Shown here: one piece after another, positions 1-64,000 of the stretch
Numbering within the stretch: the stretch's first letter is position 1
Layout of the letters: every line of letters begins with the position of its first letter
Origin: Nitrospira sp.
Lineage (GTDB): Bacteria > Nitrospirota > Nitrospiria > Nitrospirales > Nitrospiraceae
DNA: 64,000 nt
Direction: 5' to 3'
NCBI GenBank assembly: GCA_029865225.1
Contig: JAOUHJ010000002.1
Coordinates: 62,001-126,000, forward strand
Translations under genes and position numbers: made by a program
Notes under the pieces: model-generated
Told to the model about the DNA's origin: nothing
The model's database searches: none
What the model saw: the letters and a program-made list of their open reading frames with translations, nothing else

Positions 1-6
1 ACTTTC

Positions 7-990
7 GTGATCGACGTTCACAACATTACCAAGCGGTACGGCCATCATACGGCAATCGATCACGTCACCTTTTCGGTGGCCAAGGGAGAGGTGTTGGCAT
101 TTCTCGGTCCCAATGGGGCAGGCAAGACGACCACGATGCGGATCTTGACGTGCTTTATGCCGGCGACTGAAGGCCACGCGCGTGTCGCGGGATTTGATTG
201 CACGGATCAGCCACTGGAAGTAAAGCGGCAGATCGGCTATCTGCCGGAGACACCGCCCGTCTATCAGGAGCTCACCGTCACTGAATATCTAACCTTCGTC
301 GGCCGTCTCCGTGGCATGACGGGGCAGAACCTCACGGCAGGGCTCGACCAAGCCATCGGCAAGCTTGAGCTGGGCTCAGTGCGTCATCGGCTGATCGGAA
401 ACCTCTCGCGCGGATACCGCCAGCGCGTGGGGCTGGCGCAGGCGTTGCTCCATGATCCCCCAGTCCTGATCCTCGACGAACCGACGGTCGGGCTCGACCC
501 AAAGCAGATCATCGAGATCCGGGAGCTCATCAAGAGCCTGGCCGGTTCCCATTCCGTGATCCTCAGCACGCACATTCTCCCGGAGGCGACCGCAGTCTGC
601 CAGCGAGTCGTCATTATCAACAAGGGGCGCATCGTCGCAGAGGACACCCCCGAACAATTGTCGGCCCGATTACGTCAATCAGAGAAGGTTTCCATCACGC
701 TCAAGACCGTCCCCCCGGACTGCGACATGAAACTTCGCGCGATCCCAGGCATCCTCAATGTGCTGCCGGGACAGGCAGGAGGGAGCTTCCTCCTCGAATG
801 TGAGCTAGGCCGTGATCTGCGGGATGAGATCGCGCGTCTGGTGGTCTCATCCAACTGGGGCTTGCTCGAACTCCGCACCATATCCATGACATTGGAAGAC
901 GTCTTCCTCCAACTCACACGCCACGAGGATCACCTCGCAGAGCCGACAGAGGCCATGGTCGGTGCCTCCGCCGAACGGACGGACGCGTAG
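7..990 (+). CDS. ABC transporter ATP-binding protein (GldA-like)
   Basis: ATPase subunit of an ABC-2 type exporter, acting at the inner face of the cytoplasmic membrane to power the permease encoded next. Walker A (GPNGAGKTT) lies near residues 34-42, the ABC signature (LSRGYRQRVG) near 134 and Walker B (LILDEPTVGLDP) just after it, followed by the switch histidine region (LSTHIL). The last ~90 residues form the extra C-terminal domain common in CcmA/GldA-type ATPases. The start is a GTG six bases from the window edge, so the ribosome site cannot be checked and a longer N-terminus is possible. It lies 8 bp before the permease and heads a four-gene operon. In Bacteroidetes GldAFG supports gliding. 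Here only a generic export or envelope role can be inferred. Confidence 0.9.
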   Translation: MIDVHNITKRYGHHTAIDHVTFSVAKGEVLAFLGPNGAGKTTTMRILTCFMPATEGHARVAGFDCTDQPLEVKRQIGYLPETPPVYQELTVTEYLTFVGRLRGMTGQNLTAGLDQAIGKLELGSVRHRLIGNLSRGYRQRVGLAQALLHDPPVLILDEPTVGLDPKQIIEIRELIKSLAGSHSVILSTHILPEATAVCQRVVIINKGRIVAEDTPEQLSARLRQSEKVSITLKTVPPDCDMKLRAIPGILNVLPGQAGGSFLLECELGRDLRDEIARLVVSSNWGLLELRTISMTLEDVFLQLTRHEDHLAEPTEAMVGASAERTDA

Positions 991-998
991 GTGGATCA

Positions 999-1769
999 AT
1001 GACCCCTGTCCAAGCCGTCATCGCCAAAGAACTCCGCGGGTACTTCGTCTCACCCATCGTGTATGTCGTGGGAGCGGTCTTTCTGCTCATCTTTGGACTC
1101 CTCTCGTATCTCTATGTCGGATTTGCCGGGGCACAAGCCATTCAGCTGATGCAAATGCAGGGAGGAGTGGCCCAAATCAACCTGAACGACTTGGTCTTCC
1201 GAAACCTCTTCGCCAGCGTACGAATCGTGCTGCTGATCATTTTGCCGATCCTGACCATGCGCCTCTTCGCAGAAGAACGAAAATTACGAACCTTTGAGTT
1301 CCTGCTCACATCCCCCATCAGAATCACCGACATCATCATCGGCAAATTCGTGAGTGTTCTGTTGATCTATCTCGGGCTCTTGGGATTCACGGTCCTGGTC
1401 CCGACCGTCTTGATGCTGTTCAGCGATTTTGATTGGAACCCAATCTGGACTGGGTACCTGGGAATGGTGCTGTTGGGAGCCTTGTTCCTCTCCGTGGGGG
1501 TCTTTGCCTCGGCGCTGACGGAAAACCAAATCGTCGCCGCCTTTGTCAGCTTCGGCATGTTGTTGACGATCTGGTTGATCGCCGGTTTGGGCAGTCTGTT
1601 CGGTGATACCACCGCCGGCCATATTATTTCATATGTCTCCTACATGGAGCACTATGATCACCTCGTCCGCGGGTTGATCGACACGAGCGACCTCGTGTAC
1701 TTCGGAAGCGGACTCGTGCTCATGCTGTTTCTCACACATCGCGTTGTGGAATCGACTCGCTGGAAATGA
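999..1769 (+). CDS. ABC-2 type permease (GldF-like)
   Basis: Membrane subunit of the exporter whose ATPase is encoded just upstream. The 256 residues contain about six hydrophobic segments, beginning near residue 15 (SPIVYVVGAVFLLIFGLLSY). The conserved cytosolic stretch LRTFEFLLTSPIRITDIIIGK is the coupling region typical of ABC-2 permeases of the Gld/NosY kind. Its last four bases (ATGA) overlap the start of the next gene, showing translational coupling. The substrate cannot be told from the sequence. Confidence 0.88.
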   Translation: MTPVQAVIAKELRGYFVSPIVYVVGAVFLLIFGLLSYLYVGFAGAQAIQLMQMQGGVAQINLNDLVFRNLFASVRIVLLIILPILTMRLFAEERKLRTFEFLLTSPIRITDIIIGKFVSVLLIYLGLLGFTVLVPTVLMLFSDFDWNPIWTGYLGMVLLGALFLSVGVFASALTENQIVAAFVSFGMLLTIWLIAGLGSLFGDTTAGHIISYVSYMEHYDHLVRGLIDTSDLVYFGSGLVLMLFLTHRVVESTRWK

Positions 1770-3289
1770 ATCTACGATCCATTCCTCTCGGTCTCATCGG
1801 AATCCTCCTCGGAGTCGGCGGCATGATCGCCTACAGCCTTCGACCAGACTGGCTGTGGGCCGTCACGATTGCGGAGGGGGCGGCGCTCCTATCCTTGGTC
1901 CTGTTCTTCGTCTTGCATTTCGAAACCGTGAAAGCGTTCTCCGGCCGGCGCTCCACGAAGATGGGGCTGAACAGCGCCCTGATGATCCTGCTGTTTTCAG
2001 GCATTCTGGTCATTGTGAACTTCCTCGCGTCACGCCACTCCGTACGATGGGATCTTTCAGAAAATCAGAATTTCACACTCGCACCACAAACCCATCGCGT
2101 CCTCAGAACGCTGCCGCGCGAGGTCAAAATCACCGTGTTTACTCGGGAAAAAGACCCCGGTTACCAAGCATTTAAGGAACGGCTGGAGAGTTATCGGCAA
2201 GCTTCTACCAAACTCAGTGTGGAGTTCATCGATCCCGAGAAAGAGCCTAAGATGGCCCAGAACTATGGGATCTTCCGGACCGACACGGCTATTTTCGAGA
2301 GCGACGGACAGACCATCCGTGTTACCTCACCGTCCGAGGTCGAGTTGACTGGTGCGTTGATTCGTATCTCCAAGGATTCCAAAAAGCGCATCGTCTTTGT
2401 CGAGGGCCATAGTGAACTAAGCGTCGAGGATAAGGAACGGAACGGCCTGTCGATCGCCAAAGAGGCCCTCATTCGACAAGGGTATGACGTCGGCACCGTC
2501 TCGCTCCTCAAGGAGTCAGCCGTGCCGGACAACACGTCGGTGCTGGTCCTGGCCGGACCACGCCGTTCCGTTTTGAAGGACGAGCAGGACCGTATTCGAG
2601 CGTACGTCGAGAAGGGTGGCCACCTGTTGGTGTTGGCCGATCCCGATACCCAGACCGGCTTGGAATCATTACTCGCCCATTGGGGTCTTGGTCTGGGCCC
2701 CGGTGTATTGGTGGACCTGCAAGATCGATTGGCCCAAGGAGACCTCACCGCGTTGTTAGTCAGAACGTTTACTGAGCATGAGATCACACAGGACCTCACG
2801 TCCGCCGTACTGTTTCCGCTCTCACGGCATGTGACCTTCGACGAGGAAGTCGGAAAGGACTGGGACTTTGTGCCCCTCGCCAGAACCTCGCCGAACAGTT
2901 GGGCTGAAACGAACATGCAAGGCCGGGTCGTGAGCCTCAGCGAAAAGGAAGATGTGAAAGGGCCGCTCCCCATGGCCGCTGCATTGGCTCCCAAGCAGGC
3001 ACCAAAAGAAGGCGAACCTCGCCCAGCCATCGCCGTCATCGGCAACTCAACCTTCGTGTCCAATGCCTTCTTTAACTTTCCCGGCAACAGCGACTTCTTT
3101 CTCCATACCATGGGGTGGCTGGCCGAGGAACGAGATTTGATCTCCATCGCCCCTAGGGAGCCGGCGTTGCATCCGTTCACGCCCAACCCCACCCAGGAGC
3201 GGACACTGATCTATATTCAGGTCGTCTTCCTTCCTCTCCTGACGTTGCTCACCGGCATCATCGTATGGAGAAAGCGCAGACGCCTTTAG
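1766..3289 (+). CDS. GldG-like auxiliary ABC transport protein
   Basis: A 507-residue membrane protein with two or three N-terminal transmembrane segments, a large non-cytoplasmic domain and one C-terminal membrane segment ending in a basic tail (WRKRRRL). The stretch after the third helix (RWDLSENQNFTLAPQT) is the hallmark of GldG-type proteins (ABC-type uncharacterised transport system domain). It is followed by a domain resembling a degenerate glutamine-amidotransferase or Rossmann fold (VFVEGHSELS, LVLAGPRR). It overlaps the permease gene by 4 bp and is followed after 3 bp by a DUF4340 gene, the usual partner. The order ATPase-permease-GldG-DUF4340 is well known. The cargo or function outside gliding bacteria is not. 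Confidence 0.85.
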   Translation: MNLRSIPLGLIGILLGVGGMIAYSLRPDWLWAVTIAEGAALLSLVLFFVLHFETVKAFSGRRSTKMGLNSALMILLFSGILVIVNFLASRHSVRWDLSENQNFTLAPQTHRVLRTLPREVKITVFTREKDPGYQAFKERLESYRQASTKLSVEFIDPEKEPKMAQNYGIFRTDTAIFESDGQTIRVTSPSEVELTGALIRISKDSKKRIVFVEGHSELSVEDKERNGLSIAKEALIRQGYDVGTVSLLKESAVPDNTSVLVLAGPRRSVLKDEQDRIRAYVEKGGHLLVLADPDTQTGLESLLAHWGLGLGPGVLVDLQDRLAQGDLTALLVRTFTEHEITQDLTSAVLFPLSRHVTFDEEVGKDWDFVPLARTSPNSWAETNMQGRVVSLSEKEDVKGPLPMAAALAPKQAPKEGEPRPAIAVIGNSTFVSNAFFNFPGNSDFFLHTMGWLAEERDLISIAPREPALHPFTPNPTQERTLIYIQVVFLPLLTLLTGIIVWRKRRRL

Positions 3290-3292
3290 CCT

Positions 3293-4675
3293 ATGTCACG
3301 CTATCAGTCGACACTCCTGATGCTGGTGATTCTCGCTGGTCTGGGCGGCTATCTCTACCTGGTGGAATTTCCGGCCAAGCAGCAGGAAGAGAAACAGGAA
3401 ATTGAACAGAAGCAACTTCTTCCTTTTCCGGAAACCGCTATTACCGAACTCTCGATCACGACTGCCCAGGGACTGATCAATTTCAAGCAGGGCACCCCAG
3501 GAAAATGGTCGATCATAGCCCCGCTTCAAACAGACGCTGATACCCGCGAAGTACAGGCGCTTATTCGAGCACTGGTGACAGGAACCGTCACCAGAACTCT
3601 CGACAAACATTCCTCTACCTTGGCAGCATTCGGGCTCGAAGAGCCTGTGACCACCCTGACCATCAGAGCAGGAGGGCAGCAGGAGACCATTTCGATCGGC
3701 GACAGCGGTCCCCTCTCCAACACATTGTACGTTCTTCGGGCGTCAGACCAGCGTGTGTTATTGACGACCCTCGCACCGAAAGATTTCATCAACAAATCGT
3801 TGATGACATTTCGCCGGAAGGAGCTGTTGCGATTCGTGCAAAACAATGTCGAGCGAGTCCGCCTGACATACCCGACAACTGAAATTGTGATCGCCAACGT
3901 GGCAAAGGACCAGCCCAGGCCATCCTGGAAGATCACCTACCCTGTCGAAGCCGAAGCCGATCAGAATGAAGTCCGGTCATTGATGTTTCGGTTGGAGGAT
4001 CTGAAAGCACTCGGCATCATCGACCCCGGCCCTGAACGAGACACAGTCGCCACGACCCTCACGACGCAGAAAGTGAAGATCACCTTGTACAGCGCGGGTG
4101 GAGAGCAGTCCGTCCGACTCTATCAACCAGACCCGCAAAGCGGTGAGGCGATCGCGCAAACCACATCGGAGGGGCCGCTCTATCGCATTAACCCTGTTCT
4201 GATCAAGGACCTAACGAGAGACCTTTTCAATCTTCAGGATAAGCGACTCCTTGGACTCGATTCTACGGACGTAGCGATGTTGTCGGTGAAGACGCGAGAC
4301 CAGCAGTACGTACTGATCCATCAAAACGGTGAGTGGGTGCTCGAAGACCAACCCATGATGAAGGTCACCCAGGAAGCTGCCGATCTGTTCGTCAGCCGTG
4401 TGGCGAACCTTCCGGCTGAAGAACGTGTCCTAAAACAATCCTCCCCTCTGGCCCCCTATGGGCTTTTGGTGCCAAGTGCTGAATTCGTTGCTACCGGAAA
4501 AGACGGCAAGACGGTTGGGAAACTGACCCTCGGCAACCGGGCGAGCGATCTCCTCTATGCGACCGGCCAACGGCTCCATGGGGTGTTTCAAGTGCGTCCG
4601 GACCTTCTCACTCAGATCCCCTCCAGAACCGAACTCCTTACTCAATCGAAGGACGGTCCAGAAGCCAAACGCTGA
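3293..4675 (+). CDS. DUF4340 domain-containing protein
   Basis: Last gene of the Gld-type operon, starting 3 bp after the GldG-like gene. The protein has one N-terminal membrane anchor (LLMLVILAGLGGYLYLVEFP) and a long soluble part, probably periplasmic. That part contains repeated segments of the type 'I.L..G.W.I..P...AD...V..L...L' (for example near residues 65-95 and 205-235), which are the DUF4340 repeats. A third related segment begins near residue 345. DUF4340 proteins regularly follow GldG-like genes. A role as an accessory envelope component is inferred from position only. Confidence 0.82.
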   Translation: MSRYQSTLLMLVILAGLGGYLYLVEFPAKQQEEKQEIEQKQLLPFPETAITELSITTAQGLINFKQGTPGKWSIIAPLQTDADTREVQALIRALVTGTVTRTLDKHSSTLAAFGLEEPVTTLTIRAGGQQETISIGDSGPLSNTLYVLRASDQRVLLTTLAPKDFINKSLMTFRRKELLRFVQNNVERVRLTYPTTEIVIANVAKDQPRPSWKITYPVEAEADQNEVRSLMFRLEDLKALGIIDPGPERDTVATTLTTQKVKITLYSAGGEQSVRLYQPDPQSGEAIAQTTSEGPLYRINPVLIKDLTRDLFNLQDKRLLGLDSTDVAMLSVKTRDQQYVLIHQNGEWVLEDQPMMKVTQEAADLFVSRVANLPAEERVLKQSSPLAPYGLLVPSAEFVATGKDGKTVGKLTLGNRASDLLYATGQRLHGVFQVRPDLLTQIPSRTELLTQSKDGPEAKR

Positions 4676-4905
4676 CCCGCTCACTGCGGAAGCTCACCGT
4701 TCTGGTGTCATTGACCGTTCGATCCGTTCGAGAATCGCTCCCATCTTCGCAGCAGTCACACCTTCAACCCCAGCAAACCCTTACCTATGTAGGGCTAGAC
4801 CGATTTCAGACCTGCCCGTAGGATCCAGCTCTACCGTGTGAGTTCATTGAGGGGTGGATCCCCGGATCCCTCAACTAAACAAGAACCAAAAACAGGCGGC
4901 ACCAT

Positions 4906-6852
4906 ATGAAACACATCCTTACAGCCGTAGCCCAAGCTCATCTCGCAACCGTCCTTCTTGCTGCCATCGGTTTTGGAACGTACGGCTGTGCGGACACAGC
5001 GTCGGTCAACCCAGTAGTAGAGCTTGCCAGCCTGACCATAACCCCTGGAACACTTCAACCGACGTTTACTAGTTCAACTACACAGTACAGCGTCGACCTG
5101 ACCAGCGACATCGCAAGCGTCACCCTAAGCGCCCAACCTGCCACGGCTGGCGACAGCGTGACCATCAACGGTGTGACGACGACAAGCCGTGTCATTATCC
5201 TAGGCGCAGCAGGATCGACCACTTCCGTGAATATCGTTGTTTCCGAATCAGGCAGCAATTCGAGGACCTACACCGTCCTCATCACCCGAGCAGGCCCGAA
5301 CGGAAACAATTCGCTACAAAGTCTAAACGTTTCACCCGGAACACTGACCCCCCCATTCGATCCGAACACGCTCCCCTATACAGTTGATGTCGCCAACAAC
5401 GTCGGAAGTGTCGAAGTAACTCCTACCCTCCAGGATACGAACGCAACAATGACAGTCAACGGGCAGAACGCTACCTCTGGCGCTCCCGTTACCGTTGACC
5501 TCACTCCCCCTGGCACACGCACAACTATCGAGATCATCGTGACGGCCCAGGACGGAAATCAGAAGCCCTACCTTGTTACCGTAAGCCGTGGCATATCAAG
5601 CAACGCTAACTTGCAGGACTTGACCATAACACCGGGAACCCTAAACCCGGCTTTCAACGCCGGTACAGCGGGATACTCGGTTAACGTCGCGAGTACCGTG
5701 GCCAGCGTCGTGGTAACACCTACTCTGCAAGATACGGCAGCCACAATGACTGTCAACGGGACTCCTACTACCTCAGGGCAGGCCCGATCAATTACGCTGC
5801 TCGGACCCGGCTTGAATACCTTTATCAATGTGAGGGTGACCGCGGAAAACGGAAGTCAGAACAATTACGTCGTCGTGGTGACTAGAGCAGCATTGGGCGA
5901 CAACAATCTGTCGGCCTTGACGGTCAAACTCAATGCATCGAGTCCCAACCTCATTAGTTTTAGTCCGAATACCACGAACTACACGGTGAACGTGGCGACC
6001 ACCGTGGACAGCTTGGACGTCTCTGCTACCAAGGCTTTTCCAAATGCTGTGATGACCGGAGATGTAACGGCTGGGGCAGGGAACCCAACAGGTAACGCGA
6101 CCATTTTTCTCAACGGGCCCGGCACATCCACAGACATCACGATCAGCGTAACCGCTCCCAACGGAGGAACGCCCAAGACCTACACCGTCACCGTCAACCG
6201 GCCACTTTCTGGTAATAACAACCTTTCGGCTTTGACGGTAGCCTTGAGTGCGTCCGACCCCAACCTCATTAATAATTTTGATCCAAGCACACTGAGCTAT
6301 ACGGTGGATGTGGCCTCCGACATCTTCAGCGTCACAGTGATCGCGACGCTGCAGGATACGAACGCCACTATGGAGGTGAATGGTCAGGGAACCAGCTCCG
6401 GCCAGGCACGTGAGATTACGCCGTTGCAACCACCCGGATCACCCACAGCCATCACCATTCGGGTGACACCTCCGAACGGCATCTTCAAAGACTACATCGT
6501 TACCGTCAACCGAGCGCCTCTTGCAGGGAATAACAACCTTTCGGCTTTGACGGTAGCCTTGAGTGCGTCCGACCCCAACCTCATTAATAATTTTGATCCA
6601 AGCACGCTGAGCTATACGGTGAATGTAGACTCCGGCATCTTCAGCGTCACAGTGATCGCGACGCTGCAGGATACGAACGCCACTATGGAGGTGAATGGTC
6701 AGGGAACCAGCTCCGGCCAGGCACGTGAGATTACGCCGTTGCAACCACCCGGATCACCCACAGCCATCACCATTCGGGTGACACCTCCGAACGGCATCTT
6801 CAAAGACTACATCGTTACCGTCAACCGAGCACCAGCATCCCCTGTCCCGTAG
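4906..6852 (+). CDS. Cadherin-like beta-sandwich repeat protein (paralogue 1, six modules)
   Basis: A probable exported surface or periplasmic protein. The N-terminus is a signal peptide ending in GTYGCADT. A cysteine follows the hydrophobic core, but the lipobox is imperfect (TYGC), so lipidation is only possible. The rest is about six cadherin-like beta-sandwich modules, each opening with a line such as LASLTITPGTL or NNLSALTV and closing with a YTVTVNR-like strand. Modules 5 and 6 are almost identical at DNA level (see the repeat entry). It is the first of four tandem paralogues and ends about 150 bp before the insertion sequence. No catalytic motif is seen, and a structural or adhesive role is inferred from the fold. 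Confidence 0.8.
   Translation: MKHILTAVAQAHLATVLLAAIGFGTYGCADTASVNPVVELASLTITPGTLQPTFTSSTTQYSVDLTSDIASVTLSAQPATAGDSVTINGVTTTSRVIILGAAGSTTSVNIVVSESGSNSRTYTVLITRAGPNGNNSLQSLNVSPGTLTPPFDPNTLPYTVDVANNVGSVEVTPTLQDTNATMTVNGQNATSGAPVTVDLTPPGTRTTIEIIVTAQDGNQKPYLVTVSRGISSNANLQDLTITPGTLNPAFNAGTAGYSVNVASTVASVVVTPTLQDTAATMTVNGTPTTSGQARSITLLGPGLNTFINVRVTAENGSQNNYVVVVTRAALGDNNLSALTVKLNASSPNLISFSPNTTNYTVNVATTVDSLDVSATKAFPNAVMTGDVTAGAGNPTGNATIFLNGPGTSTDITISVTAPNGGTPKTYTVTVNRPLSGNNNLSALTVALSASDPNLINNFDPSTLSYTVDVASDIFSVTVIATLQDTNATMEVNGQGTSSGQAREITPLQPPGSPTAITIRVTPPNGIFKDYIVTVNRAPLAGNNNLSALTVALSASDPNLINNFDPSTLSYTVNVDSGIFSVTVIATLQDTNATMEVNGQGTSSGQAREITPLQPPGSPTAITIRVTPPNGIFKDYIVTVNRAPASPVP
6214..6830 (+). repeat. 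Recent in-frame duplication of one beta-sandwich module
   Basis: Two 302 bp copies, 6214-6515 and 6529-6830, offset by 315 bp (105 codons), differ at about five positions clustered near the middle of the unit. Both open with aataacaacctttcggc and end with gtcaaccgagc. The offset is a whole number of codons, so the reading frame is kept and the protein gains one module. The close match points to a recent duplication or to ongoing gene conversion. Confidence 0.95.
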
Positions 6853-6999
6853 GCGAACACGAATCGTTCTGATCCGGCACACTCCTGTTTCCTCCGTTCT
6901 GCAACTACCACTGGGGATTTGAACAGATCCCCGGTAGGAGCCCCGCTCAACAGACACCGCAGACACCGCCATATCATCCGTATTCCATTACCCCTTATG

Positions 7000-7015
7000 G
7001 GACTGTTGAATAAAG
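7000..7015 (+). repeat. Left terminal inverted repeat of the IS
   Basis: ggactgttgaataaag, directly preceded by CCTTATG at 6993-6999, which recurs directly after the right repeat. Confidence 0.8.
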
Positions 7016-7091
7016 GGGGCGTTGCTTAAATTTTTGCTATACTACGCCTCGTCCTTGGTTCGTCCCCTCCCTCTTCGCACTGGAGCCGTGT

Positions 7092-8045
7092 ATGTCTCAA
7101 ATGGAACTGGTTGATCTCGACAGTCTGGTCTCATCCACGCACCCGTACCGGCGGTTTCACGCCTATCTGCCGGATGCCACCGAAGCCTTGGCCGACGTGA
7201 GACCCCTCAAAGGGGCCGATGGGTATGGCGTGGAGCGGCTCTTTCGCTGTCTGCTTGTGCACTTTATGGAAGACCTCTCGGATCGGGAGCTGGAGCGCTA
7301 TCTGGAAGAAAATCTGGCGGCCAAATGGCTGTGTGGATTCACCTTGTCGGAACCCACGCCTAACTACAGCCTCTTTACCCGAGTCCGCGCCCGTATTGGG
7401 CCCACACGGCTCCCCCAATTGTTTGCCGTTATGCGGCAGCTGCTCAATACCGCTGGGTTGATGAGTGAAGTGTTCACGTTTGTGGATGCCACGCATCTGA
7501 TTGCCAAAGCCACGTTGTGGGACGAGCGCGACAAGGCGCGGCAACAGAAGATTGAGCAGCTGAACAATGACGTGCTGCCGAAGGTGGCGGTGGACAAGCA
7601 AGCCCGAATTGGCTGTAAAGGGAAGAAGACATATTGGTACGGCTACAAAGAACACGTGAGTGTAGATATGCAATCCGGGTTGATCAACAAGGTGGCGACG
7701 ACTCCGGCCAATTTACCCGATGCCCAAGGCCTGCGGCATGTCTGCCCCGCCCAAGGGGCGATCTATGGGGATAAAGGCTATTGTACGGCTCCCGCTCGGC
7801 AGGCCGCTGCCCAGCGGAACTGTCATCTCGCCGCCATTCAACGCAAGAATATGAAATCCAAGAATCGGGATCGTGATCGGTGGTATACGCATCTGCGAGC
7901 GCCTTATGAACGTGTTTTTGCCCAGCGCCCGAAGCGGGTGCGCTACCGCGGTGTGGCGAAGAATCAATTCGCGGCCTTCTTGCAGGCGATGGTGTTTAAC
8001 CTCAAACGGTTGGTCGCCCTCGACGCGAACTTCGTGGCGGCCTAA
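7092..8045 (+). CDS. IS5-type DDE transposase
   Basis: Catalyses cut-and-paste movement of the surrounding element. The 317 residues include an N-terminal DUF772-like DNA-binding region (VERLFRCLLVHFMEDLSDRELERYLEENLAAKWLCG). The catalytic core follows: first Asp in FVDATHLIAKATLW, second Asp in IYGDKGYCTAPA, and the final acidic residue probably in the R..YERVFA segment. Length and motifs fit a full-length IS5-group enzyme. The ATG at 7092 follows a weak ggag site. No frameshift or internal stop is seen, so the gene may be active. About 160 bp of non-coding IS sequence with a strong hairpin lies between the stop codon and the right repeat. Confidence 0.9.
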   Translation: MSQMELVDLDSLVSSTHPYRRFHAYLPDATEALADVRPLKGADGYGVERLFRCLLVHFMEDLSDRELERYLEENLAAKWLCGFTLSEPTPNYSLFTRVRARIGPTRLPQLFAVMRQLLNTAGLMSEVFTFVDATHLIAKATLWDERDKARQQKIEQLNNDVLPKVAVDKQARIGCKGKKTYWYGYKEHVSVDMQSGLINKVATTPANLPDAQGLRHVCPAQGAIYGDKGYCTAPARQAAAQRNCHLAAIQRKNMKSKNRDRDRWYTHLRAPYERVFAQRPKRVRYRGVAKNQFAAFLQAMVFNLKRLVALDANFVAA

Positions 8046-8050
8046 GCACA

Positions 8051-8074
8051 AGGCAAGGTCCATGGACCTTGCCT
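8051..8074. terminator. 24 bp perfect palindrome after the transposase
   Basis: Perfect inverted repeat centred on ggtccatggacc, six bases after the transposase stop. A second small hairpin (aggagg-ccc-cctcct) follows at 8078-8092. There is no T tract, so it may be a stability hairpin or a shield against read-through rather than a classical intrinsic terminator. Confidence 0.55.
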
Positions 8075-8206
8075 CACAGGAGGCCCCCTCCTCCCAGATA
8101 CCCACTCAGGATCACCTTAGGGGGAGTGTCGAACGCGTAGGCGTGCCTCGCAGACTTTTGGCGAGATCGTTTGGGCCATCGTCGTCTTACCGGAAGCCGC
8201 ACAACG

Positions 8207-8222
8207 CTTTCTTCAACGGCCT
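8207..8222 (-). repeat. Right terminal inverted repeat of the IS
   Basis: Reads aggccgttgaagaaag on the minus strand and is directly followed on the plus strand by CCTTATG (8223-8229), the copy of the left flank. Confidence 0.8.
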
Positions 8223-8255
8223 CCTTATGCACCTGCCACAGGGCCGTTCGGACTC

Positions 8256-8285
8256 TTGACCTGAATTGCAAGTTTCGGCTATAGG
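8256..8285 (+). promoter_or_regulatory. Promoter of beta-sandwich paralogue 2
   Basis: TTGACC, 18 bp spacer, TATAGG. The sequence ttcggctatagg resembles the ttcgctatac core at the promoters of paralogues 3 and 4, and the distance to the start codon (about 138 bp) is also similar. It lies only 34 bp beyond the IS right end, so the insertion left it intact. Confidence 0.6.
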
Positions 8286-8423
8286 TGAATGCTCCGCTTA
8301 GTCCATAGGTGGTATGGATAGACGAATCCTTTGTCTGTCGTTGCTATTGAAACCCCAACTCCAGCCTTACAGAAACGGCCGGTTTTATCACCTCCAACAT
8401 ATGAGAAAGTGATTGGGTACGAC

Positions 8424-10511
8424 ATGAGACACTCTCAAATACTCCTTGGAAGATATCTGGCCGTTGTTCTTTTCACTGCTATTGGCTTAGGAACCTACGG
8501 CTGCGGTGACTCAGCCACCGTGAACCCAGAGGTAACCCTTGCGAGCCTAACGGTCTCACCTGGAACTCTCCAGCCGGGCTTTAGCGGTGGAACCACTCAG
8601 TACAGCGTCGAGCTTACCAGCAACACGACGACTGTGACCATCACTGCTCAAGCAGCAGTATCCGGGGACACCGTGAGCATTGATGGCGAGCCACGAAATA
8701 GCCACACAGTTGCCCTGGGGGACCCTGGATCGACGACTCCGGTGAGCATCGTCGTGTCAGAGTCAGGCACCAATTCAAGAACCTACACAGTCCTGCTCAA
8801 GAGAGCAGCCCTGGCTGGTAATAATTCGTTACAAGGCTTAACCGTTTCGCCCGGAACTCCGCCCATCGTATTCAACGAAAACACACTCACCTATACAGTC
8901 GATGTGGCCAGCACCGTCGAAAGCGTTGCGGTAACGCCGACCCTCCAGGATTCTGCCGCAACAATGACGGTGAAGAAGGGGAACGGTCAAGCCGAAGCCG
9001 CAACCTCTGGTCAGCCAAAAACAATCACCCTGAATCCCGCTGGCCAGAGCACTCTCATTACGATCGAAGTGACGGCCCTGAACCAAACTAAGAAAAGCTA
9101 CACGATCCTCGTGAATCGTGGCGGGTTATCGAGCATTAACAACTTGCAGAGCTTGACGGTGACACTGAATGCCTCGAGCCCCAACCTCATTACTAATTTT
9201 GACCCGAACACGCAGACCTACCCGGTGAACGTAGCAAGCACCGTAACAAGCGTCAGGGTGAGGCCGACACTGCCAGAGAATTCCAATGCGAGCATGAGCC
9301 TACGTGTGAACAGCGGGCAGCCCTCCAACATTAACTCCGGAGACACTCAAATTATTACCTTGGGCCAGCCAGACACGAACACCTTCATCAATATAATAGT
9401 CACCGCACAGAACGGGACTCCGAAGACCTATATCGTCGCTGTCGATAGGGCACCATCAAACGACAACAACCTGTCGGCCTTGAGCGTGAGAGTCGGTACT
9501 GTGGCACAAACCTTGTCTCCATCCCCCTTCAATCGGAATACCACGACCTATACGGTGGACGTTGCGTCCAACGTCACCAGCGTCACTGTCTCGGCAACCA
9601 AGGCTGATCAGAATGCTGCTATAGCTATTGCTAGCGCAACAATTCCCAATGGTAGCGTAACGGTCCCAGCTGGGACCGCAACGGGGGAAGCACCCGTTAC
9701 TCTAGGCGGGTTAGGATCAGAAACACCTGTGTCGGTCACGGTCACCCCTCAGATTGGAAACCCAAAGACATACAGCCTTACCATAACGCGGCTCTCGAGC
9801 AACAACAACCTGTCGGCCTTGAGTGTGACGGCAGGCACAGAGGCCCAAGCTTTGTCTCCAACCTTCGCTCCCAGTACTTCGGCCTATACGGTGAACGTGG
9901 CGACCGAAGTTACTGAGGTGACGGTCTCAGCCACCAAGGATGATCCAGATGCTGTCATGGGTATTGGTAGCGTCACGGCCGCAGCAGGAACAGCTTCAGG
10001 ACAAGCTATCATCACATTGAACGGAGCAGGGGAAGACACAACAGCGTCAATCACAGTAACTGCACAGAATGGAACGGTTAGAAATCCCCCTTATACAATC
10101 ACTGTGAAACGCCCCGCGCCCGCCGCCCCCCCCACCCCGGAGGCACCGGCGACCGCACCAGATCTGACTACGGAAAGTGATTCCGGCGTTCAGGGTATAC
10201 CTGAAAGCTTCACTGACAACCGCACTAACGTCCTAACGCCGAGCTTTACAGTGGCTCCCCCGGCAGCAGGGGAGACCGCGAGTCTCTATGTGGGTATAGG
10301 TACCAACCCAAGAGAAAAAGTCGCGACGAGCTTCGATCAGGCGACCAACACCCTGACAATGACGAATCCATTGCCTAGCGAAGGAGAGTACGATATTACC
10401 GTTACCAGCACGGTGACTAATTCAGCAGGCGTTGAATCCCTCCAGAGTCCGGCTTTGACCGTGACCATTGATAATGGTGCCCCAGGAGCCCCCACACCAC
10501 CCGGATCATAA
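8424..10511 (+). CDS. Cadherin-like beta-sandwich repeat protein with C-terminal Ig-like domain (paralogue 2)
   Basis: The ORF track opens at 8331, but the ATG at 8424 (MRHSQILLGRY) gives the signal peptide shared with the other paralogues, ending GLGTYGCGDS, so it is preferred. About five cadherin-like modules follow (LASLTVSPGTL, NNSLQGLTVSPG, NNLQSLTVTLN, NNLSALSVRVG, NNLSALSVTAG). After a proline-rich linker (PAAPPTPEAPATAP) comes a different C-terminal domain of about 120 residues (TTESDSGVQGIPESFTDN to LTVTIDNGAPGAP). It resembles the bacterial Ig-like domains of large adhesins, a feature the other three paralogues lack. Export and a surface or adhesive role are inferred. The YGC lipobox is imperfect. 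Confidence 0.78.
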   Translation: MRHSQILLGRYLAVVLFTAIGLGTYGCGDSATVNPEVTLASLTVSPGTLQPGFSGGTTQYSVELTSNTTTVTITAQAAVSGDTVSIDGEPRNSHTVALGDPGSTTPVSIVVSESGTNSRTYTVLLKRAALAGNNSLQGLTVSPGTPPIVFNENTLTYTVDVASTVESVAVTPTLQDSAATMTVKKGNGQAEAATSGQPKTITLNPAGQSTLITIEVTALNQTKKSYTILVNRGGLSSINNLQSLTVTLNASSPNLITNFDPNTQTYPVNVASTVTSVRVRPTLPENSNASMSLRVNSGQPSNINSGDTQIITLGQPDTNTFINIIVTAQNGTPKTYIVAVDRAPSNDNNLSALSVRVGTVAQTLSPSPFNRNTTTYTVDVASNVTSVTVSATKADQNAAIAIASATIPNGSVTVPAGTATGEAPVTLGGLGSETPVSVTVTPQIGNPKTYSLTITRLSSNNNLSALSVTAGTEAQALSPTFAPSTSAYTVNVATEVTEVTVSATKDDPDAVMGIGSVTAAAGTASGQAIITLNGAGEDTTASITVTAQNGTVRNPPYTITVKRPAPAAPPTPEAPATAPDLTTESDSGVQGIPESFTDNRTNVLTPSFTVAPPAAGETASLYVGIGTNPREKVATSFDQATNTLTMTNPLPSEGEYDITVTSTVTNSAGVESLQSPALTVTIDNGAPGAPTPPGS

Positions 10512-10684
10512 TACAGGAGCGCACAATACATAATGGTACTGCATCACACCGATCACGATCCTTCAACAGTCGTCTTGCATCGTGATCCAAGCGTTCAACT
10601 AGAACAGGCATACTGTGGTTCGGGTTTCTGGTGCCTCACAGACACCCTACCGTGCATAACCCGCACGTCTTCCAATCCGCTCTG
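10512..10684. other. Spacer between paralogues 2 and 3
   Basis: No credible gene. The whole intergenic gap is 10512-10841. Its second half holds the promoter and the roughly 130-base leader of paralogue 3. No clear intrinsic terminator for paralogue 2 was seen. Confidence 0.5.
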
Positions 10685-10713
10685 TTGACCCGACCGATCA
10701 GATTCGCTATACA
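10685..10713 (+). promoter_or_regulatory. Promoter of beta-sandwich paralogue 3
   Basis: TTGACC, 17 bp spacer, TATACA. The segment attcgctatac is shared with the paralogue 4 promoter. The start codon lies about 129 bp downstream, implying a long untranslated leader. Confidence 0.68.
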
Positions 10714-10841
10714 TTTGATTGCTTAGACGACGATCTCTGCCATGGCAGCTCGGTCTTGATCCCTCTCTGAACCGCGGGCTGCCAATCGAATTCATCAGAA
10801 CGAGCCTATCTCATCGTATAAAAGAAAGTGGGTGGCTCCAT

Positions 10842-12428
10842 ATGAAACGCTTCGTCACGATAGTTGGACCATGTCTTGTCATCAGTCTTCTCACTGTCGT
10901 TGGACTGAGCAACTATGGCTGTGGCGACTCTGCAACCGTAAACCCCGTAGTGGAACTCGCCAGCTTGTCCGTCGAACCTGGAACGCTCGAACCGGCCTTT
11001 AATGGTGGAACGACCCAGTACAAGGCGGATCTTGCCAACAACATCACGAGTGTCACCGTCACCGCTCAACCAGCCGTGGCCGGCGACAGCGTGACGATTA
11101 ACGGTGAGGCAACGGCAAGCCGCCCCATCACCCTCGGCGAGGCGGGATCGACGACTCCGGTGAATATCGTCGTGTCAGAATCGGGTACCAACTCGCGGAC
11201 CTATACCGTCCTCCTCACGAAAGCGAGCTTAACAGGTAACAACTCGTTACGGAGCTTATCGATTTCATCAGGCTCTCTCGACCCCGGATTTGACGCAAAT
11301 ACCCTGAGCTATCAAGCCTCTGTCGCCAGCAGCGTCAACAGCATGAGGGTGACACCAACCTTAGACGATCCTGCTGCGACGATGACGATAAACGGCCAAG
11401 CCGCCATCTCCGGGCAAACCCAAACCGTTCCTCTTCGCGATCCCGGTCTGAGCACCGTCATCAGCGTGGTTGTGACCGCGCAGAACGGCACTCAGAAACA
11501 GTACACCCTGGTCGTCTCTCGCGCAGCCCTCCGTGCGAACAACAACCTCCAGAGGTTAGGCGTGTCACCAGGATCCCTGTCCCCTTCATTCAGCGCAACG
11601 AGAACGAGCTATACCGTCAATGTCGGTGGAAGGGTTGAGAGTGTCACTGTGACTGCGGAGCCGGAGGATACAGCTGCAGGTCTGACTATTGCCGGGCAAA
11701 GCGTAGGTTCGCGTTCCATCTCTTTGCCGCCCGGTCCATCGAACACCGAAGTAGAGGTGGTTGTAACTGCACAGAATGGAACTTCCAAAACATACTTGCT
11801 CACTGTGAATCGCGAGGCGCTCTCGGCTGATAACAACTTGGAAACCCTGAGCGTATCCCCTGGCACCTTGGATCCTACCTTTTCCGCCGGCACCACGAAC
11901 TACACCGTAGAGGTAGCGTTTACGGTCGCTACCGTGGCTATCACTGCGACCAAATCTGATCCGAATGCCGTGATCTCCGGGGATGTTCCCAACGGAGGGC
12001 AGGCGAACATTGCGCTCGATGGACCAGGGACAAGCAAGACTGTCTCAATCATCGTGACTGCACCGAATGAAACCACTAAGACCTATAACATCACGGTGAC
12101 CCGATTGGCGCCTTCGACTGACAGTAACCTCAGGGAATTGACGGTCTCCGTTGGCACACTCAGTCCCGCCTTTTCTCCCGGCCAGCTGACCTATGATGCA
12201 AACGTTTCCGGAAACGATGAAACCGTCACCATTACCGCAACCAAGTCTGATCCGAACGCCATATTATCCTCGGCTAGCTCGGTCATCGCTGCAGCGGGAA
12301 CTCCGACTGGTCGCGTGACCGTCCTGCTTGGTCGGAATACGACCACGACAACCTCGATCCTCGTAACAGCTCAGGACGGGACGACCCGTAAGACCTATAC
12401 GATTAACGTTTTCCGACCAGAGCGCTAG
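10842..12428 (+). CDS. Cadherin-like beta-sandwich repeat protein (paralogue 3, five modules)
   Basis: The ATG at 10842 (MKRFVTIVGPCL) is chosen over the ORF-track start at 10719. It opens the signal peptide conserved in this family (GLSNYGCGDS), it lies downstream of the shared promoter, and aaagaaagtgggtgg upstream can serve as ribosome site. Five modules follow (LASLSVEPGTL, NNSLRSLSISSG, NNLQRLGVSPG, NNLETLSVSPG, SNLRELTVSVG). The C-terminal ~200 residues are very similar to paralogue 4, ending in the shared RKTYTI.VFRPER. This suggests duplication of a whole 3' portion. Probably exported, with a structural role inferred. Confidence 0.78.
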   Translation: MKRFVTIVGPCLVISLLTVVGLSNYGCGDSATVNPVVELASLSVEPGTLEPAFNGGTTQYKADLANNITSVTVTAQPAVAGDSVTINGEATASRPITLGEAGSTTPVNIVVSESGTNSRTYTVLLTKASLTGNNSLRSLSISSGSLDPGFDANTLSYQASVASSVNSMRVTPTLDDPAATMTINGQAAISGQTQTVPLRDPGLSTVISVVVTAQNGTQKQYTLVVSRAALRANNNLQRLGVSPGSLSPSFSATRTSYTVNVGGRVESVTVTAEPEDTAAGLTIAGQSVGSRSISLPPGPSNTEVEVVVTAQNGTSKTYLLTVNREALSADNNLETLSVSPGTLDPTFSAGTTNYTVEVAFTVATVAITATKSDPNAVISGDVPNGGQANIALDGPGTSKTVSIIVTAPNETTKTYNITVTRLAPSTDSNLRELTVSVGTLSPAFSPGQLTYDANVSGNDETVTITATKSDPNAILSSASSVIAAAGTPTGRVTVLLGRNTTTTTSILVTAQDGTTRKTYTINVFRPER

Positions 12429-12565
12429 TTCAGGATACCCAAACTCCGTATCTTGCAAGTTAACCGAATCACAAAATTCACCGCGCTCAGCTCCCTGTTC
12501 AGTCAAGAATGAACCCGGCGACAATATGCCTTCACCATGAGCGATGTTTTCTTTCCCTCGTGCCG
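12429..12565. other. Spacer between paralogues 3 and 4
   Basis: No gene recognised. The gap 12429-12729 contains the paralogue 4 promoter at 12566-12595 and a leader of about 135 bases. A weak hairpin (gatac...gtatc, 5 bp) lies just after the paralogue 3 stop. Confidence 0.45.
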
Positions 12566-12595
12566 TTGACCTTGCCTATTCAAATTCGCTATACG
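12566..12595 (+). promoter_or_regulatory. Promoter of beta-sandwich paralogue 4
   Basis: TTGACC, 18 bp spacer, TATACG, with attcgctatac identical to the paralogue 3 promoter. The start codon lies about 135 bp downstream. Confidence 0.68.
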
Positions 12596-12729
12596 TCTTA
12601 ATGACTATTTCATCACCAAGGACAATTTGATTCTTGAACCCTCTCGTAGTCTCGAGACCTACCGTTTGGGTTCACCAGAGCGGACTGATTCATCAATTGA
12701 TGAACTAGCAAGAAAGAGAACAGCCCTGC

Positions 12730-13746
12730 ATGAAACACGCGCTTACCATCGCACACCAATCCTTCGCTGCTCTTCTGCTTATGACAATCGGCTTAGGGGC
12801 CTATGGCTGTGCGGATACAGCCGCGATCATCGAGGAAGCACAACTCGCCAGCTTGACGGTCAGCCCAGGGGACCTCAATCCAGCTTTTTCGAGCAGTACC
12901 ACGAGATATGATCTCAAGGTGTCGTCCTCGGACGACAGCGTCACAATACGAGCCAATCCTCAAGATAGTGCCACGAAGATGACCATCAATGGCGTTGCGA
13001 CCAATGCGGAGGAAGCACGCTCCTTTCCGCTGCCGGAGCCACCATCGATTACACCCATCACAATCGTCTTGACGGCGCCGAGTGGAACTCAGAAAACCTA
13101 CCTCGTCTTTGTGGAGCGCCCTGTGCCACCGGCTCCACCGAGCAGCAATAACAACCTATCGAACTTAGAGGTGTCTGCGGGCAGGCTGGATCCTGCCTTT
13201 TCTGCCGGCACCACGCAGTACACCGTCGAGGTCGGGCCCGCCGTCACTGAAGTGACTGTCACTGCGACCAAGTCTGATCCAAATGCCGTAATCTCTGGCG
13301 ATATCCCTAACGAAGGACAGGCGACCATCTCACTGGGCGGACAAGGCACGAGCAAGGTCGTAAAGATCACCGTTACTGCACCGAATGGCGACTCCAAGAC
13401 CTACAGCATCACCGTGAAGCGATTGGCGCCTTCGACTGACAGCAACCTCTCGGCCTTGACGTTGTCCGCAGGCACATTGATTCCCTCCTTCTCCCCCGGT
13501 GAGCTGACCTATCTGGCAACCGTCTCCGCCAACGCCGAAACCGTCACCATTTCCGCGACCAAGTCTGATCCGAATGCCGTAATATCCTCGGCGGGGTCGG
13601 TGATTGCTAAAGCAGGGGATCCAACTGGTCGCGTGACCGTCTCGCTTGGGCGGAATGCTACAACGACAGTGTCGATTCTCGTGACCGCGCAGGACGGGAT
13701 AACCCGTAAGACATATACGATTAGCGTCTTCCGACCAGAGCGCTAG
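12730..13746 (+). CDS. Cadherin-like beta-sandwich repeat protein (paralogue 4, three modules)
   Basis: Shortest member of the array, 338 residues. A signal peptide ends in GLGAYGCADT (cysteine after an imperfect lipobox). Three modules follow (LASLTVSPGDL, NNLSNLEVSAG, SNLSALTLSAG). The last two match the last two of paralogue 3 closely, down to the C-terminal VFRPER. A proline-rich hinge (RPVPPAPPSSNN) separates modules 1 and 2. The N-terminus MKHALTIAHQ also matches paralogue 1 (MKHILTAVAQ), so this gene may be a mosaic of 1 and 3. No enzymatic motif is seen, and a surface or periplasmic structural role is inferred. Confidence 0.78.
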   Translation: MKHALTIAHQSFAALLLMTIGLGAYGCADTAAIIEEAQLASLTVSPGDLNPAFSSSTTRYDLKVSSSDDSVTIRANPQDSATKMTINGVATNAEEARSFPLPEPPSITPITIVLTAPSGTQKTYLVFVERPVPPAPPSSNNNLSNLEVSAGRLDPAFSAGTTQYTVEVGPAVTEVTVTATKSDPNAVISGDIPNEGQATISLGGQGTSKVVKITVTAPNGDSKTYSITVKRLAPSTDSNLSALTLSAGTLIPSFSPGELTYLATVSANAETVTISATKSDPNAVISSAGSVIAKAGDPTGRVTVSLGRNATTTVSILVTAQDGITRKTYTISVFRPER

Positions 13747-13907
13747 AAGAAGGCCTTGTCTTCTGCTGGCACAGGCTCCCACACCCGCCTTGCAACGAGG
13801 AACCGATAGCACAGACCAGACACCGGAGGTTCTTGGTCCGCTCTCCCCTCTTGAAGCAAACAGCCGATGGCAACTGTCCGGAACACAGGTTCGTGGCGGC
13901 AGAAGGT

Positions 13908-14579
13908 CTACCGTTTCGGATCCAATTCGATCAGTCCCTTGCGGATGGCAAGAATAGCCGCTTGTGTCCGATCGTAGACTTGCAGTTTGTGGAAGATGTT
14001 CCGGACGTGATTCTTCACGGTCTTTTCGCTGAGGTCGAGGCTATTCGCGATCTCTTTGTTGGTTTTCCCATCCGCGACCAGCCGTAACACGGTGATTTCC
14101 CGCTCGGTCAAATCATGTTCGGCCCACGCCGGCTTCTTCCCCTTCTTTTGGGCCATCAGCGAGAATTCGGCCAGGATCTTGCTGGCGACCGATGGATGAA
14201 TGAGCGATTCACCACGATAGATCGCGCGAATGGCCGCCACGATTTGAGACGATTCGGAATCTTTCAGCAAGTATCCCGTCGCCCCTGCTCGGACCAAGTC
14301 GAAGATGTATTGCTGTTCTTCATACATGGTCAATGCGACGATGCCGATATGCGGGAGCTCGCGTTTGATCTGTCGCGTCGCCTCAACACCGCCCATCCGT
14401 GGCATGCTCACATCCATCAGAATCACATCGGGAAGAAGCGTACTGGCCTTTTCAACGGCCTCGACTCCATCCTGAGCTTCACCGATGACATGGATGTCCT
14501 CTTTGGTCTTGAGAATGGCCGCCAGACCTTCTCGGACCACCCGATGGTCGTCGGCGATGAGGACTTTAATCTTCTCCAT
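13908..14579 (-). CDS. NarL/FixJ-family response regulator
   Basis: Output half of a two-component system whose kinase gene lies immediately upstream and overlaps it by 14 bp. The receiver domain (residues 1-120) has the acidic pair ADD at 10-11, phospho-acceptor Asp56 (LMDVSMPRMGG) and the conserved Lys in YLLKDS. The C-terminal LuxR-type helix-turn-helix (LTEREITVLRLVADGKTNKEIANSLDLSEKTVKNHV) binds DNA. Length 223 is standard. Targets cannot be read from the sequence. Confidence 0.93.
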   Translation of the reverse strand: MEKIKVLIADDHRVVREGLAAILKTKEDIHVIGEAQDGVEAVEKASTLLPDVILMDVSMPRMGGVEATRQIKRELPHIGIVALTMYEEQQYIFDLVRAGATGYLLKDSESSQIVAAIRAIYRGESLIHPSVASKILAEFSLMAQKKGKKPAWAEHDLTEREITVLRLVADGKTNKEIANSLDLSEKTVKNHVRNIFHKLQVYDRTQAAILAIRKGLIELDPKR

Positions 14580-15681
14580 TGTTTATCTCCTCCTTATTGC
14601 CCATTGGTACATCCACAACGATTTTGGTGCCCTTCCCTGGTTTGGACTCCACGCGACCTTCGCCACCAACCAGTCGTGTTCGCTCCAGAATCCCCTTGAT
14701 GCCAAAATGATCCCATTTTTCAGGGTCCCGGAGCACCGCCTCCATGTCAAATCCGACGCCATTGTCCGTAATCGTGACCCGTAGCCGATCTTCGCCGATG
14801 TCCAGTTTGATCGACACCCGATCGGCTTTGGCATGCTTCTCGACGTTGCTCAAGGCTTCCTGGATGATTCGGAAGAGAAAGATCTTGGTACGAGGGAACA
14901 GGATCTGCTCATCTCCCGTCACGGTAAATTTCGTGGCGATATGGGTCTGGGTCTGATACGAGGCGAAATAATTCCTGAGGCCGGGGATCAGATCCATCTT
15001 GTCATAGTGGAGTGGGCGCAGATTAAAGATCACCTGGCGGGCTTCCTGAATGGCGAGTTTCAATTGAGCCTTGCTCTCCTTGAGAGTGGCGAGACAGGCG
15101 CGAGGATTCTTCCGGATCAGCTGCTGGCACAGATCCAGCTTGAAATTCACCCCCGCCAAAATCTGCACGAATCCGTCGTGAATCTCGCAGGCGATTCTCG
15201 TCCGTTCGTCCGTGACGGCGGCGCCCGTTTCCTTCACATAGAGTCGGTAGAGCGACTGATATTTGTTCAGCGTCTTCTCGATCTCGGCCGTCGCGCGGAT
15301 GCGGGCTTCAATCAACTCCCACATGAACTTTGCACTGGCCCCGCCGATTGCGGTCACACCCATCCGATGGAAATCCTGAAGAAATTTCCAGACGTCCGGA
15401 TCCCCGGACACATCGATGATCAAATCCACATGTTCCATCGTGAGCAACTGCCGATAATCGTGGGTGATCGGAATCTTCAGTTGTCGGGCAAGGTCCAGCC
15501 CCGGGGCGTCCGGAAGCACCTCCGCCACCCCAACGATCTGGACAAGCGGGTCATTCGCAAAAATTTCCATTAATGCGGTGCCACCGCGACCGGCGCCTAT
15601 GATCGCCACACTCGTCGCCCCTGGAGACGGCGTGTCTCGTCGCCCACGCTTTGAGAGTGATGCGGTCATCAGGTGTAACAC
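14566..15681 (-). CDS. NarX-type histidine kinase with N-terminal Rossmann domain
   Basis: Sensor kinase paired with the overlapping response regulator gene. The C-terminal half is a HisKA_3 kinase: dimerisation helix with the phospho-acceptor His168 (ACEIHDGFVQ), then an ATPase domain with ALSNVEKHA, DNGVGFD and GKGTKIVVDV. The N-terminal ~125 residues are unusual. They read as a dinucleotide-binding fold, with VAIIGAGRGGTA (GxGxxG near residues 29-34), an acidic residue at the end of strand 2 (GVAEV), and VDLIIDVSGDP as in homoserine or inositol dehydrogenases. A linking coiled helix (EIEKTLNKYQSLYRLYVKETG) follows. No membrane segment is seen, so it is cytosolic. Sensing of NAD(P)(H) or a related ligand is inferred. 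Confidence 0.85.
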   Translation of the reverse strand: MLHLMTASLSKRGRRDTPSPGATSVAIIGAGRGGTALMEIFANDPLVQIVGVAEVLPDAPGLDLARQLKIPITHDYRQLLTMEHVDLIIDVSGDPDVWKFLQDFHRMGVTAIGGASAKFMWELIEARIRATAEIEKTLNKYQSLYRLYVKETGAAVTDERTRIACEIHDGFVQILAGVNFKLDLCQQLIRKNPRACLATLKESKAQLKLAIQEARQVIFNLRPLHYDKMDLIPGLRNYFASYQTQTHIATKFTVTGDEQILFPRTKIFLFRIIQEALSNVEKHAKADRVSIKLDIGEDRLRVTITDNGVGFDMEAVLRDPEKWDHFGIKGILERTRLVGGEGRVESKPGKGTKIVVDVPMGNKEEINNGED

Positions 15682-15781
15682 GCTCCGGTCGTCGTCATCT
15701 GCGTCTCTAGCGGGAGGAAGGTAGAAGGGAAAATCGCGAACGAAGTTGAGAGCGAACGGTGGGCGGGATAACGGTCTAAGA

Positions 15782-16246
15782 TCAATGGTCGCGTCGCTGG
15801 TCTGCCAAGGTCTTCAACTCGTCCATGAATTGTTCGATGTCCTTGAACTCCCGATAGACGGATGCAAACCGGACATAGGCAACCTGGTCGAGTTGATGCA
15901 ACTCTTTCATGACTTCCTCTCCCACCACTCGGCTCTCGATCTCTGTTTCGCCCATTTCTTGAATCCGCTTTTCGATTCGATCAGTCACGGCTTCAATGGT
16001 GCCGGTGCTGATCGGCCGTTTCTCACAGGCTTTCTTGAGGCCCGCGAGAATCTTCGTACGGTCAAAGGACTCACGGCGACCGTCTTTCTTCACGACAACT
16101 GGAAGAATTTCTTCGACACGTTCGTAGGTCGTATAGCGACGCTTACACCCAAGGCATTCGCGACGGCGACGAATAACTTCGCCTTCCTTGGCCATACGAG
16201 AATCGACCACCTTGTCTTCGAGTTCATCGCAGAAGGGACATTTCAC
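15782..16246 (-). CDS. nrdR: Transcriptional repressor NrdR
   Basis: Represses ribonucleotide reductase genes in response to ATP/dATP. The GTG at 16246 is preferred to the ORF-track start at 16312. It gives the canonical N-terminus [17 protein letters not shown] and removes an overlap with glyA. The zinc ribbon uses C3, C6, C31 and C34 (CPFC, CLGC) and is followed by the ATP-cone domain ([19 protein letters not shown]). The length of 154 residues is typical. It follows glyA by 32 bp in a rplI-glyA-nrdR run. A glyA-nrdR link is seen in other bacteria too. Confidence 0.95.
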
Positions 16247-16278
16247 TGGAAACGACCTGCTCTCTCGCTCGCGGCTGA

Positions 16279-17544
16279 CTAGTAGGGATGAAAGATTGGG
16301 AACCGGGCACACAACGCCTTTGCTTGCATGCGAACATCTTCCAACACCTCTGTTTCCTGCCGATGCTGGAGAACACGGTCGACCAGTTCTACGATCTGTT
16401 TCATCTCGGGTTCGCGCATTCCACGAGTGGACACGATGGGTGACCCTAAACGGATGCCGCTGGCGACGGCGGGCGGTTTTTCGTCGTAGGGTACGGCGTT
16501 CTTATTGACGATGATCCCGGCCGCATCAAGTGCCGCATCGGCCTCTTTCCCTGTGATGCCCTTATTGGTGAGATTCAGGAGCATCAAATGGGTATCCGTT
16601 CCGCCCGAGACGATCTTATAGCCACGATCGACAAACCCTTGGGCCAGCGCCCTGGCATTGGTCAAAACTTGTTGCTGATACCGCTTGAACGGCGGAGACA
16701 ACGCTTCCTTGAAGGCCACCGCTTTGGCGGCAATCACATGCATCAGCGGCCCACCCTGCAGACCGGGGAAGACCAGCTTGTCGACCGCCTTGGCATATTC
16801 GGCTCGGCACATCGTGACACCGCCACGAGGGCCGCGCAGCGTCTTATGGGTAGTGGTCGTTACGAAGTCAGCATAGGGGACGGGATTCGGATGCAGCCCG
16901 GCTGCGATTAGCCCAGCAATATGGGCAATATCCACTAACAGATAGGCTCCCACCGACTTAGCAATCTGTTGGAATCGTGGAAAATCAAGAGTGCGCGCGT
17001 AGGCGCTGGCCCCGACGACGATCATGCGGGGACGACATTCCTCCGCAACTTTTTGGACCGCATCATAATCGATGGTTTCCGTCTGGCGATCGACGCCATA
17101 GGAGAAGACGCGAAAGAGGATGCCCGAAAAGTTGACTTTACTGCCGTGCGTGAGATGTCCACCTTGAGCGAGATCCATCCCTAGAATGGTGTCTCCCGCC
17201 TTCAGCACCGACAAGTACGCCGCCATGTTGGCCTGCGAACCTGAATGGGGTTGCACATTGACATGCTCGGCGCCAAAGATTTCCTTGCACCGCTGAATCG
17301 CCAAGTCCTCGACCGCATCGGCATGTTGACATCCACCGTAGTACCGCTTGCCTGGGTACCCCTCCGCATATTTATTCGTGAGCAAGGACCCTTGCGCAGC
17401 CAAGACTGCAGGGCTGGCAAAATTTTCCGACGCGATCAACAGCAACTTCTCACGCTGCCGGACTTCTTCCGCTTCGATCGCGGCATAGACGTCGGGATCG
17501 GCCGTCTTCAGTGCGTCCCATGAACCCATCGCGTCGCTGCTCAT
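16279..17544 (-). CDS. glyA: Serine hydroxymethyltransferase
   Basis: Interconverts serine plus tetrahydrofolate and glycine plus 5,10-methylene-tetrahydrofolate, using pyridoxal phosphate, in the cytosol. Length 421 is normal. Signatures include [15 protein letters not shown] near the N-terminus, [14 protein letters not shown], and the PLP-binding lysine in [13 protein letters not shown]. It lies 19 bp after rplI and before nrdR. The kbl-tdh pair about 2 kb upstream also yields glycine, so one-carbon and glycine metabolism are close together here. Confidence 0.97.
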
Positions 17545-17563
17545 CGTCTCCGTGCTCCAGATT

Positions 17564-18040
17564 CTACTTTTCCGCCGTCGTGGCCTCTTCAGCCTCTTGC
17601 TTCTTCACGACGTGGACTTTCACTGTGGCCATCACATCCCGCGGCATCTTAATAGGCACCGCGACGGTCCCGAGCTCCTTGATGGGATGAGCAAGCTGGA
17701 TCTTACGACGATCCACGGTAACGCCCTGCGCGGCCAGTCCTTCCGCAATGTCTTTGGTGGTGACAGAGCCAAATAATTTGTCGTCCTTACCCGCCTGCAT
17801 CTCGATCGTCAGCGAAACCGCCGACACCTTCTTGGCATGGGCTTCAATTTCCAGTTTTTCCTTCTTGGCCTTCTCGGCTGCCACCCGTTTGACGTGTTCA
17901 AACGCCTTGATGCTCCGACTGTCGGCCTCCACAGCCTTGCGACGCGGGATCAAATAGTTCCGTGCAAATCCATCCTTGACGTTGATGAGATCGCCAAGAT
18001 GCCCCACCCCTTCCAGAGTCTCTTGAAGAATGACTTTCAT
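17564..18040 (-). CDS. rplI: 50S ribosomal protein L9
   Basis: Structural protein of the large ribosomal subunit. The N-terminal signature [24 protein letters not shown] is clear. A long lysine-rich connecting helix and the C-terminal domain ([28 protein letters not shown]) follow. Length 158 is slightly above the usual ~148 because of an acidic/alanine tail. The start is preceded by gaaggag at suitable spacing. First gene of the rplI-glyA-nrdR run. Confidence 0.97.
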
Positions 18041-18224
18041 ACCCCTACTCCTTCACATGATAAAGTAGCCGAGGATACTGACCTGACTGGGAAATGTCAA
18101 TTCAGATGAGTGCCTATCATTAGCAGAGAAGTAGGGCGATCCTGGTAGAAATGCGCCATGCCTCCGGAACAACGGACGAATTTCTTCAGCAATTAGTGTA
18201 GAGGGAAAGTCTTTAGAGGAGGAG

Positions 18225-18449
18225 TTACAGCAGGTTGAATTCTTCCACGGTCAGTGCAGCTTGGCGAATCAATTTACGAAGGAGCCCAGGACCCAATTCG
18301 TCATGCTGTGGGATGGAGAGCGTGTACTCGTATCCAGATTTCACCAACATGACATGCGACCCTCGGTGCCGTGCGACCGTCCAACCTGCTCGTTCAAATT
18401 TTCGCACGGCGTCTGACCCCGAACACACCCGAAGGCGTTCAGCCATCAC
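18225..18449 (-). CDS. HicA-family toxin (mRNA interferase)
   Basis: Small double-stranded RNA-binding-fold toxin. Features of the family are SGSDAVRKFERAGW, the catalytic-histidine segment RHRGSHVMLVK and the C-terminal LGPGLLRKLIRQAALTVEEF. Length 74 is typical. The ATG overlaps the stop of the antitoxin gene upstream by 4 bp (ATGA), so the two are translated together. In this pair the antitoxin comes first. Activity is inferred from family membership. Confidence 0.85.
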   Translation of the reverse strand: MMAERLRVCSGSDAVRKFERAGWTVARHRGSHVMLVKSGYEYTLSIPQHDELGPGLLRKLIRQAALTVEEFNLL

Positions 18450-18646
18450 ACCACAACCTCAACCATCCGTTCGGCATCAACCGCCTGCTTGGCCTCCATC
18501 ACCTCAAACCATCCCTCGATAGCATCCTTCACGTTGGCGATTGCCTCATCGTGAGTCCTCCCCTGGGAGAGACATCCCGGCAAAGCTGGAACCTCGGCGA
18601 CAAAGAAGCCTGCCTCATCTTGTTCCACCACAACATGGAGTTTCAT
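18446..18646 (-). CDS. HicB-family antitoxin
   Basis: Partner of the adjacent HicA toxin. The start at 18646 (MKLHVVVEQDEAGFFVAEVPALPGC) is chosen over the ORF-track start because gggag lies at proper spacing and the family pattern begins there. The 66 residues cover the partial RNase-H-like fold with the hallmark PALPGCLSQGRTHDEAIANVKDAIEG. No C-terminal DNA-binding domain is present, so autoregulation by this protein alone is doubtful. Confidence 0.85.
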   Translation of the reverse strand: MKLHVVVEQDEAGFFVAEVPALPGCLSQGRTHDEAIANVKDAIEGWFEVMEAKQAVDAERMVEVVV

Positions 18647-18829
18647 TTCTACAATCTCCCTTTTTCTGTCACATTCATGGTTATTATCGAGAAGACCATC
18701 TTCATGGTCAAGCAATCAGGCCGATACGGGAAACAAGAAAAGAATGGAAAAAGGAATCAGGAACCACCGTACTCCCTCGATCGATTTAGAAATCCAACCT
18801 ATCTCTATTTTCTTCCACTGTTCTCAAGA

Positions 18830-19102
18830 TCAATCAAACTCCTGTTTGCATTTCGAGCACTGCCTGGGGATTCCAAAACCGCCCCAGCAAATTAAATCTA
18901 TATCGAAGACCTGCATCGTTCTTTTCATCATAGGTGTTCTACATCGTGGGCAGCGCAAGGTCGGAGTGTAACTACCTGCTACCACGGCAGCTAAGGCAGC
19001 GAGCCGAACAAGCCGCTGGTCAAATCCAAAGCCAACGAACCCCATAGCACCTATGAAATTAGCGAAAACAAATACATCGGCTATAAAAGCCTTTTTTCTC
19101 AA
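18830..19102 (-). CDS. Small membrane protein with zinc ribbon (hypothetical)
   Basis: Not recognised as a named family. Two hydrophobic stretches (AFIADVFVFANFIGAMGFVGF and LAALAAVVAGS) are followed by a C-terminal zinc-ribbon pattern with two CxxC pairs (CPRC and CSKC) about 30 residues apart. The track start is a TTG with no visible ribosome site. An internal ATG 19 codons in, preceded by aggtg, may be the true start. Codon pattern and the paired cysteines favour a real gene. Confidence 0.45.
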   Translation of the reverse strand: MRKKAFIADVFVFANFIGAMGFVGFGFDQRLVRLAALAAVVAGSYTPTLRCPRCRTPMMKRTMQVFDIDLICWGGFGIPRQCSKCKQEFD

Positions 19103-19297
19103 CGGAGGGGAGAAAAGTACAGGACGGTCGCTCCTTCATCACACTCGGCCGAAGCACGGTGAGCTCGCTCTCCGTCTAGCACCTGTTTTTCCTCATAATG
19201 CCCGGCGTCTCCACTGACGAAACAACACGTGGTTGGATTGTAAAGGATTGAAATCAAAAGACAAGAAGAGCTGCGGCAACGCACAGCCAACGATTCG

Positions 19298-20488
19298 TTA
19301 CGGAATGACGCCGAGTGCCCGGCCGACCTTTGTAAAGGCTGCCACGGCCTGCTGCAGTTGAGCGGTTGTGTGAGCCGCCGACATTTGCGTGCGGATTCTG
19401 GCTTGTCCTTGTGGCACCACCGGATAACTGAACCCGACGACGTAAACCCCTTCCTTCAGCAAGGCCTCCGCCATTGATGTTGCGAGGGTGGCCTCGCCAA
19501 GCATCACGGGGATAATGGGATGTTCGCCGGGAACGAGCCGGAACCCGAGCTTGGTCAGCTCGTCCCGGAAGAAGACAGCATTGGCACGAAGCTGCATTCT
19601 GAGATGATCTCCTTGTTGCACAAGATCGAGTGCACATAATGCTCCGGCTGCGATGGGGGGAGGAAGCGAGTTTGAAAACAGATAGGGCCTCGACCGCTGG
19701 CGCAAGAGCTCAACCACCTCAGCCTTGCCGGAAGTGAACCCTCCGGTTGCGCCGCCAAGTGTCTTCCCCAAGGTACTCGTCACAATCTCGATGCTGTCGG
19801 CAACGCCGAAGTGAGCTGGTGTCCCCCTCCCTTGGGGACCCAGCACGCCGGTGGCGTGGCTGTCATCGACCACCACCGCAGCATCGTATCGTTCCGCCAG
19901 CTCGACGATTCGATCCAGCTTCGCTAGATCGCCATCCATGGAGAAGACCCCATCTGTCACGATCAGCCTCAGGCGGCAGCCGCTCGCTTCCTTGAGCTGC
20001 GCCTCGAGATCAGCCATATCAGAATGGGCATACCGAAACCGCTTGGCCTTACAAAGTCGGATGCCGTCGATCAGGCTGGCATGGTTTAGGGCATCGCTGA
20101 TGACGGCATCGCTCTCATTCAGCAACACCTCGAACAATCCGCCATTCGCATCGAAGCAGGAACTGTAGAGAATGGTGTCCTCGGTACCGAGAAACGCACT
20201 GATAGCCTGTTCGAGCTGCTTGTGCAGATCTTGCGTGCCGCAAATAAACCGCACCGAGGCCATGCCATAACCATGCGTGTCCAACCCTGTCTTCGCCGCC
20301 TGGACAATCGCCGGATGATTCGCGAGGCCGAGATAGTTGTTCGCGCAGAGATTGAGAACCCGGCCTTGCATGACGTGGATATCGGACCCTTGCGGACCCA
20401 TCAATCGACGCTCGGTCTTGTAGAGGCCTTTGGCGCGAATGTCGCCGAGTTGGCTTTCGAGAGCTTTCTTGAAGGTCGAATAGGCCAT
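19298..20488 (-). CDS. kbl: Glycine C-acetyltransferase (2-amino-3-ketobutyrate CoA ligase)
   Basis: Splits 2-amino-3-oxobutyrate with CoA into glycine and acetyl-CoA, the second step of threonine breakdown. It is a PLP enzyme of the alpha-oxoamine synthase family, 396 residues. Visible are [13 protein letters not shown], the Asp-containing [19 protein letters not shown], and the PLP lysine in [13 protein letters not shown]. It follows tdh by 42 bp on the same strand, forming the usual tdh-kbl pair, whose products are linked because the intermediate is unstable. Confidence 0.96.
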
Positions 20489-20530
20489 GGATGGACAGGA
20501 CTGAGCGATGAGGACGGTCCTCGATCCTAC

Positions 20531-21565
20531 TTATGGGAACAAGACCACCTTCCCACAACGCCCGGACTGGATCAAGTCGAACCCAACTGCAAACTCTTTC
20601 AGCGGCAACGAATGCGTGATGATCGGCCGAATGTCGAGGCCTGCCTTGAAGAGACCTGCCAAGCGATACCACGTACTAAAGAGACGTCGTCCGGTGATCC
20701 CATAGACGCGAATCCCTTTAAAAATGATTTCATTCGGCAGATCGAAGGGGACAGCACCGGTCGGAATGCCAAAGAGCGTCACCCGCCCGCCATTCTTCAC
20801 CGCTTGGAAGACCTGGTGCAACGCTGCGGGATTCCCCGACATCTCCAGCGCGGCATCGACCCCTTCCCCAGCTGTAATATCGAGGATCTTTGCTGCAATC
20901 TGTTCGGGCGCGTCCACCTTGGCATTGAGAACATGGTCCACTCCAACCTGTTTCGCCAACCCAAGACGATAATCGCTCACATCCGAAGCAATAATGGTGG
21001 CCGCACCGGCCGTTCGCGCTACAGCGGCGGCAAAGAGTCCCGTGGGCCCGCAACCCGTAATCAAGACCGTCTGCCCGGTTAAGTCTTCAATCAGGGCCGC
21101 GTCAACGGCATTGCCAAGTGGTTCTTGTGCACAGGCTAGTTCAGGTGGGATGGCTGGATCCGTACGCCACAAGACACTTTCTGGCAGCGCGACGTACTGT
21201 GCGTACGATCCGTCTCGATCAATCCCTAGGATTTTGTAGTTCTTACAGACGTGTGCTTGCCCGGTGCGACATTGAAAGCAGGCGCCACAGGTCAGGTGTG
21301 ATTCGGCGGCGACATAGTCCCCAACCTTGACGAGAGATACGTCCCGCCCTACCTCCACCACATGGCCACATAGTTCATGACCGATGATACGGGGCGGGTG
21401 CACCCGTCGTTGCGCCCATTCATCCCACCGATAGATATGGGCGTCGGTTCCACATAACGAGGTCGCCGCCACCTTCACCACGGCGTCATGCGGTCCCGGA
21501 GTTGGATCCGCCCATTCAGTCAGGGTTAAGCCTGGTCCAGCGGTCGTTTTGACGAGGGCCTGCAT
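20531..21565 (-). CDS. tdh: L-threonine 3-dehydrogenase
   Basis: Zinc-dependent oxidation of threonine to 2-amino-3-oxobutyrate with NAD+, feeding Kbl. The 344 residues include the catalytic zinc site (SLCGTDAHIYRWDEWA, GHELCGHVVEVG), the structural zinc cysteines (CGACFQCRTGQAHVC) and the nucleotide-binding region (VLITGCGPTGLFAAAVA). The family-typical segment ILGIDRDGSYAQYVALPE is present. It starts the operon. The region upstream (21566-21662) is a divergent promoter region shared with the plus-strand gene at 21663. Confidence 0.96.
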   Translation of the reverse strand: MQALVKTTAGPGLTLTEWADPTPGPHDAVVKVAATSLCGTDAHIYRWDEWAQRRVHPPRIIGHELCGHVVEVGRDVSLVKVGDYVAAESHLTCGACFQCRTGQAHVCKNYKILGIDRDGSYAQYVALPESVLWRTDPAIPPELACAQEPLGNAVDAALIEDLTGQTVLITGCGPTGLFAAAVARTAGAATIIASDVSDYRLGLAKQVGVDHVLNAKVDAPEQIAAKILDITAGEGVDAALEMSGNPAALHQVFQAVKNGGRVTLFGIPTGAVPFDLPNEIIFKGIRVYGITGRRLFSTWYRLAGLFKAGLDIRPIITHSLPLKEFAVGFDLIQSGRCGKVVLFP

Positions 21566-21662
21566 GGATTCATTCTACACCAGGTTCAATCGTTGGCCCC
21601 TACTGTTTCAGCAAAAGAAACGGGTTGCGCCGAAATCCAGTGGTGGGTAGGATGCCCACATT

Positions 21663-22667
21663 ATGATTCATCCAGTTGTGACAAGTCTCCTTGTGGTCGC
21701 TGAATTGTTGTGTGTGCCATCGTATCAAGGCCTGGCGCACGCAAACAGGCCATCTGAACCCCGTCCCGTCACGCTTCAGGCTGGCCTCTCCGAGGAGCAA
21801 TGGGCGAGGTTCGATTTCATAGGCTCGAACGGCTCCGGCAATCTCCAACTCGGTCAACCGCTTGAGCTGTCGATTACTCTCGGCGGAATGTCATCGGACC
21901 CCATGCCCTTTGTGGCCATCTGTGAATCGGCAGATTTTGAATCACAAATCGTGCCCTTGAAACCTGATCCTCGTTCACCAGTGATGAACGCAACGACTAT
22001 CCTTGCACCCGTCACGCACGATCGGCTTTCCCCAGCCCCACACGTTTCTCGACTCCACGTGACCTTCGCCCGATCAACCGACACAAAATTTGAACGAGTG
22101 ATGACTCGGATTATCTATCTCACAATGGGTGACACCAAGCCCGCTGGTGATGACCAGGCGTCGCTCATAACCCATCAAGCCCCTCCCAAAGACCATCCAA
22201 GTGGAATAGATTTGGCCGCTGGCCAAGCCGAGCCTTTGCCTGGTGCAATCCCCCTGGTCAGCGAGGAGGTGGTGGAGGAAGACCTCCTACCGTCTCGCTC
22301 TATACAACCAACACCAGCCTATTGGGACCAGGTCCGTGGCCTTCTGAATCGAGGCTGGACCCGTGCCACCGGACACATGTCGACCTCCTTGTCTCCCCAC
22401 ACCGTGCACGTGCAATTTCGGCTGTATCCTGGCGGGCGTGCTCAGTTGCTGCAGATTGCCGACGGATCGGGAGCCTCTGAGATTGATCAAGCCGGCATCC
22501 GGACGATCGCCGATGCGCAGCCATTCCCGCCCTTCCCTCTGAGTGTCGGAAACGAGCCGATCGATATTCATGTGCGATTACAGACCGGCTCAAAATCCGG
22601 GGTACGGGACTTCCGCATCGGCACACCGCAGCAACTTGGACGACCAACCAGTACGCCGAACAACTGA
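21663..22667 (+). CDS. Exported protein with TonB-like C-terminal domain
   Basis: A 334-residue protein with a signal peptide (LLVVAELLCVPSYQGLAHA). The middle part is of unknown fold. The C-terminal ~90 residues resemble a TonB/TolA C-terminal domain (YWDQVRGLLNRGWTRATG to FPPFPLSVGNEPIDIHVRLQ, with the typical VHVQFRLYPGGRAQLLQIADGSG strand-turn). There is no N-terminal membrane anchor other than the signal peptide, so it is not a classical energy-coupling TonB. A gap of about 25 bp separates it from the YceI gene. Confidence 0.65.
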   Translation: MIHPVVTSLLVVAELLCVPSYQGLAHANRPSEPRPVTLQAGLSEEQWARFDFIGSNGSGNLQLGQPLELSITLGGMSSDPMPFVAICESADFESQIVPLKPDPRSPVMNATTILAPVTHDRLSPAPHVSRLHVTFARSTDTKFERVMTRIIYLTMGDTKPAGDDQASLITHQAPPKDHPSGIDLAAGQAEPLPGAIPLVSEEVVEEDLLPSRSIQPTPAYWDQVRGLLNRGWTRATGHMSTSLSPHTVHVQFRLYPGGRAQLLQIADGSGASEIDQAGIRTIADAQPFPPFPLSVGNEPIDIHVRLQTGSKSGVRDFRIGTPQQLGRPTSTPNN

Positions 22668-22692
22668 GCCAGCCCCTCAAATGGAGGATGTC

Positions 22693-23328
22693 ATGCAGGA
22701 ATCACATCGCATAGAGACGCGGTTCAGATCGAGCTGGACCTCTGGCATGGTAATGGTGGGGCTCCTCACACTGTTCCCAATCGCAGCCGGAGCGGAAACG
22801 GCTCGCTGGGACATCGATCCAGATCACTCGGCGATCGAGTTTCGCGTCGCCCATATGGTGGTGTCCAAGACATCTGGTCGATTCACCGATTACCAGGGAT
22901 TCGTTGAGATGGACGCGGACACGAAGGCCTTGAAATCCATTGAGGCCACGATCAAGGCAGGATCCATCGATACCAATCATGACAAACGCGACGCGCATCT
23001 ACGTAATGCCGATTTTTTGGATGTCGAACAGTTTCCAACGATGACGTACAAAATGTCGCAGTACCAGAAGCAAGGGGACACCTACACAATCATCGGCGAC
23101 CTCACCCTGCGCGGAGTGACCAAACAGGTCACACTCAGTGCGACGTTCAACGGCGTCACCAAGGATCCCTGGGGCAACACGAGAGCCGGTTTCAGCGCCG
23201 ATGGCACCCTCAACCGCAAGGATTTTGGCATGGTGTGGAACAAAGTCCTTGATAGCGGCGGGCTCGTGGTGGGAGATGAGGTCCACATCCACTTGGACAT
23301 CGAGTGCATTAAGGCCCAAGCCTCGTAG
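22693..23328 (+). CDS. YceI-family periplasmic protein
   Basis: Lipocalin-like protein that binds polyprenyl or fatty-acid-like chains in the periplasm. The start at 22693 is preferred: ggagg lies 5 bp upstream, and it yields a signal peptide ending FPIAAGAETARW. The YceI signature follows (WDIDPDHSAIEFRVAHMVVSKTSGRF, TNHDKRDAHLRNADFLDVEQFP, GDLTLRGVTKQVTL, DFGMVWN). The 211-residue length fits the family. Confidence 0.92.
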   Translation: MQESHRIETRFRSSWTSGMVMVGLLTLFPIAAGAETARWDIDPDHSAIEFRVAHMVVSKTSGRFTDYQGFVEMDADTKALKSIEATIKAGSIDTNHDKRDAHLRNADFLDVEQFPTMTYKMSQYQKQGDTYTIIGDLTLRGVTKQVTLSATFNGVTKDPWGNTRAGFSADGTLNRKDFGMVWNKVLDSGGLVVGDEVHIHLDIECIKAQAS

Positions 23329-23379
23329 CCCACAGAGCTGCAACGCTGAAACAGCCGCACCATAACAAGGTGTTAATCG

Positions 23380-24378
23380 ATGAAGGCGATGATCCTCGAT
23401 AAGGCAGGCGCTGTCTCCAGCCATCCCTTACACCTTCGAGATCAGCCTCTGCCTATTCCCAAGCCTGGTCATGTCCTCGTGAGGATTCACGTTTGTGGCG
23501 TCTGCCGCACGGATCTCCATGTAGTCGAAGGGGAACTTCCTGACCCTGCACTGCCGCTGATCCCGGGCCATCAGGCTGTCGGCACGGTGGTGCAAGTCGA
23601 CCCCGAGGTTTCAGAGATCAAGGAAGGGGATCGCGTAGGGATTGCCTGGCTGCAAGGCACATGTGGTCAATGCGAGTTCTGCATGAGTGAGCGGGAAAAT
23701 CTCTGTTTGAACGCCAAGTTCACCGGCTATCAGGTCAACGGCGGGTATGCCGAATATGCCGTCGTGCCTGCTCGATTCGCCTACCCTATCCCATCGATCT
23801 TTTCAGATGATGAAGCCGCGCCTTTGCTCTGTGCCGGAATCATCGGCTATCGAGCTTTGCGATTAAGCAACATCAAGCCTGGTCAGCGCCTCGGGTTGTA
23901 TGGCTTCGGCGCATCGGCTCACATCGCCATCCAGATCGCACGCCATTGGGGTTGTCAGGTCTATGTCAGTTCGCTCAAACAAGAGCATCAAGAATTGGCC
24001 AGACAATTGGGAGCGGTCTGGGTCGGTGGGGCAACGGAGATGCCACCCGATAAACTGCAGGGGTCGATTATTTTTGCTCCAGCCGGTGAACTTGTGCCTC
24101 CTGCACTACGCGCCCTCGACCGAGGAGGCACCTTAGCCTTAGCCGGCATCCACATGTCACCAATTCCCTCGCTGAACTATGATCGAGACGTCTTCGGCGA
24201 GCGCGTCATCCGTAGCGTGACCGCCAATACGAGGCAAGACGGAATCGATCTCCTCCGCGAAGCAGCTGCAATCCCCATCAAACCACACACGGTCCGTTTC
24301 CCACTTGAGGAAGCAAACCGCGCATTACAAGAATTGAAAGCGGGGAGCTATCAAGGCGCTGCGGTGCTGGCGATGTGA
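23380..24378 (+). CDS. Zinc-dependent alcohol dehydrogenase family protein
   Basis: A 332-residue medium-chain dehydrogenase. The catalytic zinc ligands lie in HVCGVCRTDLHVVEG and the GHQAVG segment. The structural zinc cysteines are CGQCEFCMSERENLC. The nucleotide-binding turn reads LYGFGASAHIAIQIA, a GxGAxA variant characteristic of one subgroup of zinc-binding alcohol dehydrogenases (TIGR02822-like). The substrate is unknown. The 3' half is intact and the protein ends in the family pattern GSYQGAAVL. Confidence 0.88.
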   Translation: MKAMILDKAGAVSSHPLHLRDQPLPIPKPGHVLVRIHVCGVCRTDLHVVEGELPDPALPLIPGHQAVGTVVQVDPEVSEIKEGDRVGIAWLQGTCGQCEFCMSERENLCLNAKFTGYQVNGGYAEYAVVPARFAYPIPSIFSDDEAAPLLCAGIIGYRALRLSNIKPGQRLGLYGFGASAHIAIQIARHWGCQVYVSSLKQEHQELARQLGAVWVGGATEMPPDKLQGSIIFAPAGELVPPALRALDRGGTLALAGIHMSPIPSLNYDRDVFGERVIRSVTANTRQDGIDLLREAAAIPIKPHTVRFPLEEANRALQELKAGSYQGAAVLAM

Positions 24379-24540
24379 ATCGGGGTGTGCAATAACTGAC
24401 TGGTCGTCGCACCTGCCTTCAGTTTACGTTTGCTTTATGCGGCCATGAATTTACGTCCCGTCCACTCAGAAAACGGGGAAGCTCATGGCAAGATTGATCG
24501 CCGATTTCCGGCGACGGGAACAAAATTGTGTAGAGAAAAT

Positions 24541-24569
24541 TTTACTCGCAGCACAAACTCTGCTATATC
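24541..24569 (+). promoter_or_regulatory. Probable promoter of the 24-residue basic peptide gene
   Basis: TTTACT, 17 bp, TATATC in an A/T-rich patch about 50 bp upstream of the strong ribosome site gggaggtgg. Confidence 0.45.
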
Positions 24570-24618
24570 ACACATACACAATCACCATTTTTTAAAATCG
24601 AAGGGAGGTGGAGTACTC

Positions 24619-24693
24619 ATGGCAACGAAGAAAGCAGCAAAGAAGCCGGCCAAGAAGGCCGCGGCCAAGAAGCCAGCCAAGAAAAAGAAGTAA
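24619..24693 (+). CDS. 24-residue histone-H1-like Lys/Ala peptide
   Basis: The ORF-track frame opens at 24430. A very strong ribosome site (aagggaggtggag) directly precedes the ATG at 24619, giving a 24-residue peptide made almost only of Lys, Ala and Pro (MATKKAAKKPAKK...). The composition matches the AAKKPAKK repeats of bacterial histone-H1-like proteins. Here only that tail exists as a free gene. Nucleic-acid binding by charge is inferred. A promoter-like sequence precedes it and a 10 bp hairpin follows 19 bp after the stop. Confidence 0.68.
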   Translation: MATKKAAKKPAKKAAAKKPAKKKK

Positions 24694-24712
24694 AGAAGTA
24701 GGAGTCGTATCG

Positions 24713-24742
24713 TGAGGAGGCGTCGTCCAGATCGCCTCCTCA
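24713..24742. terminator. 10 bp hairpin after the basic peptide gene
   Basis: Perfect stem tgaggaggcg / cgcctcctca with a 10-base loop. No T tract on either strand, so it may be a transcript-stabilising hairpin or a Rho-assisted end. Confidence 0.5.
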
Positions 24743-25399
24743 CCATCCTGCATCCTCGATCTTCCTCACCCACACCACGTCGTACGAGTCGCTGCCCAAA
24801 CAAACACTTCCTCGGCAACGTGTCCGAAAAACTGCCCCAGACAGAATTCACAACTACCGACGAGAGTCTCCACTCACTGACCAGCCCTCCAACGGGATAG
24901 AATCGGCAAAGGTGCTCAGATGCAACCGGATCCACTGAGGGAAGGCGTCTCCTAAGATGAGGAATTCAGAAAACGATGACGGAACGGCCGGTCGGCTGAG
25001 CGCACCACAAGCAAGCATCGGGCGGAAAAAGAAAGGGGAGGCGATCACCACATCGCCTCCCCCAGTTCCTTCGCACCAGGAGAGACTCCATGGCGTAAAG
25101 AAAGCAGCAGCCGAATCCTAGCATGAACCTCCCCCTAGAAAACAGAATAAAGAAATTAATATAATCAATGGCTTGAGAAATTCTCACCTGGCGATGCGAC
25201 CTGGAAGGGTCCCAGGCAAGGATAATCACCAAGCGAATCAAGTGCCAGGTTGAGATGGAAGAACCGAACGTTGGCTACACCCAGGTTCTAGACATCCAGT
25301 AACACCTCCACACTATACCCGCTCGCTGGACACCCGGATTTATTCCCTGGCAAGATCCTGAACACCTCATCACGTCTGGCCGATACACCCATGCAAACC
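24743..25399. other. Long intergenic region with a minus-strand terminator
   Basis: No recognised protein gene. It holds a textbook minus-strand terminator at 25024-25062. A possible 52-codon minus-strand ORF (24966-25124) starts after agggggagg but is crossed by that terminator. A small palindrome tgagaaattctca lies near 25174. The likeliest content is a short non-coding transcript on the minus strand. See findings. Confidence 0.4.
25024..25062 (-). terminator. Strong intrinsic terminator on the minus strand
   Basis: An 11 bp perfect stem (ggggaggcgat / atcgcctcccc), 6-base loop, followed on the minus strand by TTTCTTTTTCC. No annotated minus-strand gene lies immediately upstream, so it probably ends an unannotated short transcript. 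Confidence 0.75.
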
Positions 25400-26272
25400 T
25401 TAACGCTTTCTGTTGAGCATGCTCGCTGCCCGCTCTGACACTTCTTTCACCAAGATTCCCATCTTGGGATGCAACGGCTCAAAATCAACCGGCCAGTCGT
25501 GGTGACGCAGCCGTTCGCTCGTGGTAGGACCGATCGAGGCAACGACCATCTTCTTCAATGCCGTGCGAAAAGCCTCCACCCGTCCCCGTCCATCCTGTTC
25601 CAGCACATGCATGACATGATCAACCTGCGCAGCGTTGGTAATCAGCACCACTTGGAGACGTCCGGTAATAATTTCATCAAGGATGTGCTGCGTCGGACCC
25701 AAGTCCTCCGGTAGAGCCCATTTATAGATCGGAACCGGAAACACATCCGCGCCTCGTTGCTCCAATTCGTACACGAGGTCCGGGTTAGAGACTCCGTATT
25801 CCTGCACAGCAACTTGCAGATCTTTGACAGGCCGATGTTGATCCAGCACGGCAATCACCTCAGCCCAGGTATTGGGCTCCGGCGCCGTGAGTGTCGCGTG
25901 AAGGCCGACAGCTTTGAGGGCTGCAACCGACTTGGGGCCACGTGCCACGATGGTCGTCTGGTGGAGAGCGGTCAAGACTGATGACCAGGGGAAGCGCGTC
26001 TTGAGTAGATCGAACAATGTTGTTGTACCGACACCCGTCAGGAGGATCAGCAAGTCGACGCGGCCCGCCATGAGCCGCACCCCGAACTCGTGTACGACCG
26101 GATTATCTTGGAGCGGGACTTCCCGCAGAACCGGAGTAACCAGTGGCCGCCCACCATAGCGTTCGATCAGACGGGTGATCTCGGTGGCCATCCGGCTTTC
26201 GAACGCAGCTATGGTCATTCCATTGAATGCCATGGGGATTATGATCGTACCATAGCCGTCCAGCACAACCAT
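25400..26272 (-). CDS. hemD: Uroporphyrinogen-III synthase-like protein (HemD)
   Basis: Cyclises hydroxymethylbilane to uroporphyrinogen III in haem/sirohaem synthesis. The fold is two similar Rossmann-like halves. Family patterns are FESRMATEITRLIERYGGRPLVTPVLRE, VDLLILLTGVGTTTLFDLL, ARGPKSVAALKAVGL, ILITNAAQVDHVMHVLEQDG-like, and VASIGPTTSERLRHHDW at the C-terminus. The start is uncertain: the ATG at 26272 or the ATG at 26233 (MAFNGMTIAAFE), neither with a clear ribosome site. It stands alone, not in a hem operon. It belongs to a sequence-diverse family. Confidence 0.85.
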   Translation of the reverse strand: MVVLDGYGTIIIPMAFNGMTIAAFESRMATEITRLIERYGGRPLVTPVLREVPLQDNPVVHEFGVRLMAGRVDLLILLTGVGTTTLFDLLKTRFPWSSVLTALHQTTIVARGPKSVAALKAVGLHATLTAPEPNTWAEVIAVLDQHRPVKDLQVAVQEYGVSNPDLVYELEQRGADVFPVPIYKWALPEDLGPTQHILDEIITGRLQVVLITNAAQVDHVMHVLEQDGRGRVEAFRTALKKMVVASIGPTTSERLRHHDWPVDFEPLHPKMGILVKEVSERAASMLNRKR

Positions 26273-26351
26273 CTCAGCAGATTTTTCATTGACGGCTTAG
26301 CAGTCGTCTCCCTACTATACATGGTCTGGCGTACTCACTCGTTGCACTGAC

Positions 26352-26789
26352 ATGACCACTCCACTCCACCGAGGCCTTCGCCATCTAGCGCTGCGTGTGA
26401 TGGACCTCCCTCGCTCGCGCCGATTTTATGAGGAGCTCCTCGGCTTTCGGCCTGTATGGGAACCGGATCCGGACAATGTGTATTTCAGCTCTGGGAATGA
26501 CAACTTGGCCCTTCATCAGATCTCCAAGAGCGAACGAGATTCCTACGATCCCTCGAAGACCCAACTGCTTGATCATCTCGGAGTGATCTTCGAGAGCCCA
26601 CAGGCGGTCGATCAGATGTACCAGAGCATCGCGCCAAGAATTGAGGCAATGGGCGGACGCATCACCAAGGAACCCAAGCAGCATCGTGACGGCAGCTATT
26701 CATTCTATTTTGCCGATCCCGACGGCAACCTGATCCAAGCCCTCTATGAACCGACGATCAGCGCGCTGCGGTTCAACGCCAACCCATAA
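26352..26789 (+). CDS. VOC-fold (glyoxalase/dioxygenase superfamily) protein
   Basis: A 145-residue metal-binding beta-alpha-beta-beta-beta protein. Typical features are the opening HRGLRHLALRVMDLPRSRRFYEELLGF, the metal-binding His in HLALRV, DHLGVIFESP in the second half, and YSFYFADPDGNLIQALYEP, which carries the final acidic ligand. The substrate is not predictable. The next gene begins 5 bp later, so the two are probably co-transcribed. Confidence 0.88.
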   Translation: MTTPLHRGLRHLALRVMDLPRSRRFYEELLGFRPVWEPDPDNVYFSSGNDNLALHQISKSERDSYDPSKTQLLDHLGVIFESPQAVDQMYQSIAPRIEAMGGRITKEPKQHRDGSYSFYFADPDGNLIQALYEPTISALRFNANP

Positions 26790-26794
26790 GCCCG

Positions 26795-28417
26795 ATGTGG
26801 ACCGGTATCCCGCACAATCATTATGTGAGCCTCGTCCCCTGGTGCTGGGTGCAATTGGAGAGTGCCGAACCGCCTGGTCCCTTTCCGTTCATAAGTGGGG
26901 TAGCCCCGGAAGTCGTCGGGAGTCTCCAGGAAGCCCATAGCCTTCTCTCCAGCGCCATTGATACGGCAATCAGCGATGTCTTTTCCAAACGAGCGCCGCT
27001 CAACGATGCTGAACGTCAACGCCGATTGGAGGATGCCTACGCTGAACTAGTCAACGCGCGTCCTTATCTTAAGCAGCACATTCGCTGCGGCCGTCGCCCA
27101 GATGGAACGTTCCATTGGGATTACCCAATCGATCCAACCAAATCGGCAACCGTCACCAATGGTGGCCTTCGCATTTTTCACGCGGTCAACCGTCAAGCGC
27201 TCCCAATAGGCTTCAATACCCGTCGCCTCGGCCCATCTGTGGGCAAGCTGCTCGGCCTGCTCAACGGCACTCATACGGCTGATGCGCTACGATCCGCCAT
27301 CGCCGTTATGCCTCGCGATGCACAAGGCCTGCTCATCAAATTGCTCGAAACGCTGCAGCAATATGGGTGCCTGGCCACCTCGCCTTCAACTTCGATCCAT
27401 CGACATTGGTTCGAGGTCGTCCAGGATCAGGACACAGTCCACCTGGGACACGCAGCCCTGCTCTATCGACAACGTGAGTCTCTCTTCTTATTCGACCCAT
27501 GGCTGCTGCCCTGGTTTGCAGAATCTCCGTTGCCGTCGCTCTGGGGTGGACTATTACCGAGACCTGCCGCCGTATTTCTCACTCACGATCACGACGATCA
27601 CGTCGATCCTCGCACTCTACTTCACTTACCCAAAGACACCCCCATCATCGTTCCCAGTCGCCGAAACCGAAAACAGTTGTACTTTGATTATCGAGCCCTG
27701 CTCACAGAATTGGGATTTGATCAAGTCGTCGAGCTGGCCCATGGCGAAAGTTGGGCATTTGAAGGTGGCGCAGTCGTTTCGGTTCCGTTCTATGGAGAAG
27801 ACCCTTGCGACTTAGAAATGCCGAGAAATTGCTACCTGATTTCTGACCGTGGGTACAATGTCCTCGTTCATGCCGACAGCGGTCCGACGAACAACGGACG
27901 ATCGGCGATCAAGGACAATGTCATTCATCGACTAGTTGAACAGTATGGGCCGATTTCGCTCGTGCTTGCCTCACAGCAACAACTGCTCGAAATCAGAAGC
28001 CATGCGGCTCACGCACCGCTGTCCCACCCCGGAAAATGGTTGGATGTCGGCGAGAACGGCTATCTTACCAACGCCTACCTTGCCGAACTCTGTACCGCCG
28101 CCCATGCGAGATTGTTTGTTTCCTATGCGACTGGAGGCGCGGACTGGTATCCGGATCACCTGTCCTTCATGTTCAGCCACCGCAATCCTGCCAGAACCGC
28201 ACTCCTGACGGCTCACTGGGAAGATCCCCAGAAATTGAAAGGCCTTCTTGATTCTCAAGAATGTCGCTATCATCGTGCCCATGCCCTCGATCTCTATCGG
28301 GCAACGAGTCAAAGCAAGATTCACGTCATCTCATCGGCGGATGCCCTCGCCCCGCTCAATTTGTATTGTCTCGACCATGGCAACCCACCATTCATGAAGT
28401 ATGAAAAACAGCACTAA
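26795..28417 (+). CDS. MBL-fold metallo-hydrolase with extra N-terminal domain
   Basis: A 540-residue protein whose C-terminal two thirds are a metallo-beta-lactamase fold. The metal motif is THDHDDHVDP, and downstream ligand regions include LVHADSGPT. It is of the UlaG/NAPE-PLD-like kind. The N-terminal ~220 residues are not explained by that fold. One segment (FNTRRLGPSVGKLLGLLNGTHTADALRSAI ... LIKLLETLQQYGCLA) resembles the PqqD-like winged helix of peptide-modification enzymes. The start is 5 bp after the VOC gene. Substrate unknown. Confidence 0.75.
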   Translation: MWTGIPHNHYVSLVPWCWVQLESAEPPGPFPFISGVAPEVVGSLQEAHSLLSSAIDTAISDVFSKRAPLNDAERQRRLEDAYAELVNARPYLKQHIRCGRRPDGTFHWDYPIDPTKSATVTNGGLRIFHAVNRQALPIGFNTRRLGPSVGKLLGLLNGTHTADALRSAIAVMPRDAQGLLIKLLETLQQYGCLATSPSTSIHRHWFEVVQDQDTVHLGHAALLYRQRESLFLFDPWLLPWFAESPLPSLWGGLLPRPAAVFLTHDHDDHVDPRTLLHLPKDTPIIVPSRRNRKQLYFDYRALLTELGFDQVVELAHGESWAFEGGAVVSVPFYGEDPCDLEMPRNCYLISDRGYNVLVHADSGPTNNGRSAIKDNVIHRLVEQYGPISLVLASQQQLLEIRSHAAHAPLSHPGKWLDVGENGYLTNAYLAELCTAAHARLFVSYATGGADWYPDHLSFMFSHRNPARTALLTAHWEDPQKLKGLLDSQECRYHRAHALDLYRATSQSKIHVISSADALAPLNLYCLDHGNPPFMKYEKQH

Positions 28418-28444
28418 ACATGCATCATTGCAGGAGAATCGCAC

Positions 28445-29467
28445 ATGAGCCATCAACAACCAGCTATTCTGGTCACGGGAGCCGCCGGATTCATAGGATT
28501 TCACGTGGCCAATCGTCTGCTGGACAGAGACGAACACGTCATCGGTCTTGATAACATCAACGACTACTACGACGTCTGGCTAAAAGAAGCTCGCCTCGCT
28601 CAATTGAAGGCACGCGAGCGATTCAACTTCGTCAAGCTGGATCTCGCTGACCGACAGGGCATGCGCGACCTCTTCGCCGACAACGCGATTCGACGAGTCG
28701 TGCATCTCGCCGCTCAAGCCGGTGTGCGCTATTCACTCGTGAACCCTCATGCCTACACCGAGAGCAACATCGAAGGGTTCATGAATATTCTTGAAGGCTG
28801 TCGACACGCTGGGATCGACCACCTCGTCTACGCGTCCTCCAGCTCCGTGTATGGTGGCAACACTCACATGCCGTTTTCTATTCATGATAACGTCGACCAT
28901 CCGGTGTCGCTCTATGCCGCCAGTAAGAAAGCCAACGAACTGATGGCGCATTGTTATGCGCATCTCTATCGGCTGCCCTGCACCGGTCTTCGATTTTTTA
29001 CCGTCTATGGTCCTTGGGGCCGGCCCGATATGGCCCTCTTCATCTTTACCAAAGCGATCTTGGAAGGTAGACCGATCGATGTGTTCAACCAAGGGAAGAT
29101 GCAACGCGATTTTACCTATGTGGACGACATCGTCGATGGTGTCATCCGGACGCTTGATCATCCAGCGACGGCTAACGCAGCATGGTCAGGAGAGAAGCCG
29201 GATCCAGGAACGAGCTCGGCTCCAGCCAGAATCTACAATATCGGCAATCACCGGCCTGTTGAACTGCTGCACTTCATCGAAGTGCTGGAGAAGGCATTGG
29301 GGAAGAAAGCTGAAAAGAGGCTGTTGCCGTTGCAACCGGGAGACGTTCCAGCGACGTACGCCGATATCGACGATCTCACCACCGATGTCGGCTTCAAACC
29401 GACCACCCCAATCGAAATGGGAATTCCTCGATTTGTGGAGTGGTATCGGGGGTTCTATCGAACCTGA
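28445..29467 (+). CDS. NAD-dependent nucleotide-sugar epimerase (UDP-glucuronate 4-epimerase-like)
   Basis: Extended short-chain dehydrogenase of 340 residues. The N-terminal NAD site is [16 protein letters not shown]. The sequence [21 protein letters not shown] is typical of UDP-glucuronate 4-epimerases. The catalytic residues lie in [10 protein letters not shown] and the YxxxK motif [10 protein letters not shown]. The substrate-side motif [19 protein letters not shown] also fits. A gaga ribosome site precedes the ATG (aggagaatcgcac). The likely role is making UDP-galacturonate for surface polysaccharide, although no polysaccharide cluster is seen around it. Confidence 0.9.
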
Positions 29468-29483
29468 CGTAACCAATCGGCGC

Positions 29484-30047
29484 TTAATAACATCCGATTG
29501 GCACAAATCCCGTCCCAAACAGTCTCGACAGGGCAATATAGCGGGCATTATCGTAAAATGAGTAGCTTGGCCCACGCTGATTGCGCCCGGTAATATCTCC
29601 CCCATAGGACGGATCAGACCCAAAGAAAAATCCTCCCCGCGTCTTCTGTACCAGATGCATCCATTCTGAATAGAGTGCACAGACTTCCTGCTGAACAGAG
29701 CCGGATGATGCAATGCCTGCATGCCAGTCACGCGCCCAGTCCGGCACCTGATGTACGATCATCTCAGACGAATGATCCTGGCGGGGGGACACTTCATAGT
29801 GGGGGGCGCCAGTGGTCAGAGTTCGTGGAGCAGTGGGCATATTCTCTAAATCGGGTACGACGGAAATCGGCTTGAGTGCCAATGCAGAACATCCATCTTT
29901 CCCTTTGTTGGTATACAGATAGCTACCGTCTGTTTGTGGACACTCCCAGGTCGTCGCGCTTCCGGAGGTCGAATCATCGAAGGCTGCAGCCCCAGAGGCA
30001 ACTGCGAAGATTACCGCCGAGAGACACAATGTAGGGTTCAGTCGCAT
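29484..30047 (-). CDS. Exported hypothetical protein
   Basis: The start at 30047 (MRLNPTLCLSAVIF) is preferred over the ORF-track start because ggagg lies 7 bp upstream. A signal peptide ends about residue 23 (ASGAAAFDD). The mature part has the segment WECPQTDGSYLYTNKGKDGC, like short DUF4124-type 'drug/iron-sensing' exported proteins, and paired cysteines later (VCALYSEW, PIGCY). No catalytic signature is seen. Probably periplasmic. Function unknown. It converges on the epimerase gene with a 16 bp gap. Confidence 0.65.
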   Translation of the reverse strand: MRLNPTLCLSAVIFAVASGAAAFDDSTSGSATTWECPQTDGSYLYTNKGKDGCSALALKPISVVPDLENMPTAPRTLTTGAPHYEVSPRQDHSSEMIVHQVPDWARDWHAGIASSGSVQQEVCALYSEWMHLVQKTRGGFFFGSDPSYGGDITGRNQRGPSYSFYDNARYIALSRLFGTGFVPIGCY

Positions 30048-30074
30048 GTGGCACCTCCAGATCCCGAAGCACAC

Positions 30075-30450
30075 GCTGTGGTTGCTTAGTCTATGGTGCC
30101 CACACCCTACGGAATGCTCTCTTTTTTCGTCTATGCCTCTTTGGAGGGGGGAACTCCAGGTGGAGCGGCCTTTTCCGTCCTGTCTATTGTCTTCTACGTC
30201 TACTGATCCTTCGTTATTGCCAACGGAACAGCGTCAAGACTAAAAGAGATCCCCTCTCTTCACACGCATTTCACACCCATATATCCAGCTTTGCCTTGTC
30301 CCGCATGGCGCGCTCAGGTATCCTGCGTATCACTTCCGTGATAGCTGGATAGCTGATCGATCGTGCGCATATTCCGGCTGGAACGATGTTGCGGCAGAAC
30401 CATCGATTGACAGAATCGTTGAGTTACCACCAGTGAGATGAACCAGTAAG
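30075..30450. other. Divergent intergenic region
   Basis: Lies between the exported protein gene (minus) and the antiporter gene (plus). No gene, clear hairpin terminator or repeat was seen. It presumably carries both promoters. Confidence 0.4.
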
Positions 30451-32460
30451 ATGACCGACTACGGTATCCTCGGAAATTTACTCCTCATTTACACGGTCTC
30501 GATCGCCGTGGTGTTCCTCTTCCACCAATTTCGGCTGCCATCGATCGCCGGATTTCTCGTCGCAGGAGCGTTGATCGGCCCACATGGGCTGAACCTTATT
30601 TCCGATATCGAGACTGTACAGGTCTTGGCGGAAATCGGGATCGTCTTGCTGCTCTTCACGATCGGCATTGAATTTTCATTGAAACATCTGGCCTCGCTTC
30701 GCCGACTCCTCCTCATCGCGGCTCCGATTCAAGTCGGAGGCGTCATCGCCATTGCGTTGGCAGGAGGATTGTTGGCCGGCTTGCCGGCGCCGCAGGCCAT
30801 TTTCTGGGGGTTCCTCCTGTCACTCAGCAGCACCGCCATTGTACTGAAAGCGCTGGCGGCCAGCGATGACAGCGACTCACCGCATGGACGGGCCACGATC
30901 GGTATTCTTGTGTTCCAGGATTTGGCCGTGGTCCCCATGATCTTGCTCACACCCATTCTCGCCAGCCCAAGCGACGGTGCGCTGAGCTCCGTGTTGTTTA
31001 CGTTGGGCAAGTCTATCCTGGTCGTCGGTTGTATTGTGGCAGGTGCATGGTTCGCCGTTCCGAGACTTCTGGAACACATTGTTCGCAGCAGAAGCCGAGA
31101 ACTGTTTCTTCTAACTGTCATCGTCATGTGCCTCGGGATCGCCTGGCTGACGTCACTCGGAGGGCTCTCCCTGGCCTTGGGTGCCTTCATCGCCGGACTC
31201 ATCATTTCGGAGTCTGAGTACAGCCATCAGGCCATTGCCGAAGTACTACCCTTTCGGGATAGTTTCAATAGCCTATTTTTCGTCTCCATCGGGATCCTGA
31301 TGGATTGGCGCATCTTGCTTGAATACCCCATGGTGGTCATCGGCCTCTTGATTTTCGTCCTTCTTGTGAAGTTCGTCACCGGGGCGACAGCTGTGTTGGC
31401 TGTATCTATGCCACCTCGCTCCGCCGTGATGACCGGAATCGCTCTGGCACAGGTTGGCGAGTTCAGCTTCATCCTGGCACAGGTGGGACAAGACGACAAT
31501 CTCCTCTCGGGTGCACCCTATCAGATTTTTCTGGCTGTCTCGGTCTGCTCGATGATTATCACACCGTTCCTCATGCAACTGTCGCCCCATATCGGTCGCC
31601 GAGTCGAGGCCATACAGAGGCTTCGTCACTGGTTTCCCAGACAGACCACGGCCCATGTATTGGAAGCGGAAGGGCGGCATCTCCGGATCAAGGACCATGT
31701 CATCATCGTGGGATACGGATTAAACGGGCGGAATCTGGCGCGAGTATTGGGAGAGACGGAAGTCCCTTATATTGCATTGGATTTGGACGGCGATACTGTC
31801 CGCCGAGAGGCGGCACATGGACTCCCACTTTACTATGGAGATGCCACAAACCCAAATGTCTTGAGACACGTGAAGATCGAAAATGCGCGGGTACTGGTCG
31901 TCGCGATTTCCGACCCCTTCATGGCTCGCCGGGCCGTACAGGTTGCCCGAAGCCTGAACCCCAAGATTCATATCGTCGTGCGAACCCGCTACTTGCGCGA
32001 GTTGGAAGAACTCCACCAGCTGGGAGCCGACGATGTGGTGCCTGAAGAATTTGAGACATCCATCGAGATCTTTGCGCTCGTGTTGCGTACCTACAACATG
32101 CCGCAAGACTTCGTCATGCGGAAGGCCGAGCAGGTCCGTCGAGAGGGATACGCGCTCCTCCGACGAAGCGAACTTCCCGAGCTGGCACACCACCTTCGCG
32201 GTGGCACTCTGACTGATGTGGAAGTAGAAACCTGTAGGATCGAGGAACATTCCCCGGCGGTCGGCCAGACACTCCTCCAACTCGCGCTACGGCCGAAAAC
32301 CGGTGCCTCCATCATCGCGTTGACCAGAGGCGGTGTCACCGAATCCAACCCATCGGAGAAAACCAGGCTCTTTGCAGGGGATATCGTGGTGCTGCTCGGA
32401 TCGCGCGATGAAATCCAGCGCGCAATGGGGTTCATCCTGGCCAGTGAACCGGAAGCCTAG
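30451..32460 (+). CDS. CPA2-family monovalent cation:proton antiporter (Kef-type)
   Basis: Inner-membrane K+ (or Na+)/H+ antiporter. The first ~390 residues hold about 12 membrane helices, including the Kef hallmark FLVAGALIGPHGL near residue 38 and the VFQDLAVVPM helix. An RCK/TrkA-N domain follows, with its nucleotide-binding motif HVIIVGYGLNGRNLARVL near residue 417. A TrkA-C domain lies at the end (VGQTLLQLALRPKTGASIIALTRGG). The domain order matches KefB/KefC/YbaL. No KefF/KefG-like partner gene is adjacent. Regulation by a bound nucleotide is expected from the RCK domain. Confidence 0.92.
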   Translation: MTDYGILGNLLLIYTVSIAVVFLFHQFRLPSIAGFLVAGALIGPHGLNLISDIETVQVLAEIGIVLLLFTIGIEFSLKHLASLRRLLLIAAPIQVGGVIAIALAGGLLAGLPAPQAIFWGFLLSLSSTAIVLKALAASDDSDSPHGRATIGILVFQDLAVVPMILLTPILASPSDGALSSVLFTLGKSILVVGCIVAGAWFAVPRLLEHIVRSRSRELFLLTVIVMCLGIAWLTSLGGLSLALGAFIAGLIISESEYSHQAIAEVLPFRDSFNSLFFVSIGILMDWRILLEYPMVVIGLLIFVLLVKFVTGATAVLAVSMPPRSAVMTGIALAQVGEFSFILAQVGQDDNLLSGAPYQIFLAVSVCSMIITPFLMQLSPHIGRRVEAIQRLRHWFPRQTTAHVLEAEGRHLRIKDHVIIVGYGLNGRNLARVLGETEVPYIALDLDGDTVRREAAHGLPLYYGDATNPNVLRHVKIENARVLVVAISDPFMARRAVQVARSLNPKIHIVVRTRYLRELEELHQLGADDVVPEEFETSIEIFALVLRTYNMPQDFVMRKAEQVRREGYALLRRSELPELAHHLRGGTLTDVEVETCRIEEHSPAVGQTLLQLALRPKTGASIIALTRGGVTESNPSEKTRLFAGDIVVLLGSRDEIQRAMGFILASEPEA

Positions 32461-32468
32461 CGTACGGA

Positions 32469-33557
32469 TCAGCTCCGCCACCGGAGCGTCACTCGTTCCT
32501 TGAGCGGATGCTCGAAGGGTTGTCCTGTCTGAACCGACTCAAGATGGGCAGCCTTGAGCTTGTAGTACCATTTGGCGGGCATGTCGGCATCGCCAAGAAA
32601 CATTGAGGAGGGTTTGTGACGGAGGCCCACGGCAAGGTGCTTCATCGCTCGTTCATCCTGCCCCAGAAACATTTTCGTCAACGTCCGAAAGATCAAATTT
32701 CCAAACGGCAACCAATGTAGGCCGCGCCAATAGGCTGAAAAATCGATCCGACACTCCATCTCTGACACGGGGGTTGCCATCAATCGATTGGCCAGCCACG
32801 CGGTTCCACATTGCATAAGCTCAACCCGTTGATTCGGCAGTACGAAATCGATGGTCGTGCTTAGCGGTCCTCCGTAGATCCGTTCCATCCAATGAAACGG
32901 ACCGCTGTTCTTGGCCGGCCGATGAGCGGTCATCCGAAAACCGTTCGGAATGGGCTCGAAAATTTTGGTCTTCTCGTGCATTCGAGCATCACTGCGCCAC
33001 CAGGAATGCACATACGGCCCGTGAACTGGGTCGATTAAACCGATGACGCCATCGTCAGCCGTGCAGGTGTAGGTCAACGAAATGTGGAAGGTTTGTCGAG
33101 GTTCAGAGGGAAGCGGCATGCGTGGAACCGGCGGCAAGGGGTCGAGGTTTCCGCGTTCATCGGCGAGATATAACCAAATCATCCCATCGGTTTCTTCCGC
33201 CGGATACGTGGCAATGCCGATCTTATCGGTCTTCAGAATCGGTTCATCTGGAAGAGCCGGAATGCGCTGACAACGCCCCTTTGTATCGAATTGCCAACCA
33301 TGATATGGGCATTCCACTCGCTCACCGTCGAATCGGCCGAACGACAAGGGCATCCCCCGATGAGGGCAGATATCACGCATGGCCGATAGCGTGCCGGTCC
33401 GATCACGGCACAGCACGATCGGTAATCCCAACATCTGAAGTGCCTTCATCGTCCCTGAACGCAAGGTATGACTCGGCATAGCCGGATACCAAAATCCAAA
33501 GAGAGGAGCACTCCTCGAAACCGTGCTTTCACCTGATGGCTGTTCGATCATTCGCAA
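32469..33557 (-). CDS. Rieske non-haem iron oxygenase, alpha subunit type
   Basis: A 362-residue oxygenase. The Rieske [2Fe-2S] ligands are CPHRG (near residue 64) and CPYHGW about 20 residues later. The mononuclear iron site is indicated by IDPVHGPYVHSWW. This resembles the PaO/cholesterol-desaturase-like branch more than ring-hydroxylating dioxygenases with beta subunits. No reductase gene is adjacent. The ORF converges with the antiporter gene, leaving 8 bp between stops. The substrate is not predictable. Confidence 0.88.
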   Translation of the reverse strand: MRMIEQPSGESTVSRSAPLFGFWYPAMPSHTLRSGTMKALQMLGLPIVLCRDRTGTLSAMRDICPHRGMPLSFGRFDGERVECPYHGWQFDTKGRCQRIPALPDEPILKTDKIGIATYPAEETDGMIWLYLADERGNLDPLPPVPRMPLPSEPRQTFHISLTYTCTADDGVIGLIDPVHGPYVHSWWRSDARMHEKTKIFEPIPNGFRMTAHRPAKNSGPFHWMERIYGGPLSTTIDFVLPNQRVELMQCGTAWLANRLMATPVSEMECRIDFSAYWRGLHWLPFGNLIFRTLTKMFLGQDERAMKHLAVGLRHKPSSMFLGDADMPAKWYYKLKAAHLESVQTGQPFEHPLKERVTLRWRS

Positions 33558-33661
33558 GGTAGGAGACTCAGTCGCTAGGCATCATGGTAATGGACAGGAC
33601 TATACTGGGGGTAAAGGACTAGGTCAAGCAATGGGCAAAGGACGCATGGTTGTCCTGTTCC

Positions 33662-33690
33662 TTGACACCCCAAACAATCACATACTATTC
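33662..33690 (+). promoter_or_regulatory. Probable promoter of the dsrE-like/tusA-like operon
   Basis: Perfect -35 TTGACA followed after 15-17 bp by tactat/ctattc. The hairpin at 33708-33729 and the DsrE-like start codon (33750) follow. Confidence 0.5.
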
Positions 33691-33707
33691 TCCTTATAGA
33701 GAACATT

Positions 33708-33729
33708 CAGAGCCTTTCGGAAGGCTCTG
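33708..33729 (+). promoter_or_regulatory. 5' leader hairpin before the DsrE-like gene
   Basis: Perfect 9 bp stem cagagcctt / aaggctctg with loop tcgg. It ends about 10 bases before the gaggtga ribosome site. It could stabilise the mRNA or influence translation. No T tract follows on the plus strand. Confidence 0.5.
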
Positions 33730-33749
33730 ATCGATAAAGAGGTGATTTG

Positions 33750-34280
33750 ATGATAGCGACACAAATTGAACCAACGTCGACGTTGGCACAGCTACAGGAA
33801 TCGAAGCCGGAGAGAGTCACGATCGTGTTGCTGAGCGGTGATCTCGATCGGGCGATGGCCGCGTTTATTATCGCGACAGGTGCCGCCGCCATGGGTATGC
33901 GCGTGACGGTGTTTTTTACATTTTGGGGGCTGAATGCCATCCGGAGAAGGGGAGCAACCAGTTCTGCAAAAGATTGGCTCCGACGGATGTTTGGTCTGCT
34001 CAACAAAGGTGGCGCCGATACGCTCCCCCTATCCCGCTTCCATTTCGGGGGGATCGGCACCAAGATGATGCAGAAAGTCATGAAGCAAAATAGGATGCCG
34101 GGAGTTCCGGAGTTGATGCAGACCGCCCTCGATCTAGGTGTGCGATTTATCGCCTGTACCACGACGATGGGTCTCATGGGTATCACCAAAGATACACTGG
34201 TTGACGGCATCGATCAGTTCGCCGGCGTGACGACCTATTTGGCGGAAGCCAAGCAAGGCAGCGTCAACCTGTTCATCTGA
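33750..34280 (+). CDS. DsrE/DsrF/DrsH-like family protein
   Basis: A 176-residue protein of the DsrE-like superfamily used in sulfur relay and persulfide handling. The ATG at 33750 after gaggtga is the natural start (the track takes the TTG one codon earlier). Family features are VTIVLLSGDLDRAMAAFIIATGAAAMGMRVTVFFTFWGL at the N-terminus, FHFGGIGTKMMQKVMKQNRMPGVPELMQTALDLGVRFIACTTTMGLMGI, where the conserved Cys sits in FIACTTTM, and a short end. It is paired with a TusA-like gene 30 bp downstream, a common partnership. A membrane-associated or soluble sulfur carrier role is inferred. Confidence 0.86.
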   Translation: MIATQIEPTSTLAQLQESKPERVTIVLLSGDLDRAMAAFIIATGAAAMGMRVTVFFTFWGLNAIRRRGATSSAKDWLRRMFGLLNKGGADTLPLSRFHFGGIGTKMMQKVMKQNRMPGVPELMQTALDLGVRFIACTTTMGLMGITKDTLVDGIDQFAGVTTYLAEAKQGSVNLFI

Positions 34281-34307
34281 ACCGTCAACTGAAGCGAGAG
34301 GGTGTTG

Positions 34308-34553
34308 ATGATGCAAGCCGATCTCAAACTCGATACCTTGGGTTACTTCTGTCCGATGCCGATTATCCTGACGTCCAAAAAAATAAAGGAGTTGGCATTG
34401 GGGCAAGTCTTGGAAGTCGTCTCGGATGATGAGGGCATCAAGAAAGACATGCCCGCCTGGTGTGAGACCACTGGCCATCAAATGATGGGCTTGGAAGAGG
34501 AACAGGCCAAGTCGGGCCGGATCTACAAGGCTTTTGTCAAGAAAACCAAATAG
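34308..34553 (+). CDS. TusA-like sulfurtransferase
   Basis: Small sulfur-relay protein with the catalytic CPxP motif in LDTLGYFCPMPIILTSKKI. The second half (VLEVVSDDEGIKKDMPAWCETTGHQMMGLEEE) is standard for the TusA/SirA fold. The ATG at 34308 is taken because the ORF-track start is an upstream GTG. It forms an operon with the DsrE-like gene, ended by a strong terminator. Persulfide transfer between the two proteins is inferred from family knowledge. Confidence 0.9.
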   Translation: MMQADLKLDTLGYFCPMPIILTSKKIKELALGQVLEVVSDDEGIKKDMPAWCETTGHQMMGLEEEQAKSGRIYKAFVKKTK

Positions 34554-34582
34554 TCTGATCTTTCAAAGACGCGGAAAGCATG

Positions 34583-34619
34583 AAAGCCGGAAGGACGATG
34601 GTTAGTCCTCCGGCTTTTT
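34583..34619 (+). terminator. Intrinsic terminator after the TusA-like gene
   Basis: Stem aaagccgg-aggac / gtcct-ccggcttt with one bulged A and an 8-base loop, followed by a run of T (ctttttc). It separates the sulfur operon from ftcD. Confidence 0.9.
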
Positions 34620-34641
34620 CGTGTGGACTCATGACGGTGAC

Positions 34642-36108
34642 ATGAAGCAACTCGTCGAGTGCGTTCCCAACTTTAGTGAAGGCCGGAATCAAACGACGAT
34701 TCAGGCGCTGATTGATGCCGTGACATCGACCGAAGGTGTAGTGCTGCTGGACCACTCAATGGACACGGATCACCATCGAGCCGTGTTGACGTTCTGCGGA
34801 GCCCCTGCGGTCATGGTCGAGGCCGCCTTTCGTGCGATTCGAGTCGCCACCGATCTGATTGATCTGCGTACCCATGGCGGTGTCCATCCTCGCATCGGAG
34901 CGACGGACGTGGTGCCGTTCATACCGATCAAAGGCACAACGATGCAAGACTGCGTTCAGCTCGCCAAACAACTGGGAGATCGAGTTGGACGCGAGCTCCA
35001 GATCCCGGTCTTCTTGTACGAGCGTGCAGCAGCTCACACCGACCATGCCCCACTGGAGGTCGTTCGACGAGGAGGACTTGAAGGCTTAGCCTTCCGCATG
35101 ACTTCCGATCCCGATTGGACGCCGGACTTCGGCCCAGCTCGACTTCATCAGAGTGCGGGAGCGATCGCGATCGGCGCACGCCCTCCCCTCATCGCTTATA
35201 ATGTGAACCTTCACTCAACGGACGTTGAGGCTGCTCGGTCGATCGCGAGGAGTATTCGCCATTCAAGCGGCGGCTTACCCCATCTTAAGGCGATCGGGGT
35301 GGAATTACCCAGCCGTGGCATGGTCCAGATCGCGATGAATTTGACCGATTACCAGGTCACTCCGATCCACACCGCTCTTCAGTCGGTCAAAACCGAAGCC
35401 GCAAAGCATGGAATCGAGGTGGCTGGAAGCGAACTGATCGGCTTAATACCGCAGGCGGCATTGAACCAAGCTGCAGCTACTTCGTTGGAGCTCAATCGGT
35501 TCGATTCCGGTCAGGTACTCGAAACCCGGATAGCCGAAGCCCTGCAGAGTAGGAACGAGACGGACGAGACTGTATCGGACTTTCTCGCTGCAGTAGCAGA
35601 GGCCACGCCTTCACGAGCGGGTGGCAGTGTGACGGCGCTCGTTGGTGCTTTGGCGGCTTCTCTTGGAGTGATGGGAGCACGTCTTGGTCGCCACCTGGAT
35701 ACCGAACAACGCCTGCTTCTCTTGAGCCGACGGCTTCATCAACTTGTTCAAGAAGATACCGCGGCTTACGAAGAGTTAATGAATGCTTATAAGATCCCTA
35801 AGCAACACCCAGATCGTCCGATGGCGGTTTCGACAGCTCTCAATAAAGCTACAGAAGTGCCTCTAGAGATTGCTGAACTCTCTTGTGAGGTGGGAAGGTC
35901 TATTCATTCTGCCCTTCCCTCAGCAAAACTAGCCGTTCATTCGGATCTTACGGTAGGTATAACGATGGCGATAGCGGCGGCTCACGCGGCACTTCATACC
36001 GTCAACGTCAACCTTACATTGCAATCAAATCAATACCTTATCGATGCATTGCGGTCCAGGATCAAGCAATTAGAGCAAAACCTTGAGGAACTAAAAAGGT
36101 TATGTTAG
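34642..36108 (+). CDS. ftcD: Fused formiminotransferase-cyclodeaminase
   Basis: A two-domain folate enzyme. The first ~300 residues are the glutamate formimidoyltransferase, with the catalytic-histidine region LRTHGGVHPRIGATDVVPFIPI and the start VECVPNFSEGR. The last ~180 are the formimidoyl-tetrahydrofolate cyclodeaminase (FLAAVAEATPSRAGGSVTALVGALAASLGVM). The track starts at 34621, but the ATG at 34642 lies just beyond the terminator and gives MKQLVECVPNFSEGR. No histidine-degradation genes (hut) are nearby, so a role in one-carbon recycling is an inference. The C-terminus is slightly AT-richer than the N-terminus. Confidence 0.92.
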   Translation: MKQLVECVPNFSEGRNQTTIQALIDAVTSTEGVVLLDHSMDTDHHRAVLTFCGAPAVMVEAAFRAIRVATDLIDLRTHGGVHPRIGATDVVPFIPIKGTTMQDCVQLAKQLGDRVGRELQIPVFLYERAAAHTDHAPLEVVRRGGLEGLAFRMTSDPDWTPDFGPARLHQSAGAIAIGARPPLIAYNVNLHSTDVEAARSIARSIRHSSGGLPHLKAIGVELPSRGMVQIAMNLTDYQVTPIHTALQSVKTEAAKHGIEVAGSELIGLIPQAALNQAAATSLELNRFDSGQVLETRIAEALQSRNETDETVSDFLAAVAEATPSRAGGSVTALVGALAASLGVMGARLGRHLDTEQRLLLLSRRLHQLVQEDTAAYEELMNAYKIPKQHPDRPMAVSTALNKATEVPLEIAELSCEVGRSIHSALPSAKLAVHSDLTVGITMAIAAAHAALHTVNVNLTLQSNQYLIDALRSRIKQLEQNLEELKRLC

Positions 36109-36111
36109 ACT
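36083..36111 (+). promoter_or_regulatory. Possible rpsU promoter inside the end of ftcD
   Basis: TTGAGG, 17 bp, TAGACT, with the start codon of rpsU about 70 bp downstream. Confidence 0.4.
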
Positions 36112-36180
36112 CCGACGCCGAATTCGTGGAAACCCTAAGCAGCAGGCTGACCTGGCCTGAGAAAGTCGAAAATCAAGCGA

Positions 36181-36375
36181 ATGGAAATCAAGGTTTTTAA
36201 CAATAACGTTGAAAAGGCCCTGAAGGTCGCGAAAAAGAAGTTGGCGGGAGAAGGGCTATTTCGCGAGCTCAAGCGCCGTCGTTTCTATGAGAAGCCCAGT
36301 GTCAGGAAGAAAGCCAAACAGCGTGAGGCACAGAGGCGTCGTCAAAAATGGCTTTCTAAGCGAAGACCTGACTAG
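36181..36375 (+). CDS. rpsU: 30S ribosomal protein S21
   Basis: Small very basic ribosomal protein, 64 residues. The family line VFNNNVEKALKVAKKKLAGEGLFRELKRRRFYEKPSVRKK is unmistakable, and an arginine/lysine-rich tail follows. It helps mRNA binding on the small subunit. Located between ftcD and nth. Confidence 0.96.
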   Translation: MEIKVFNNNVEKALKVAKKKLAGEGLFRELKRRRFYEKPSVRKKAKQREAQRRRQKWLSKRRPD

Positions 36376-36438
36376 CCCTATCCCGACCGTGTTCGTATCC
36401 CCCTCGGTCATCTTCCTTCTTGTTTTGATCCAAGTCTG

Positions 36439-37098
36439 ATGCGCCGGGATGAAATCCATGAGGCGATCCGACTTGTCAAGCAAGAGGTTCGCCGATGGCA
36501 AGAACCGGTCCTCGGCGTCGTCGCCAAGCAATCCAACCGAGATCCGTTTCTGATCCTGATCTCCTGTCTCCTGAGCCTTCGCACGAAAGACAAGACCACT
36601 AGGGAAGCCAGTGATCGACTGTTTGCCCTGGCACACACACCGACATCAATACTGAAGCTGCCCTTGAAAAAGATCGAACGGGCGATCTATCCGGTCGGAT
36701 TCTACCGAACGAAGGCCAAATCGATTCATCAGATTTGCCATCAGCTGATCGATGAACACGGAGGCAGGGTCCCGGATTCCATCGACGAGCTGGTAACCCT
36801 CCCAGGAGTTGGACGAAAGACCGCCAATCTGGTCGTCACCGTTGGTTTTCAAAAGCCTGGAATTTGCGTCGATGTGCATGTCCATCGCATCAGTAACCGG
36901 TGGGGCTATATCAAAACGAAAACTCCTGAAGAATCGGAACAGGCCCTCAGACGTAAGCTTCCCAAAGAATACTGGATCACCTACAACGACCTCCTCGTCC
37001 CCTATGGACAAAACCTGTGCTTTCCGGTTTCGCCGCTCTGCAGCCGATGCAAGTTGAGCGGGCTGTGTGATCGGGTAGGAGTAACAAAGTCACGTTAA
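36439..37098 (+). CDS. nth: Endonuclease III
   Basis: DNA glycosylase and AP lyase that removes oxidised pyrimidines. The helix-hairpin-helix LPGVGRKTANLVV contains the catalytic lysine, and the catalytic Asp lies in CVDVHVHRISNRWGY. The [4Fe-4S] cluster uses Cys-x6-Cys-x2-Cys-x5-Cys in CFPVSPLCSRCKLSGLC. Length 219 is standard. It follows rpsU by 63 bp. Confidence 0.96.
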   Translation: MRRDEIHEAIRLVKQEVRRWQEPVLGVVAKQSNRDPFLILISCLLSLRTKDKTTREASDRLFALAHTPTSILKLPLKKIERAIYPVGFYRTKAKSIHQICHQLIDEHGGRVPDSIDELVTLPGVGRKTANLVVTVGFQKPGICVDVHVHRISNRWGYIKTKTPEESEQALRRKLPKEYWITYNDLLVPYGQNLCFPVSPLCSRCKLSGLCDRVGVTKSR

Positions 37099-37177
37099 GC
37101 GTGAACGGTGAAACGCGAGAGGATATGGCCCAAGGAAACCCCTTCTCTCACCTTTTACGTCTTACTTATCACATCTC

Positions 37178-37597
37178 TCAGATGAACAGTTTCGTTTCTG
37201 CCTCGGCAGTCAGCGAAAGGATGGCCGGTAGCCCCATGACCTCATCGACATTCTTTTCGACCGCGTCCGTGTCCACGCCCATATACTCCAACCCTGCACT
37301 GCAGGCGATGAGCCGGAGCTTTCCGACCTGCTTGGCATCCTGAAACATTTCGGAGATCTTCGGCACCTTTTTCTCTTTGAGCAGCCGAGTCACCTCCTCG
37401 GCTGATCCTGCATATTCCGGCGGGAAATCAATCTGATCAATCTTGCCTTCAGCAAGTTTCTTGATCGTCCAGAACAACAAGACCACGATCACGTCCTTGC
37501 CCATCGCCGCAGCCGTCATGCCAAGTGTCGCAACTTGGTGCAGCTTATCGTAGGTCGCATTGTGGGCAAAAATGACGAACTTTGGTGTGGTGGACAT
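37178..37597 (-). CDS. DsrE-family protein
   Basis: A 139-residue DsrE-fold protein, second in this window. Typical parts are KFVIFAHNATYDKLHQVATLGMTAAAMGKDVIVVLLFWTIKKL near the start and KLRLIACSAGLEYMGVD, where the conserved Cys of the fold lies in IACSAGL. Transcribed towards nth. A role in sulfur or redox relay is inferred from the family only. It is not next to another sulfur gene. Confidence 0.82.
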   Translation of the reverse strand: MSTTPKFVIFAHNATYDKLHQVATLGMTAAAMGKDVIVVLLFWTIKKLAEGKIDQIDFPPEYAGSAEEVTRLLKEKKVPKISEMFQDAKQVGKLRLIACSAGLEYMGVDTDAVEKNVDEVMGLPAILSLTAEAETKLFI

Positions 37598-37770
37598 TTC
37601 TAGTGCTTCTGTACGCTAGTGTTGAGGTTGTTCATATATTCGGCAGTGGCCGAACTAATCTCCGCTAGAGACTCCAGTCGTGGCTCCAAACTTAGTGATT
37701 ATAACGACCAGACCAAACTGCGTAAACACGAGACTTCACATCTGCTTCGCCTTGAGGGGCGCGCAGGCCC

Positions 37771-38220
37771 ATGCTAGGATGCCGCCCGATGGATTGGCTA
37801 CTGACGACGGTTCAACAGTACGTCTCAACTGAAACCCTCGTGACCCTGACGGCGCTTTCGATCGTCTTCTTTGTCGGATCGCTGATCGCCATCCCGTTCA
37901 TCCTCGTTCGGCTTCCAACAGATTTTTTCGACACTCGGGTTCCACGCCGCTGGATGGAAAATCACCACCCAGTGCTTCGACTATTCGGCCACCTTATAAA
38001 GAATGTGGTTGGAGCCATCTTTCTCTTCGCCGGATTCCTCATGTTATTCTTGCCGGGCCAAGGCATTCTCACGATGTTGATCGGTGTGACCATGTTGGAT
38101 TTTCCCGGCAAGCGAAGGTTAGAGGCGAGGATGATCGGCCAACCGGCGGTACTGAACACCATCAACAATATGCGCCAGAAGTTCGGCAAGCCACCGCTCA
38201 CAATTGCGCCACAACTGTGA
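37771..38220 (+). CDS. Small membrane protein (PGPGW-like)
   Basis: A 149-residue membrane protein with two or three hydrophobic segments (LTALSIVFFVGSLIAIPFILV and NVVGAIFLFAGFLMLFLPGQGILTMLIGV). The LPGQGILTMLIGVTMLDFPGKRR segment resembles the PGPGW family (a putative membrane family with PGxG motifs). The first in-frame ATG (37771) or the ATG at 37789 could be the start. No function is known. It lies upstream of polA. Confidence 0.7.
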   Translation: MLGCRPMDWLLTTVQQYVSTETLVTLTALSIVFFVGSLIAIPFILVRLPTDFFDTRVPRRWMENHHPVLRLFGHLIKNVVGAIFLFAGFLMLFLPGQGILTMLIGVTMLDFPGKRRLEARMIGQPAVLNTINNMRQKFGKPPLTIAPQL

Positions 38221-38312
38221 ACGTGCAAACCACTCATTCTTCCCGATCACGCTTCAACAGTCGTAAAAGCCTATTTCTGAACGTTCACCAACTCTGAGGA
38301 AAAACTCCCTCC

Positions 38313-40967
38313 ATGTCTGATGCAATAGAGTCAAGGAAAACTCTGTACCTGATCGACGGTAGCGCCTATATTTATCGGGCCTTCTTCGCCCTGCCGGCCC
38401 TGAACAATTCAAAAGGCCTCCAGACCAACGCCGTCTACGGATTCATGACTACCCTCCTCAAGATTATTCGCGAACACAAGCCGGACGGTCTTGCGGTCGC
38501 CTTTGACGAAAAGGGCCCGACAATCCGACATGAGGAATTCAAGGAGTATAAGGCACAGCGTCCGCCGATGCCGGACGGCATGCAAGCGCAGATCCCGTAC
38601 ATTCATCGGGCAGTGGAGGCACTGAACATTCCCGCCGTGAAGCAGGCCGGATACGAAGCGGATGATCTGATCGGAACCTTGGCTCGGCAGGCAGAGCACG
38701 CCGGCTACGACGTTGTGATTGTCACCGGTGACAAAGACATGCTGCAGTTACTGACCTCGCACGTTCGTATCTACGATCCGGTAAAAGACAAGTGGTTGGG
38801 TGAGCCGGAATGTGTCGCGAAGTTCGGCGTCGAACCTGGGCGCGTGGTTGAAGTCATGGGACTGATGGGAGATGCCAGCGACAACATTCCTGGCGTAAAG
38901 GGGATCGGCGAGAAAACCGCCATAAAGCTGATCTCGCAGTTCGGCACGATCGAGGAACTGCTGCGTCGCCTCGACGAGGTCGCACCCGCTCGTATCAAGA
39001 CTCTCCTCACTGACCAGGCAGAAAATGCGCGGCTCAGCCGGAAACTCGCAACGATCGATACGCGGAGTCCTGTTGAATTTCATCCGGACTCTTACCGAAT
39101 CCAACCGCCACATGAAGCGCACTTGACCGAGCTGCTGCGGGAGCTCGAATTCACATCGCTGCTCAAAAGCCTGCAACCATCGCCCAACCAATCGGACACG
39201 AAGACACATGCCATCATCATCGAAGACGAAGCAACGGCACAACGATTTGTCGGTAGCTTACCGGAAAAGACTCCGCTCGGCGTGCACTGTTTGTTGGCCG
39301 GCCAACCAGGTGTCCACGCAGACGTGCTCGGCCTGGCCCTCTCTACCGAAGGCCAAACGGCCTTTATTCCAATCGACGTGCACACCTTCATGCGAGCGAT
39401 CCTCCCACTCCTACATGACACACACAGGACAAAAGTCGTGCACGATCTCAAAGGTACCCTGCTGGCCTTCCACCGAATCGGCGTCAACTTGGCCCCTCCC
39501 TACATAGACACGATGGTCGGGGACTATTTACTGAATCCGAATCGCCGTGACCATAGCCTCGAGACCATTGTCGTAGAACGATTGGGTGAGCGATTGAGTT
39601 CACGAAGCCATGAACAAGCCAAGACACGGTCGCTCTTCGAGGTTGATACCGGCTCCCGTGAAACGGCAGCAACCGCTGCAGGCACCTTGCCGAAGCTCGG
39701 CCTGATCATGACCGAACAGCTGAGAGATCAAGGGAGCTTGAAGCTGTTCACCGACGTTGAGATGCCGCTTGTGCCGATCTTGGCTGACATCGAGCGGAAT
39801 GGGTTCCTCCTGGATGTCGAAGGGCTCCACGGACTGAGCAAGGAACTCGAACGAGAGCTCGATCGCATGATGGAGACCATCGCCGGAATCGCCGGCGGCG
39901 AGTTCAACATCAATTCACCAAAACAACTCGCGACAGTCCTCTTCGACAAACTCGGGTTGAAGCCGATCCGCAAGACAAAAACCGGCTACTCCACCGATGA
40001 AGATACCTTGACGCAACTCGCCACGCATCATGAGCTGCCCGCACAAATTCTCAATTACCGAAGTCTCAGCAAGCTCAAGTCGACCTATGTGGATGCTCTC
40101 CCCGAACTTATCAGGCCGGAGACGAAGCGGCTCCACACCTCTTTGAACCAGACCGTCGCCGCCACTGGACGCCTCTCCTCCACTGATCCAAATCTCCAAA
40201 ATATCCCCGTCAAAGGCGAGTATGGCCTGCGCATCCGCGAAGCGTTTATTGTCCCCAAGGGCCATGAACTCCTCTGCGCAGACTACAGCCAGATCGAGCC
40301 GCGCATTCTCGCCCATCTTTCGCACGATCCCCGTTTGCTAGACGTGTTCACAAAGGGAGAGGATATCCACATGGCCACGGCCATGGAGATCTTCGGCCTC
40401 CCATCCAATCAAATCACCAGAGACATGCGCCGCGCCGCCAAGACCGTCGTGTTCGGCATCGTCTACGGCATCAGTCCGTTTGGCCTGTCACAGAACCTGG
40501 GTGTATCCCAGGCCGAGGCCAAGAAATATATCGACACCTTCTTCGAAAAGTTTGCGGCGGTGCGAGCCCTCATGGATCAGAACATCGCCGAAGGGCGAGA
40601 GAAGGGCTATACCACGACCATCCTCGGCCGCCGACGGCCGATTCCTGAGCTACAAAGTGGCGATCCAGCGCAACGTGGCTTCGGCGAGCGCATGGCGGTT
40701 AACAGCCCCATTCAAGGTTCCGCTGCGGACCTCATCAAAGTAGCCATGATCAACGTCCACAAGAAACTCCACGAAGAGCTGCCACACGTGAAGATGATCC
40801 TCCAAGTCCACGATGAACTCATCTTCGAGGTACCAGACCATGACTTGGAGGAAGCAAAGCTGCTGGTGAAGGAGGAAATGGAAGGCGTCGGTACACAGAT
40901 AGGTTTGTCCGTGCCACTAAAAGTTGACCTAGGCGTCGGCAAAAACTGGCGGGTTGCGCATCCATAA
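38313..40967 (+). CDS. polA: DNA polymerase I
   Basis: Repair and primer-removal polymerase, 884 residues, with three domains. The 5'-3' exonuclease (residues 1-290) has LYLIDGSAYIYRAFFA, YEADDLIGTLA and GDKDMLQLL with GIGEKTA. The middle 3'-5' exonuclease-like domain lacks the DxE of motif I (LGVHCLLAGQ in its place), so proofreading is probably lost. HDLKGTLL and DTMVGDYLLNPNRRDHSLE remain. The polymerase domain has motif A (DYSQIEPRILAHLS), motif B (RRAAKTVVFGIVYGIS) and motif C (QVHDELIFE). The size and order are normal, apart from the missing exonuclease residues. Confidence 0.96.
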   Translation: MSDAIESRKTLYLIDGSAYIYRAFFALPALNNSKGLQTNAVYGFMTTLLKIIREHKPDGLAVAFDEKGPTIRHEEFKEYKAQRPPMPDGMQAQIPYIHRAVEALNIPAVKQAGYEADDLIGTLARQAEHAGYDVVIVTGDKDMLQLLTSHVRIYDPVKDKWLGEPECVAKFGVEPGRVVEVMGLMGDASDNIPGVKGIGEKTAIKLISQFGTIEELLRRLDEVAPARIKTLLTDQAENARLSRKLATIDTRSPVEFHPDSYRIQPPHEAHLTELLRELEFTSLLKSLQPSPNQSDTKTHAIIIEDEATAQRFVGSLPEKTPLGVHCLLAGQPGVHADVLGLALSTEGQTAFIPIDVHTFMRAILPLLHDTHRTKVVHDLKGTLLAFHRIGVNLAPPYIDTMVGDYLLNPNRRDHSLETIVVERLGERLSSRSHEQAKTRSLFEVDTGSRETAATAAGTLPKLGLIMTEQLRDQGSLKLFTDVEMPLVPILADIERNGFLLDVEGLHGLSKELERELDRMMETIAGIAGGEFNINSPKQLATVLFDKLGLKPIRKTKTGYSTDEDTLTQLATHHELPAQILNYRSLSKLKSTYVDALPELIRPETKRLHTSLNQTVAATGRLSSTDPNLQNIPVKGEYGLRIREAFIVPKGHELLCADYSQIEPRILAHLSHDPRLLDVFTKGEDIHMATAMEIFGLPSNQITRDMRRAAKTVVFGIVYGISPFGLSQNLGVSQAEAKKYIDTFFEKFAAVRALMDQNIAEGREKGYTTTILGRRRPIPELQSGDPAQRGFGERMAVNSPIQGSAADLIKVAMINVHKKLHEELPHVKMILQVHDELIFEVPDHDLEEAKLLVKEEMEGVGTQIGLSVPLKVDLGVGKNWRVAHP

Positions 40968-40991
40968 CCCACAACTAAGATGAGGTGACTC

Positions 40992-41249
40992 ATGCTGACC
41001 ATACGAATCTCTGTCGCGTGGACGATAGCTGCTCTCAGCCTTGGGGCCTTAGGGCTCGTGCTTGTCCTTGGTCAACCGTTCGCCGTCAAGGCGCAGGAGC
41101 CGAAACGGTTTCAGTATCGGATCATCGAGGTCCTTCCTGATACTCAGAATATGCAAACCAAGTTGAACGAATTTGGAGCAGCTGGCTGGGAACTCGTAGC
41201 CGTGTCGATGGGGGACATGACGGAGCCGAGGTTGATTTTTAAGAAGTGA
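40992..41249 (+). CDS. Small exported DUF4177-like protein
   Basis: An 85-residue protein starting 24 bp after polA, with an N-terminal signal peptide or anchor (WTIAALSLGALGLVLVLGQPFAVKAQEP). The mature part (FQYRIIEVLPDTQNMQTKLNEFGAAGWELVAVS) matches the DUF4177 pattern, ending in RLIFKK. The role is unknown. A gaggtgac ribosome site precedes the ATG. Confidence 0.75.
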   Translation: MLTIRISVAWTIAALSLGALGLVLVLGQPFAVKAQEPKRFQYRIIEVLPDTQNMQTKLNEFGAAGWELVAVSMGDMTEPRLIFKK

Positions 41250-41631
41250 CGCCCGCGGCTGGTGAAACAAGTTCAAGCGATGCTTCTATAAAACGATCCT
41301 CCAAACCAGCGCACGGGTAGCTGCATAATACAGCTATGATGACGAGACCAAAAGCGTAGATCCACCATCCAACGCTTTAGAGTTGGCAGCTTTTCTGTAA
41401 TTTTGAAGTGATTCTCGCATGTTAAACAATGGGGCGTGTAAAAACTTTTGGGCATGGTACCTGGGTCGCACAGGTAGAATGATTGGAGGACGACCACAAG
41501 CCAAACAGACGGTCTGATGAACTTGCGTGAGAGGCTACCTTCTCGACAAACTAAAACATTGGCCGGTCTAAGGCCTTGAACGGGCCCAGCGTGCCATCAC
41601 CAAGTTCAACTATCTTCAGGAGAGTCCTCGG
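41250..41631. other. Intergenic region of 380 bp
   Basis: No convincing gene. A 74-codon minus-strand ORF (41273-41497) has no ribosome site and was rejected. No terminator, tRNA or repeat was recognised. Confidence 0.4.
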
Positions 41632-41949
41632 ATGAGAAAAGTCTTCGTCTCTCAGAACTTAATCGACGTCGAGATGCGCAAGGAGCGGCTTGAGCAGGCC
41701 GGCATCCGGTGCATGATCAAGAACCAACGGTTATCCGGGCTGGCAGGAGAGATTCCATTTGCGGAGATTTTCCCGGAATTGTGGGTCATCCAAGACGAGG
41801 ATGCCTATCGGGCGCGACAAGTCCTCGACGAAGAGTTAATCTCGCAGCCCTCAAACCCTGACGCCTGGGTATGCGCCGGATGTGGAGAACATCACGAAAG
41901 CCAATTTTCGAAATGTTGGAAGTGTGGACAGGAAAGCGTATCTCTGTGA
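41632..41949 (+). CDS. DUF2007-type protein with C-terminal zinc finger
   Basis: A 105-residue cytosolic protein. The first ~65 residues resemble the putative signal-transducing protein domain DUF2007 (VFVSQNLIDVEMRKERLEQAGIRCMIKNQRLSG, ELWVIQDEDAYRARQVLDE). The end carries a small zinc finger with two CxxC pairs (WVCAGCGEHHESQFSKCWKCG), like a RanBP2-type finger. An aggaga ribosome site precedes the ATG. Function unknown. Confidence 0.82.
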   Translation: MRKVFVSQNLIDVEMRKERLEQAGIRCMIKNQRLSGLAGEIPFAEIFPELWVIQDEDAYRARQVLDEELISQPSNPDAWVCAGCGEHHESQFSKCWKCGQESVSL

Positions 41950-42132
41950 CGGAGTCACACTTCTACTCACATACTCGATCACTTCTTCCCGCCCACAACA
42001 TTCCAGACTGACCGCGCTAGAGGCAAACCCTTCTCACCAATGAGCTTCTCCATGGGTGAAGCGCTAGACTGTGACGCCTGGAACTGGTCTGTACCCTGCA
42101 CGGAAAACCGAGACCATCGACCCTCGGCCGAT

Positions 42133-42381
42133 CTACGGCTTCTGGCCGCTTTCATCCGCCTTTTTCAAACAGTCGTTAAACGCGAGTCGTTGTTGAACGA
42201 ACGACCAGAACATTTTGTATCGATTGAGCGCGTCCAACTCCTCCACATATTCCTTACACTGCTTCTCCTTCCACGGTTCGACGTTGTCCGGTGGCGCGGT
42301 CGCAATCCATGCTCCCCCGATAAGGACTGTAACCCCTAGAACCGCGCTTGCGATGATTATCATTCCTGTCTTGCCAATCAT
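42133..42381 (-). CDS. Small membrane-anchored hypothetical protein
   Basis: The start at 42381 (MIGKTGMIIIASAVLG) is preferred because aaagaggg lies just upstream. The 82 residues have one N-terminal membrane segment (MIIIASAVLGVTVLIGGAWIA) and a soluble tail with two cysteines (KQCKEYVEELDAL, FNDCLKK). No family is recognised. It lies just downstream of tRNA-Leu on the same strand. Confidence 0.6.
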   Translation of the reverse strand: MIGKTGMIIIASAVLGVTVLIGGAWIATAPPDNVEPWKEKQCKEYVEELDALNRYKMFWSFVQQRLAFNDCLKKADESGQKP

Positions 42382-42456
42382 GAATCCCTCTTTCGGTACG
42401 TTGAAGGTCAAAAAAACCAGACGAGGCTTTGTTGACTCGCCTTTACCCGCTGAACC

Positions 42457-42546
42457 TGGTGCCGGAGACCGGGATCGAACCGGTACGGACCTTGTGAGTC
42501 CGAGGGATTTTAAGTCCCTTGCGTCTGCCTATTCCGCCACTCCGGC
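42457..42546 (-). tRNA. tRNA-Leu (anticodon UAA), CCA encoded
   Basis: On the minus strand the gene reads gccggagtggcggaatagg... with a 7 bp acceptor stem gccggag/ctccggc, a long variable arm as expected for class II tRNA-Leu, anticodon loop cttaaaa (anticodon UAA), T-arm ggttcgatcc and discriminator A. The 3' CCA is encoded at 42459-42457. It is the only tRNA recognised in the window. Confidence 0.96.
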
Positions 42547-42870
42547 AAGAAGGCGGATTTTAGCATAGCGAATCCATCCCCACAGCCACTTTTATCAGGG
42601 CCCCGTACCGCCACAGGCCTGCCCATACATACGACGAACTGTGTCAAACTGGCACCGCCGACTGCCTTCCAGGCGCACGCCTGCAAGAACAATGACCTAC
42701 ACGAATCCCGCTCAACGCTGTACGCTACTTCTCGTAACCCGGCGATAGCGGCTCCCTCACCAGAGCCAGTAGTTCAGTCCGGTGTTCTGCAAACGAAGAG
42801 ACGTTGCGTTACAATGTGCCTGTGCAGGGCTTGATATGACTGGGACGATAGTCGCAAGAGAGGTACGCTC
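42547..42870. other. Region between tRNA-Leu and the outer-membrane-like gene
   Basis: No gene recognised. It should carry the tRNA promoter (minus strand) and the plus-strand promoter of the next gene (TACAAT at 42810 is a candidate -10). Confidence 0.35.
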
Positions 42871-43476
42871 CTGGGCACGCGCATCTCTGGTCTCCTACTC
42901 GGTACGATCATCCTCACTCTGGCGCTGCCGCCATCAGCAGCCGGGCAAGAGGCGGTACTTGATATTCTACCGCTCCGTCCCTTTAACTTCGATATCTCGT
43001 TCAACCAGCGCACCTTTGCACCAAAAACCAGAGTCATTGCGGCTCAGGTAGGCATCACCGCCCTGCGATACGGACCTCTGGAGATGAGGACGGTCTATCA
43101 ATACTACAGCCACCACACTCCTACGTTCGTGACGGACCAACATTCTTTGTTCTTAAACCCTCGCTGGAACAACTTCATCGACGTGCTCGATTTCCCCAAG
43201 GCCACACCGATCAATCGAGTCATTCGGCATGTCCTCTTTGGCCCACTGGAAGATCGAGCGGTACCCTACGTCGGAACCTTGATCGGTGGAACGCTTCCGG
43301 GCCGGGACCCCGATTCCCCGGGATACCTCTATGGCGGACAAGTAGGCGTGCGATTTCCGGTCGCTCGTGGGTTTTCAGTCGACATGGGGCTTCAGTACAC
43401 TCGGTTTGAAATCAACTTTAAAGGCCTGTCCGATCTCTCAGAACAATGGTTATTCACGATCGGGATCAGACTGTGA
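42871..43476 (+). CDS. Outer-membrane-like protein with no normal start codon
   Basis: The ORF track opens at an ATG at 43084. The same frame is open upstream to 42835 and encodes a clear signal peptide (GLLLGTIILTLALPPSAAGQE), so the true gene starts earlier. No ATG, GTG or TTG exists there. A CTG at 42871 follows agagagg at good spacing and is used here provisionally. The C-terminal part alternates in the manner of beta-strands (YLYGGQVGVRFPVARGFSVDMGLQYTRFEINF, ending IGIRL). This suggests an outer-membrane barrel or acyloxyacyl-hydrolase-like fold. A lost base near 42860 that once joined the ATG at 42836 is the alternative. See findings. Confidence 0.6.
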   Translation: MGTRISGLLLGTIILTLALPPSAAGQEAVLDILPLRPFNFDISFNQRTFAPKTRVIAAQVGITALRYGPLEMRTVYQYYSHHTPTFVTDQHSLFLNPRWNNFIDVLDFPKATPINRVIRHVLFGPLEDRAVPYVGTLIGGTLPGRDPDSPGYLYGGQVGVRFPVARGFSVDMGLQYTRFEINFKGLSDLSEQWLFTIGIRL

Positions 43477-43525
43477 TGGTACACGCGCCATGGAATTGAT
43501 CGGACAACCAAGACGAGTCCCTCGT

Positions 43526-44560
43526 ATGAGTGAGAAGCGGGAGGTTGTCGGCTGGCAGGGCTTGAGCATCTGCCTAGCGGCCGTGCTGCTGTTGCAGGGC
43601 TGCGGGCTGATCTATGATGCTGTGACGGCCATACGACCGTTGAATCGTGACGAACTGTCCTCCATCTGCGCCCGTGAACGATTGCGTGTGGGTATCGCCG
43701 TAGAACCGTTTCGCCCGTTCATTTTTCCTGCGGTGTACACCGATGCTGGCATTCGGGTTACCGGTTTGGATATCGAATTGATCCGAGAAGTCGCCGACGC
43801 ATTGACCGCGCATTGTCACAGCCCACACCCGATCGTTCCAACCTTGCACGTCACCCGCTTTCCCGATTTGTTCATTAGAATGAATGAGGGTCAGCTCGAT
43901 CTATTTGTCTCGTCCGTGAGCGGGACGGTTCCTGGGACAAGACCGGCAGGCTTGTGGTTTTCAGCCCCTTATTTCCGCAATGACGGCATCGCCGCCATCA
44001 TCCAACGACCCGACGTGTCCGAACGCCTGTGGGCTCAATTCCGAACCCAACAGGGGAATTGGAACTCCCTCGCGGCCGTCCAAGAAAGCTTTGCCGGGTT
44101 GACGGTGGCAGTCCAAAAAGGGAGATCCGCCCACCTCTATGCCCAAGCCAACCTCAAACACATTCGCCTGGTCATCTGTGATTCGATTCCGGCAGCGATC
44201 GAAACCAAAGACCCCACGATCGATGTCATCCTCTCGGAACATTCCATTCTTGAGTACGTGACGAAGCGGGTCTGGCAGGACTGGCACCTCCTGACACGCA
44301 CCGACGGCACGCCCTTGATGCTGACTTACGCAGACCTCTCCATCGTCACGAACGATGAGCATAGACAATTACAATGGTTCCTCAACAACTTGCTCTTTCA
44401 GCTCCAGGAATCAGGGCGGTTGACCCAGATGCGAACGCGCTGGATCGATGAAGAATACGCCCCCACGAGGCGGGCCACCGCGGAAGGGTTGCCGCTCGAA
44501 GTCACACAGGTGCCAGACCATTATGACCAGGGGCAATGTCGCTTGGCGGAAGACTCATGA
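43526..44560 (+). CDS. Periplasmic solute-binding lipoprotein (SBP family 3 type)
   Basis: Extracytoplasmic binding protein of the amino-acid-type family. The start at 43526 is preferred over earlier in-frame starts. It gives a signal peptide of 25 residues ending in a lipobox LLQGC. The binding domain has RERLRVGIAVEPFRPFIFP, VTGLDIELIREVADAL, FPDLFIRMNEGQLDLFVSSVSGT (strand with basic residues), FSAPYFRNDGIAAII and TVAVQKGRSAHLYA. No permease or ATPase gene is adjacent. The next gene is a haem protein. Confidence 0.82.
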   Translation: MSEKREVVGWQGLSICLAAVLLLQGCGLIYDAVTAIRPLNRDELSSICARERLRVGIAVEPFRPFIFPAVYTDAGIRVTGLDIELIREVADALTAHCHSPHPIVPTLHVTRFPDLFIRMNEGQLDLFVSSVSGTVPGTRPAGLWFSAPYFRNDGIAAIIQRPDVSERLWAQFRTQQGNWNSLAAVQESFAGLTVAVQKGRSAHLYAQANLKHIRLVICDSIPAAIETKDPTIDVILSEHSILEYVTKRVWQDWHLLTRTDGTPLMLTYADLSIVTNDEHRQLQWFLNNLLFQLQESGRLTQMRTRWIDEEYAPTRRATAEGLPLEVTQVPDHYDQGQCRLAEDS

Positions 44561-44576
44561 CAAAACGGAGGCGTAC

Positions 44577-45323
44577 ATGCTCGTAGTCTTGAAGGGATTC
44601 CTCTCGGCCGGTTTGCTGTGGGTGTTTCTCCATTCCCCAGATGGCTGGGCGCAAACTGCTCAGAAGGAGACTGAGAGAACGGCCGAACTGCTGGCGACCC
44701 TCCTGGATGCCGGCCGTGTCGTGGTCGAGCAACACCAACCTTTGATCAACGATCCACGGAAAGGCGATAAAGGTTTTTCACCCGATAACTTTGAGCGGCT
44801 GGTCCTCGATGAATTCTTTCGCCAGTCACAGATCGACCTGAAGAGCTCCGCTTCTTCATTGCCTCCCCACACACGAGATCTGTTGATGCGACTGCTCCAC
44901 GCCAGTAAGGAGGTCGTAGCGGATGCGCAATTTGTGATCAATCAGCGAGGGATCGGATATAAGAACTTTATCCCGGCCACCTTCGGGAGCCAAGCTGCAC
45001 GGAGGTTTTCCAAGCAATCACAGGTCACCATAAAACAGACGACGCTCGATCCGAGAAACCTGCAAAACACGCCCGACGCGTACGAGGAAACGGTCCTGAC
45101 GCGACTTGCCCACCAACCGGCCTCAACCACGCCGATCGTCGAATGGGTCAACGGTGGACGGTTACTCAGAGCGATAATGCCGATCTACTATTCAGAAGAT
45201 TGCCTGGTGTGCCACGGAAGCCCGAAAGGGATCCTTGATATCTCCGGCTACCCAAGAGAAGGCGCTCAGGCAGGCGATCTCGCCGGTGCCATCAGCATTC
45301 AGATCCCCGCGGACCATCGATAG
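44577..45323 (+). CDS. DUF3365 haem-binding exported protein
   Basis: The start at 44577 is chosen because ggagg precedes it by 5 bases. An N-terminal signal peptide ends around DGWAQTAQ. Near the C-terminus is a single c-type haem motif, CLVCHG, preceded by RAIMPIYYSED and followed by GYPREGAQAGDLAGAISIQIP. This matches the DUF3365/Tll0287-type sensor domain. The 248 residues are probably periplasmic. It lies 16 bp after the binding lipoprotein gene, so the two may be co-expressed as a sensor pair. Confidence 0.85.
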   Translation: MLVVLKGFLSAGLLWVFLHSPDGWAQTAQKETERTAELLATLLDAGRVVVEQHQPLINDPRKGDKGFSPDNFERLVLDEFFRQSQIDLKSSASSLPPHTRDLLMRLLHASKEVVADAQFVINQRGIGYKNFIPATFGSQAARRFSKQSQVTIKQTTLDPRNLQNTPDAYEETVLTRLAHQPASTTPIVEWVNGGRLLRAIMPIYYSEDCLVCHGSPKGILDISGYPREGAQAGDLAGAISIQIPADHR

Positions 45324-45389
45324 CAGATCCAGCCGCAACGGAGGAGGGACACAACGGGTAGATCTGCCACCGATGATCGACGGTGGGGA

Positions 45390-45659
45390 TCAGTTCATGA
45401 CTGCGGCGAGTTTCGGGGTCTGTTCTTCGCAATTGTTGACAATCGGTAGCTTATGGTCAAACGCGACCTTCACACCGGACTTGACTGCTCTTCCCCACCG
45501 ATTGGTCTGCGCCTGTGCCTTCCGAGCATACCGGCTGATATCCCGACGCGTATCGGATCCAGTCTGTGGAGCGAAGAGGAGCCCTAGTCCCGCTCCGATG
45601 ACGGCTCCACCGGCGATGAATGCAGCTGCCTTGGCGACGTACTTCCCCTGCTCCGACAT
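45390..45659 (-). CDS. YtxH-like small protein
   Basis: An 89-residue protein with the glycine-rich N-terminal membrane segment typical of YtxH (VAKAAAFIAGGAVIGAGLGLLFAPQTGSDTRRDI). A charged soluble tail follows. A ggaggtt ribosome site lies before the ATG. The function is unknown. Family members are often linked to stress, but no such evidence is visible here. Confidence 0.78.
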   Translation of the reverse strand: MSEQGKYVAKAAAFIAGGAVIGAGLGLLFAPQTGSDTRRDISRYARKAQAQTNRWGRAVKSGVKVAFDHKLPIVNNCEEQTPKLAAVMN

Positions 45660-46108
45660 GGTGAACCTCCCTCATAAATGGTTATGATGTAGCGGACAAC
45701 CATCTAAAACGTGCTTCTGACGAACATATATCAGCATGCTTTGTGCCAGCAGGGGGCATGGCTAACGGTCGGCGATTTCCTCGGAAAATCAACGAGACGA
45801 CGCATACTGATTAGAAGTGACAAATATTGGGTCTCTTTTTCTCGACAGAGGAAGGCACAGTCGTTTCAGAAATCCAACACTTCTACACATTGGATCCTGG
45901 GAAATCATTTGTAGGCAAGGTTTTCCCAGGACTCTGTCCCGATCATCCTGTTCATCATAGACCCGCTTGCATTGATCCGTGAGCCCCCGTATGATCCGTC
46001 GGCAATGCTGCCCCATGGATCACAGAAAAGGCGCCTATCACCACGGTATTCTGAGTCTGTTCAGAATACGAACAATGCCATTCGGAGCACACTCCTGACA
46101 GAGAATAC
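45660..46108. other. Intergenic region before lgt
   Basis: No gene recognised. An imperfect 9-10 bp hairpin (cctgggaaat ... ttttcccagg, loop about 15) lies near 45894-45930. It should contain the lgt promoter and the ytxH-like promoter in divergent arrangement. Confidence 0.4.
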
Positions 46109-46921
46109 ATGAGTGCACTAGCCTCGATACCGTACCCCAATATTGATCCCGTCATTGTCGCTCTGGGTCCCATTCAATTGCGGTGGTATGGGCTGATGTA
46201 CCTGATCGGCCTGATGGCGGCCTATTTCTTGATTCAGCACAAGGTGAGCCGCAAGGGACTGGAAATCAGGAAGGACCAGATCTATGACATGGTCGTCTAC
46301 GCAGCCTTCGGTGTGTTCTTGGGTGGGCGGATCGGGTATACGCTCTTCTACAACTTTTCCTATTACATCGAGAACCCTCTGAAATTGCTCGCAGTTTGGG
46401 AGGGAGGGATGTCCTTCCACGGCGGGCTCATCGGAACAATTGTCGCACTAATCTGGTTCAGCCGTAGGCAAGGGATTCCCGCCTATACGATCGCGGATCT
46501 GGCAGCCTCCGTCACCCCGATCGGGTTAGGGTGCGGCCGGATAGGGAATTTCATCAATGGCGAACTCTTCGGTCGGTCGACCGACATCGCGTGGTGTATG
46601 GTCTTCCCGACCGGAGGTCCGGTTTGTCGCCACCCCTCACAACTATACGAAGCCATGCTGGAAGGGCTCACGTTGTTTGCCGTTTTGTGGTGGATCGATC
46701 GACGTCCGACTCCTCCCGGTACGATCTTCTGGACCTTTGTGACCGGGTACGGTACCAGCCGACTGATCGTCGAACTCTTCCGTGAGCCGGATCAACACCT
46801 CGGCTTCATCTTTGGCCCCATTACCATGGGGCAGATTCTCTCCCTGCCGATGGTACTGATCGGAGTCATCATGCTCGTTCTGGGCTACCAGCGAGCCAGA
46901 CAAAAGCCAGCGTACTCTTAA
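46109..46921 (+). CDS. lgt: Prolipoprotein diacylglyceryl transferase
   Basis: Inner-membrane enzyme that adds diacylglyceryl to the lipobox cysteine of prolipoproteins. It has about seven membrane helices over 270 residues. Signatures: LRWYGLMYLIGL, MSFHGGLIG, and GCGRIGNFINGELFGRSTDIAW (the Lgt signature GRxGNFxNxE). It would act on the lipoproteins encoded elsewhere in this window. Confidence 0.97.
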   Translation: MSALASIPYPNIDPVIVALGPIQLRWYGLMYLIGLMAAYFLIQHKVSRKGLEIRKDQIYDMVVYAAFGVFLGGRIGYTLFYNFSYYIENPLKLLAVWEGGMSFHGGLIGTIVALIWFSRRQGIPAYTIADLAASVTPIGLGCGRIGNFINGELFGRSTDIAWCMVFPTGGPVCRHPSQLYEAMLEGLTLFAVLWWIDRRPTPPGTIFWTFVTGYGTSRLIVELFREPDQHLGFIFGPITMGQILSLPMVLIGVIMLVLGYQRARQKPAYS

Positions 46922-46946
46922 GAGTTCTAATCGATACTAAGAGTCT

Positions 46947-47324
46947 TCAGTACGGCATTTCGTCATCATCCAGACCGACATGGTGGCCGAGTTCGTGCAC
47001 CACCGTGTCGTACACTTCCTGCACCACCTCCTCGGGACTTTCGCATATCCGGAGAATCGGTCCGCGATAGATGGAAATTCGTGGTGGTGGCTCACCGCCC
47101 GGCCTGAAGAACGAATCGTCCGCCAGCGATTGGCCTTGATAGAGGCCCAGTAAATCATCCTTCTCGTCCAGCCCTAGATCTCGCAGGACATCCTCGGGCG
47201 GCTCTTCTTCTACGACGACGGCAATGGACTCCATGAGTTTGGCATAGGGAGTCGGGAGATCCGCAACAGCCTGTTGGACCAACGCGGCAAAGGTTTCAGA
47301 AGAGATCGGTTCTCGTCGAGCCAT
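46947..47324 (-). CDS. Metallopeptidase-family (zincin) protein
   Basis: A 125-residue protein with the zinc motif HELGHHVGLDDDEMPY at the very end. It belongs to the minimal zincin family that is common in bacteria. The motif VYDTVVHELGHHVGLDD carries the HExxH helix and a nearby acid. No signal peptide is present, so it is cytosolic. Converges with lgt. Substrate unknown. Confidence 0.88.
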   Translation of the reverse strand: MARREPISSETFAALVQQAVADLPTPYAKLMESIAVVVEEEPPEDVLRDLGLDEKDDLLGLYQGQSLADDSFFRPGGEPPPRISIYRGPILRICESPEEVVQEVYDTVVHELGHHVGLDDDEMPY

Positions 47325-47342
47325 GTTGATAGTCCATAAAAC

Positions 47343-50300
47343 TTATACTTCTATGGCGACGCCGCACCGCAGGAAAAGGCAGTGGAACCGTGGTTCGGTC
47401 CCCAGTGCCTGTTTCACAGCAGCCCTGTAGACTTCGCTTTGCGTTCGGTACCGTTCGGCGCGAGCCGCTGCCTGATCCGCCGAAACCCTATCCGTCTTGT
47501 AGTCGGCGATCCACAGCTCCCCTTCAACCCGATAGAGGAGATCCATGACTCCTTCCATCACCTGTCGCTCACCCCACGGCATGATAAATGGAACTTCACG
47601 ACCGAGGATCTGAGATGATTGCAGGCGCGCATAGGCTTCCGATCGGCTGAAGACCGCAAGAAGCTTCTTCACCTCATCCTCCACTATTTCAGCATGGGCT
47701 TGTTCGTCGGGGCCAAGGACCGACCGAAGAAGGGTGCCGACCTGATCCGATAACCCGGAGAGATCCCGTGAAAAATCCCATTGTTCGAGCAGGCGATGAG
47801 TCACCACTCCGACTAGGCGACCAACAGCCGGATCCTGTCGAACCGCGATCAGCGCACCTCGAATGAAGTCTTCCCCTTGGTCGAGACCAGTTGGCGTTAG
47901 ATGATGCGTCCTCTCGCCGGTTTCCTGCCATCGGGCAGTCCTCATCTCCCACAGACGAGCCATCTCCTGTGGATCGATCGACCTCTCTCCGCCTACTCCA
48001 TCCATGCGTCGCCGAGGCCGTTTTCGTTCCGGTGCCGTGACGACTCGTTGCGGGATCTTACTGTCTCCGATGGTCAAGGCCTCGGTCGATCGATCTCCGA
48101 TCTCTCCTGTCCCGATGTTTCGCAACAGCTCCAAAACCGTCTCGCCGACGGTACGGGCCGTTACTCCGCCGGACAAAAGCAGCATCTCTTTCGCCCTCGT
48201 CATCCCGACATACAGCACCCGTCGCCGTTCGGCATCTTCTCGTAGCCGCAGCTTGTGTTGGACCAGCAATGAACCAAGCGATCGATGCCGACCGAGGAAG
48301 AGCCCATAGGTTGCGCTCGACCAATCATAGGAGACCTGCGGCGCGCTCCGCTCGCGCCCACTCCCTTGGTGCAGACCCGGCAACACGACGATGGGAAATT
48401 CCAGCCCCTTGGCCTTATGAATCGTCAGCACATGCACCGCTTCGAGTGATTCTTCGGCAAGCAGGCTTTCAGCCTCATCCGGCTGTTCTTCAAGTCGGGC
48501 GATCATCAGATCGACGAAGCTACTCAGCGTCATGTGCGGTCGGTCAGCGAGCGATGCAGCCGTCTGCTTCACCTTCAAAAGATTGGCCACAGCCTGTTCC
48601 CCATGGAGCGACGCAGCGGCCAAATCGAGGATGGGCAATCGCTCAAACACCAGATCAAGCGCTTCGGCCAGCGGCATAACGGGGATGGCTCGGTGAAGCC
48701 ACAACAGATGCTCATACAGTCGCCGCACGGCTTCGGCGCGGACATGAGGCCATGTCCTCAGATTATCTGCCAAGAGATAGTTGAAATGCCCAGCCTCCTT
48801 GAGTTCATAGAGTTCTCGATCCGTCAGCCCTCCGAGTGGCGAACGAAGGAGGCCGGTCACAGCAATTTCATCATGAGGGTGGTCCAAAACACGCAGGAGA
48901 TTGACGAAATCGATCACTTCCTGGCGGCGGTAGAAATGCTTCTCCCCTTCGATCACATAGGGAATCTCGTGCCGCCGCAATGCATCGAGGTAGGCATCGG
49001 CCTGCGTCAGTTTCCTGAACAGCAACGCGACGTGACCCGGTTTCACCATAGGTTGACTGAACACCTCCTCAACCAACCAGCGAGCCAGCACTTCGCTTTC
49101 AGCTCGCGTCGCGCCCGCTGCATCGAACGGTTCATCCTCGCCATCCGGCCTCGTCACGCAGAGACGAACACCCGGCTCGATTAAAGTTGGCTTCCGCTGA
49201 GGGCGTACCTCCAACCGTACGTTCGCCGGTTGGACGAGTGGGCGTCGCTCAAAGAGCCGATCGAACGTTTCATTGACCGGCCCTAAGACCTCGCCATCAC
49301 TGCGGAAGTTCGTCGTTAAGGCCTGCGCGATGCCTCCCTCAGACAGGACCTTCTCCACGACTCGATCGAAGGCTTCGATGTCGGCTCGCCGAAAGGCATA
49401 GATCGACTGTTTCGGATCTCCCACGATGAACAGCTTCCCCGGTTCGAGGACCATCTCCTGCCATCGAGCCGCTTGTGCTCCATGCCGCTCGGAGACTGCC
49501 AAGATAATCTCGTACTGCGTCGGATCCGTGTCCTGAAACTCATCGACCAACAAGGCGCGATACTCTCGTTTGACCCGCTCACGGACGGTCGAGTGTTCAA
49601 AGAGCAACCTCCGCGCCCGCGCCAACAACCCATCAAAAGACAGCCAGCCCTGTCGAACAAATGATTCTCGGATGTTCCTCACCAGCGGGATAAGAAGTTG
49701 CAGGAGGTCATTCAGAAAAGCATGGTCGACCGTGAAAAGTTGTTGCGCGATCTCGATGAGGGCACCCGCCTCTCTGAAATCATGTTTCTCCCATCCAGCC
49801 ACTGCACTCCCAAGATCTTTGTCGAGCCATGCTCGTTCTTCGATTGTCACATCTTGCCGACCCGCCAACCCCTTGCTTGCCACAAGGTTCAGCACAGAAG
49901 CCGCGGCAGCCAGCATCTGCTCGACCTTACGGCGCTTCGGCCTGTCATGTTCGCTCAACAGCTGGTCGGCCCGTGCTCTCATGAGCTGGATCCAATCCGA
50001 CAGAGCCGGCGATATCTCCGTTGAAGCAAGTTGTTGCTGCATCGCGTCGAGATCGATCGACTCACTGCACAAGGACCAGGCCAACGACCTGACTGCATCG
50101 AGCGTGGCCGATGACAAGATTGATCGCCATATCGGATGGTGTTGGCCGTTGCGGCTCAATTCCTGATCGAGCCAGCAATCCCATGCCGCCGTAAACTGCT
50201 CCTCAAAGCGTAAGCCATCATCTTCCTTGAAATCAGGGTCGACGCCGCTTTCCAGCGGATGAAGTCGTAACAGGTGAGCCGCGAAACTATGGAGTGTGCC

Positions 50301-50693
50301 GATCTGCGCTTTTTCCAATTCGCGCAAGGCGGCCTTGGCTCGCACAGCGATCGTCTCACTGGTCAGTCCATACCGATCTTGGAGATCCCTCTTCGAAACG
50401 GCCCCTCCGTCGGTTGCTCGCAGCGAATCGGATTGTGGAAGGGCGAGGAGGGTCAACCGTTCTCGCAACCGCACCTTCATCTCGGTTGCCGCCTTATTGG
50501 TGAATGTCAGTGCCACCACCTGCGTAATCGACACCGGAGCCGGTGCTTTCATCAGCAGATGGACGAGACGATTGACGAGCAGGGTTGTCTTGCCGGTCCC
50601 TGCGCCCGCCACGACCACAACGTTGCGGTCAAAGGTCGTCTCGGCCGACTCTCGGGCCGCACGATCCGGTATGAGCAAATCGTTATGCATCAT
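47343..50693 (-). CDS. UvrD/AddA-type helicase-nuclease
   Basis: Large SF1 helicase with a C-terminal nuclease, 1,116 residues. Walker A is GAGTGKTTLLVNRL near residue 30, Walker B is LLVDEFQDTDPTQYEI, and VGDPKQSIYAFRRAD, LTTNFRSD, LTIHKAKGLEFPIVVLPGLH and RRVLYVGMTRAKEMLLL are helicase motifs III-VI. The C-terminal RecB-like nuclease shows GVMDLLYRVEGELWIADYKTD. The upstream nuclease gene overlaps it by 11 bp, forming an AddAB-like recombination-repair pair that would process double-strand ends. The track start and a start two codons later (MHNDLL) are both possible. Confidence 0.93.
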   Translation of the reverse strand: MMHNDLLIPDRAARESAETTFDRNVVVVAGAGTGKTTLLVNRLVHLLMKAPAPVSITQVVALTFTNKAATEMKVRLRERLTLLALPQSDSLRATDGGAVSKRDLQDRYGLTSETIAVRAKAALRELEKAQIGTLHSFAAHLLRLHPLESGVDPDFKEDDGLRFEEQFTAAWDCWLDQELSRNGQHHPIWRSILSSATLDAVRSLAWSLCSESIDLDAMQQQLASTEISPALSDWIQLMRARADQLLSEHDRPKRRKVEQMLAAAASVLNLVASKGLAGRQDVTIEERAWLDKDLGSAVAGWEKHDFREAGALIEIAQQLFTVDHAFLNDLLQLLIPLVRNIRESFVRQGWLSFDGLLARARRLLFEHSTVRERVKREYRALLVDEFQDTDPTQYEIILAVSERHGAQAARWQEMVLEPGKLFIVGDPKQSIYAFRRADIEAFDRVVEKVLSEGGIAQALTTNFRSDGEVLGPVNETFDRLFERRPLVQPANVRLEVRPQRKPTLIEPGVRLCVTRPDGEDEPFDAAGATRAESEVLARWLVEEVFSQPMVKPGHVALLFRKLTQADAYLDALRRHEIPYVIEGEKHFYRRQEVIDFVNLLRVLDHPHDEIAVTGLLRSPLGGLTDRELYELKEAGHFNYLLADNLRTWPHVRAEAVRRLYEHLLWLHRAIPVMPLAEALDLVFERLPILDLAAASLHGEQAVANLLKVKQTAASLADRPHMTLSSFVDLMIARLEEQPDEAESLLAEESLEAVHVLTIHKAKGLEFPIVVLPGLHQGSGRERSAPQVSYDWSSATYGLFLGRHRSLGSLLVQHKLRLREDAERRRVLYVGMTRAKEMLLLSGGVTARTVGETVLELLRNIGTGEIGDRSTEALTIGDSKIPQRVVTAPERKRPRRRMDGVGGERSIDPQEMARLWEMRTARWQETGERTHHLTPTGLDQGEDFIRGALIAVRQDPAVGRLVGVVTHRLLEQWDFSRDLSGLSDQVGTLLRSVLGPDEQAHAEIVEDEVKKLLAVFSRSEAYARLQSSQILGREVPFIMPWGERQVMEGVMDLLYRVEGELWIADYKTDRVSADQAAARAERYRTQSEVYRAAVKQALGTEPRFHCLFLRCGVAIEV

Positions 50694-53600
50694 TGATCTT
50701 CTGCGTACGCAGCATCTTCAACTCTTTCGACTCGATTGCTCGATACGCTCTCCACCATGTCGGAGCATGCTCTCTCCGGCAGATCACACGAAACTCACAC
50801 GTGTCGCAATAGCCGTCCGGGAGGATAAAAAACCGCCCAGTCCGGATCCCGTCGATCACGGTTTTGATCGACTGTTGGATCAGCCTCCCGGTCTCTGAGG
50901 CCCACGCTGGAGGATCAAACGACGAACGATCTATCGGCTTCGGCCACGTGGGTGCAAGAAACATGAACTGGACATGACGAGCCGTGGGCCGCCCAGAAAC
51001 GGCGAGACAACTATAGAACGGTGGCTGCATCCGAGACCCACGGGCCGCCGACTGGGTCAGATTGCGATCTTCCGGTTTCATGGCCGAACCGAGTTTGAAT
51101 TTGTAGTCGACCACGCGCAATGCACCGGAGTTTCGGTGTCGATCAAGTCGATCGATCCGGCCCCGGATCTTCAACGAATTCCCGTCTAAAATATCGGGGA
51201 TCGCTCCCTCCCCATCCACTTCAAAGGCAATCGGTTGGTACGGATGTTCCGTCTGCTCCGATTCGTCTTCCTCGACAGCCGCCGCCACAAGCATCGCAAT
51301 CTGCTCCTTCAGCAGCTCCCACAAGAGATAGTGACCGGTTCGATGTTCCGCTTCGAGGTCCGCGGCTGCTTGTTCAACCGATATGCAGATCGCTCGCTTC
51401 TTCCTATCGTCCGTGGTTCGTACCGCCGGCCATCCAGACTGCACAAGTTGTTCGTAGCACCGACGTAAGGCGGCGTGGCAGAGCATCCCCACCAGCGCCG
51501 CATCAGGCTGTTGCAAAATCGAACAACGGCCCGGCTCAAGTCGCAGCACATCTGAGGCAAAATATTGGAAGGGACAGCGCGCATACCGTTCGATCGGCGT
51601 TGGAGCCACACCCCGGTCCATGAGCCGAGCCCAATGGGACTCGACCGCTCCGACCATCCCATCGAACAAATTCAGCCTACTACCTTCCGATTCGATGCGA
51701 TCCAGCGCCACGTGGGCATGTTGGAAGGAGACGACGTCGCGCCCGAGCGCTTGGACCAATCCGACAGGGTCTTGCCCGTTCAGAGCCATCCATTGAGTCA
51801 GTTCGGGAGGTGGTAAGAACCTCGTGATCATCGGCCGTTGCATCACTCGATCAGTTACACGGCGAGGCACCACATCGATCGGTTGTTCGTGAGCGCCGAA
51901 CCGCCGACGAGCGTCTTCGACATAGGAAGAGGTCGCCAACATCCGCCCGGTTTCATCGGCCCGTTGATAGGAGAGATAGAGCCTCTGACTGGTGGCCTGA
52001 CAGAGCAGGCGGAAGAGCAGCATCTCCTCCTCATAGGCTGTCAATTTTTCGTCGATTTTGAATCCAAGTGTGGCCTCGAGGACACGCCGATGGCGGTCCC
52101 TCAGAAAGGCATCTTCCCGAATATAGCGCGGAAACACTTTCTCGTTCAGGCCAAGAATGAATAGCGCCTTAAATGGGATCCCGCGAGCTGCCATCACGTC
52201 GAGCACCATCACCCCGCGTGGTGAGCCATCGCGAAAAGGGATTCTCGTTCGTTCGAATGTATGCGTCAGCAGTTCCATGAATTCCGCCCAGGTCATCTCC
52301 TCGGTGAGCGGCTCCAATTCCAAGAGAGTGCCCCAGACATGATCGATGGCATCCCACAGCCCCGGACGGTGAACAATCTGAGCACTCTCGGCAGGTAATT
52401 CTGCGACATCCGGCCGCCGTAGACGCCGCTCGACAAGAGTCCGGCAAGCCGTGACCATCTGGCCGATCGTGCCTCGCGAGGGTAGGTGCGAGCAGTCTTC
52501 TATGAGTTGTGAGACCACCTGCCAGAGGAGATCGATCACTCCCGTCGCAATGGCAAGAGAGCCGATTGGGCTCTCATCTTCTTCAACGATCAATGCGGCG
52601 TGACTGGCCCGCTCCAACCACCTCCACTCCTCAACCCCGCGAGTGATAGAGAGGGCTTGAACCAGCACTTTCCATAGGTCGGGGCGATACGACTCCGACA
52701 GGTCGTCGAATAGATCAGTTTTATAGAGCGGGGATGTCACCACATCGAGCACTGACCCGCGATAGAAATCGCTTAACGGGAGGGAAGCCAGTTGCAGTAC
52801 GAGCTTGCAGATCGGTTCGTGAATCAATGGTTTCGATGCGGTCGTCTGGAAGGGAATCCGATGGCGATCAAAGATCGACTGAAGAAACGGGCTGTAGGGG
52901 TCGAGCGTCCTAGCGGCGACCCCGATTTCATCGAACCGATAGCCATTGGTTTCAACCAGATCGAGGATCGTGCGGCAGGTGGCCGCCAATTCTTCCTCCA
53001 CACCGATCACACTTCTGAGAGTAAGCTGGACAGAATGCTCCGTGACATGAGCAGAGTCCTGCTCCAATCGGATCGCTACGTTGTCCGGTACTGCCAACGG
53101 TTGGATGTACCGATCGAAAAAGCGCCGAGCAAATGCATAGGCCGGATCATCCTCCAGGGGAAAAAACAAGGTCGTGTCCTTGATCCGGCTGACGGCTCCA
53201 AAGAAAGACAGCTGTACCTGCGTGAGATCATAGAACCCGTAATAGAACACGTGCTTCAACGACTGAAGGAACGAAGCGGTCGGGATAAGAGGAAGAAGCG
53301 CCTCCACCAGATCATCTTGCGTCCCAGCCTCCAGGGTTCTGCCGGCCTCCTTCACGGCCGCGTAGAGCGAGATCAGGGCCCCGAGCCACTCCTGGTCGTC
53401 CTCCTCGAAATACCCTTCTCCGAGACTTTGCCATACCTGCTTTGGATCGACATCGGCATCCCGCACGTCACGAATCGTCGCCCAGAGCGCCCCCCATGTT
53501 CCAGCAGATTGCCCGATGCGTTGTAGCGGAACCTGGCTGGAAAGCTTGCTGCGAACGATGTGACGGATCAATCGCTCAAAGAACAACTCATCCACTAGAC

Positions 53601-53853
53601 GCGGTAATGGACAACGACCCGAGACTTCTCCGGCCAGCCTCAAAGCGAATTGGTGAAAGGTCAGTATATGAAGATTCAGGAAGGACAACCCCTGCTCGAC
53701 GGACAGGAGCGTGCGAAGACGGTCAGCTAGTGGCGTGGAGGGAACGAAGATGCCTATCGGTGCAAGAGGATCGGTAGCCTTGGCGCGCGTGAGATGATCG
53801 ACAAGAGCGGTTTCGAGAACAGGGTGAAAGCGACCGGTGATGACCCGCAACAT
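50683..53853 (-). CDS. AddB/PD-(D/E)XK nuclease-type protein
   Basis: A 1,056-residue protein, partner of the AddA-like helicase. The C-terminal nuclease core includes GRIDRLDRHRNSGALRVVDYKFKLGS (the D..DxK pattern). Two cysteine groups (CPFQYFASDVL and CDTCEFRVICRRE) probably bind a [4Fe-4S] cluster, as in AddB. The N-terminal helicase-like half has no obvious Walker A loop (VITGRFHPVLETAL), so it is likely a degenerate helicase with a scanning role. It overlaps the helicase gene by 11 bp. Length and layout fit an AddB-like family in proteobacteria and Nitrospirota. Confidence 0.87.
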   Translation of the reverse strand: MLRVITGRFHPVLETALVDHLTRAKATDPLAPIGIFVPSTPLADRLRTLLSVEQGLSFLNLHILTFHQFALRLAGEVSGRCPLPRLVDELFFERLIRHIVRSKLSSQVPLQRIGQSAGTWGALWATIRDVRDADVDPKQVWQSLGEGYFEEDDQEWLGALISLYAAVKEAGRTLEAGTQDDLVEALLPLIPTASFLQSLKHVFYYGFYDLTQVQLSFFGAVSRIKDTTLFFPLEDDPAYAFARRFFDRYIQPLAVPDNVAIRLEQDSAHVTEHSVQLTLRSVIGVEEELAATCRTILDLVETNGYRFDEIGVAARTLDPYSPFLQSIFDRHRIPFQTTASKPLIHEPICKLVLQLASLPLSDFYRGSVLDVVTSPLYKTDLFDDLSESYRPDLWKVLVQALSITRGVEEWRWLERASHAALIVEEDESPIGSLAIATGVIDLLWQVVSQLIEDCSHLPSRGTIGQMVTACRTLVERRLRRPDVAELPAESAQIVHRPGLWDAIDHVWGTLLELEPLTEEMTWAEFMELLTHTFERTRIPFRDGSPRGVMVLDVMAARGIPFKALFILGLNEKVFPRYIREDAFLRDRHRRVLEATLGFKIDEKLTAYEEEMLLFRLLCQATSQRLYLSYQRADETGRMLATSSYVEDARRRFGAHEQPIDVVPRRVTDRVMQRPMITRFLPPPELTQWMALNGQDPVGLVQALGRDVVSFQHAHVALDRIESEGSRLNLFDGMVGAVESHWARLMDRGVAPTPIERYARCPFQYFASDVLRLEPGRCSILQQPDAALVGMLCHAALRRCYEQLVQSGWPAVRTTDDRKKRAICISVEQAAADLEAEHRTGHYLLWELLKEQIAMLVAAAVEEDESEQTEHPYQPIAFEVDGEGAIPDILDGNSLKIRGRIDRLDRHRNSGALRVVDYKFKLGSAMKPEDRNLTQSAARGSRMQPPFYSCLAVSGRPTARHVQFMFLAPTWPKPIDRSSFDPPAWASETGRLIQQSIKTVIDGIRTGRFFILPDGYCDTCEFRVICRREHAPTWWRAYRAIESKELKMLRTQKINDA

Positions 53854-53869
53854 GGCCGGTCATTGTACG

Positions 53870-54028
53870 CTACCCGGTCTCTGGTCCCAAGAGCTCGCCG
53901 TTACAATCGACGCAAGCCCAATCGCCGTCGATAAACGACATGGGATCGCCGCAGATGGGACAATCCGGTGGAGGCCCCTTGGCAATGAGGGGGAGAAGAT
54001 CCGGCAGCTCAAAATCCTCTTCTTCCAT
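53870..54028 (-). CDS. 52-residue acidic zinc-ribbon protein (missed by the ORF track)
   Basis: Too short for the supplied track. The minus strand has ATG at 54028 and TAG at 53870-53872, giving 52 codons: MEEEDFELPDLLPLIAK, then CPICGDPMSFIDGDWACVDC. The two CxxC pairs (17 residues apart) form a zinc ribbon. The first third is acidic. It lies 5 bp downstream of the thioredoxin-like gene and 16 bp upstream of the AddB-like gene on the same strand. Probably real, on codon structure and motif. Role unknown. Confidence 0.7.
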   Translation of the reverse strand: MEEEDFELPDLLPLIAKGPPPDCPICGDPMSFIDGDWACVDCNGELLGPETG

Positions 54029-54033
54029 CGTGC

Positions 54034-54300
54034 CTAGCCTTCCCGTTGTTTAATCTTGAGTTGAAGGGCCTTTTCTGCGCTCTCCCGACTCGGAACTCCG
54101 ACGAACGTCAGCTTTCCGTCGAGAATCGTCGCAGGCACGGCTCGGACTGAATGGCGGTCCGCTAATTCCTGACCGTCCTTGGTGGTGATATCCACTTCAC
54201 GATAGGAAAAGCTGTATTTCACACGCAACTGTTTCCATAGACTCTTCGCCGAGGGACAAGCTCCGCAACTAGGTGAGACAAGCAAGGTAATGTTCGGCAT
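54034..54300 (-). CDS. Thioredoxin-fold redox protein
   Basis: The start at 54300 (MPNITLLVSPSCGACPSAK) is preferred because gga(a)g precedes it and the strand-turn CxxC then falls at the N-terminus, as usual. The 88 residues have the active site SCGACPSAKSLW, the cis-proline region VRAVPATILDGK and the overall glutaredoxin/thioredoxin order. It is the first gene of the minus-strand group that leads to the nuclease pair. A role in disulfide or persulfide handling is inferred. A helper role for the Fe-S-containing AddB is pure speculation. Confidence 0.8.
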   Translation of the reverse strand: MPNITLLVSPSCGACPSAKSLWKQLRVKYSFSYREVDITTKDGQELADRHSVRAVPATILDGKLTFVGVPSRESAEKALQLKIKQREG

Positions 54301-54447
54301 AACGCTTCCAGAATCAGGCAAAAAATATTCAACTGGTGTGATCTTAGCATCCGCGGAAAACGGCACGCAAGGACGGGAGAAAGCTCATTCCAAATTTCAT
54401 TATCCACTAGGTACAGCTGGCCGTGGAAAGATTTATCACAAAGGCGT

Positions 54448-55488
54448 ATGGTGTACGCATCACACATGCGTAGACGCATCGGGTACATCCTCCTATGGTT
54501 CGCGGTCACAGTATTATTCTTCAATTCTGCGGCTTTTGCTGAGGACATCAAACAAGATTCGGTCACGCTGCGTGTCCTTACCTATAACCTACTGCATGGT
54601 GGGCCGTGGTCGGGGTTCTTCGAGAGAGGCACCCATCTCGAAGAGCGGCTCGACATGACCATTCAGGAGCTGCAGCGCTTGCAACCTGACGTGATTGCGC
54701 TGCAAGAAGCGTCGGTCAGCCGAACGCATGGCAACGTCCCGCAACGGATCGCCGATGCCCTTGGCTATCAGATGGTGTTCGAGCCTGCGACCCAACACAT
54801 TTCCGGACTCCACTTCCTAGATCGACTGATCACGTCAGCCATCGGCTTCAAAGAAGGACCAGCAATCTTAAGCCGCTACCCAATCATGGCCTGGGAAGTC
54901 TACGATCTGCCTCGCTGCGAACGGCGCATGGATCCCCGAATTCTTCTACGCGCTGCCATCGACGCCCCAGATGGACCGGTCCAGGTCTTTTCCGCCCATA
55001 CGTCGAAAGGAGATGACTGCCAACTCGAACGAGTCGGAGAGCTGTTCCGTGGATATCGAGGAACGGGACGAGCAATTCTGATGGGCGACTTGAACACTGG
55101 CGAACAGTCTGCTGTTCTCGCTGAATGGCAAAGAGAGCCCGGACTCATCGATGTCTTCCGAGTTGCGAATCCGGGAGTATCTGGCGGTACCGTCTGGCAA
55201 AACATCCACGTCGAATGGCCCACCGCCGATCGCCGTGTCGATTTTATTTTTTTGGCGGATGGGACAAACGGGAAGGATCCGGTCGTGCGAACCAGCCGCC
55301 TGGCGTTTGATCAACCCGGCCGCCTCCCCAACGGCGATGCGCTTTGGCCATCAGACCATCGCGGTGTGCTGGCCGATATAGAGTTAGCGCCGGTCGAGAG
55401 GCCTCGAATAAACAACTTCTCCAAGATAGGCGCTCGGCAAAAGTCAGGTCCGCGGCAGATCGGTCTGCCAGAGCGCGGGAGGAATTAG
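54448..55488 (+). CDS. Exported endonuclease/exonuclease/phosphatase-fold protein
   Basis: A 346-residue protein with a signal peptide (IGYILLWFAVTVLFFNSAAFAED). The EEP fold motifs are LTYNLLHGG near residue 44, LQPDVIALQEAS (the metal Glu), FSAHTS, MGDLNTGE and WPSDHRGVLADIEL at the end. The substrate could be nucleic acid, an inositol phosphate or a lipid headgroup. The track ATG at 54448 and the ATG at 54466 are both possible starts. It diverges from the thioredoxin-like gene. Confidence 0.85.
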   Translation: MVYASHMRRRIGYILLWFAVTVLFFNSAAFAEDIKQDSVTLRVLTYNLLHGGPWSGFFERGTHLEERLDMTIQELQRLQPDVIALQEASVSRTHGNVPQRIADALGYQMVFEPATQHISGLHFLDRLITSAIGFKEGPAILSRYPIMAWEVYDLPRCERRMDPRILLRAAIDAPDGPVQVFSAHTSKGDDCQLERVGELFRGYRGTGRAILMGDLNTGEQSAVLAEWQREPGLIDVFRVANPGVSGGTVWQNIHVEWPTADRRVDFIFLADGTNGKDPVVRTSRLAFDQPGRLPNGDALWPSDHRGVLADIELAPVERPRINNFSKIGARQKSGPRQIGLPERGRN

Positions 55489-55545
55489 GAGAACCAGGCA
55501 ATTACACTCTGTCCTCCGACCATGATCCAGCCTCTATGGTCAGGG

Positions 55546-56007
55546 TTATCTCGTGAAGGGGGTTCCGGCAAGTTTCTTCGCGACGTTCGGTAACTCCTTT
55601 TGAGCATCGACTCCCTGAAAGCCAAAGGTCAGCACGAACCCCGAACATCGCGTATATCCCGCTCCACCTGGACCGCTCTTGTTTTTGAAATCGCCGACCA
55701 CCATGTCACCGCCTGTGCAGACCGGGAAGGTTGTTTGTTTAAAGGCTTGGTTCTTTAAGTTGATCTCCATCACCTGTTTCATCGACGCCACTGCTTCGTC
55801 TTGCTTCTCGATATGCACATACATGGATAGCGCTTGACCGTTTGGCCATTGCCAGGCGCAGCCCTGGCCAGTACCCATCGTGGCCTGAACGGAAACCAGC
55901 GAAGGATCGGAGAGTTGGTTACATACTTGCGCGGCCATGGGCCCCGCCGCATGACCGGGAGAGGCAAGGAACAATCCCCAGGTAACAATAAGATATCTAA
56001 CTTTCAC
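55546..56007 (-). CDS. Exported hypothetical protein
   Basis: A 153-residue protein with an N-terminal signal peptide (YLIVTWGLFLASPGHAAGP). The mature part has paired cysteines (QVCNQLSDP, QGCAWQW, FPVCTGGD, YTRCSGF) and looks secreted and soluble. No family is recognised. It follows the EEP gene in convergent orientation. Confidence 0.65.
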   Translation of the reverse strand: MKVRYLIVTWGLFLASPGHAAGPMAAQVCNQLSDPSLVSVQATMGTGQGCAWQWPNGQALSMYVHIEKQDEAVASMKQVMEINLKNQAFKQTTFPVCTGGDMVVGDFKNKSGPGGAGYTRCSGFVLTFGFQGVDAQKELPNVAKKLAGTPFTR

Positions 56008-56318
56008 CGGCTATTTCCTTTTCGAGTCGTATAAGGTGCATGACCGAGTTAGTCTTTTCGTCCTGATGCATATCTCGCCCCCGCCACGGGCGCTTCCTCA
56101 AGTGAAGAACAACTCTTTCAATTGTAATTCTTGTCGTCTTTCCGTTCAATGGCCAGTTGTTCGGCCACATAGTCGGCTTCAGGAGGCTCAAATGAGCTTG
56201 CAACACCTACCTACCCCGCAGACCTCATTGACACTTATTCACAAGTCCACAGACAATGCCTGCGTCCTGGGTACCACTCAGCTGAACCCGGCTATATCAA
56301 AGAGATAGGGCGCTACCG
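56008..56318. other. Spacer before the decayed DUF3817 gene
   Basis: No gene supported. The track ORFs here lack ribosome sites and look like chance frames. Confidence 0.4.
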
Positions 56319-56641
56319 ATGAACCAGATCCGTCGATTCAGAATGACCGCGTTGGCTGAGGGGAGCTCTTTTCTCCTTTACTGTTCATGGCGATGCCGAT
56401 GAAGTACGTGATGGGTATGCCGAGAGTCGTGACCGTCGTGGGGGCGATTCACGGAATCTTATTTTTGAATTATGTCGCCCAGTTAGTGCAGCTACGAACT
56501 AGACATCAATAGGACAACAAGTTTTCTTTCTATGCTTTTCTCGCCTCGCTTCTCCCATCCGGACCATTTGTCTTTGATAAGCACTTGCGCGAAAAAGAAG
56601 CTGCCGAGCATCAAACTGACGAACTAGCCACATACTGCTGA
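56319..56641 (+). pseudogene. Decayed DUF3817 membrane-protein gene
   Basis: Not in the ORF track. From the ATG at 56319 the frame reads MNQIRRFRMTALAEGSSFLL, then is lost. From 56387 another frame reads MAMPMKYVMGMPRVVTVVGA and on to IHGILFLNYVAQLVQLRTRHQ. These two parts together make the DUF3817 pattern. Adding one T in the run near 56378 restores the frame and gives LLLLFMAMPMKY, so a base was lost. A TAG at 56486-56488 interrupts the rest, after which FYAFLASLLPSGPFVFDKHL closes the family. Two independent lesions make it a likely pseudogene, although one could be a sequencing error. Confidence 0.82.
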
Positions 56642-56743
56642 CCTACCTTTACCTCCACTACGCAGCTGCTTCGAACCCGTCAACCGCTTGCGCTCAGAAC
56701 TAAGCGCGAGCATAATAAAGCCGGTTCTACTAAGAGGTCTGGC

Positions 56744-56980
56744 ATGCGCGCCTATCGTAAGTATCTGACCATTGAAAATCCAAAACTAGTCACACTCTCC
56801 GACTTACCCTTTGCAGCTGGTGACTGCATTGAAGTAGTAATGATTGCTACAGAACCGTCGCCCGCTGCTCAATTGGAAACGTTGCACACCCTATTAAAGA
56901 CCACGCAAGCGCTTCCACAAGCCCGGGTCCTGACCGATGCCGACATTGCCTCAGAAGCCGCAGCCGTCCGGACTCGATGA
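56744..56980 (+). CDS. Antitoxin-like protein of a PIN toxin pair
   Basis: A 78-residue protein overlapping the PIN gene by 4 bp. It begins with MRAYRKYLTIENPKLVTLSDLPF, like short AbrB/antitoxin-like partners of PIN toxins, and has an acidic/alanine-rich C-terminus. agaggt precedes the ATG at good spacing. The family is not certain, but the position and overlap support an antitoxin role. Confidence 0.68.
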   Translation: MRAYRKYLTIENPKLVTLSDLPFAAGDCIEVVMIATEPSPAAQLETLHTLLKTTQALPQARVLTDADIASEAAAVRTR

Positions 56981-57390
56981 AAGTCGTCATAGACACCAAC
57001 GTGGTGGTGTCGGCAGCCTTCAAAAACAAAGATCCGGAAGCCGTCCTTCGTGCGGTGGTCGCACAACCCGAATGGGAATGGGTGGTATCCGCGGAGATTC
57101 TGGATGAGTATCGAGAAGTCTTAGCCCGACCTAAGTTCGGCCTGCCACCACTGTTACTGCGCCAGTGGATCGCGTTTCTAGAAACGGTCACCGTCTTAGT
57201 CGAAGTGCCGGATGGGCTGGCTTATCAGCCCGATCCAACTGACGCCAAGTTTCTTGCCTGTGCACTGGCCGCCCAGGCTGACTGGCTGGTGACCGGCGAT
57301 CGCGATTTCACCCAGGCCCGGAAACTGCTGACGACAACCATCCTGTCTGTGTCACAGTTCAAAACTCTTGTCTGTGATCGCACTTCATGA
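56977..57390 (+). CDS. PIN-domain toxin
   Basis: A 137-residue ribonuclease-like toxin of the PIN family. The acidic metal-site residues are in VVIDTNVVVSAAF (D6), EILDEYREVL, and TDAKFLACALAAQADWLVTGDRDF. This fits putative PIN-family toxins that act on RNA when freed from the antitoxin. It overlaps the antitoxin gene by 4 bp. Confidence 0.86.
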   Translation: MKVVIDTNVVVSAAFKNKDPEAVLRAVVAQPEWEWVVSAEILDEYREVLARPKFGLPPLLLRQWIAFLETVTVLVEVPDGLAYQPDPTDAKFLACALAAQADWLVTGDRDFTQARKLLTTTILSVSQFKTLVCDRTS

Positions 57391-57438
57391 GGAATCGGGG
57401 CAGATATCAGGCTGCGAAACATTTTTAGCCATTTTTGA

Positions 57439-59004
57439 TTACCGTTTTCCGTCATACCCCCGCTCTTTCCACCGCTCCAGCAGTTGAATCCGTTTCTTGA
57501 GCTGCTCAACCGTCGCTTGATCGACACGGCTCCCGGTACGGGCGATCAATTCCGCGTTGAGTCGGCGATGGTCAATCCCGCTGGTTCTAGAAACGGCACT
57601 GACAAGCAACCGATGAAGATCCCGCAGCTCGTACTTCTGCTGGTGGAGCGACACCGCCGGTTCTGGAACGACAGCCGCATCACCTTCTCCGCGCGTCTCG
57701 TCTTCCCCAATCAGGCTATCCATCCTCGCCACGGCCATGAGCGGCATGTATTCATTGGTCGAGACTGTGGTACGGCCGAAGAGGTCTCGCTGGCCAGGCG
57801 GCATGATATCTTCCAGCACATGGTCGCGCTCCGCTTTGATCTGCTTGGCATAGTGCACCAGGATGGGATCTTTCGGCAGATACAACCACGCCCGCTGTGG
57901 TTTGGGGAATCCCTCCTGCATGCGGACGAATCGACCCACGACCTGCCGGAAATACATTTCCGTGATGACGTTCGTCCCATAGACCCCGACTCGGAGTCTG
58001 GGAATATCCACGCCTTCGCTCACCATATTCACCGCCACGAGCCACTGTTGTTTTTTATGTCCGGCGAACTCTTCGATTGTGCGCGAGGCGGCAGGGTCAT
58101 CCGACACCGCAACGGCGGCTTTCGTGCCGACGATGCGACCGACCAGATCCGCCACCCATCGAGCATGTTCCTGATCCATACAGACGATTAAGCCACCGGC
58201 ATCGGGCTGTTCCTGCTGGCGAAGACGCGTGAGTTGCGCATGGGCATCGGTGATCACCGGACCAAGCCATGTGTCTTGGAGAAGCGCCGTTTTCAGGCGT
58301 TCCCGCTGCCGATTGAACGTCAACCCGTCCTCAAATGTCGCCTGATGCTCACGGCCTTCGGACAACCAGCTCAGCTCACCCTCGTAGCTCGGAAACACAA
58401 TCGGCCGACAGACGCTGTCCCGGATTGCATCGGTATAGCCATAGGCAAAATCCGCCCGGCTTTCTCCGTGCTCATATCGAATAAACGGGATTGGATTGTT
58501 GTCCGAACGGAAAGGTGTCCCGGACAGGATCAGCCGAAAGACCGCTGGGTCGAATGCCGAGCGCAGGGCCTTTCCCCAGTTTTTTCCATCACCGGCATGA
58601 TGCAACTCGTCGAAAATGAGCAGCGTCTTCTTGCTCTTACAGACCCGCTGAAAGATCTCGGGAGCCAGACAGACTTGCTGGTAGGTGACGACGGCACCGT
58701 GATAATCCGATGCTTCGGATGTCTGCTCATTGGTGAGGGTCGGATCGAGTTGCAATCCCATCTTCCCCGCAGCTTCAGACCACTGCGTGCGAAGGTGGTT
58801 GGTCGGGCAGACCACCAGCACCCTGACCGCAGCCTGCTTGGCCATAAATTCATGGGCGACGCGCAAGGCAAAGCGGGTCTTTCCCGCGGCAGGCGTGGCC
58901 ATCGCCAGAAAATCCTTGGCCTCATGACCACAGACCGCAGCCAAGGCACGGCATTGCCAGTCACGAAGGGGCGCCGTCCAGGCGGGCAATGTCTTCATAG
59001 CCAA
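57439..59004 (-). CDS. SF2 DEAD/DEAH-type helicase linked to topoisomerase VI
   Basis: A 521-residue superfamily 2 helicase. The Walker A loop is atypical (TPAAGKTRFA), the DExH box is FDELHHAGD, and SGTPFR and VVGRFVRM are motifs III and VI. VSEGVDIPRLRVGVYGTN is motif V. The N-terminus (LRDWQCRALAAV) resembles the XPB/Ssl2-type ring-like helicases. It lies 49 bp after the topoisomerase VI A gene in the same minus-strand run. A cooperating role in DNA topology or repair is inferred from the linkage. Confidence 0.85.
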   Translation of the reverse strand: MAMKTLPAWTAPLRDWQCRALAAVCGHEAKDFLAMATPAAGKTRFALRVAHEFMAKQAAVRVLVVCPTNHLRTQWSEAAGKMGLQLDPTLTNEQTSEASDYHGAVVTYQQVCLAPEIFQRVCKSKKTLLIFDELHHAGDGKNWGKALRSAFDPAVFRLILSGTPFRSDNNPIPFIRYEHGESRADFAYGYTDAIRDSVCRPIVFPSYEGELSWLSEGREHQATFEDGLTFNRQRERLKTALLQDTWLGPVITDAHAQLTRLRQQEQPDAGGLIVCMDQEHARWVADLVGRIVGTKAAVAVSDDPAASRTIEEFAGHKKQQWLVAVNMVSEGVDIPRLRVGVYGTNVITEMYFRQVVGRFVRMQEGFPKPQRAWLYLPKDPILVHYAKQIKAERDHVLEDIMPPGQRDLFGRTTVSTNEYMPLMAVARMDSLIGEDETRGEGDAAVVPEPAVSLHQQKYELRDLHRLLVSAVSRTSGIDHRRLNAELIARTGSRVDQATVEQLKKRIQLLERWKERGYDGKR

Positions 59005-59053
59005 TACGTGAGAGAAACTGTTTGGCTCAACGATGGCACAGATCGGAGGCGGG

Positions 59054-60157
59054 TCAGTCCAGCCAGTCTTTTTCTTTGAGCTTCCTCGGCAGATACTTCT
59101 TTGTCAGGTACTGAAAATCCTTATTGGCCAACGAGTCAAGTTCGTACTTCAATCCGCTGGTCAGCATGCGCTTGATCTCCGCCTGCCAGGCCGGTTTCTT
59201 GAACCACTGATAGTTCATCAACTCTTTCGCTCGGGCGATATCTTTCTCGTTCAACTTGATCCCGACATTGCGCGGGAGCTCATACCGTTCGGGGTCGGCA
59301 CTGGACAAGCCCATGAACTTGGCTTTGGGAATGGCCATCCGTTGGCTTTCGAACGCCAGATTGATCGAGCCTTGCTTAATGACTGAATAGATATAGTACC
59401 CCCAGGGATCGTTATCGACCAACACATAGACCGGAAGCCGCTGTTCCTCGTGCAGTCGACGAGCCAGGCGACGGACACCTCGCGGCGGCTGGCCGTTCCC
59501 GGTGAGCAAGACACAGTTATAACGTCGCCAGAACTTGTCTTCCGAAAGCCGATTCCACTGCGTTCCTTTTTCGACGAGCAGCAGGAAATCCGCCGTACAG
59601 CGCCGAATCTCCAAATACTCGGGCTCCACGATCGACGGCACCGAATACCCGCCTTTCCCAAGCTTTGAGCAATCGACACGGTCCCCGTCGTCGCCGAAGA
59701 CCACGGGGCCGACGATGCTGCCACTGTTCTCCGCCCGCACATGCAGCTCTTCCCTGAGCGCAGTAAGGGATACCTCGAGATCTTCGATCACGGGATCGGA
59801 TTCATCCTGCGTGTCGAAGGTATTTTCGTGCGAGTTTTTAATCGTATGTTTCGTGCGGTAATAAATTTCTCGAAGCGAGGTCGTCAGATCAGCACGTTGC
59901 AATTCAGAGAGGGCATCGGCCACCAACACGGTCTGCATGAATTTCTTCGCCATACCGACGTTGAAAAACGACCGCTCCTGCTTCTTGCTGCCCATCTCGA
60001 TCAGACCCTTCCGTTCATTGAAGGACACGTTGGAGAGAGCGCGGATTGGAATTTGAAACGTAGGGTCTTTCGATCGTTCGGCCGATTGGATCACGATATC
60101 AGCCAGACCGATCAACTTCTTCTCGACCAGCGTGGTTTTCTTGGTTTTGGTCGTCAT
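59054..60157 (-). CDS. DNA topoisomerase VI subunit A (Spo11-like)
   Basis: DNA-cleaving subunit of type IIB topoisomerase, 367 residues. The active Tyr is in LREIYYRTKH (residues 99-100). The Toprim domain has FLLLVEKGTQW and LVDNDPWGYYIYSVIKQGS (acidic DxD) and a basic end. It is 6 bp downstream of the B-subunit gene. Topoisomerase VI is common in archaea and plants but only sporadic in bacteria, including Nitrospirota. It relaxes and decatenates DNA with ATP from subunit B. Confidence 0.93.
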   Translation of the reverse strand: MTTKTKKTTLVEKKLIGLADIVIQSAERSKDPTFQIPIRALSNVSFNERKGLIEMGSKKQERSFFNVGMAKKFMQTVLVADALSELQRADLTTSLREIYYRTKHTIKNSHENTFDTQDESDPVIEDLEVSLTALREELHVRAENSGSIVGPVVFGDDGDRVDCSKLGKGGYSVPSIVEPEYLEIRRCTADFLLLVEKGTQWNRLSEDKFWRRYNCVLLTGNGQPPRGVRRLARRLHEEQRLPVYVLVDNDPWGYYIYSVIKQGSINLAFESQRMAIPKAKFMGLSSADPERYELPRNVGIKLNEKDIARAKELMNYQWFKKPAWQAEIKRMLTSGLKYELDSLANKDFQYLTKKYLPRKLKEKDWLD

Positions 60158-60163
60158 GTTGTC

Positions 60164-62248
60164 CTATTTGGGTTTCCTCGGAGCCGCAGTCTTGGCCGAC
60201 TTGGATGGGTGCTTGGCCTTGGACTCACCGGCACGGATCGCAATCTGACCGGATTTCATAGTCGTCTTCTTCGGCAGATGTTTTGTTCGACTCGACTTCT
60301 TGGTGGCGTTCTCTTTCGAAGCAGGCTCATCGGCCGGCGTTGTGTCGCCGAGAAGGTCCGGCTCTGCCGGCGGGACCGCGAGCCCCTGATCTGACTCGAC
60401 TTGAGTCGCCAATGCCGTCTCGCCTTCTACGCCATCCGCCGTGACGATGATGGAATGGGGTAGACCTTCGGGACCACCTCCGGTTTTTCCAAGTGCTTGG
60501 TCAGTTTTCGTTCCGCCTGTGCGAGACGTTGCGATCTTCTGGAGCTGCTCTTTCAGCTTTTGCTTCGGCAGCGTGCCTCCTTTGAGTCGATTGCATGCCT
60601 CCACGACTTCTTCAATATACAGTTCAAAAATGTTTCGCCGCCGAAATTCACTGGCAGCCCGTTCACGCCGCCGCACGAAGAGACCCAATCGCCTCCCGCA
60701 CTCGCGAAGAGCCAGCGTGATTTCCTTCTGAATTTCATCGTAATCCGCGATCGCTTCTTTGGACTCACTGGTAAAGGGTACCCACACCGACGCCATGTGA
60801 ACGAAGATCACCATCGGTCCACCCGGAAGGGCGCCACGAGACTGGCTCAAGCCGTAGTTTTTCCATCCCGTGCTCAGCACGGCTTTGAAGGTCGAGCAAG
60901 CAGACTGTTGGTACAGGAGCGGAACCCGATTGGCGTATCGGATCACTCGTGCGAGTTCTGAATCTTCCTCCTCGTGCTCCCCTTCTGCCTTCGGCATCGC
61001 CGGTTGTTGCGGCTTGTTTTGGTCTTGCGGTCTGTTTCCGTATGCCAATCCTGCTTCAATGATGAATGGGTTGCCGCGATAGACCGCCGGTGGTCGACTG
61101 ACTGCCGTGTAGAATTCCCCTTTGATCTGCTTGTATAGGCCGGAGAGGATGGCCTTTTCGCCGATCGGAGAAATACAGTTGGTCGGTGGGGCCATGATCT
61201 TCGTCTCTTGCAGTGTCTTGTAGAGCGTCTCTGCGACCGGTCCCTTCAGCTCACGGGGCTTGTCCTCAGGCGAGACCTTCGCCGCTTTGCAGATCTCATC
61301 GGCCAGTTGCGGCGAGACGCGGCAAAAATCCCCGGCGAGAAACCCGGACAGTGTGTGGCTCTTGGTGTCCTGCAACATCTTGAGGAGCATGCCGAACTCG
61401 ATCCCGTAGGGATGCGGCTTGATCTCGCGCGGTTGAGGCGGCAATTCATGGTAGGTCCGAGGGTACTCTTTCGTCTCCCCTTCAGGAGTCTTATAGACCA
61501 ATTTAACGTGCGGGTTGGCGATGGAAGTCTGCTCCAACCACTCATCGACCGACGCACGGCCCTTTTGATACTTGCCCTCGACCTCCAGCGTCACCTGGGT
61601 GCCTCGTGGCTGCTCCCATTCGATCTGTTTGTTTTCATGAACCAACGGCTCATTCTTCTTCGTGTCGATTTGAACTTCAAAGAAATGAGCGGCGGCCTTC
61701 GACCCGATACGCGAAATAATTTTCACCGGTTTGCCGGTCGTCAGTTGTCCGTACATGCCGGCAGCCGAAATGCCGATGCCCTGCTGGCCACGGCTCATCC
61801 GCAGGCGATGAAACTTTGAGCCATAGAGCAGCTTGGCGAAAATTCGCGGGATCTGCTGACGCACAATGCCCGGTCCGTTGTCGGTCACTGTAACGCGAAA
61901 CCGATTCGCCTGGCTCGGCGCCACCGGCACCCCATTCGACACGACCTCGAGGTTGACCGTGACATCCGGAAGAATCCCGGCTTCTTCACAGGCATCGAGC
62001 GCGTTGTCGACCGCCTCTTTGACACAGGTCAGCAGCGCCTTGCGCGGATTGTCGAATCCCAGCAGATGCCGGTTCTTCGTGAAAAATTCCGAAACGGAAA
62101 TTTCCCGCTGACGCGCCCCCATCTCTACCGCAGTGACCCGCTCCGCCGCTTTCGCGGCGGCTGGCTTTTTTGCGGCTGGTTCAGAGTTGGATCGAGGAGC
62201 GGAAGATTTCGAATCAGGTTCTGATGCGGAGTCTTTCCTTTTTCCCAT
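60164..62248 (-). CDS. DNA topoisomerase VI subunit B
   Basis: ATP-binding subunit (GHKL fold), 694 residues. N-box: LLTCVKEAVDNALDACEEAG. Then VTVTDNGPGIVRQQIPRIFAKLLYGSKF and SRGQQGIGISAAGMYGQL, as in all Top6B/GyrB/Hsp90 ATPases. A transducer domain and a basic Lys/Ala/Pro-rich C-terminal tail follow. The N-terminal ~40 residues are also low-complexity, rich in Ser, Ala and Lys. It precedes subunit A by 6 bp. Gyrase genes are not in this window. Confidence 0.94.
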   Translation of the reverse strand: MGKRKDSASEPDSKSSAPRSNSEPAAKKPAAAKAAERVTAVEMGARQREISVSEFFTKNRHLLGFDNPRKALLTCVKEAVDNALDACEEAGILPDVTVNLEVVSNGVPVAPSQANRFRVTVTDNGPGIVRQQIPRIFAKLLYGSKFHRLRMSRGQQGIGISAAGMYGQLTTGKPVKIISRIGSKAAAHFFEVQIDTKKNEPLVHENKQIEWEQPRGTQVTLEVEGKYQKGRASVDEWLEQTSIANPHVKLVYKTPEGETKEYPRTYHELPPQPREIKPHPYGIEFGMLLKMLQDTKSHTLSGFLAGDFCRVSPQLADEICKAAKVSPEDKPRELKGPVAETLYKTLQETKIMAPPTNCISPIGEKAILSGLYKQIKGEFYTAVSRPPAVYRGNPFIIEAGLAYGNRPQDQNKPQQPAMPKAEGEHEEEDSELARVIRYANRVPLLYQQSACSTFKAVLSTGWKNYGLSQSRGALPGGPMVIFVHMASVWVPFTSESKEAIADYDEIQKEITLALRECGRRLGLFVRRRERAASEFRRRNIFELYIEEVVEACNRLKGGTLPKQKLKEQLQKIATSRTGGTKTDQALGKTGGGPEGLPHSIIVTADGVEGETALATQVESDQGLAVPPAEPDLLGDTTPADEPASKENATKKSSRTKHLPKKTTMKSGQIAIRAGESKAKHPSKSAKTAAPRKPK

Positions 62249-62365
62249 TCACCCTCTCATGAAGCAATCGTTGAGTGTTTGGTATCATAAAACTTTCCAG
62301 GAAACAATGGGACCAAATGGCGAGCGAGTGGAATAAAGAAAGACCTAGACGTGCAACGAAGCGCC

Positions 62366-64000
62366 TTAGTGGATCACGGAGGGATCCCGCAAGTAATGCG
62401 CGGGCTCCATCGTCTCTGCAGACCAGACAAGCACTTTTCGGTCGAGCGTGCCGACGATCAAATAGCTTCCGTCACTCGTCCAGTGCAGATGATAGGGGGT
62501 TTTCATGTGGAAGGTTTTTCGCTTGACCTGAGACTTAAGATCCCATACGGCAAGACGTTCTCCAACCCGAGTGGCCACCCATCGATGCAATGGGTCAACA
62601 GCCATCGAGGCCCCCAATGCGACCGTCGGTCCTTTCTCAAGGACTTCGGTATCCCGTTTTGTAAAAGTGTCCAACCTGGCCATAACTTTGTTCCGAGCAG
62701 TATCCCATAGGGCAAGCGTCAACGTATTGGGTTCGCGAGCCTGCATCGTCGTCGCAACAAACGGACGATTCCATCCGAGTCCGGACCAGACCGTAGGCAG
62801 TCCGACCGGCTCCTCCACAGGGTTCCATGTCGAGATATCCCAAACAACACGGCCGGTCCGGGAGGTCGTGAGCAAGTACCGGCTTCCGTCCAGCAAGCTC
62901 AGAGTCTCCACGACGTCCCCGTGGGGCGCCCGCTTCCTGAGACAGCCTTTCGAATCACAGGTAAGGGAGTAGCCGGCATGGACCAGCTCCTTGATGATCG
63001 CTCTGGTGACCACATCCACCACGAGGACATTCGGTTGCTTCCCGGCAATGACCAGAAATCGGTTGCCGGTGAGAAACTGGAGGGCGTTGATCTGTCCCTG
63101 TCCGCTTGCATAAGATGGAAACTCCTTCCAGCTCTGCGTGTCCCAAAGCCGTATCTCTCCTTGGGTCGTCCCTGCGGCCAGAATCGCACCGTCGGCGCTG
63201 AACGCCAACGCGCTTGCCGGCGCAGACAACACCAGCTGGCGTAGAAGCATTCCCTGTCCCGGCTCCCAAATCTTGAGCAAGCTGTCATCACTACTTGTGA
63301 CAAGCAAATTAGCGCTGGGAGAAGTTACCAGTGCGCGTACCGCTCGCGCGTGTACAAATGCCGGACCGGTTCCGGGAGCTGCTGGCGCGAGAAGCTTTGC
63401 GGACAACTCAGCATCAGTGACCGGCGGTGTGGGGCGCTTGGCCAACACCTTCGCCTGAGGCTGAGCAGGATCCAACACCAGCTCCGGTGAGCGCGTCTCT
63501 ACATCCCACAGTGAGATGTGGCCGTCCACATCCGGATTCAGGCCACCCGTGAGTCCAAGCATGATCTTAGATCCGGTCGGCGACCACTTCAACAACGAGA
63601 TGCGCGGATCCCTGTTTCGGCAATCATGATCACAGAGATCCGATAACATAGTGCCGGTGCGCAGGTCCCAGATCTGTATCGTGCCGAGCTGTGCAGACTG
63701 TCCAACCAGATAGTCCCCATCGCTTGAAACATCGACAGCCGCAAGATTCATAGAGGACGGCTCGTCTCTCCCTTGATTGGGACTGGTGAGGTGGGTCGAG
63801 AACACCAACTCGCCCGAGTCGGAGTCGAACAACATATAACTCTTCGTTCCATGACCTGCCACCAGTCGGCGGCCATCGGGCGAAAAGCGATGAAGGGTGA
63901 GAGGCCCGCTTCCTCCCCCCGCAGTCGTCGCTGTGGCTCGTCCCCGGATCGATACCTCTACCGGGTCGATGAGCAGGACCATGTTTCCAGTGCTGGCAGC
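62366..64000 (-). CDS. WD40 beta-propeller protein (5' end beyond the window)
   Basis: WD40-type repeats fill the protein, with recurring patterns such as SPDGRRLVAGHGTKSYMLFDSDSGE, WSPTGSKIMLGLTG, FSADGAILAAGTTQGEIRLWDTQSW and WTSDGSYLIVGTLDRKVLVWSAE. The track ATG at 63982 lies 18 bases from the window edge. The frame continues upstream (AASTGN) to the end without a stop, so the protein is likely truncated by the window. A scaffold or surface role is inferred. It ends before the top6B promoter region and faces the same way. Confidence 0.82.
   Translation of the reverse strand, partial: AASTGNMVLLIDPVEVSIRGRATATTAGGGSGPLTLHRFSPDGRRLVAGHGTKSYMLFDSDSGELVFSTHLTSPNQGRDEPSSMNLAAVDVSSDGDYLVGQSAQLGTIQIWDLRTGTMLSDLCDHDCRNRDPRISLLKWSPTGSKIMLGLTGGLNPDVDGHISLWDVETRSPELVLDPAQPQAKVLAKRPTPPVTDAELSAKLLAPAAPGTGPAFVHARAVRALVTSPSANLLVTSSDDSLLKIWEPGQGMLLRQLVLSAPASALAFSADGAILAAGTTQGEIRLWDTQSWKEFPSYASGQGQINALQFLTGNRFLVIAGKQPNVLVVDVVTRAIIKELVHAGYSLTCDSKGCLRKRAPHGDVVETLSLLDGSRYLLTTSRTGRVVWDISTWNPVEEPVGLPTVWSGLGWNRPFVATTMQAREPNTLTLALWDTARNKVMARLDTFTKRDTEVLEKGPTVALGASMAVDPLHRWVATRVGERLAVWDLKSQVKRKTFHMKTPYHLHWTSDGSYLIVGTLDRKVLVWSAETMEPAHYLRDPSVIH

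Follow-up and report, generated by a model that had tools for sequence, protein, structure and literature searches.

A tandem array of predicted surface-lipoprotein genes with shared, family-specific promoters in Nitrospira

Between an ABC-type operon and a two-component system, the 64,000-nucleotide stretch of Nitrospira DNA analysed here (the window) carries four tandem genes for predicted lipoproteins made of cadherin-like modules (Table 1). They are read, with a probability of about 70%, as an array of surface-lipoprotein genes in separate yet co-regulated transcription units, each with its own promoter of one of two designs, P1 (genes 2-4) or P2 (gene 1); judged by its sequence, this row of promoter-bearing genes looks built for joint switching. 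A sigma70-type RNA polymerase would use both promoters, and an activator, for which the neighbouring NarL-type response regulator is one candidate, would bind a near-palindrome in P2. The products would be exported by Sec, lipidated at the cysteine of a YGC motif, and presented at the outer membrane as rods with three to eight beta-sandwich modules, probably with a part in adhesion, aggregation or the structure of the cell surface. Nitrospira are difficult to culture, and their cell surface and gene regulation are little known; an array kept at one site throughout one subclade offers both a marker and a handle on aggregation or attachment, and P1 and P2, both defined by sequence, lend themselves to reporter assays and to a search for their regulator.

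Table 1. Positions of the array genes, their putative control elements and the bordering genes in the window
Feature	Position	Strand	Details or basis
ABC-type operon, left border of array	7-4675	+	ATPase, permease, ABC_transp_aux/GldG-like, DUF4340
Near-palindrome upstream of gene 1 P2 -35, candidate activator site	4782-4793	+	TACCTATGTAGG; no control matches; sole copy in window
Gene 1 P2 promoter	4796-4824	+	TAGACC (4796-4801), 17 bp, TAGGAT (4819-4824)
Gene 1 conserved 39-bp island	4808-4846	+	holds P2 -10
Gene 1, predicted lipoprotein	4906-6852	+	6 PF12733 modules; ORF and Pfam profile
DDE transposase gene between genes 1 and 2	7092-8045	+	PF05598/PF01609
Gene 2 P1-type promoter	8256-8283	+	TTGACC-N18-TATA
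Gene 2 possible leader hairpin	8317-8339	+	GATAGACGAATCCTTTGTCTGTC; best-hairpin z -3.5
Gene 2, predicted lipoprotein	8424-10511	+	5 PF12733 modules and C-terminal stretch; ORF and Pfam profile
Gene 3 P1 promoter	10685-10711	+	TTGACC-N10-GATTCGCTATA
Gene 3 possible leader hairpin	10743-10784	+	GGCAGC..GCTGCC; z -2.3
Gene 3, predicted lipoprotein	10842-12428	+	5 PF12733 modules; ORF and Pfam profile
Gene 4 P1-type promoter	12566-12593	+	TTGACC-N18-TATA (ATTCGCTATA)
Gene 4 conserved 39-bp island	12636-12674	+	inverted repeat GAACCC..GGGTTC; P2 -10 degenerate (TAGTCT)
Gene 4, predicted lipoprotein	12730-13746	+	3 PF12733 modules; ORF, Pfam profile and AlphaFold2 model
NarL-type response regulator, borders array	13908-14579	-	Response_reg and GerE
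Histidine kinase, partner of response regulator	14566-15681	-	HisKA_3 and HATPase_c

The four genes encode 19 PF12733 cadherin-like modules (6 + 5 + 5 + 3), all 19 above the curated cut-off of 24.2 bits, which bears out the original prediction of about 19 such modules in four genes. The genes had also been called consecutive, which is right as to their tandem arrangement, but the transposase gene splits genes 1 and 2; it is present in a single copy in its own genome and is found in none of the relatives' arrays. The P1 promoter of gene 2 is intact downstream of this insertion. The paralogues of the array are 44-50% identical to gene 1, two modules of which are 97% identical in DNA. Gene 2 ends in a C-terminal stretch (10090-10511) that has no Pfam match and is missing in the other three proteins.

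Each of the four proteins begins with MK or MR followed by a hydrophobic core and then YGC, as in a lipoprotein signal peptide, with Thr, Ala or Asn instead of the usual Leu at lipobox position -3. The YGC end, described earlier as shared and unusual, is present in all four proteins but is no oddity, since it resembles a lipobox cleavage site (Cys at +1, Gly at -1), and the genes are therefore marked as encoding predicted lipoproteins; across the family, signal peptides end in YGC in 77 of 139 genes and in SGC in 39. The AlphaFold2 model of gene 4 consists of three beta sandwiches (mean pLDDT 90.9, pTM 0.58). A sequence search of the PDB gave no match, and the matches of a fold search were all unspecific, to Ig/cadherin chains and to repeats of bacterial adhesins or S-layers, and scored low TM values over the whole chain. 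The signal peptides and the fold suggest surface display and adhesion, and by analogy surface rods for adhesion or aggregation are the most likely role. Many genes of the family have a AGAAAGTGA-like box about 20 nt before the ATG (exact in 31 of 135), which is probably a ribosome-binding site, though unusually uniform.

TTGACC, a spacer of 17 or 18 bp and TATA, as predicted before three of the genes, are found upstream of genes 2, 3 and 4, with the TATA ending 130-140 nt before the ATG. Genes 3 and 4 have the near-identical promoters that had been claimed for all three, but in gene 2 the likeness is confined to the hexamers and GCTATA. Throughout the 4.1-Mb genome the loose pattern TTGACC-N16-19-TATA has 21 matches versus 12 in a reversed control, so that single matches carry little weight; P1 is taken as real because three copies precede neighbouring paralogues and because the loose pattern recurs upstream of 66 of 135 family genes. 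Alignment of 44 genes on TTGACC reveals additional conservation of GAT at +16 to +18 and of G at +21; the T at +18 and the G at +21 are invariant in these genes, though outside the selection criteria. The refined pattern (TTGACC-N10/11-GATNNGYTATA, with the ATG about 90-150 nt downstream) has 61 exact matches in 175 family genomes, all of them within this genus, versus a single one in the reversed control; the ORF downstream of 59 of them encodes cadherin-like modules, and the other two are cut by a contig end. Among the window genes, gene 3 has the refined pattern and genes 2 and 4 fit the looser form. The check proposed earlier, whether related Nitrospira genomes conserve the TTGACC/ctata pair, thus came out positive, the refined matches belonging to this gene family only. 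Compared across paralogue classes, identity is 60% in the P1 spacer and 28% in the flanks.

P1 is missing from gene 1 and from most genes at the head of an array, which share CCCTTACCTATGTAGGGCTAGACC-N17-TAGTAT or close variants. The TTGACC at 4711, formerly paired with gene 1 as its promoter, is probably the wrong element: it is absent from an alignment of the sequences upstream of related first genes, which share the element at 4782-4824 instead. P2 is defined as the near-palindrome TACNNANGTAGG followed by TAGACC-N17-TAnnAT, and lies about 105 nt upstream of the ATG. Searched in full, it has 54 matches in the 175 family genomes and none in the control (exact matches only, looser P2-like sites in other genera being outside the count); 53 precede ORFs with cadherin-like modules, and one precedes a family signal peptide at a contig end. 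The -35 agrees with TAGACC at five or six of six positions in 50 of the 52 genes without P1, versus 2.8% of random positions. With two mismatches allowed, the genome that carries the window has two further P2 sites, below the control count. The centre of the near-palindrome lies about 43 bp before the predicted transcription start, and class II activators bind at about such a distance; by its placement the near-palindrome is a candidate activator site.

Most genes have a 39-bp island (GAACCCTCTCGTAG..CTACCGTTTGGGTTCA) about 95-57 nt upstream of the ATG; it contains the -10 in P2 genes, and P1 genes have mostly lost this -10 and kept an inverted repeat. All 52 genes without P1 have an intact P2 -10 (TAnnAT), versus 4 of 40 with P1, a contrast whose significance is overstated because the hexamer was defined after alignment, only genes with the island were counted, and the genomes are related. 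As a rule, then, each gene has one promoter or the other, and both designs are conserved across paralogues that have diverged. The exact P1 and P2 patterns precede only this gene family in the 175 genomes (three matches are cut by contig ends), counts that across related genomes are not independent events; the shared cis elements are specific to the set and exceed chance, as in a regulon. Co-regulation by dedicated promoters is supported by these comparisons, because the promoter spans the subclade, is specific to the family, and is conserved between paralogue classes with diverged flanks. The original prediction of co-regulation is supported, and the functional leader that went with it is hinted at by weak folding and covariation signals in P1 genes. 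Gene 1 differs from genes 2-4 in promoter type, so all four need not respond alike.

The duplicated genes could have taken along an ordinary sigma70 promoter, which would give the same pattern without a dedicated regulator, the basal elements being kept with no special co-regulation. Such inheritance of housekeeping promoters is a serious contender, if short of an even chance: in P1 the -35 is close to consensus, the spacing is 17/18 bp and the G two bases before TATA is a usual extended -10 contact, and the interior of the array contains no regulator gene, but the conserved GAT (+16 to +18) and the near-palindrome fall outside the usual sigma70 contacts, and in another genus, g15, lipoproteins built of unrelated modules likewise have P2-like sites upstream (the sites are found there before an orphan PF12733 lipoprotein and before two lipoproteins that each hold eight He_PIG modules). 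A further reading puts the likeness of the promoters down to recent duplication or gene conversion, with copies still young or homogenised genome by genome. It is consistent with the paralogy of the genes and the nearly identical modules of gene 1, but is very improbable, being disfavoured by a footprint seen across paralogue classes: their flanks are no more alike than by chance, yet the promoter core is preserved; moreover, promoter variants track the place of the gene in the array across genomes and not the genome. Orphan PF12733 genes elsewhere are also preceded by P2-like sites, and P2 may be an older mark of modular surface lipoproteins. A wider and more speculative extension, doubtful as it stands, is a dedicated Nitrospiraceae regulon for modular surface lipoproteins, set by the activator-site promoter whatever the module type (PF12733 or He_PIG), which in one subclade, apparently coinciding with comammox clade A, would have expanded into a tandem array with two mutually exclusive promoter designs, one with a hairpin leader.

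A functional RNA leader is unlikely; in this reading a conserved hairpin in P1 transcripts, about 95-60 nt ahead of the ATG, would govern their stability or translation. The 39-nt island folds with a mean z of -1.76 in P1 genes versus -0.66 in genes without P1, and the best leader hairpin has a mean z of -0.60 in P1-only genes (-3.5, -2.3 and -1.6 in genes 2-4 of the window), but its difference between P1-only and P2-only genes has p = 0.06, and the complete leaders of window genes 1-4 show no gain in folding over shuffles. In an alignment of 21 P1-only sequences, 91% of cells pair, as matched by 12 of 500 shuffles, and one pair has double changes, but the covariation term is near zero and shuffle counts of such size can arise from relatedness alone. 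A hairpin common to all genes was rejected, as the conserved inverted repeat shows no covariation over 42 sequences, and so was a known RNA family, the leader matching no Rfam family at gathering score.

The array occupies a fixed place in about 30 genomes of the genus, with the gene order ABC ATPase, permease, GldG-like, DUF4340, three to six lipoprotein genes, NarL-type regulator and kinase (on the other strand), SHMT and ribosomal L9. In genomes G008 and G030 the array is missing, and only about 78 and 25 nt, respectively, separate the DUF4340 gene from the regulator. The regulator is found in 75 of 79 genomes of the genus, with or without the array, and was rejected as a dedicated regulator of the array because genomes without the array also have it. 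Locus L084 (genome G025) was rejected as an empty site, because the assembly has a gap there, filled with N, within the array. Runs of N occur at or near the array in L084, L129, L130, L133, L134 and L142; draft assemblies break on the repeats of the array, so absences and gene counts in drafts need care.

In a tree of the regulator, kinase, SHMT and L9, the carriers of the array form one subclade of Nitrospira (the label 'none' on L091 and L094 notwithstanding, their source genomes, G035 and G007, do carry the array). Named Nitrospira MAGs with the array at this locus include RBC069, RBC083, RBC093, RBC100, Ga0074138, UW-LDO-01, RSF1, RSF12 and CG24B; it is missing at the locus in Nitrospira moscoviensis, Ca. 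Nitrospira defluvii and CG24D. RBC069, RBC083, RBC093 and RBC100 are treated as comammox, mostly of clade A (PMC7305129), UW-LDO-01 is a comammox genome (PMC5596200), and the comammox MAG Ga0074138 is related to a clade A genome, CG24D being placed with nitrite oxidisers (PMC11064514). The named carriers thus include published comammox clade A genomes, and the named nitrite oxidisers lack the array; these names suggest a link between the array and comammox clade A.

The 19 modules of the window belong with PF12733 cadherin-like beta-sandwich proteins, but here they are encoded in a tandem lipoprotein gene array with private promoters. Full-text literature searches for Nitrospira with cadherin-like or surface lipoproteins found no description of such an array. 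Its promoters resemble sigma70 promoters with an extended -10, P1 in its TTGACC, spacing and G before TATA; P1 differs from them in dropping the last T of TATAAT and adding the conserved spacer GAT, and P2 in its weak -35 (TAGACC) with a near-palindrome ahead of it. The position of that near-palindrome beside a weak -35 recalls NarL/FixJ-type operators and class II promoters, and the neighbouring regulator, which has a GerE domain, is a candidate by position, symmetry and neighbourhood; it is a core gene untied to the array. Tandem surface-lipoprotein gene arrays with shared promoter sequences occur in other bacteria and likewise have tandem paralogues, similar upstream regions and variable repeat numbers, but the Nitrospira array has no sign of inversion, silent cassettes or switching, and nearly every gene has its own fixed promoter.

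Several further observations concern other loci. He_PIG lipoproteins with a P2-like promoter (L104:4660-7035 and L105:4581-6965) look as though the modules had been swapped behind a retained promoter and signal peptide. In other genera, arrays of PF12733 lipoprotein genes that seem independent (G131, locus L097; G084, locus L098) have the signal end ..GCIPSSD.. and no exact P1 or P2. Orphan PF12733 proteins at L036 and L066 start with a putative TIR domain (MSDIFISYSSEDKGRVQALARALERKGWSVWWD...).
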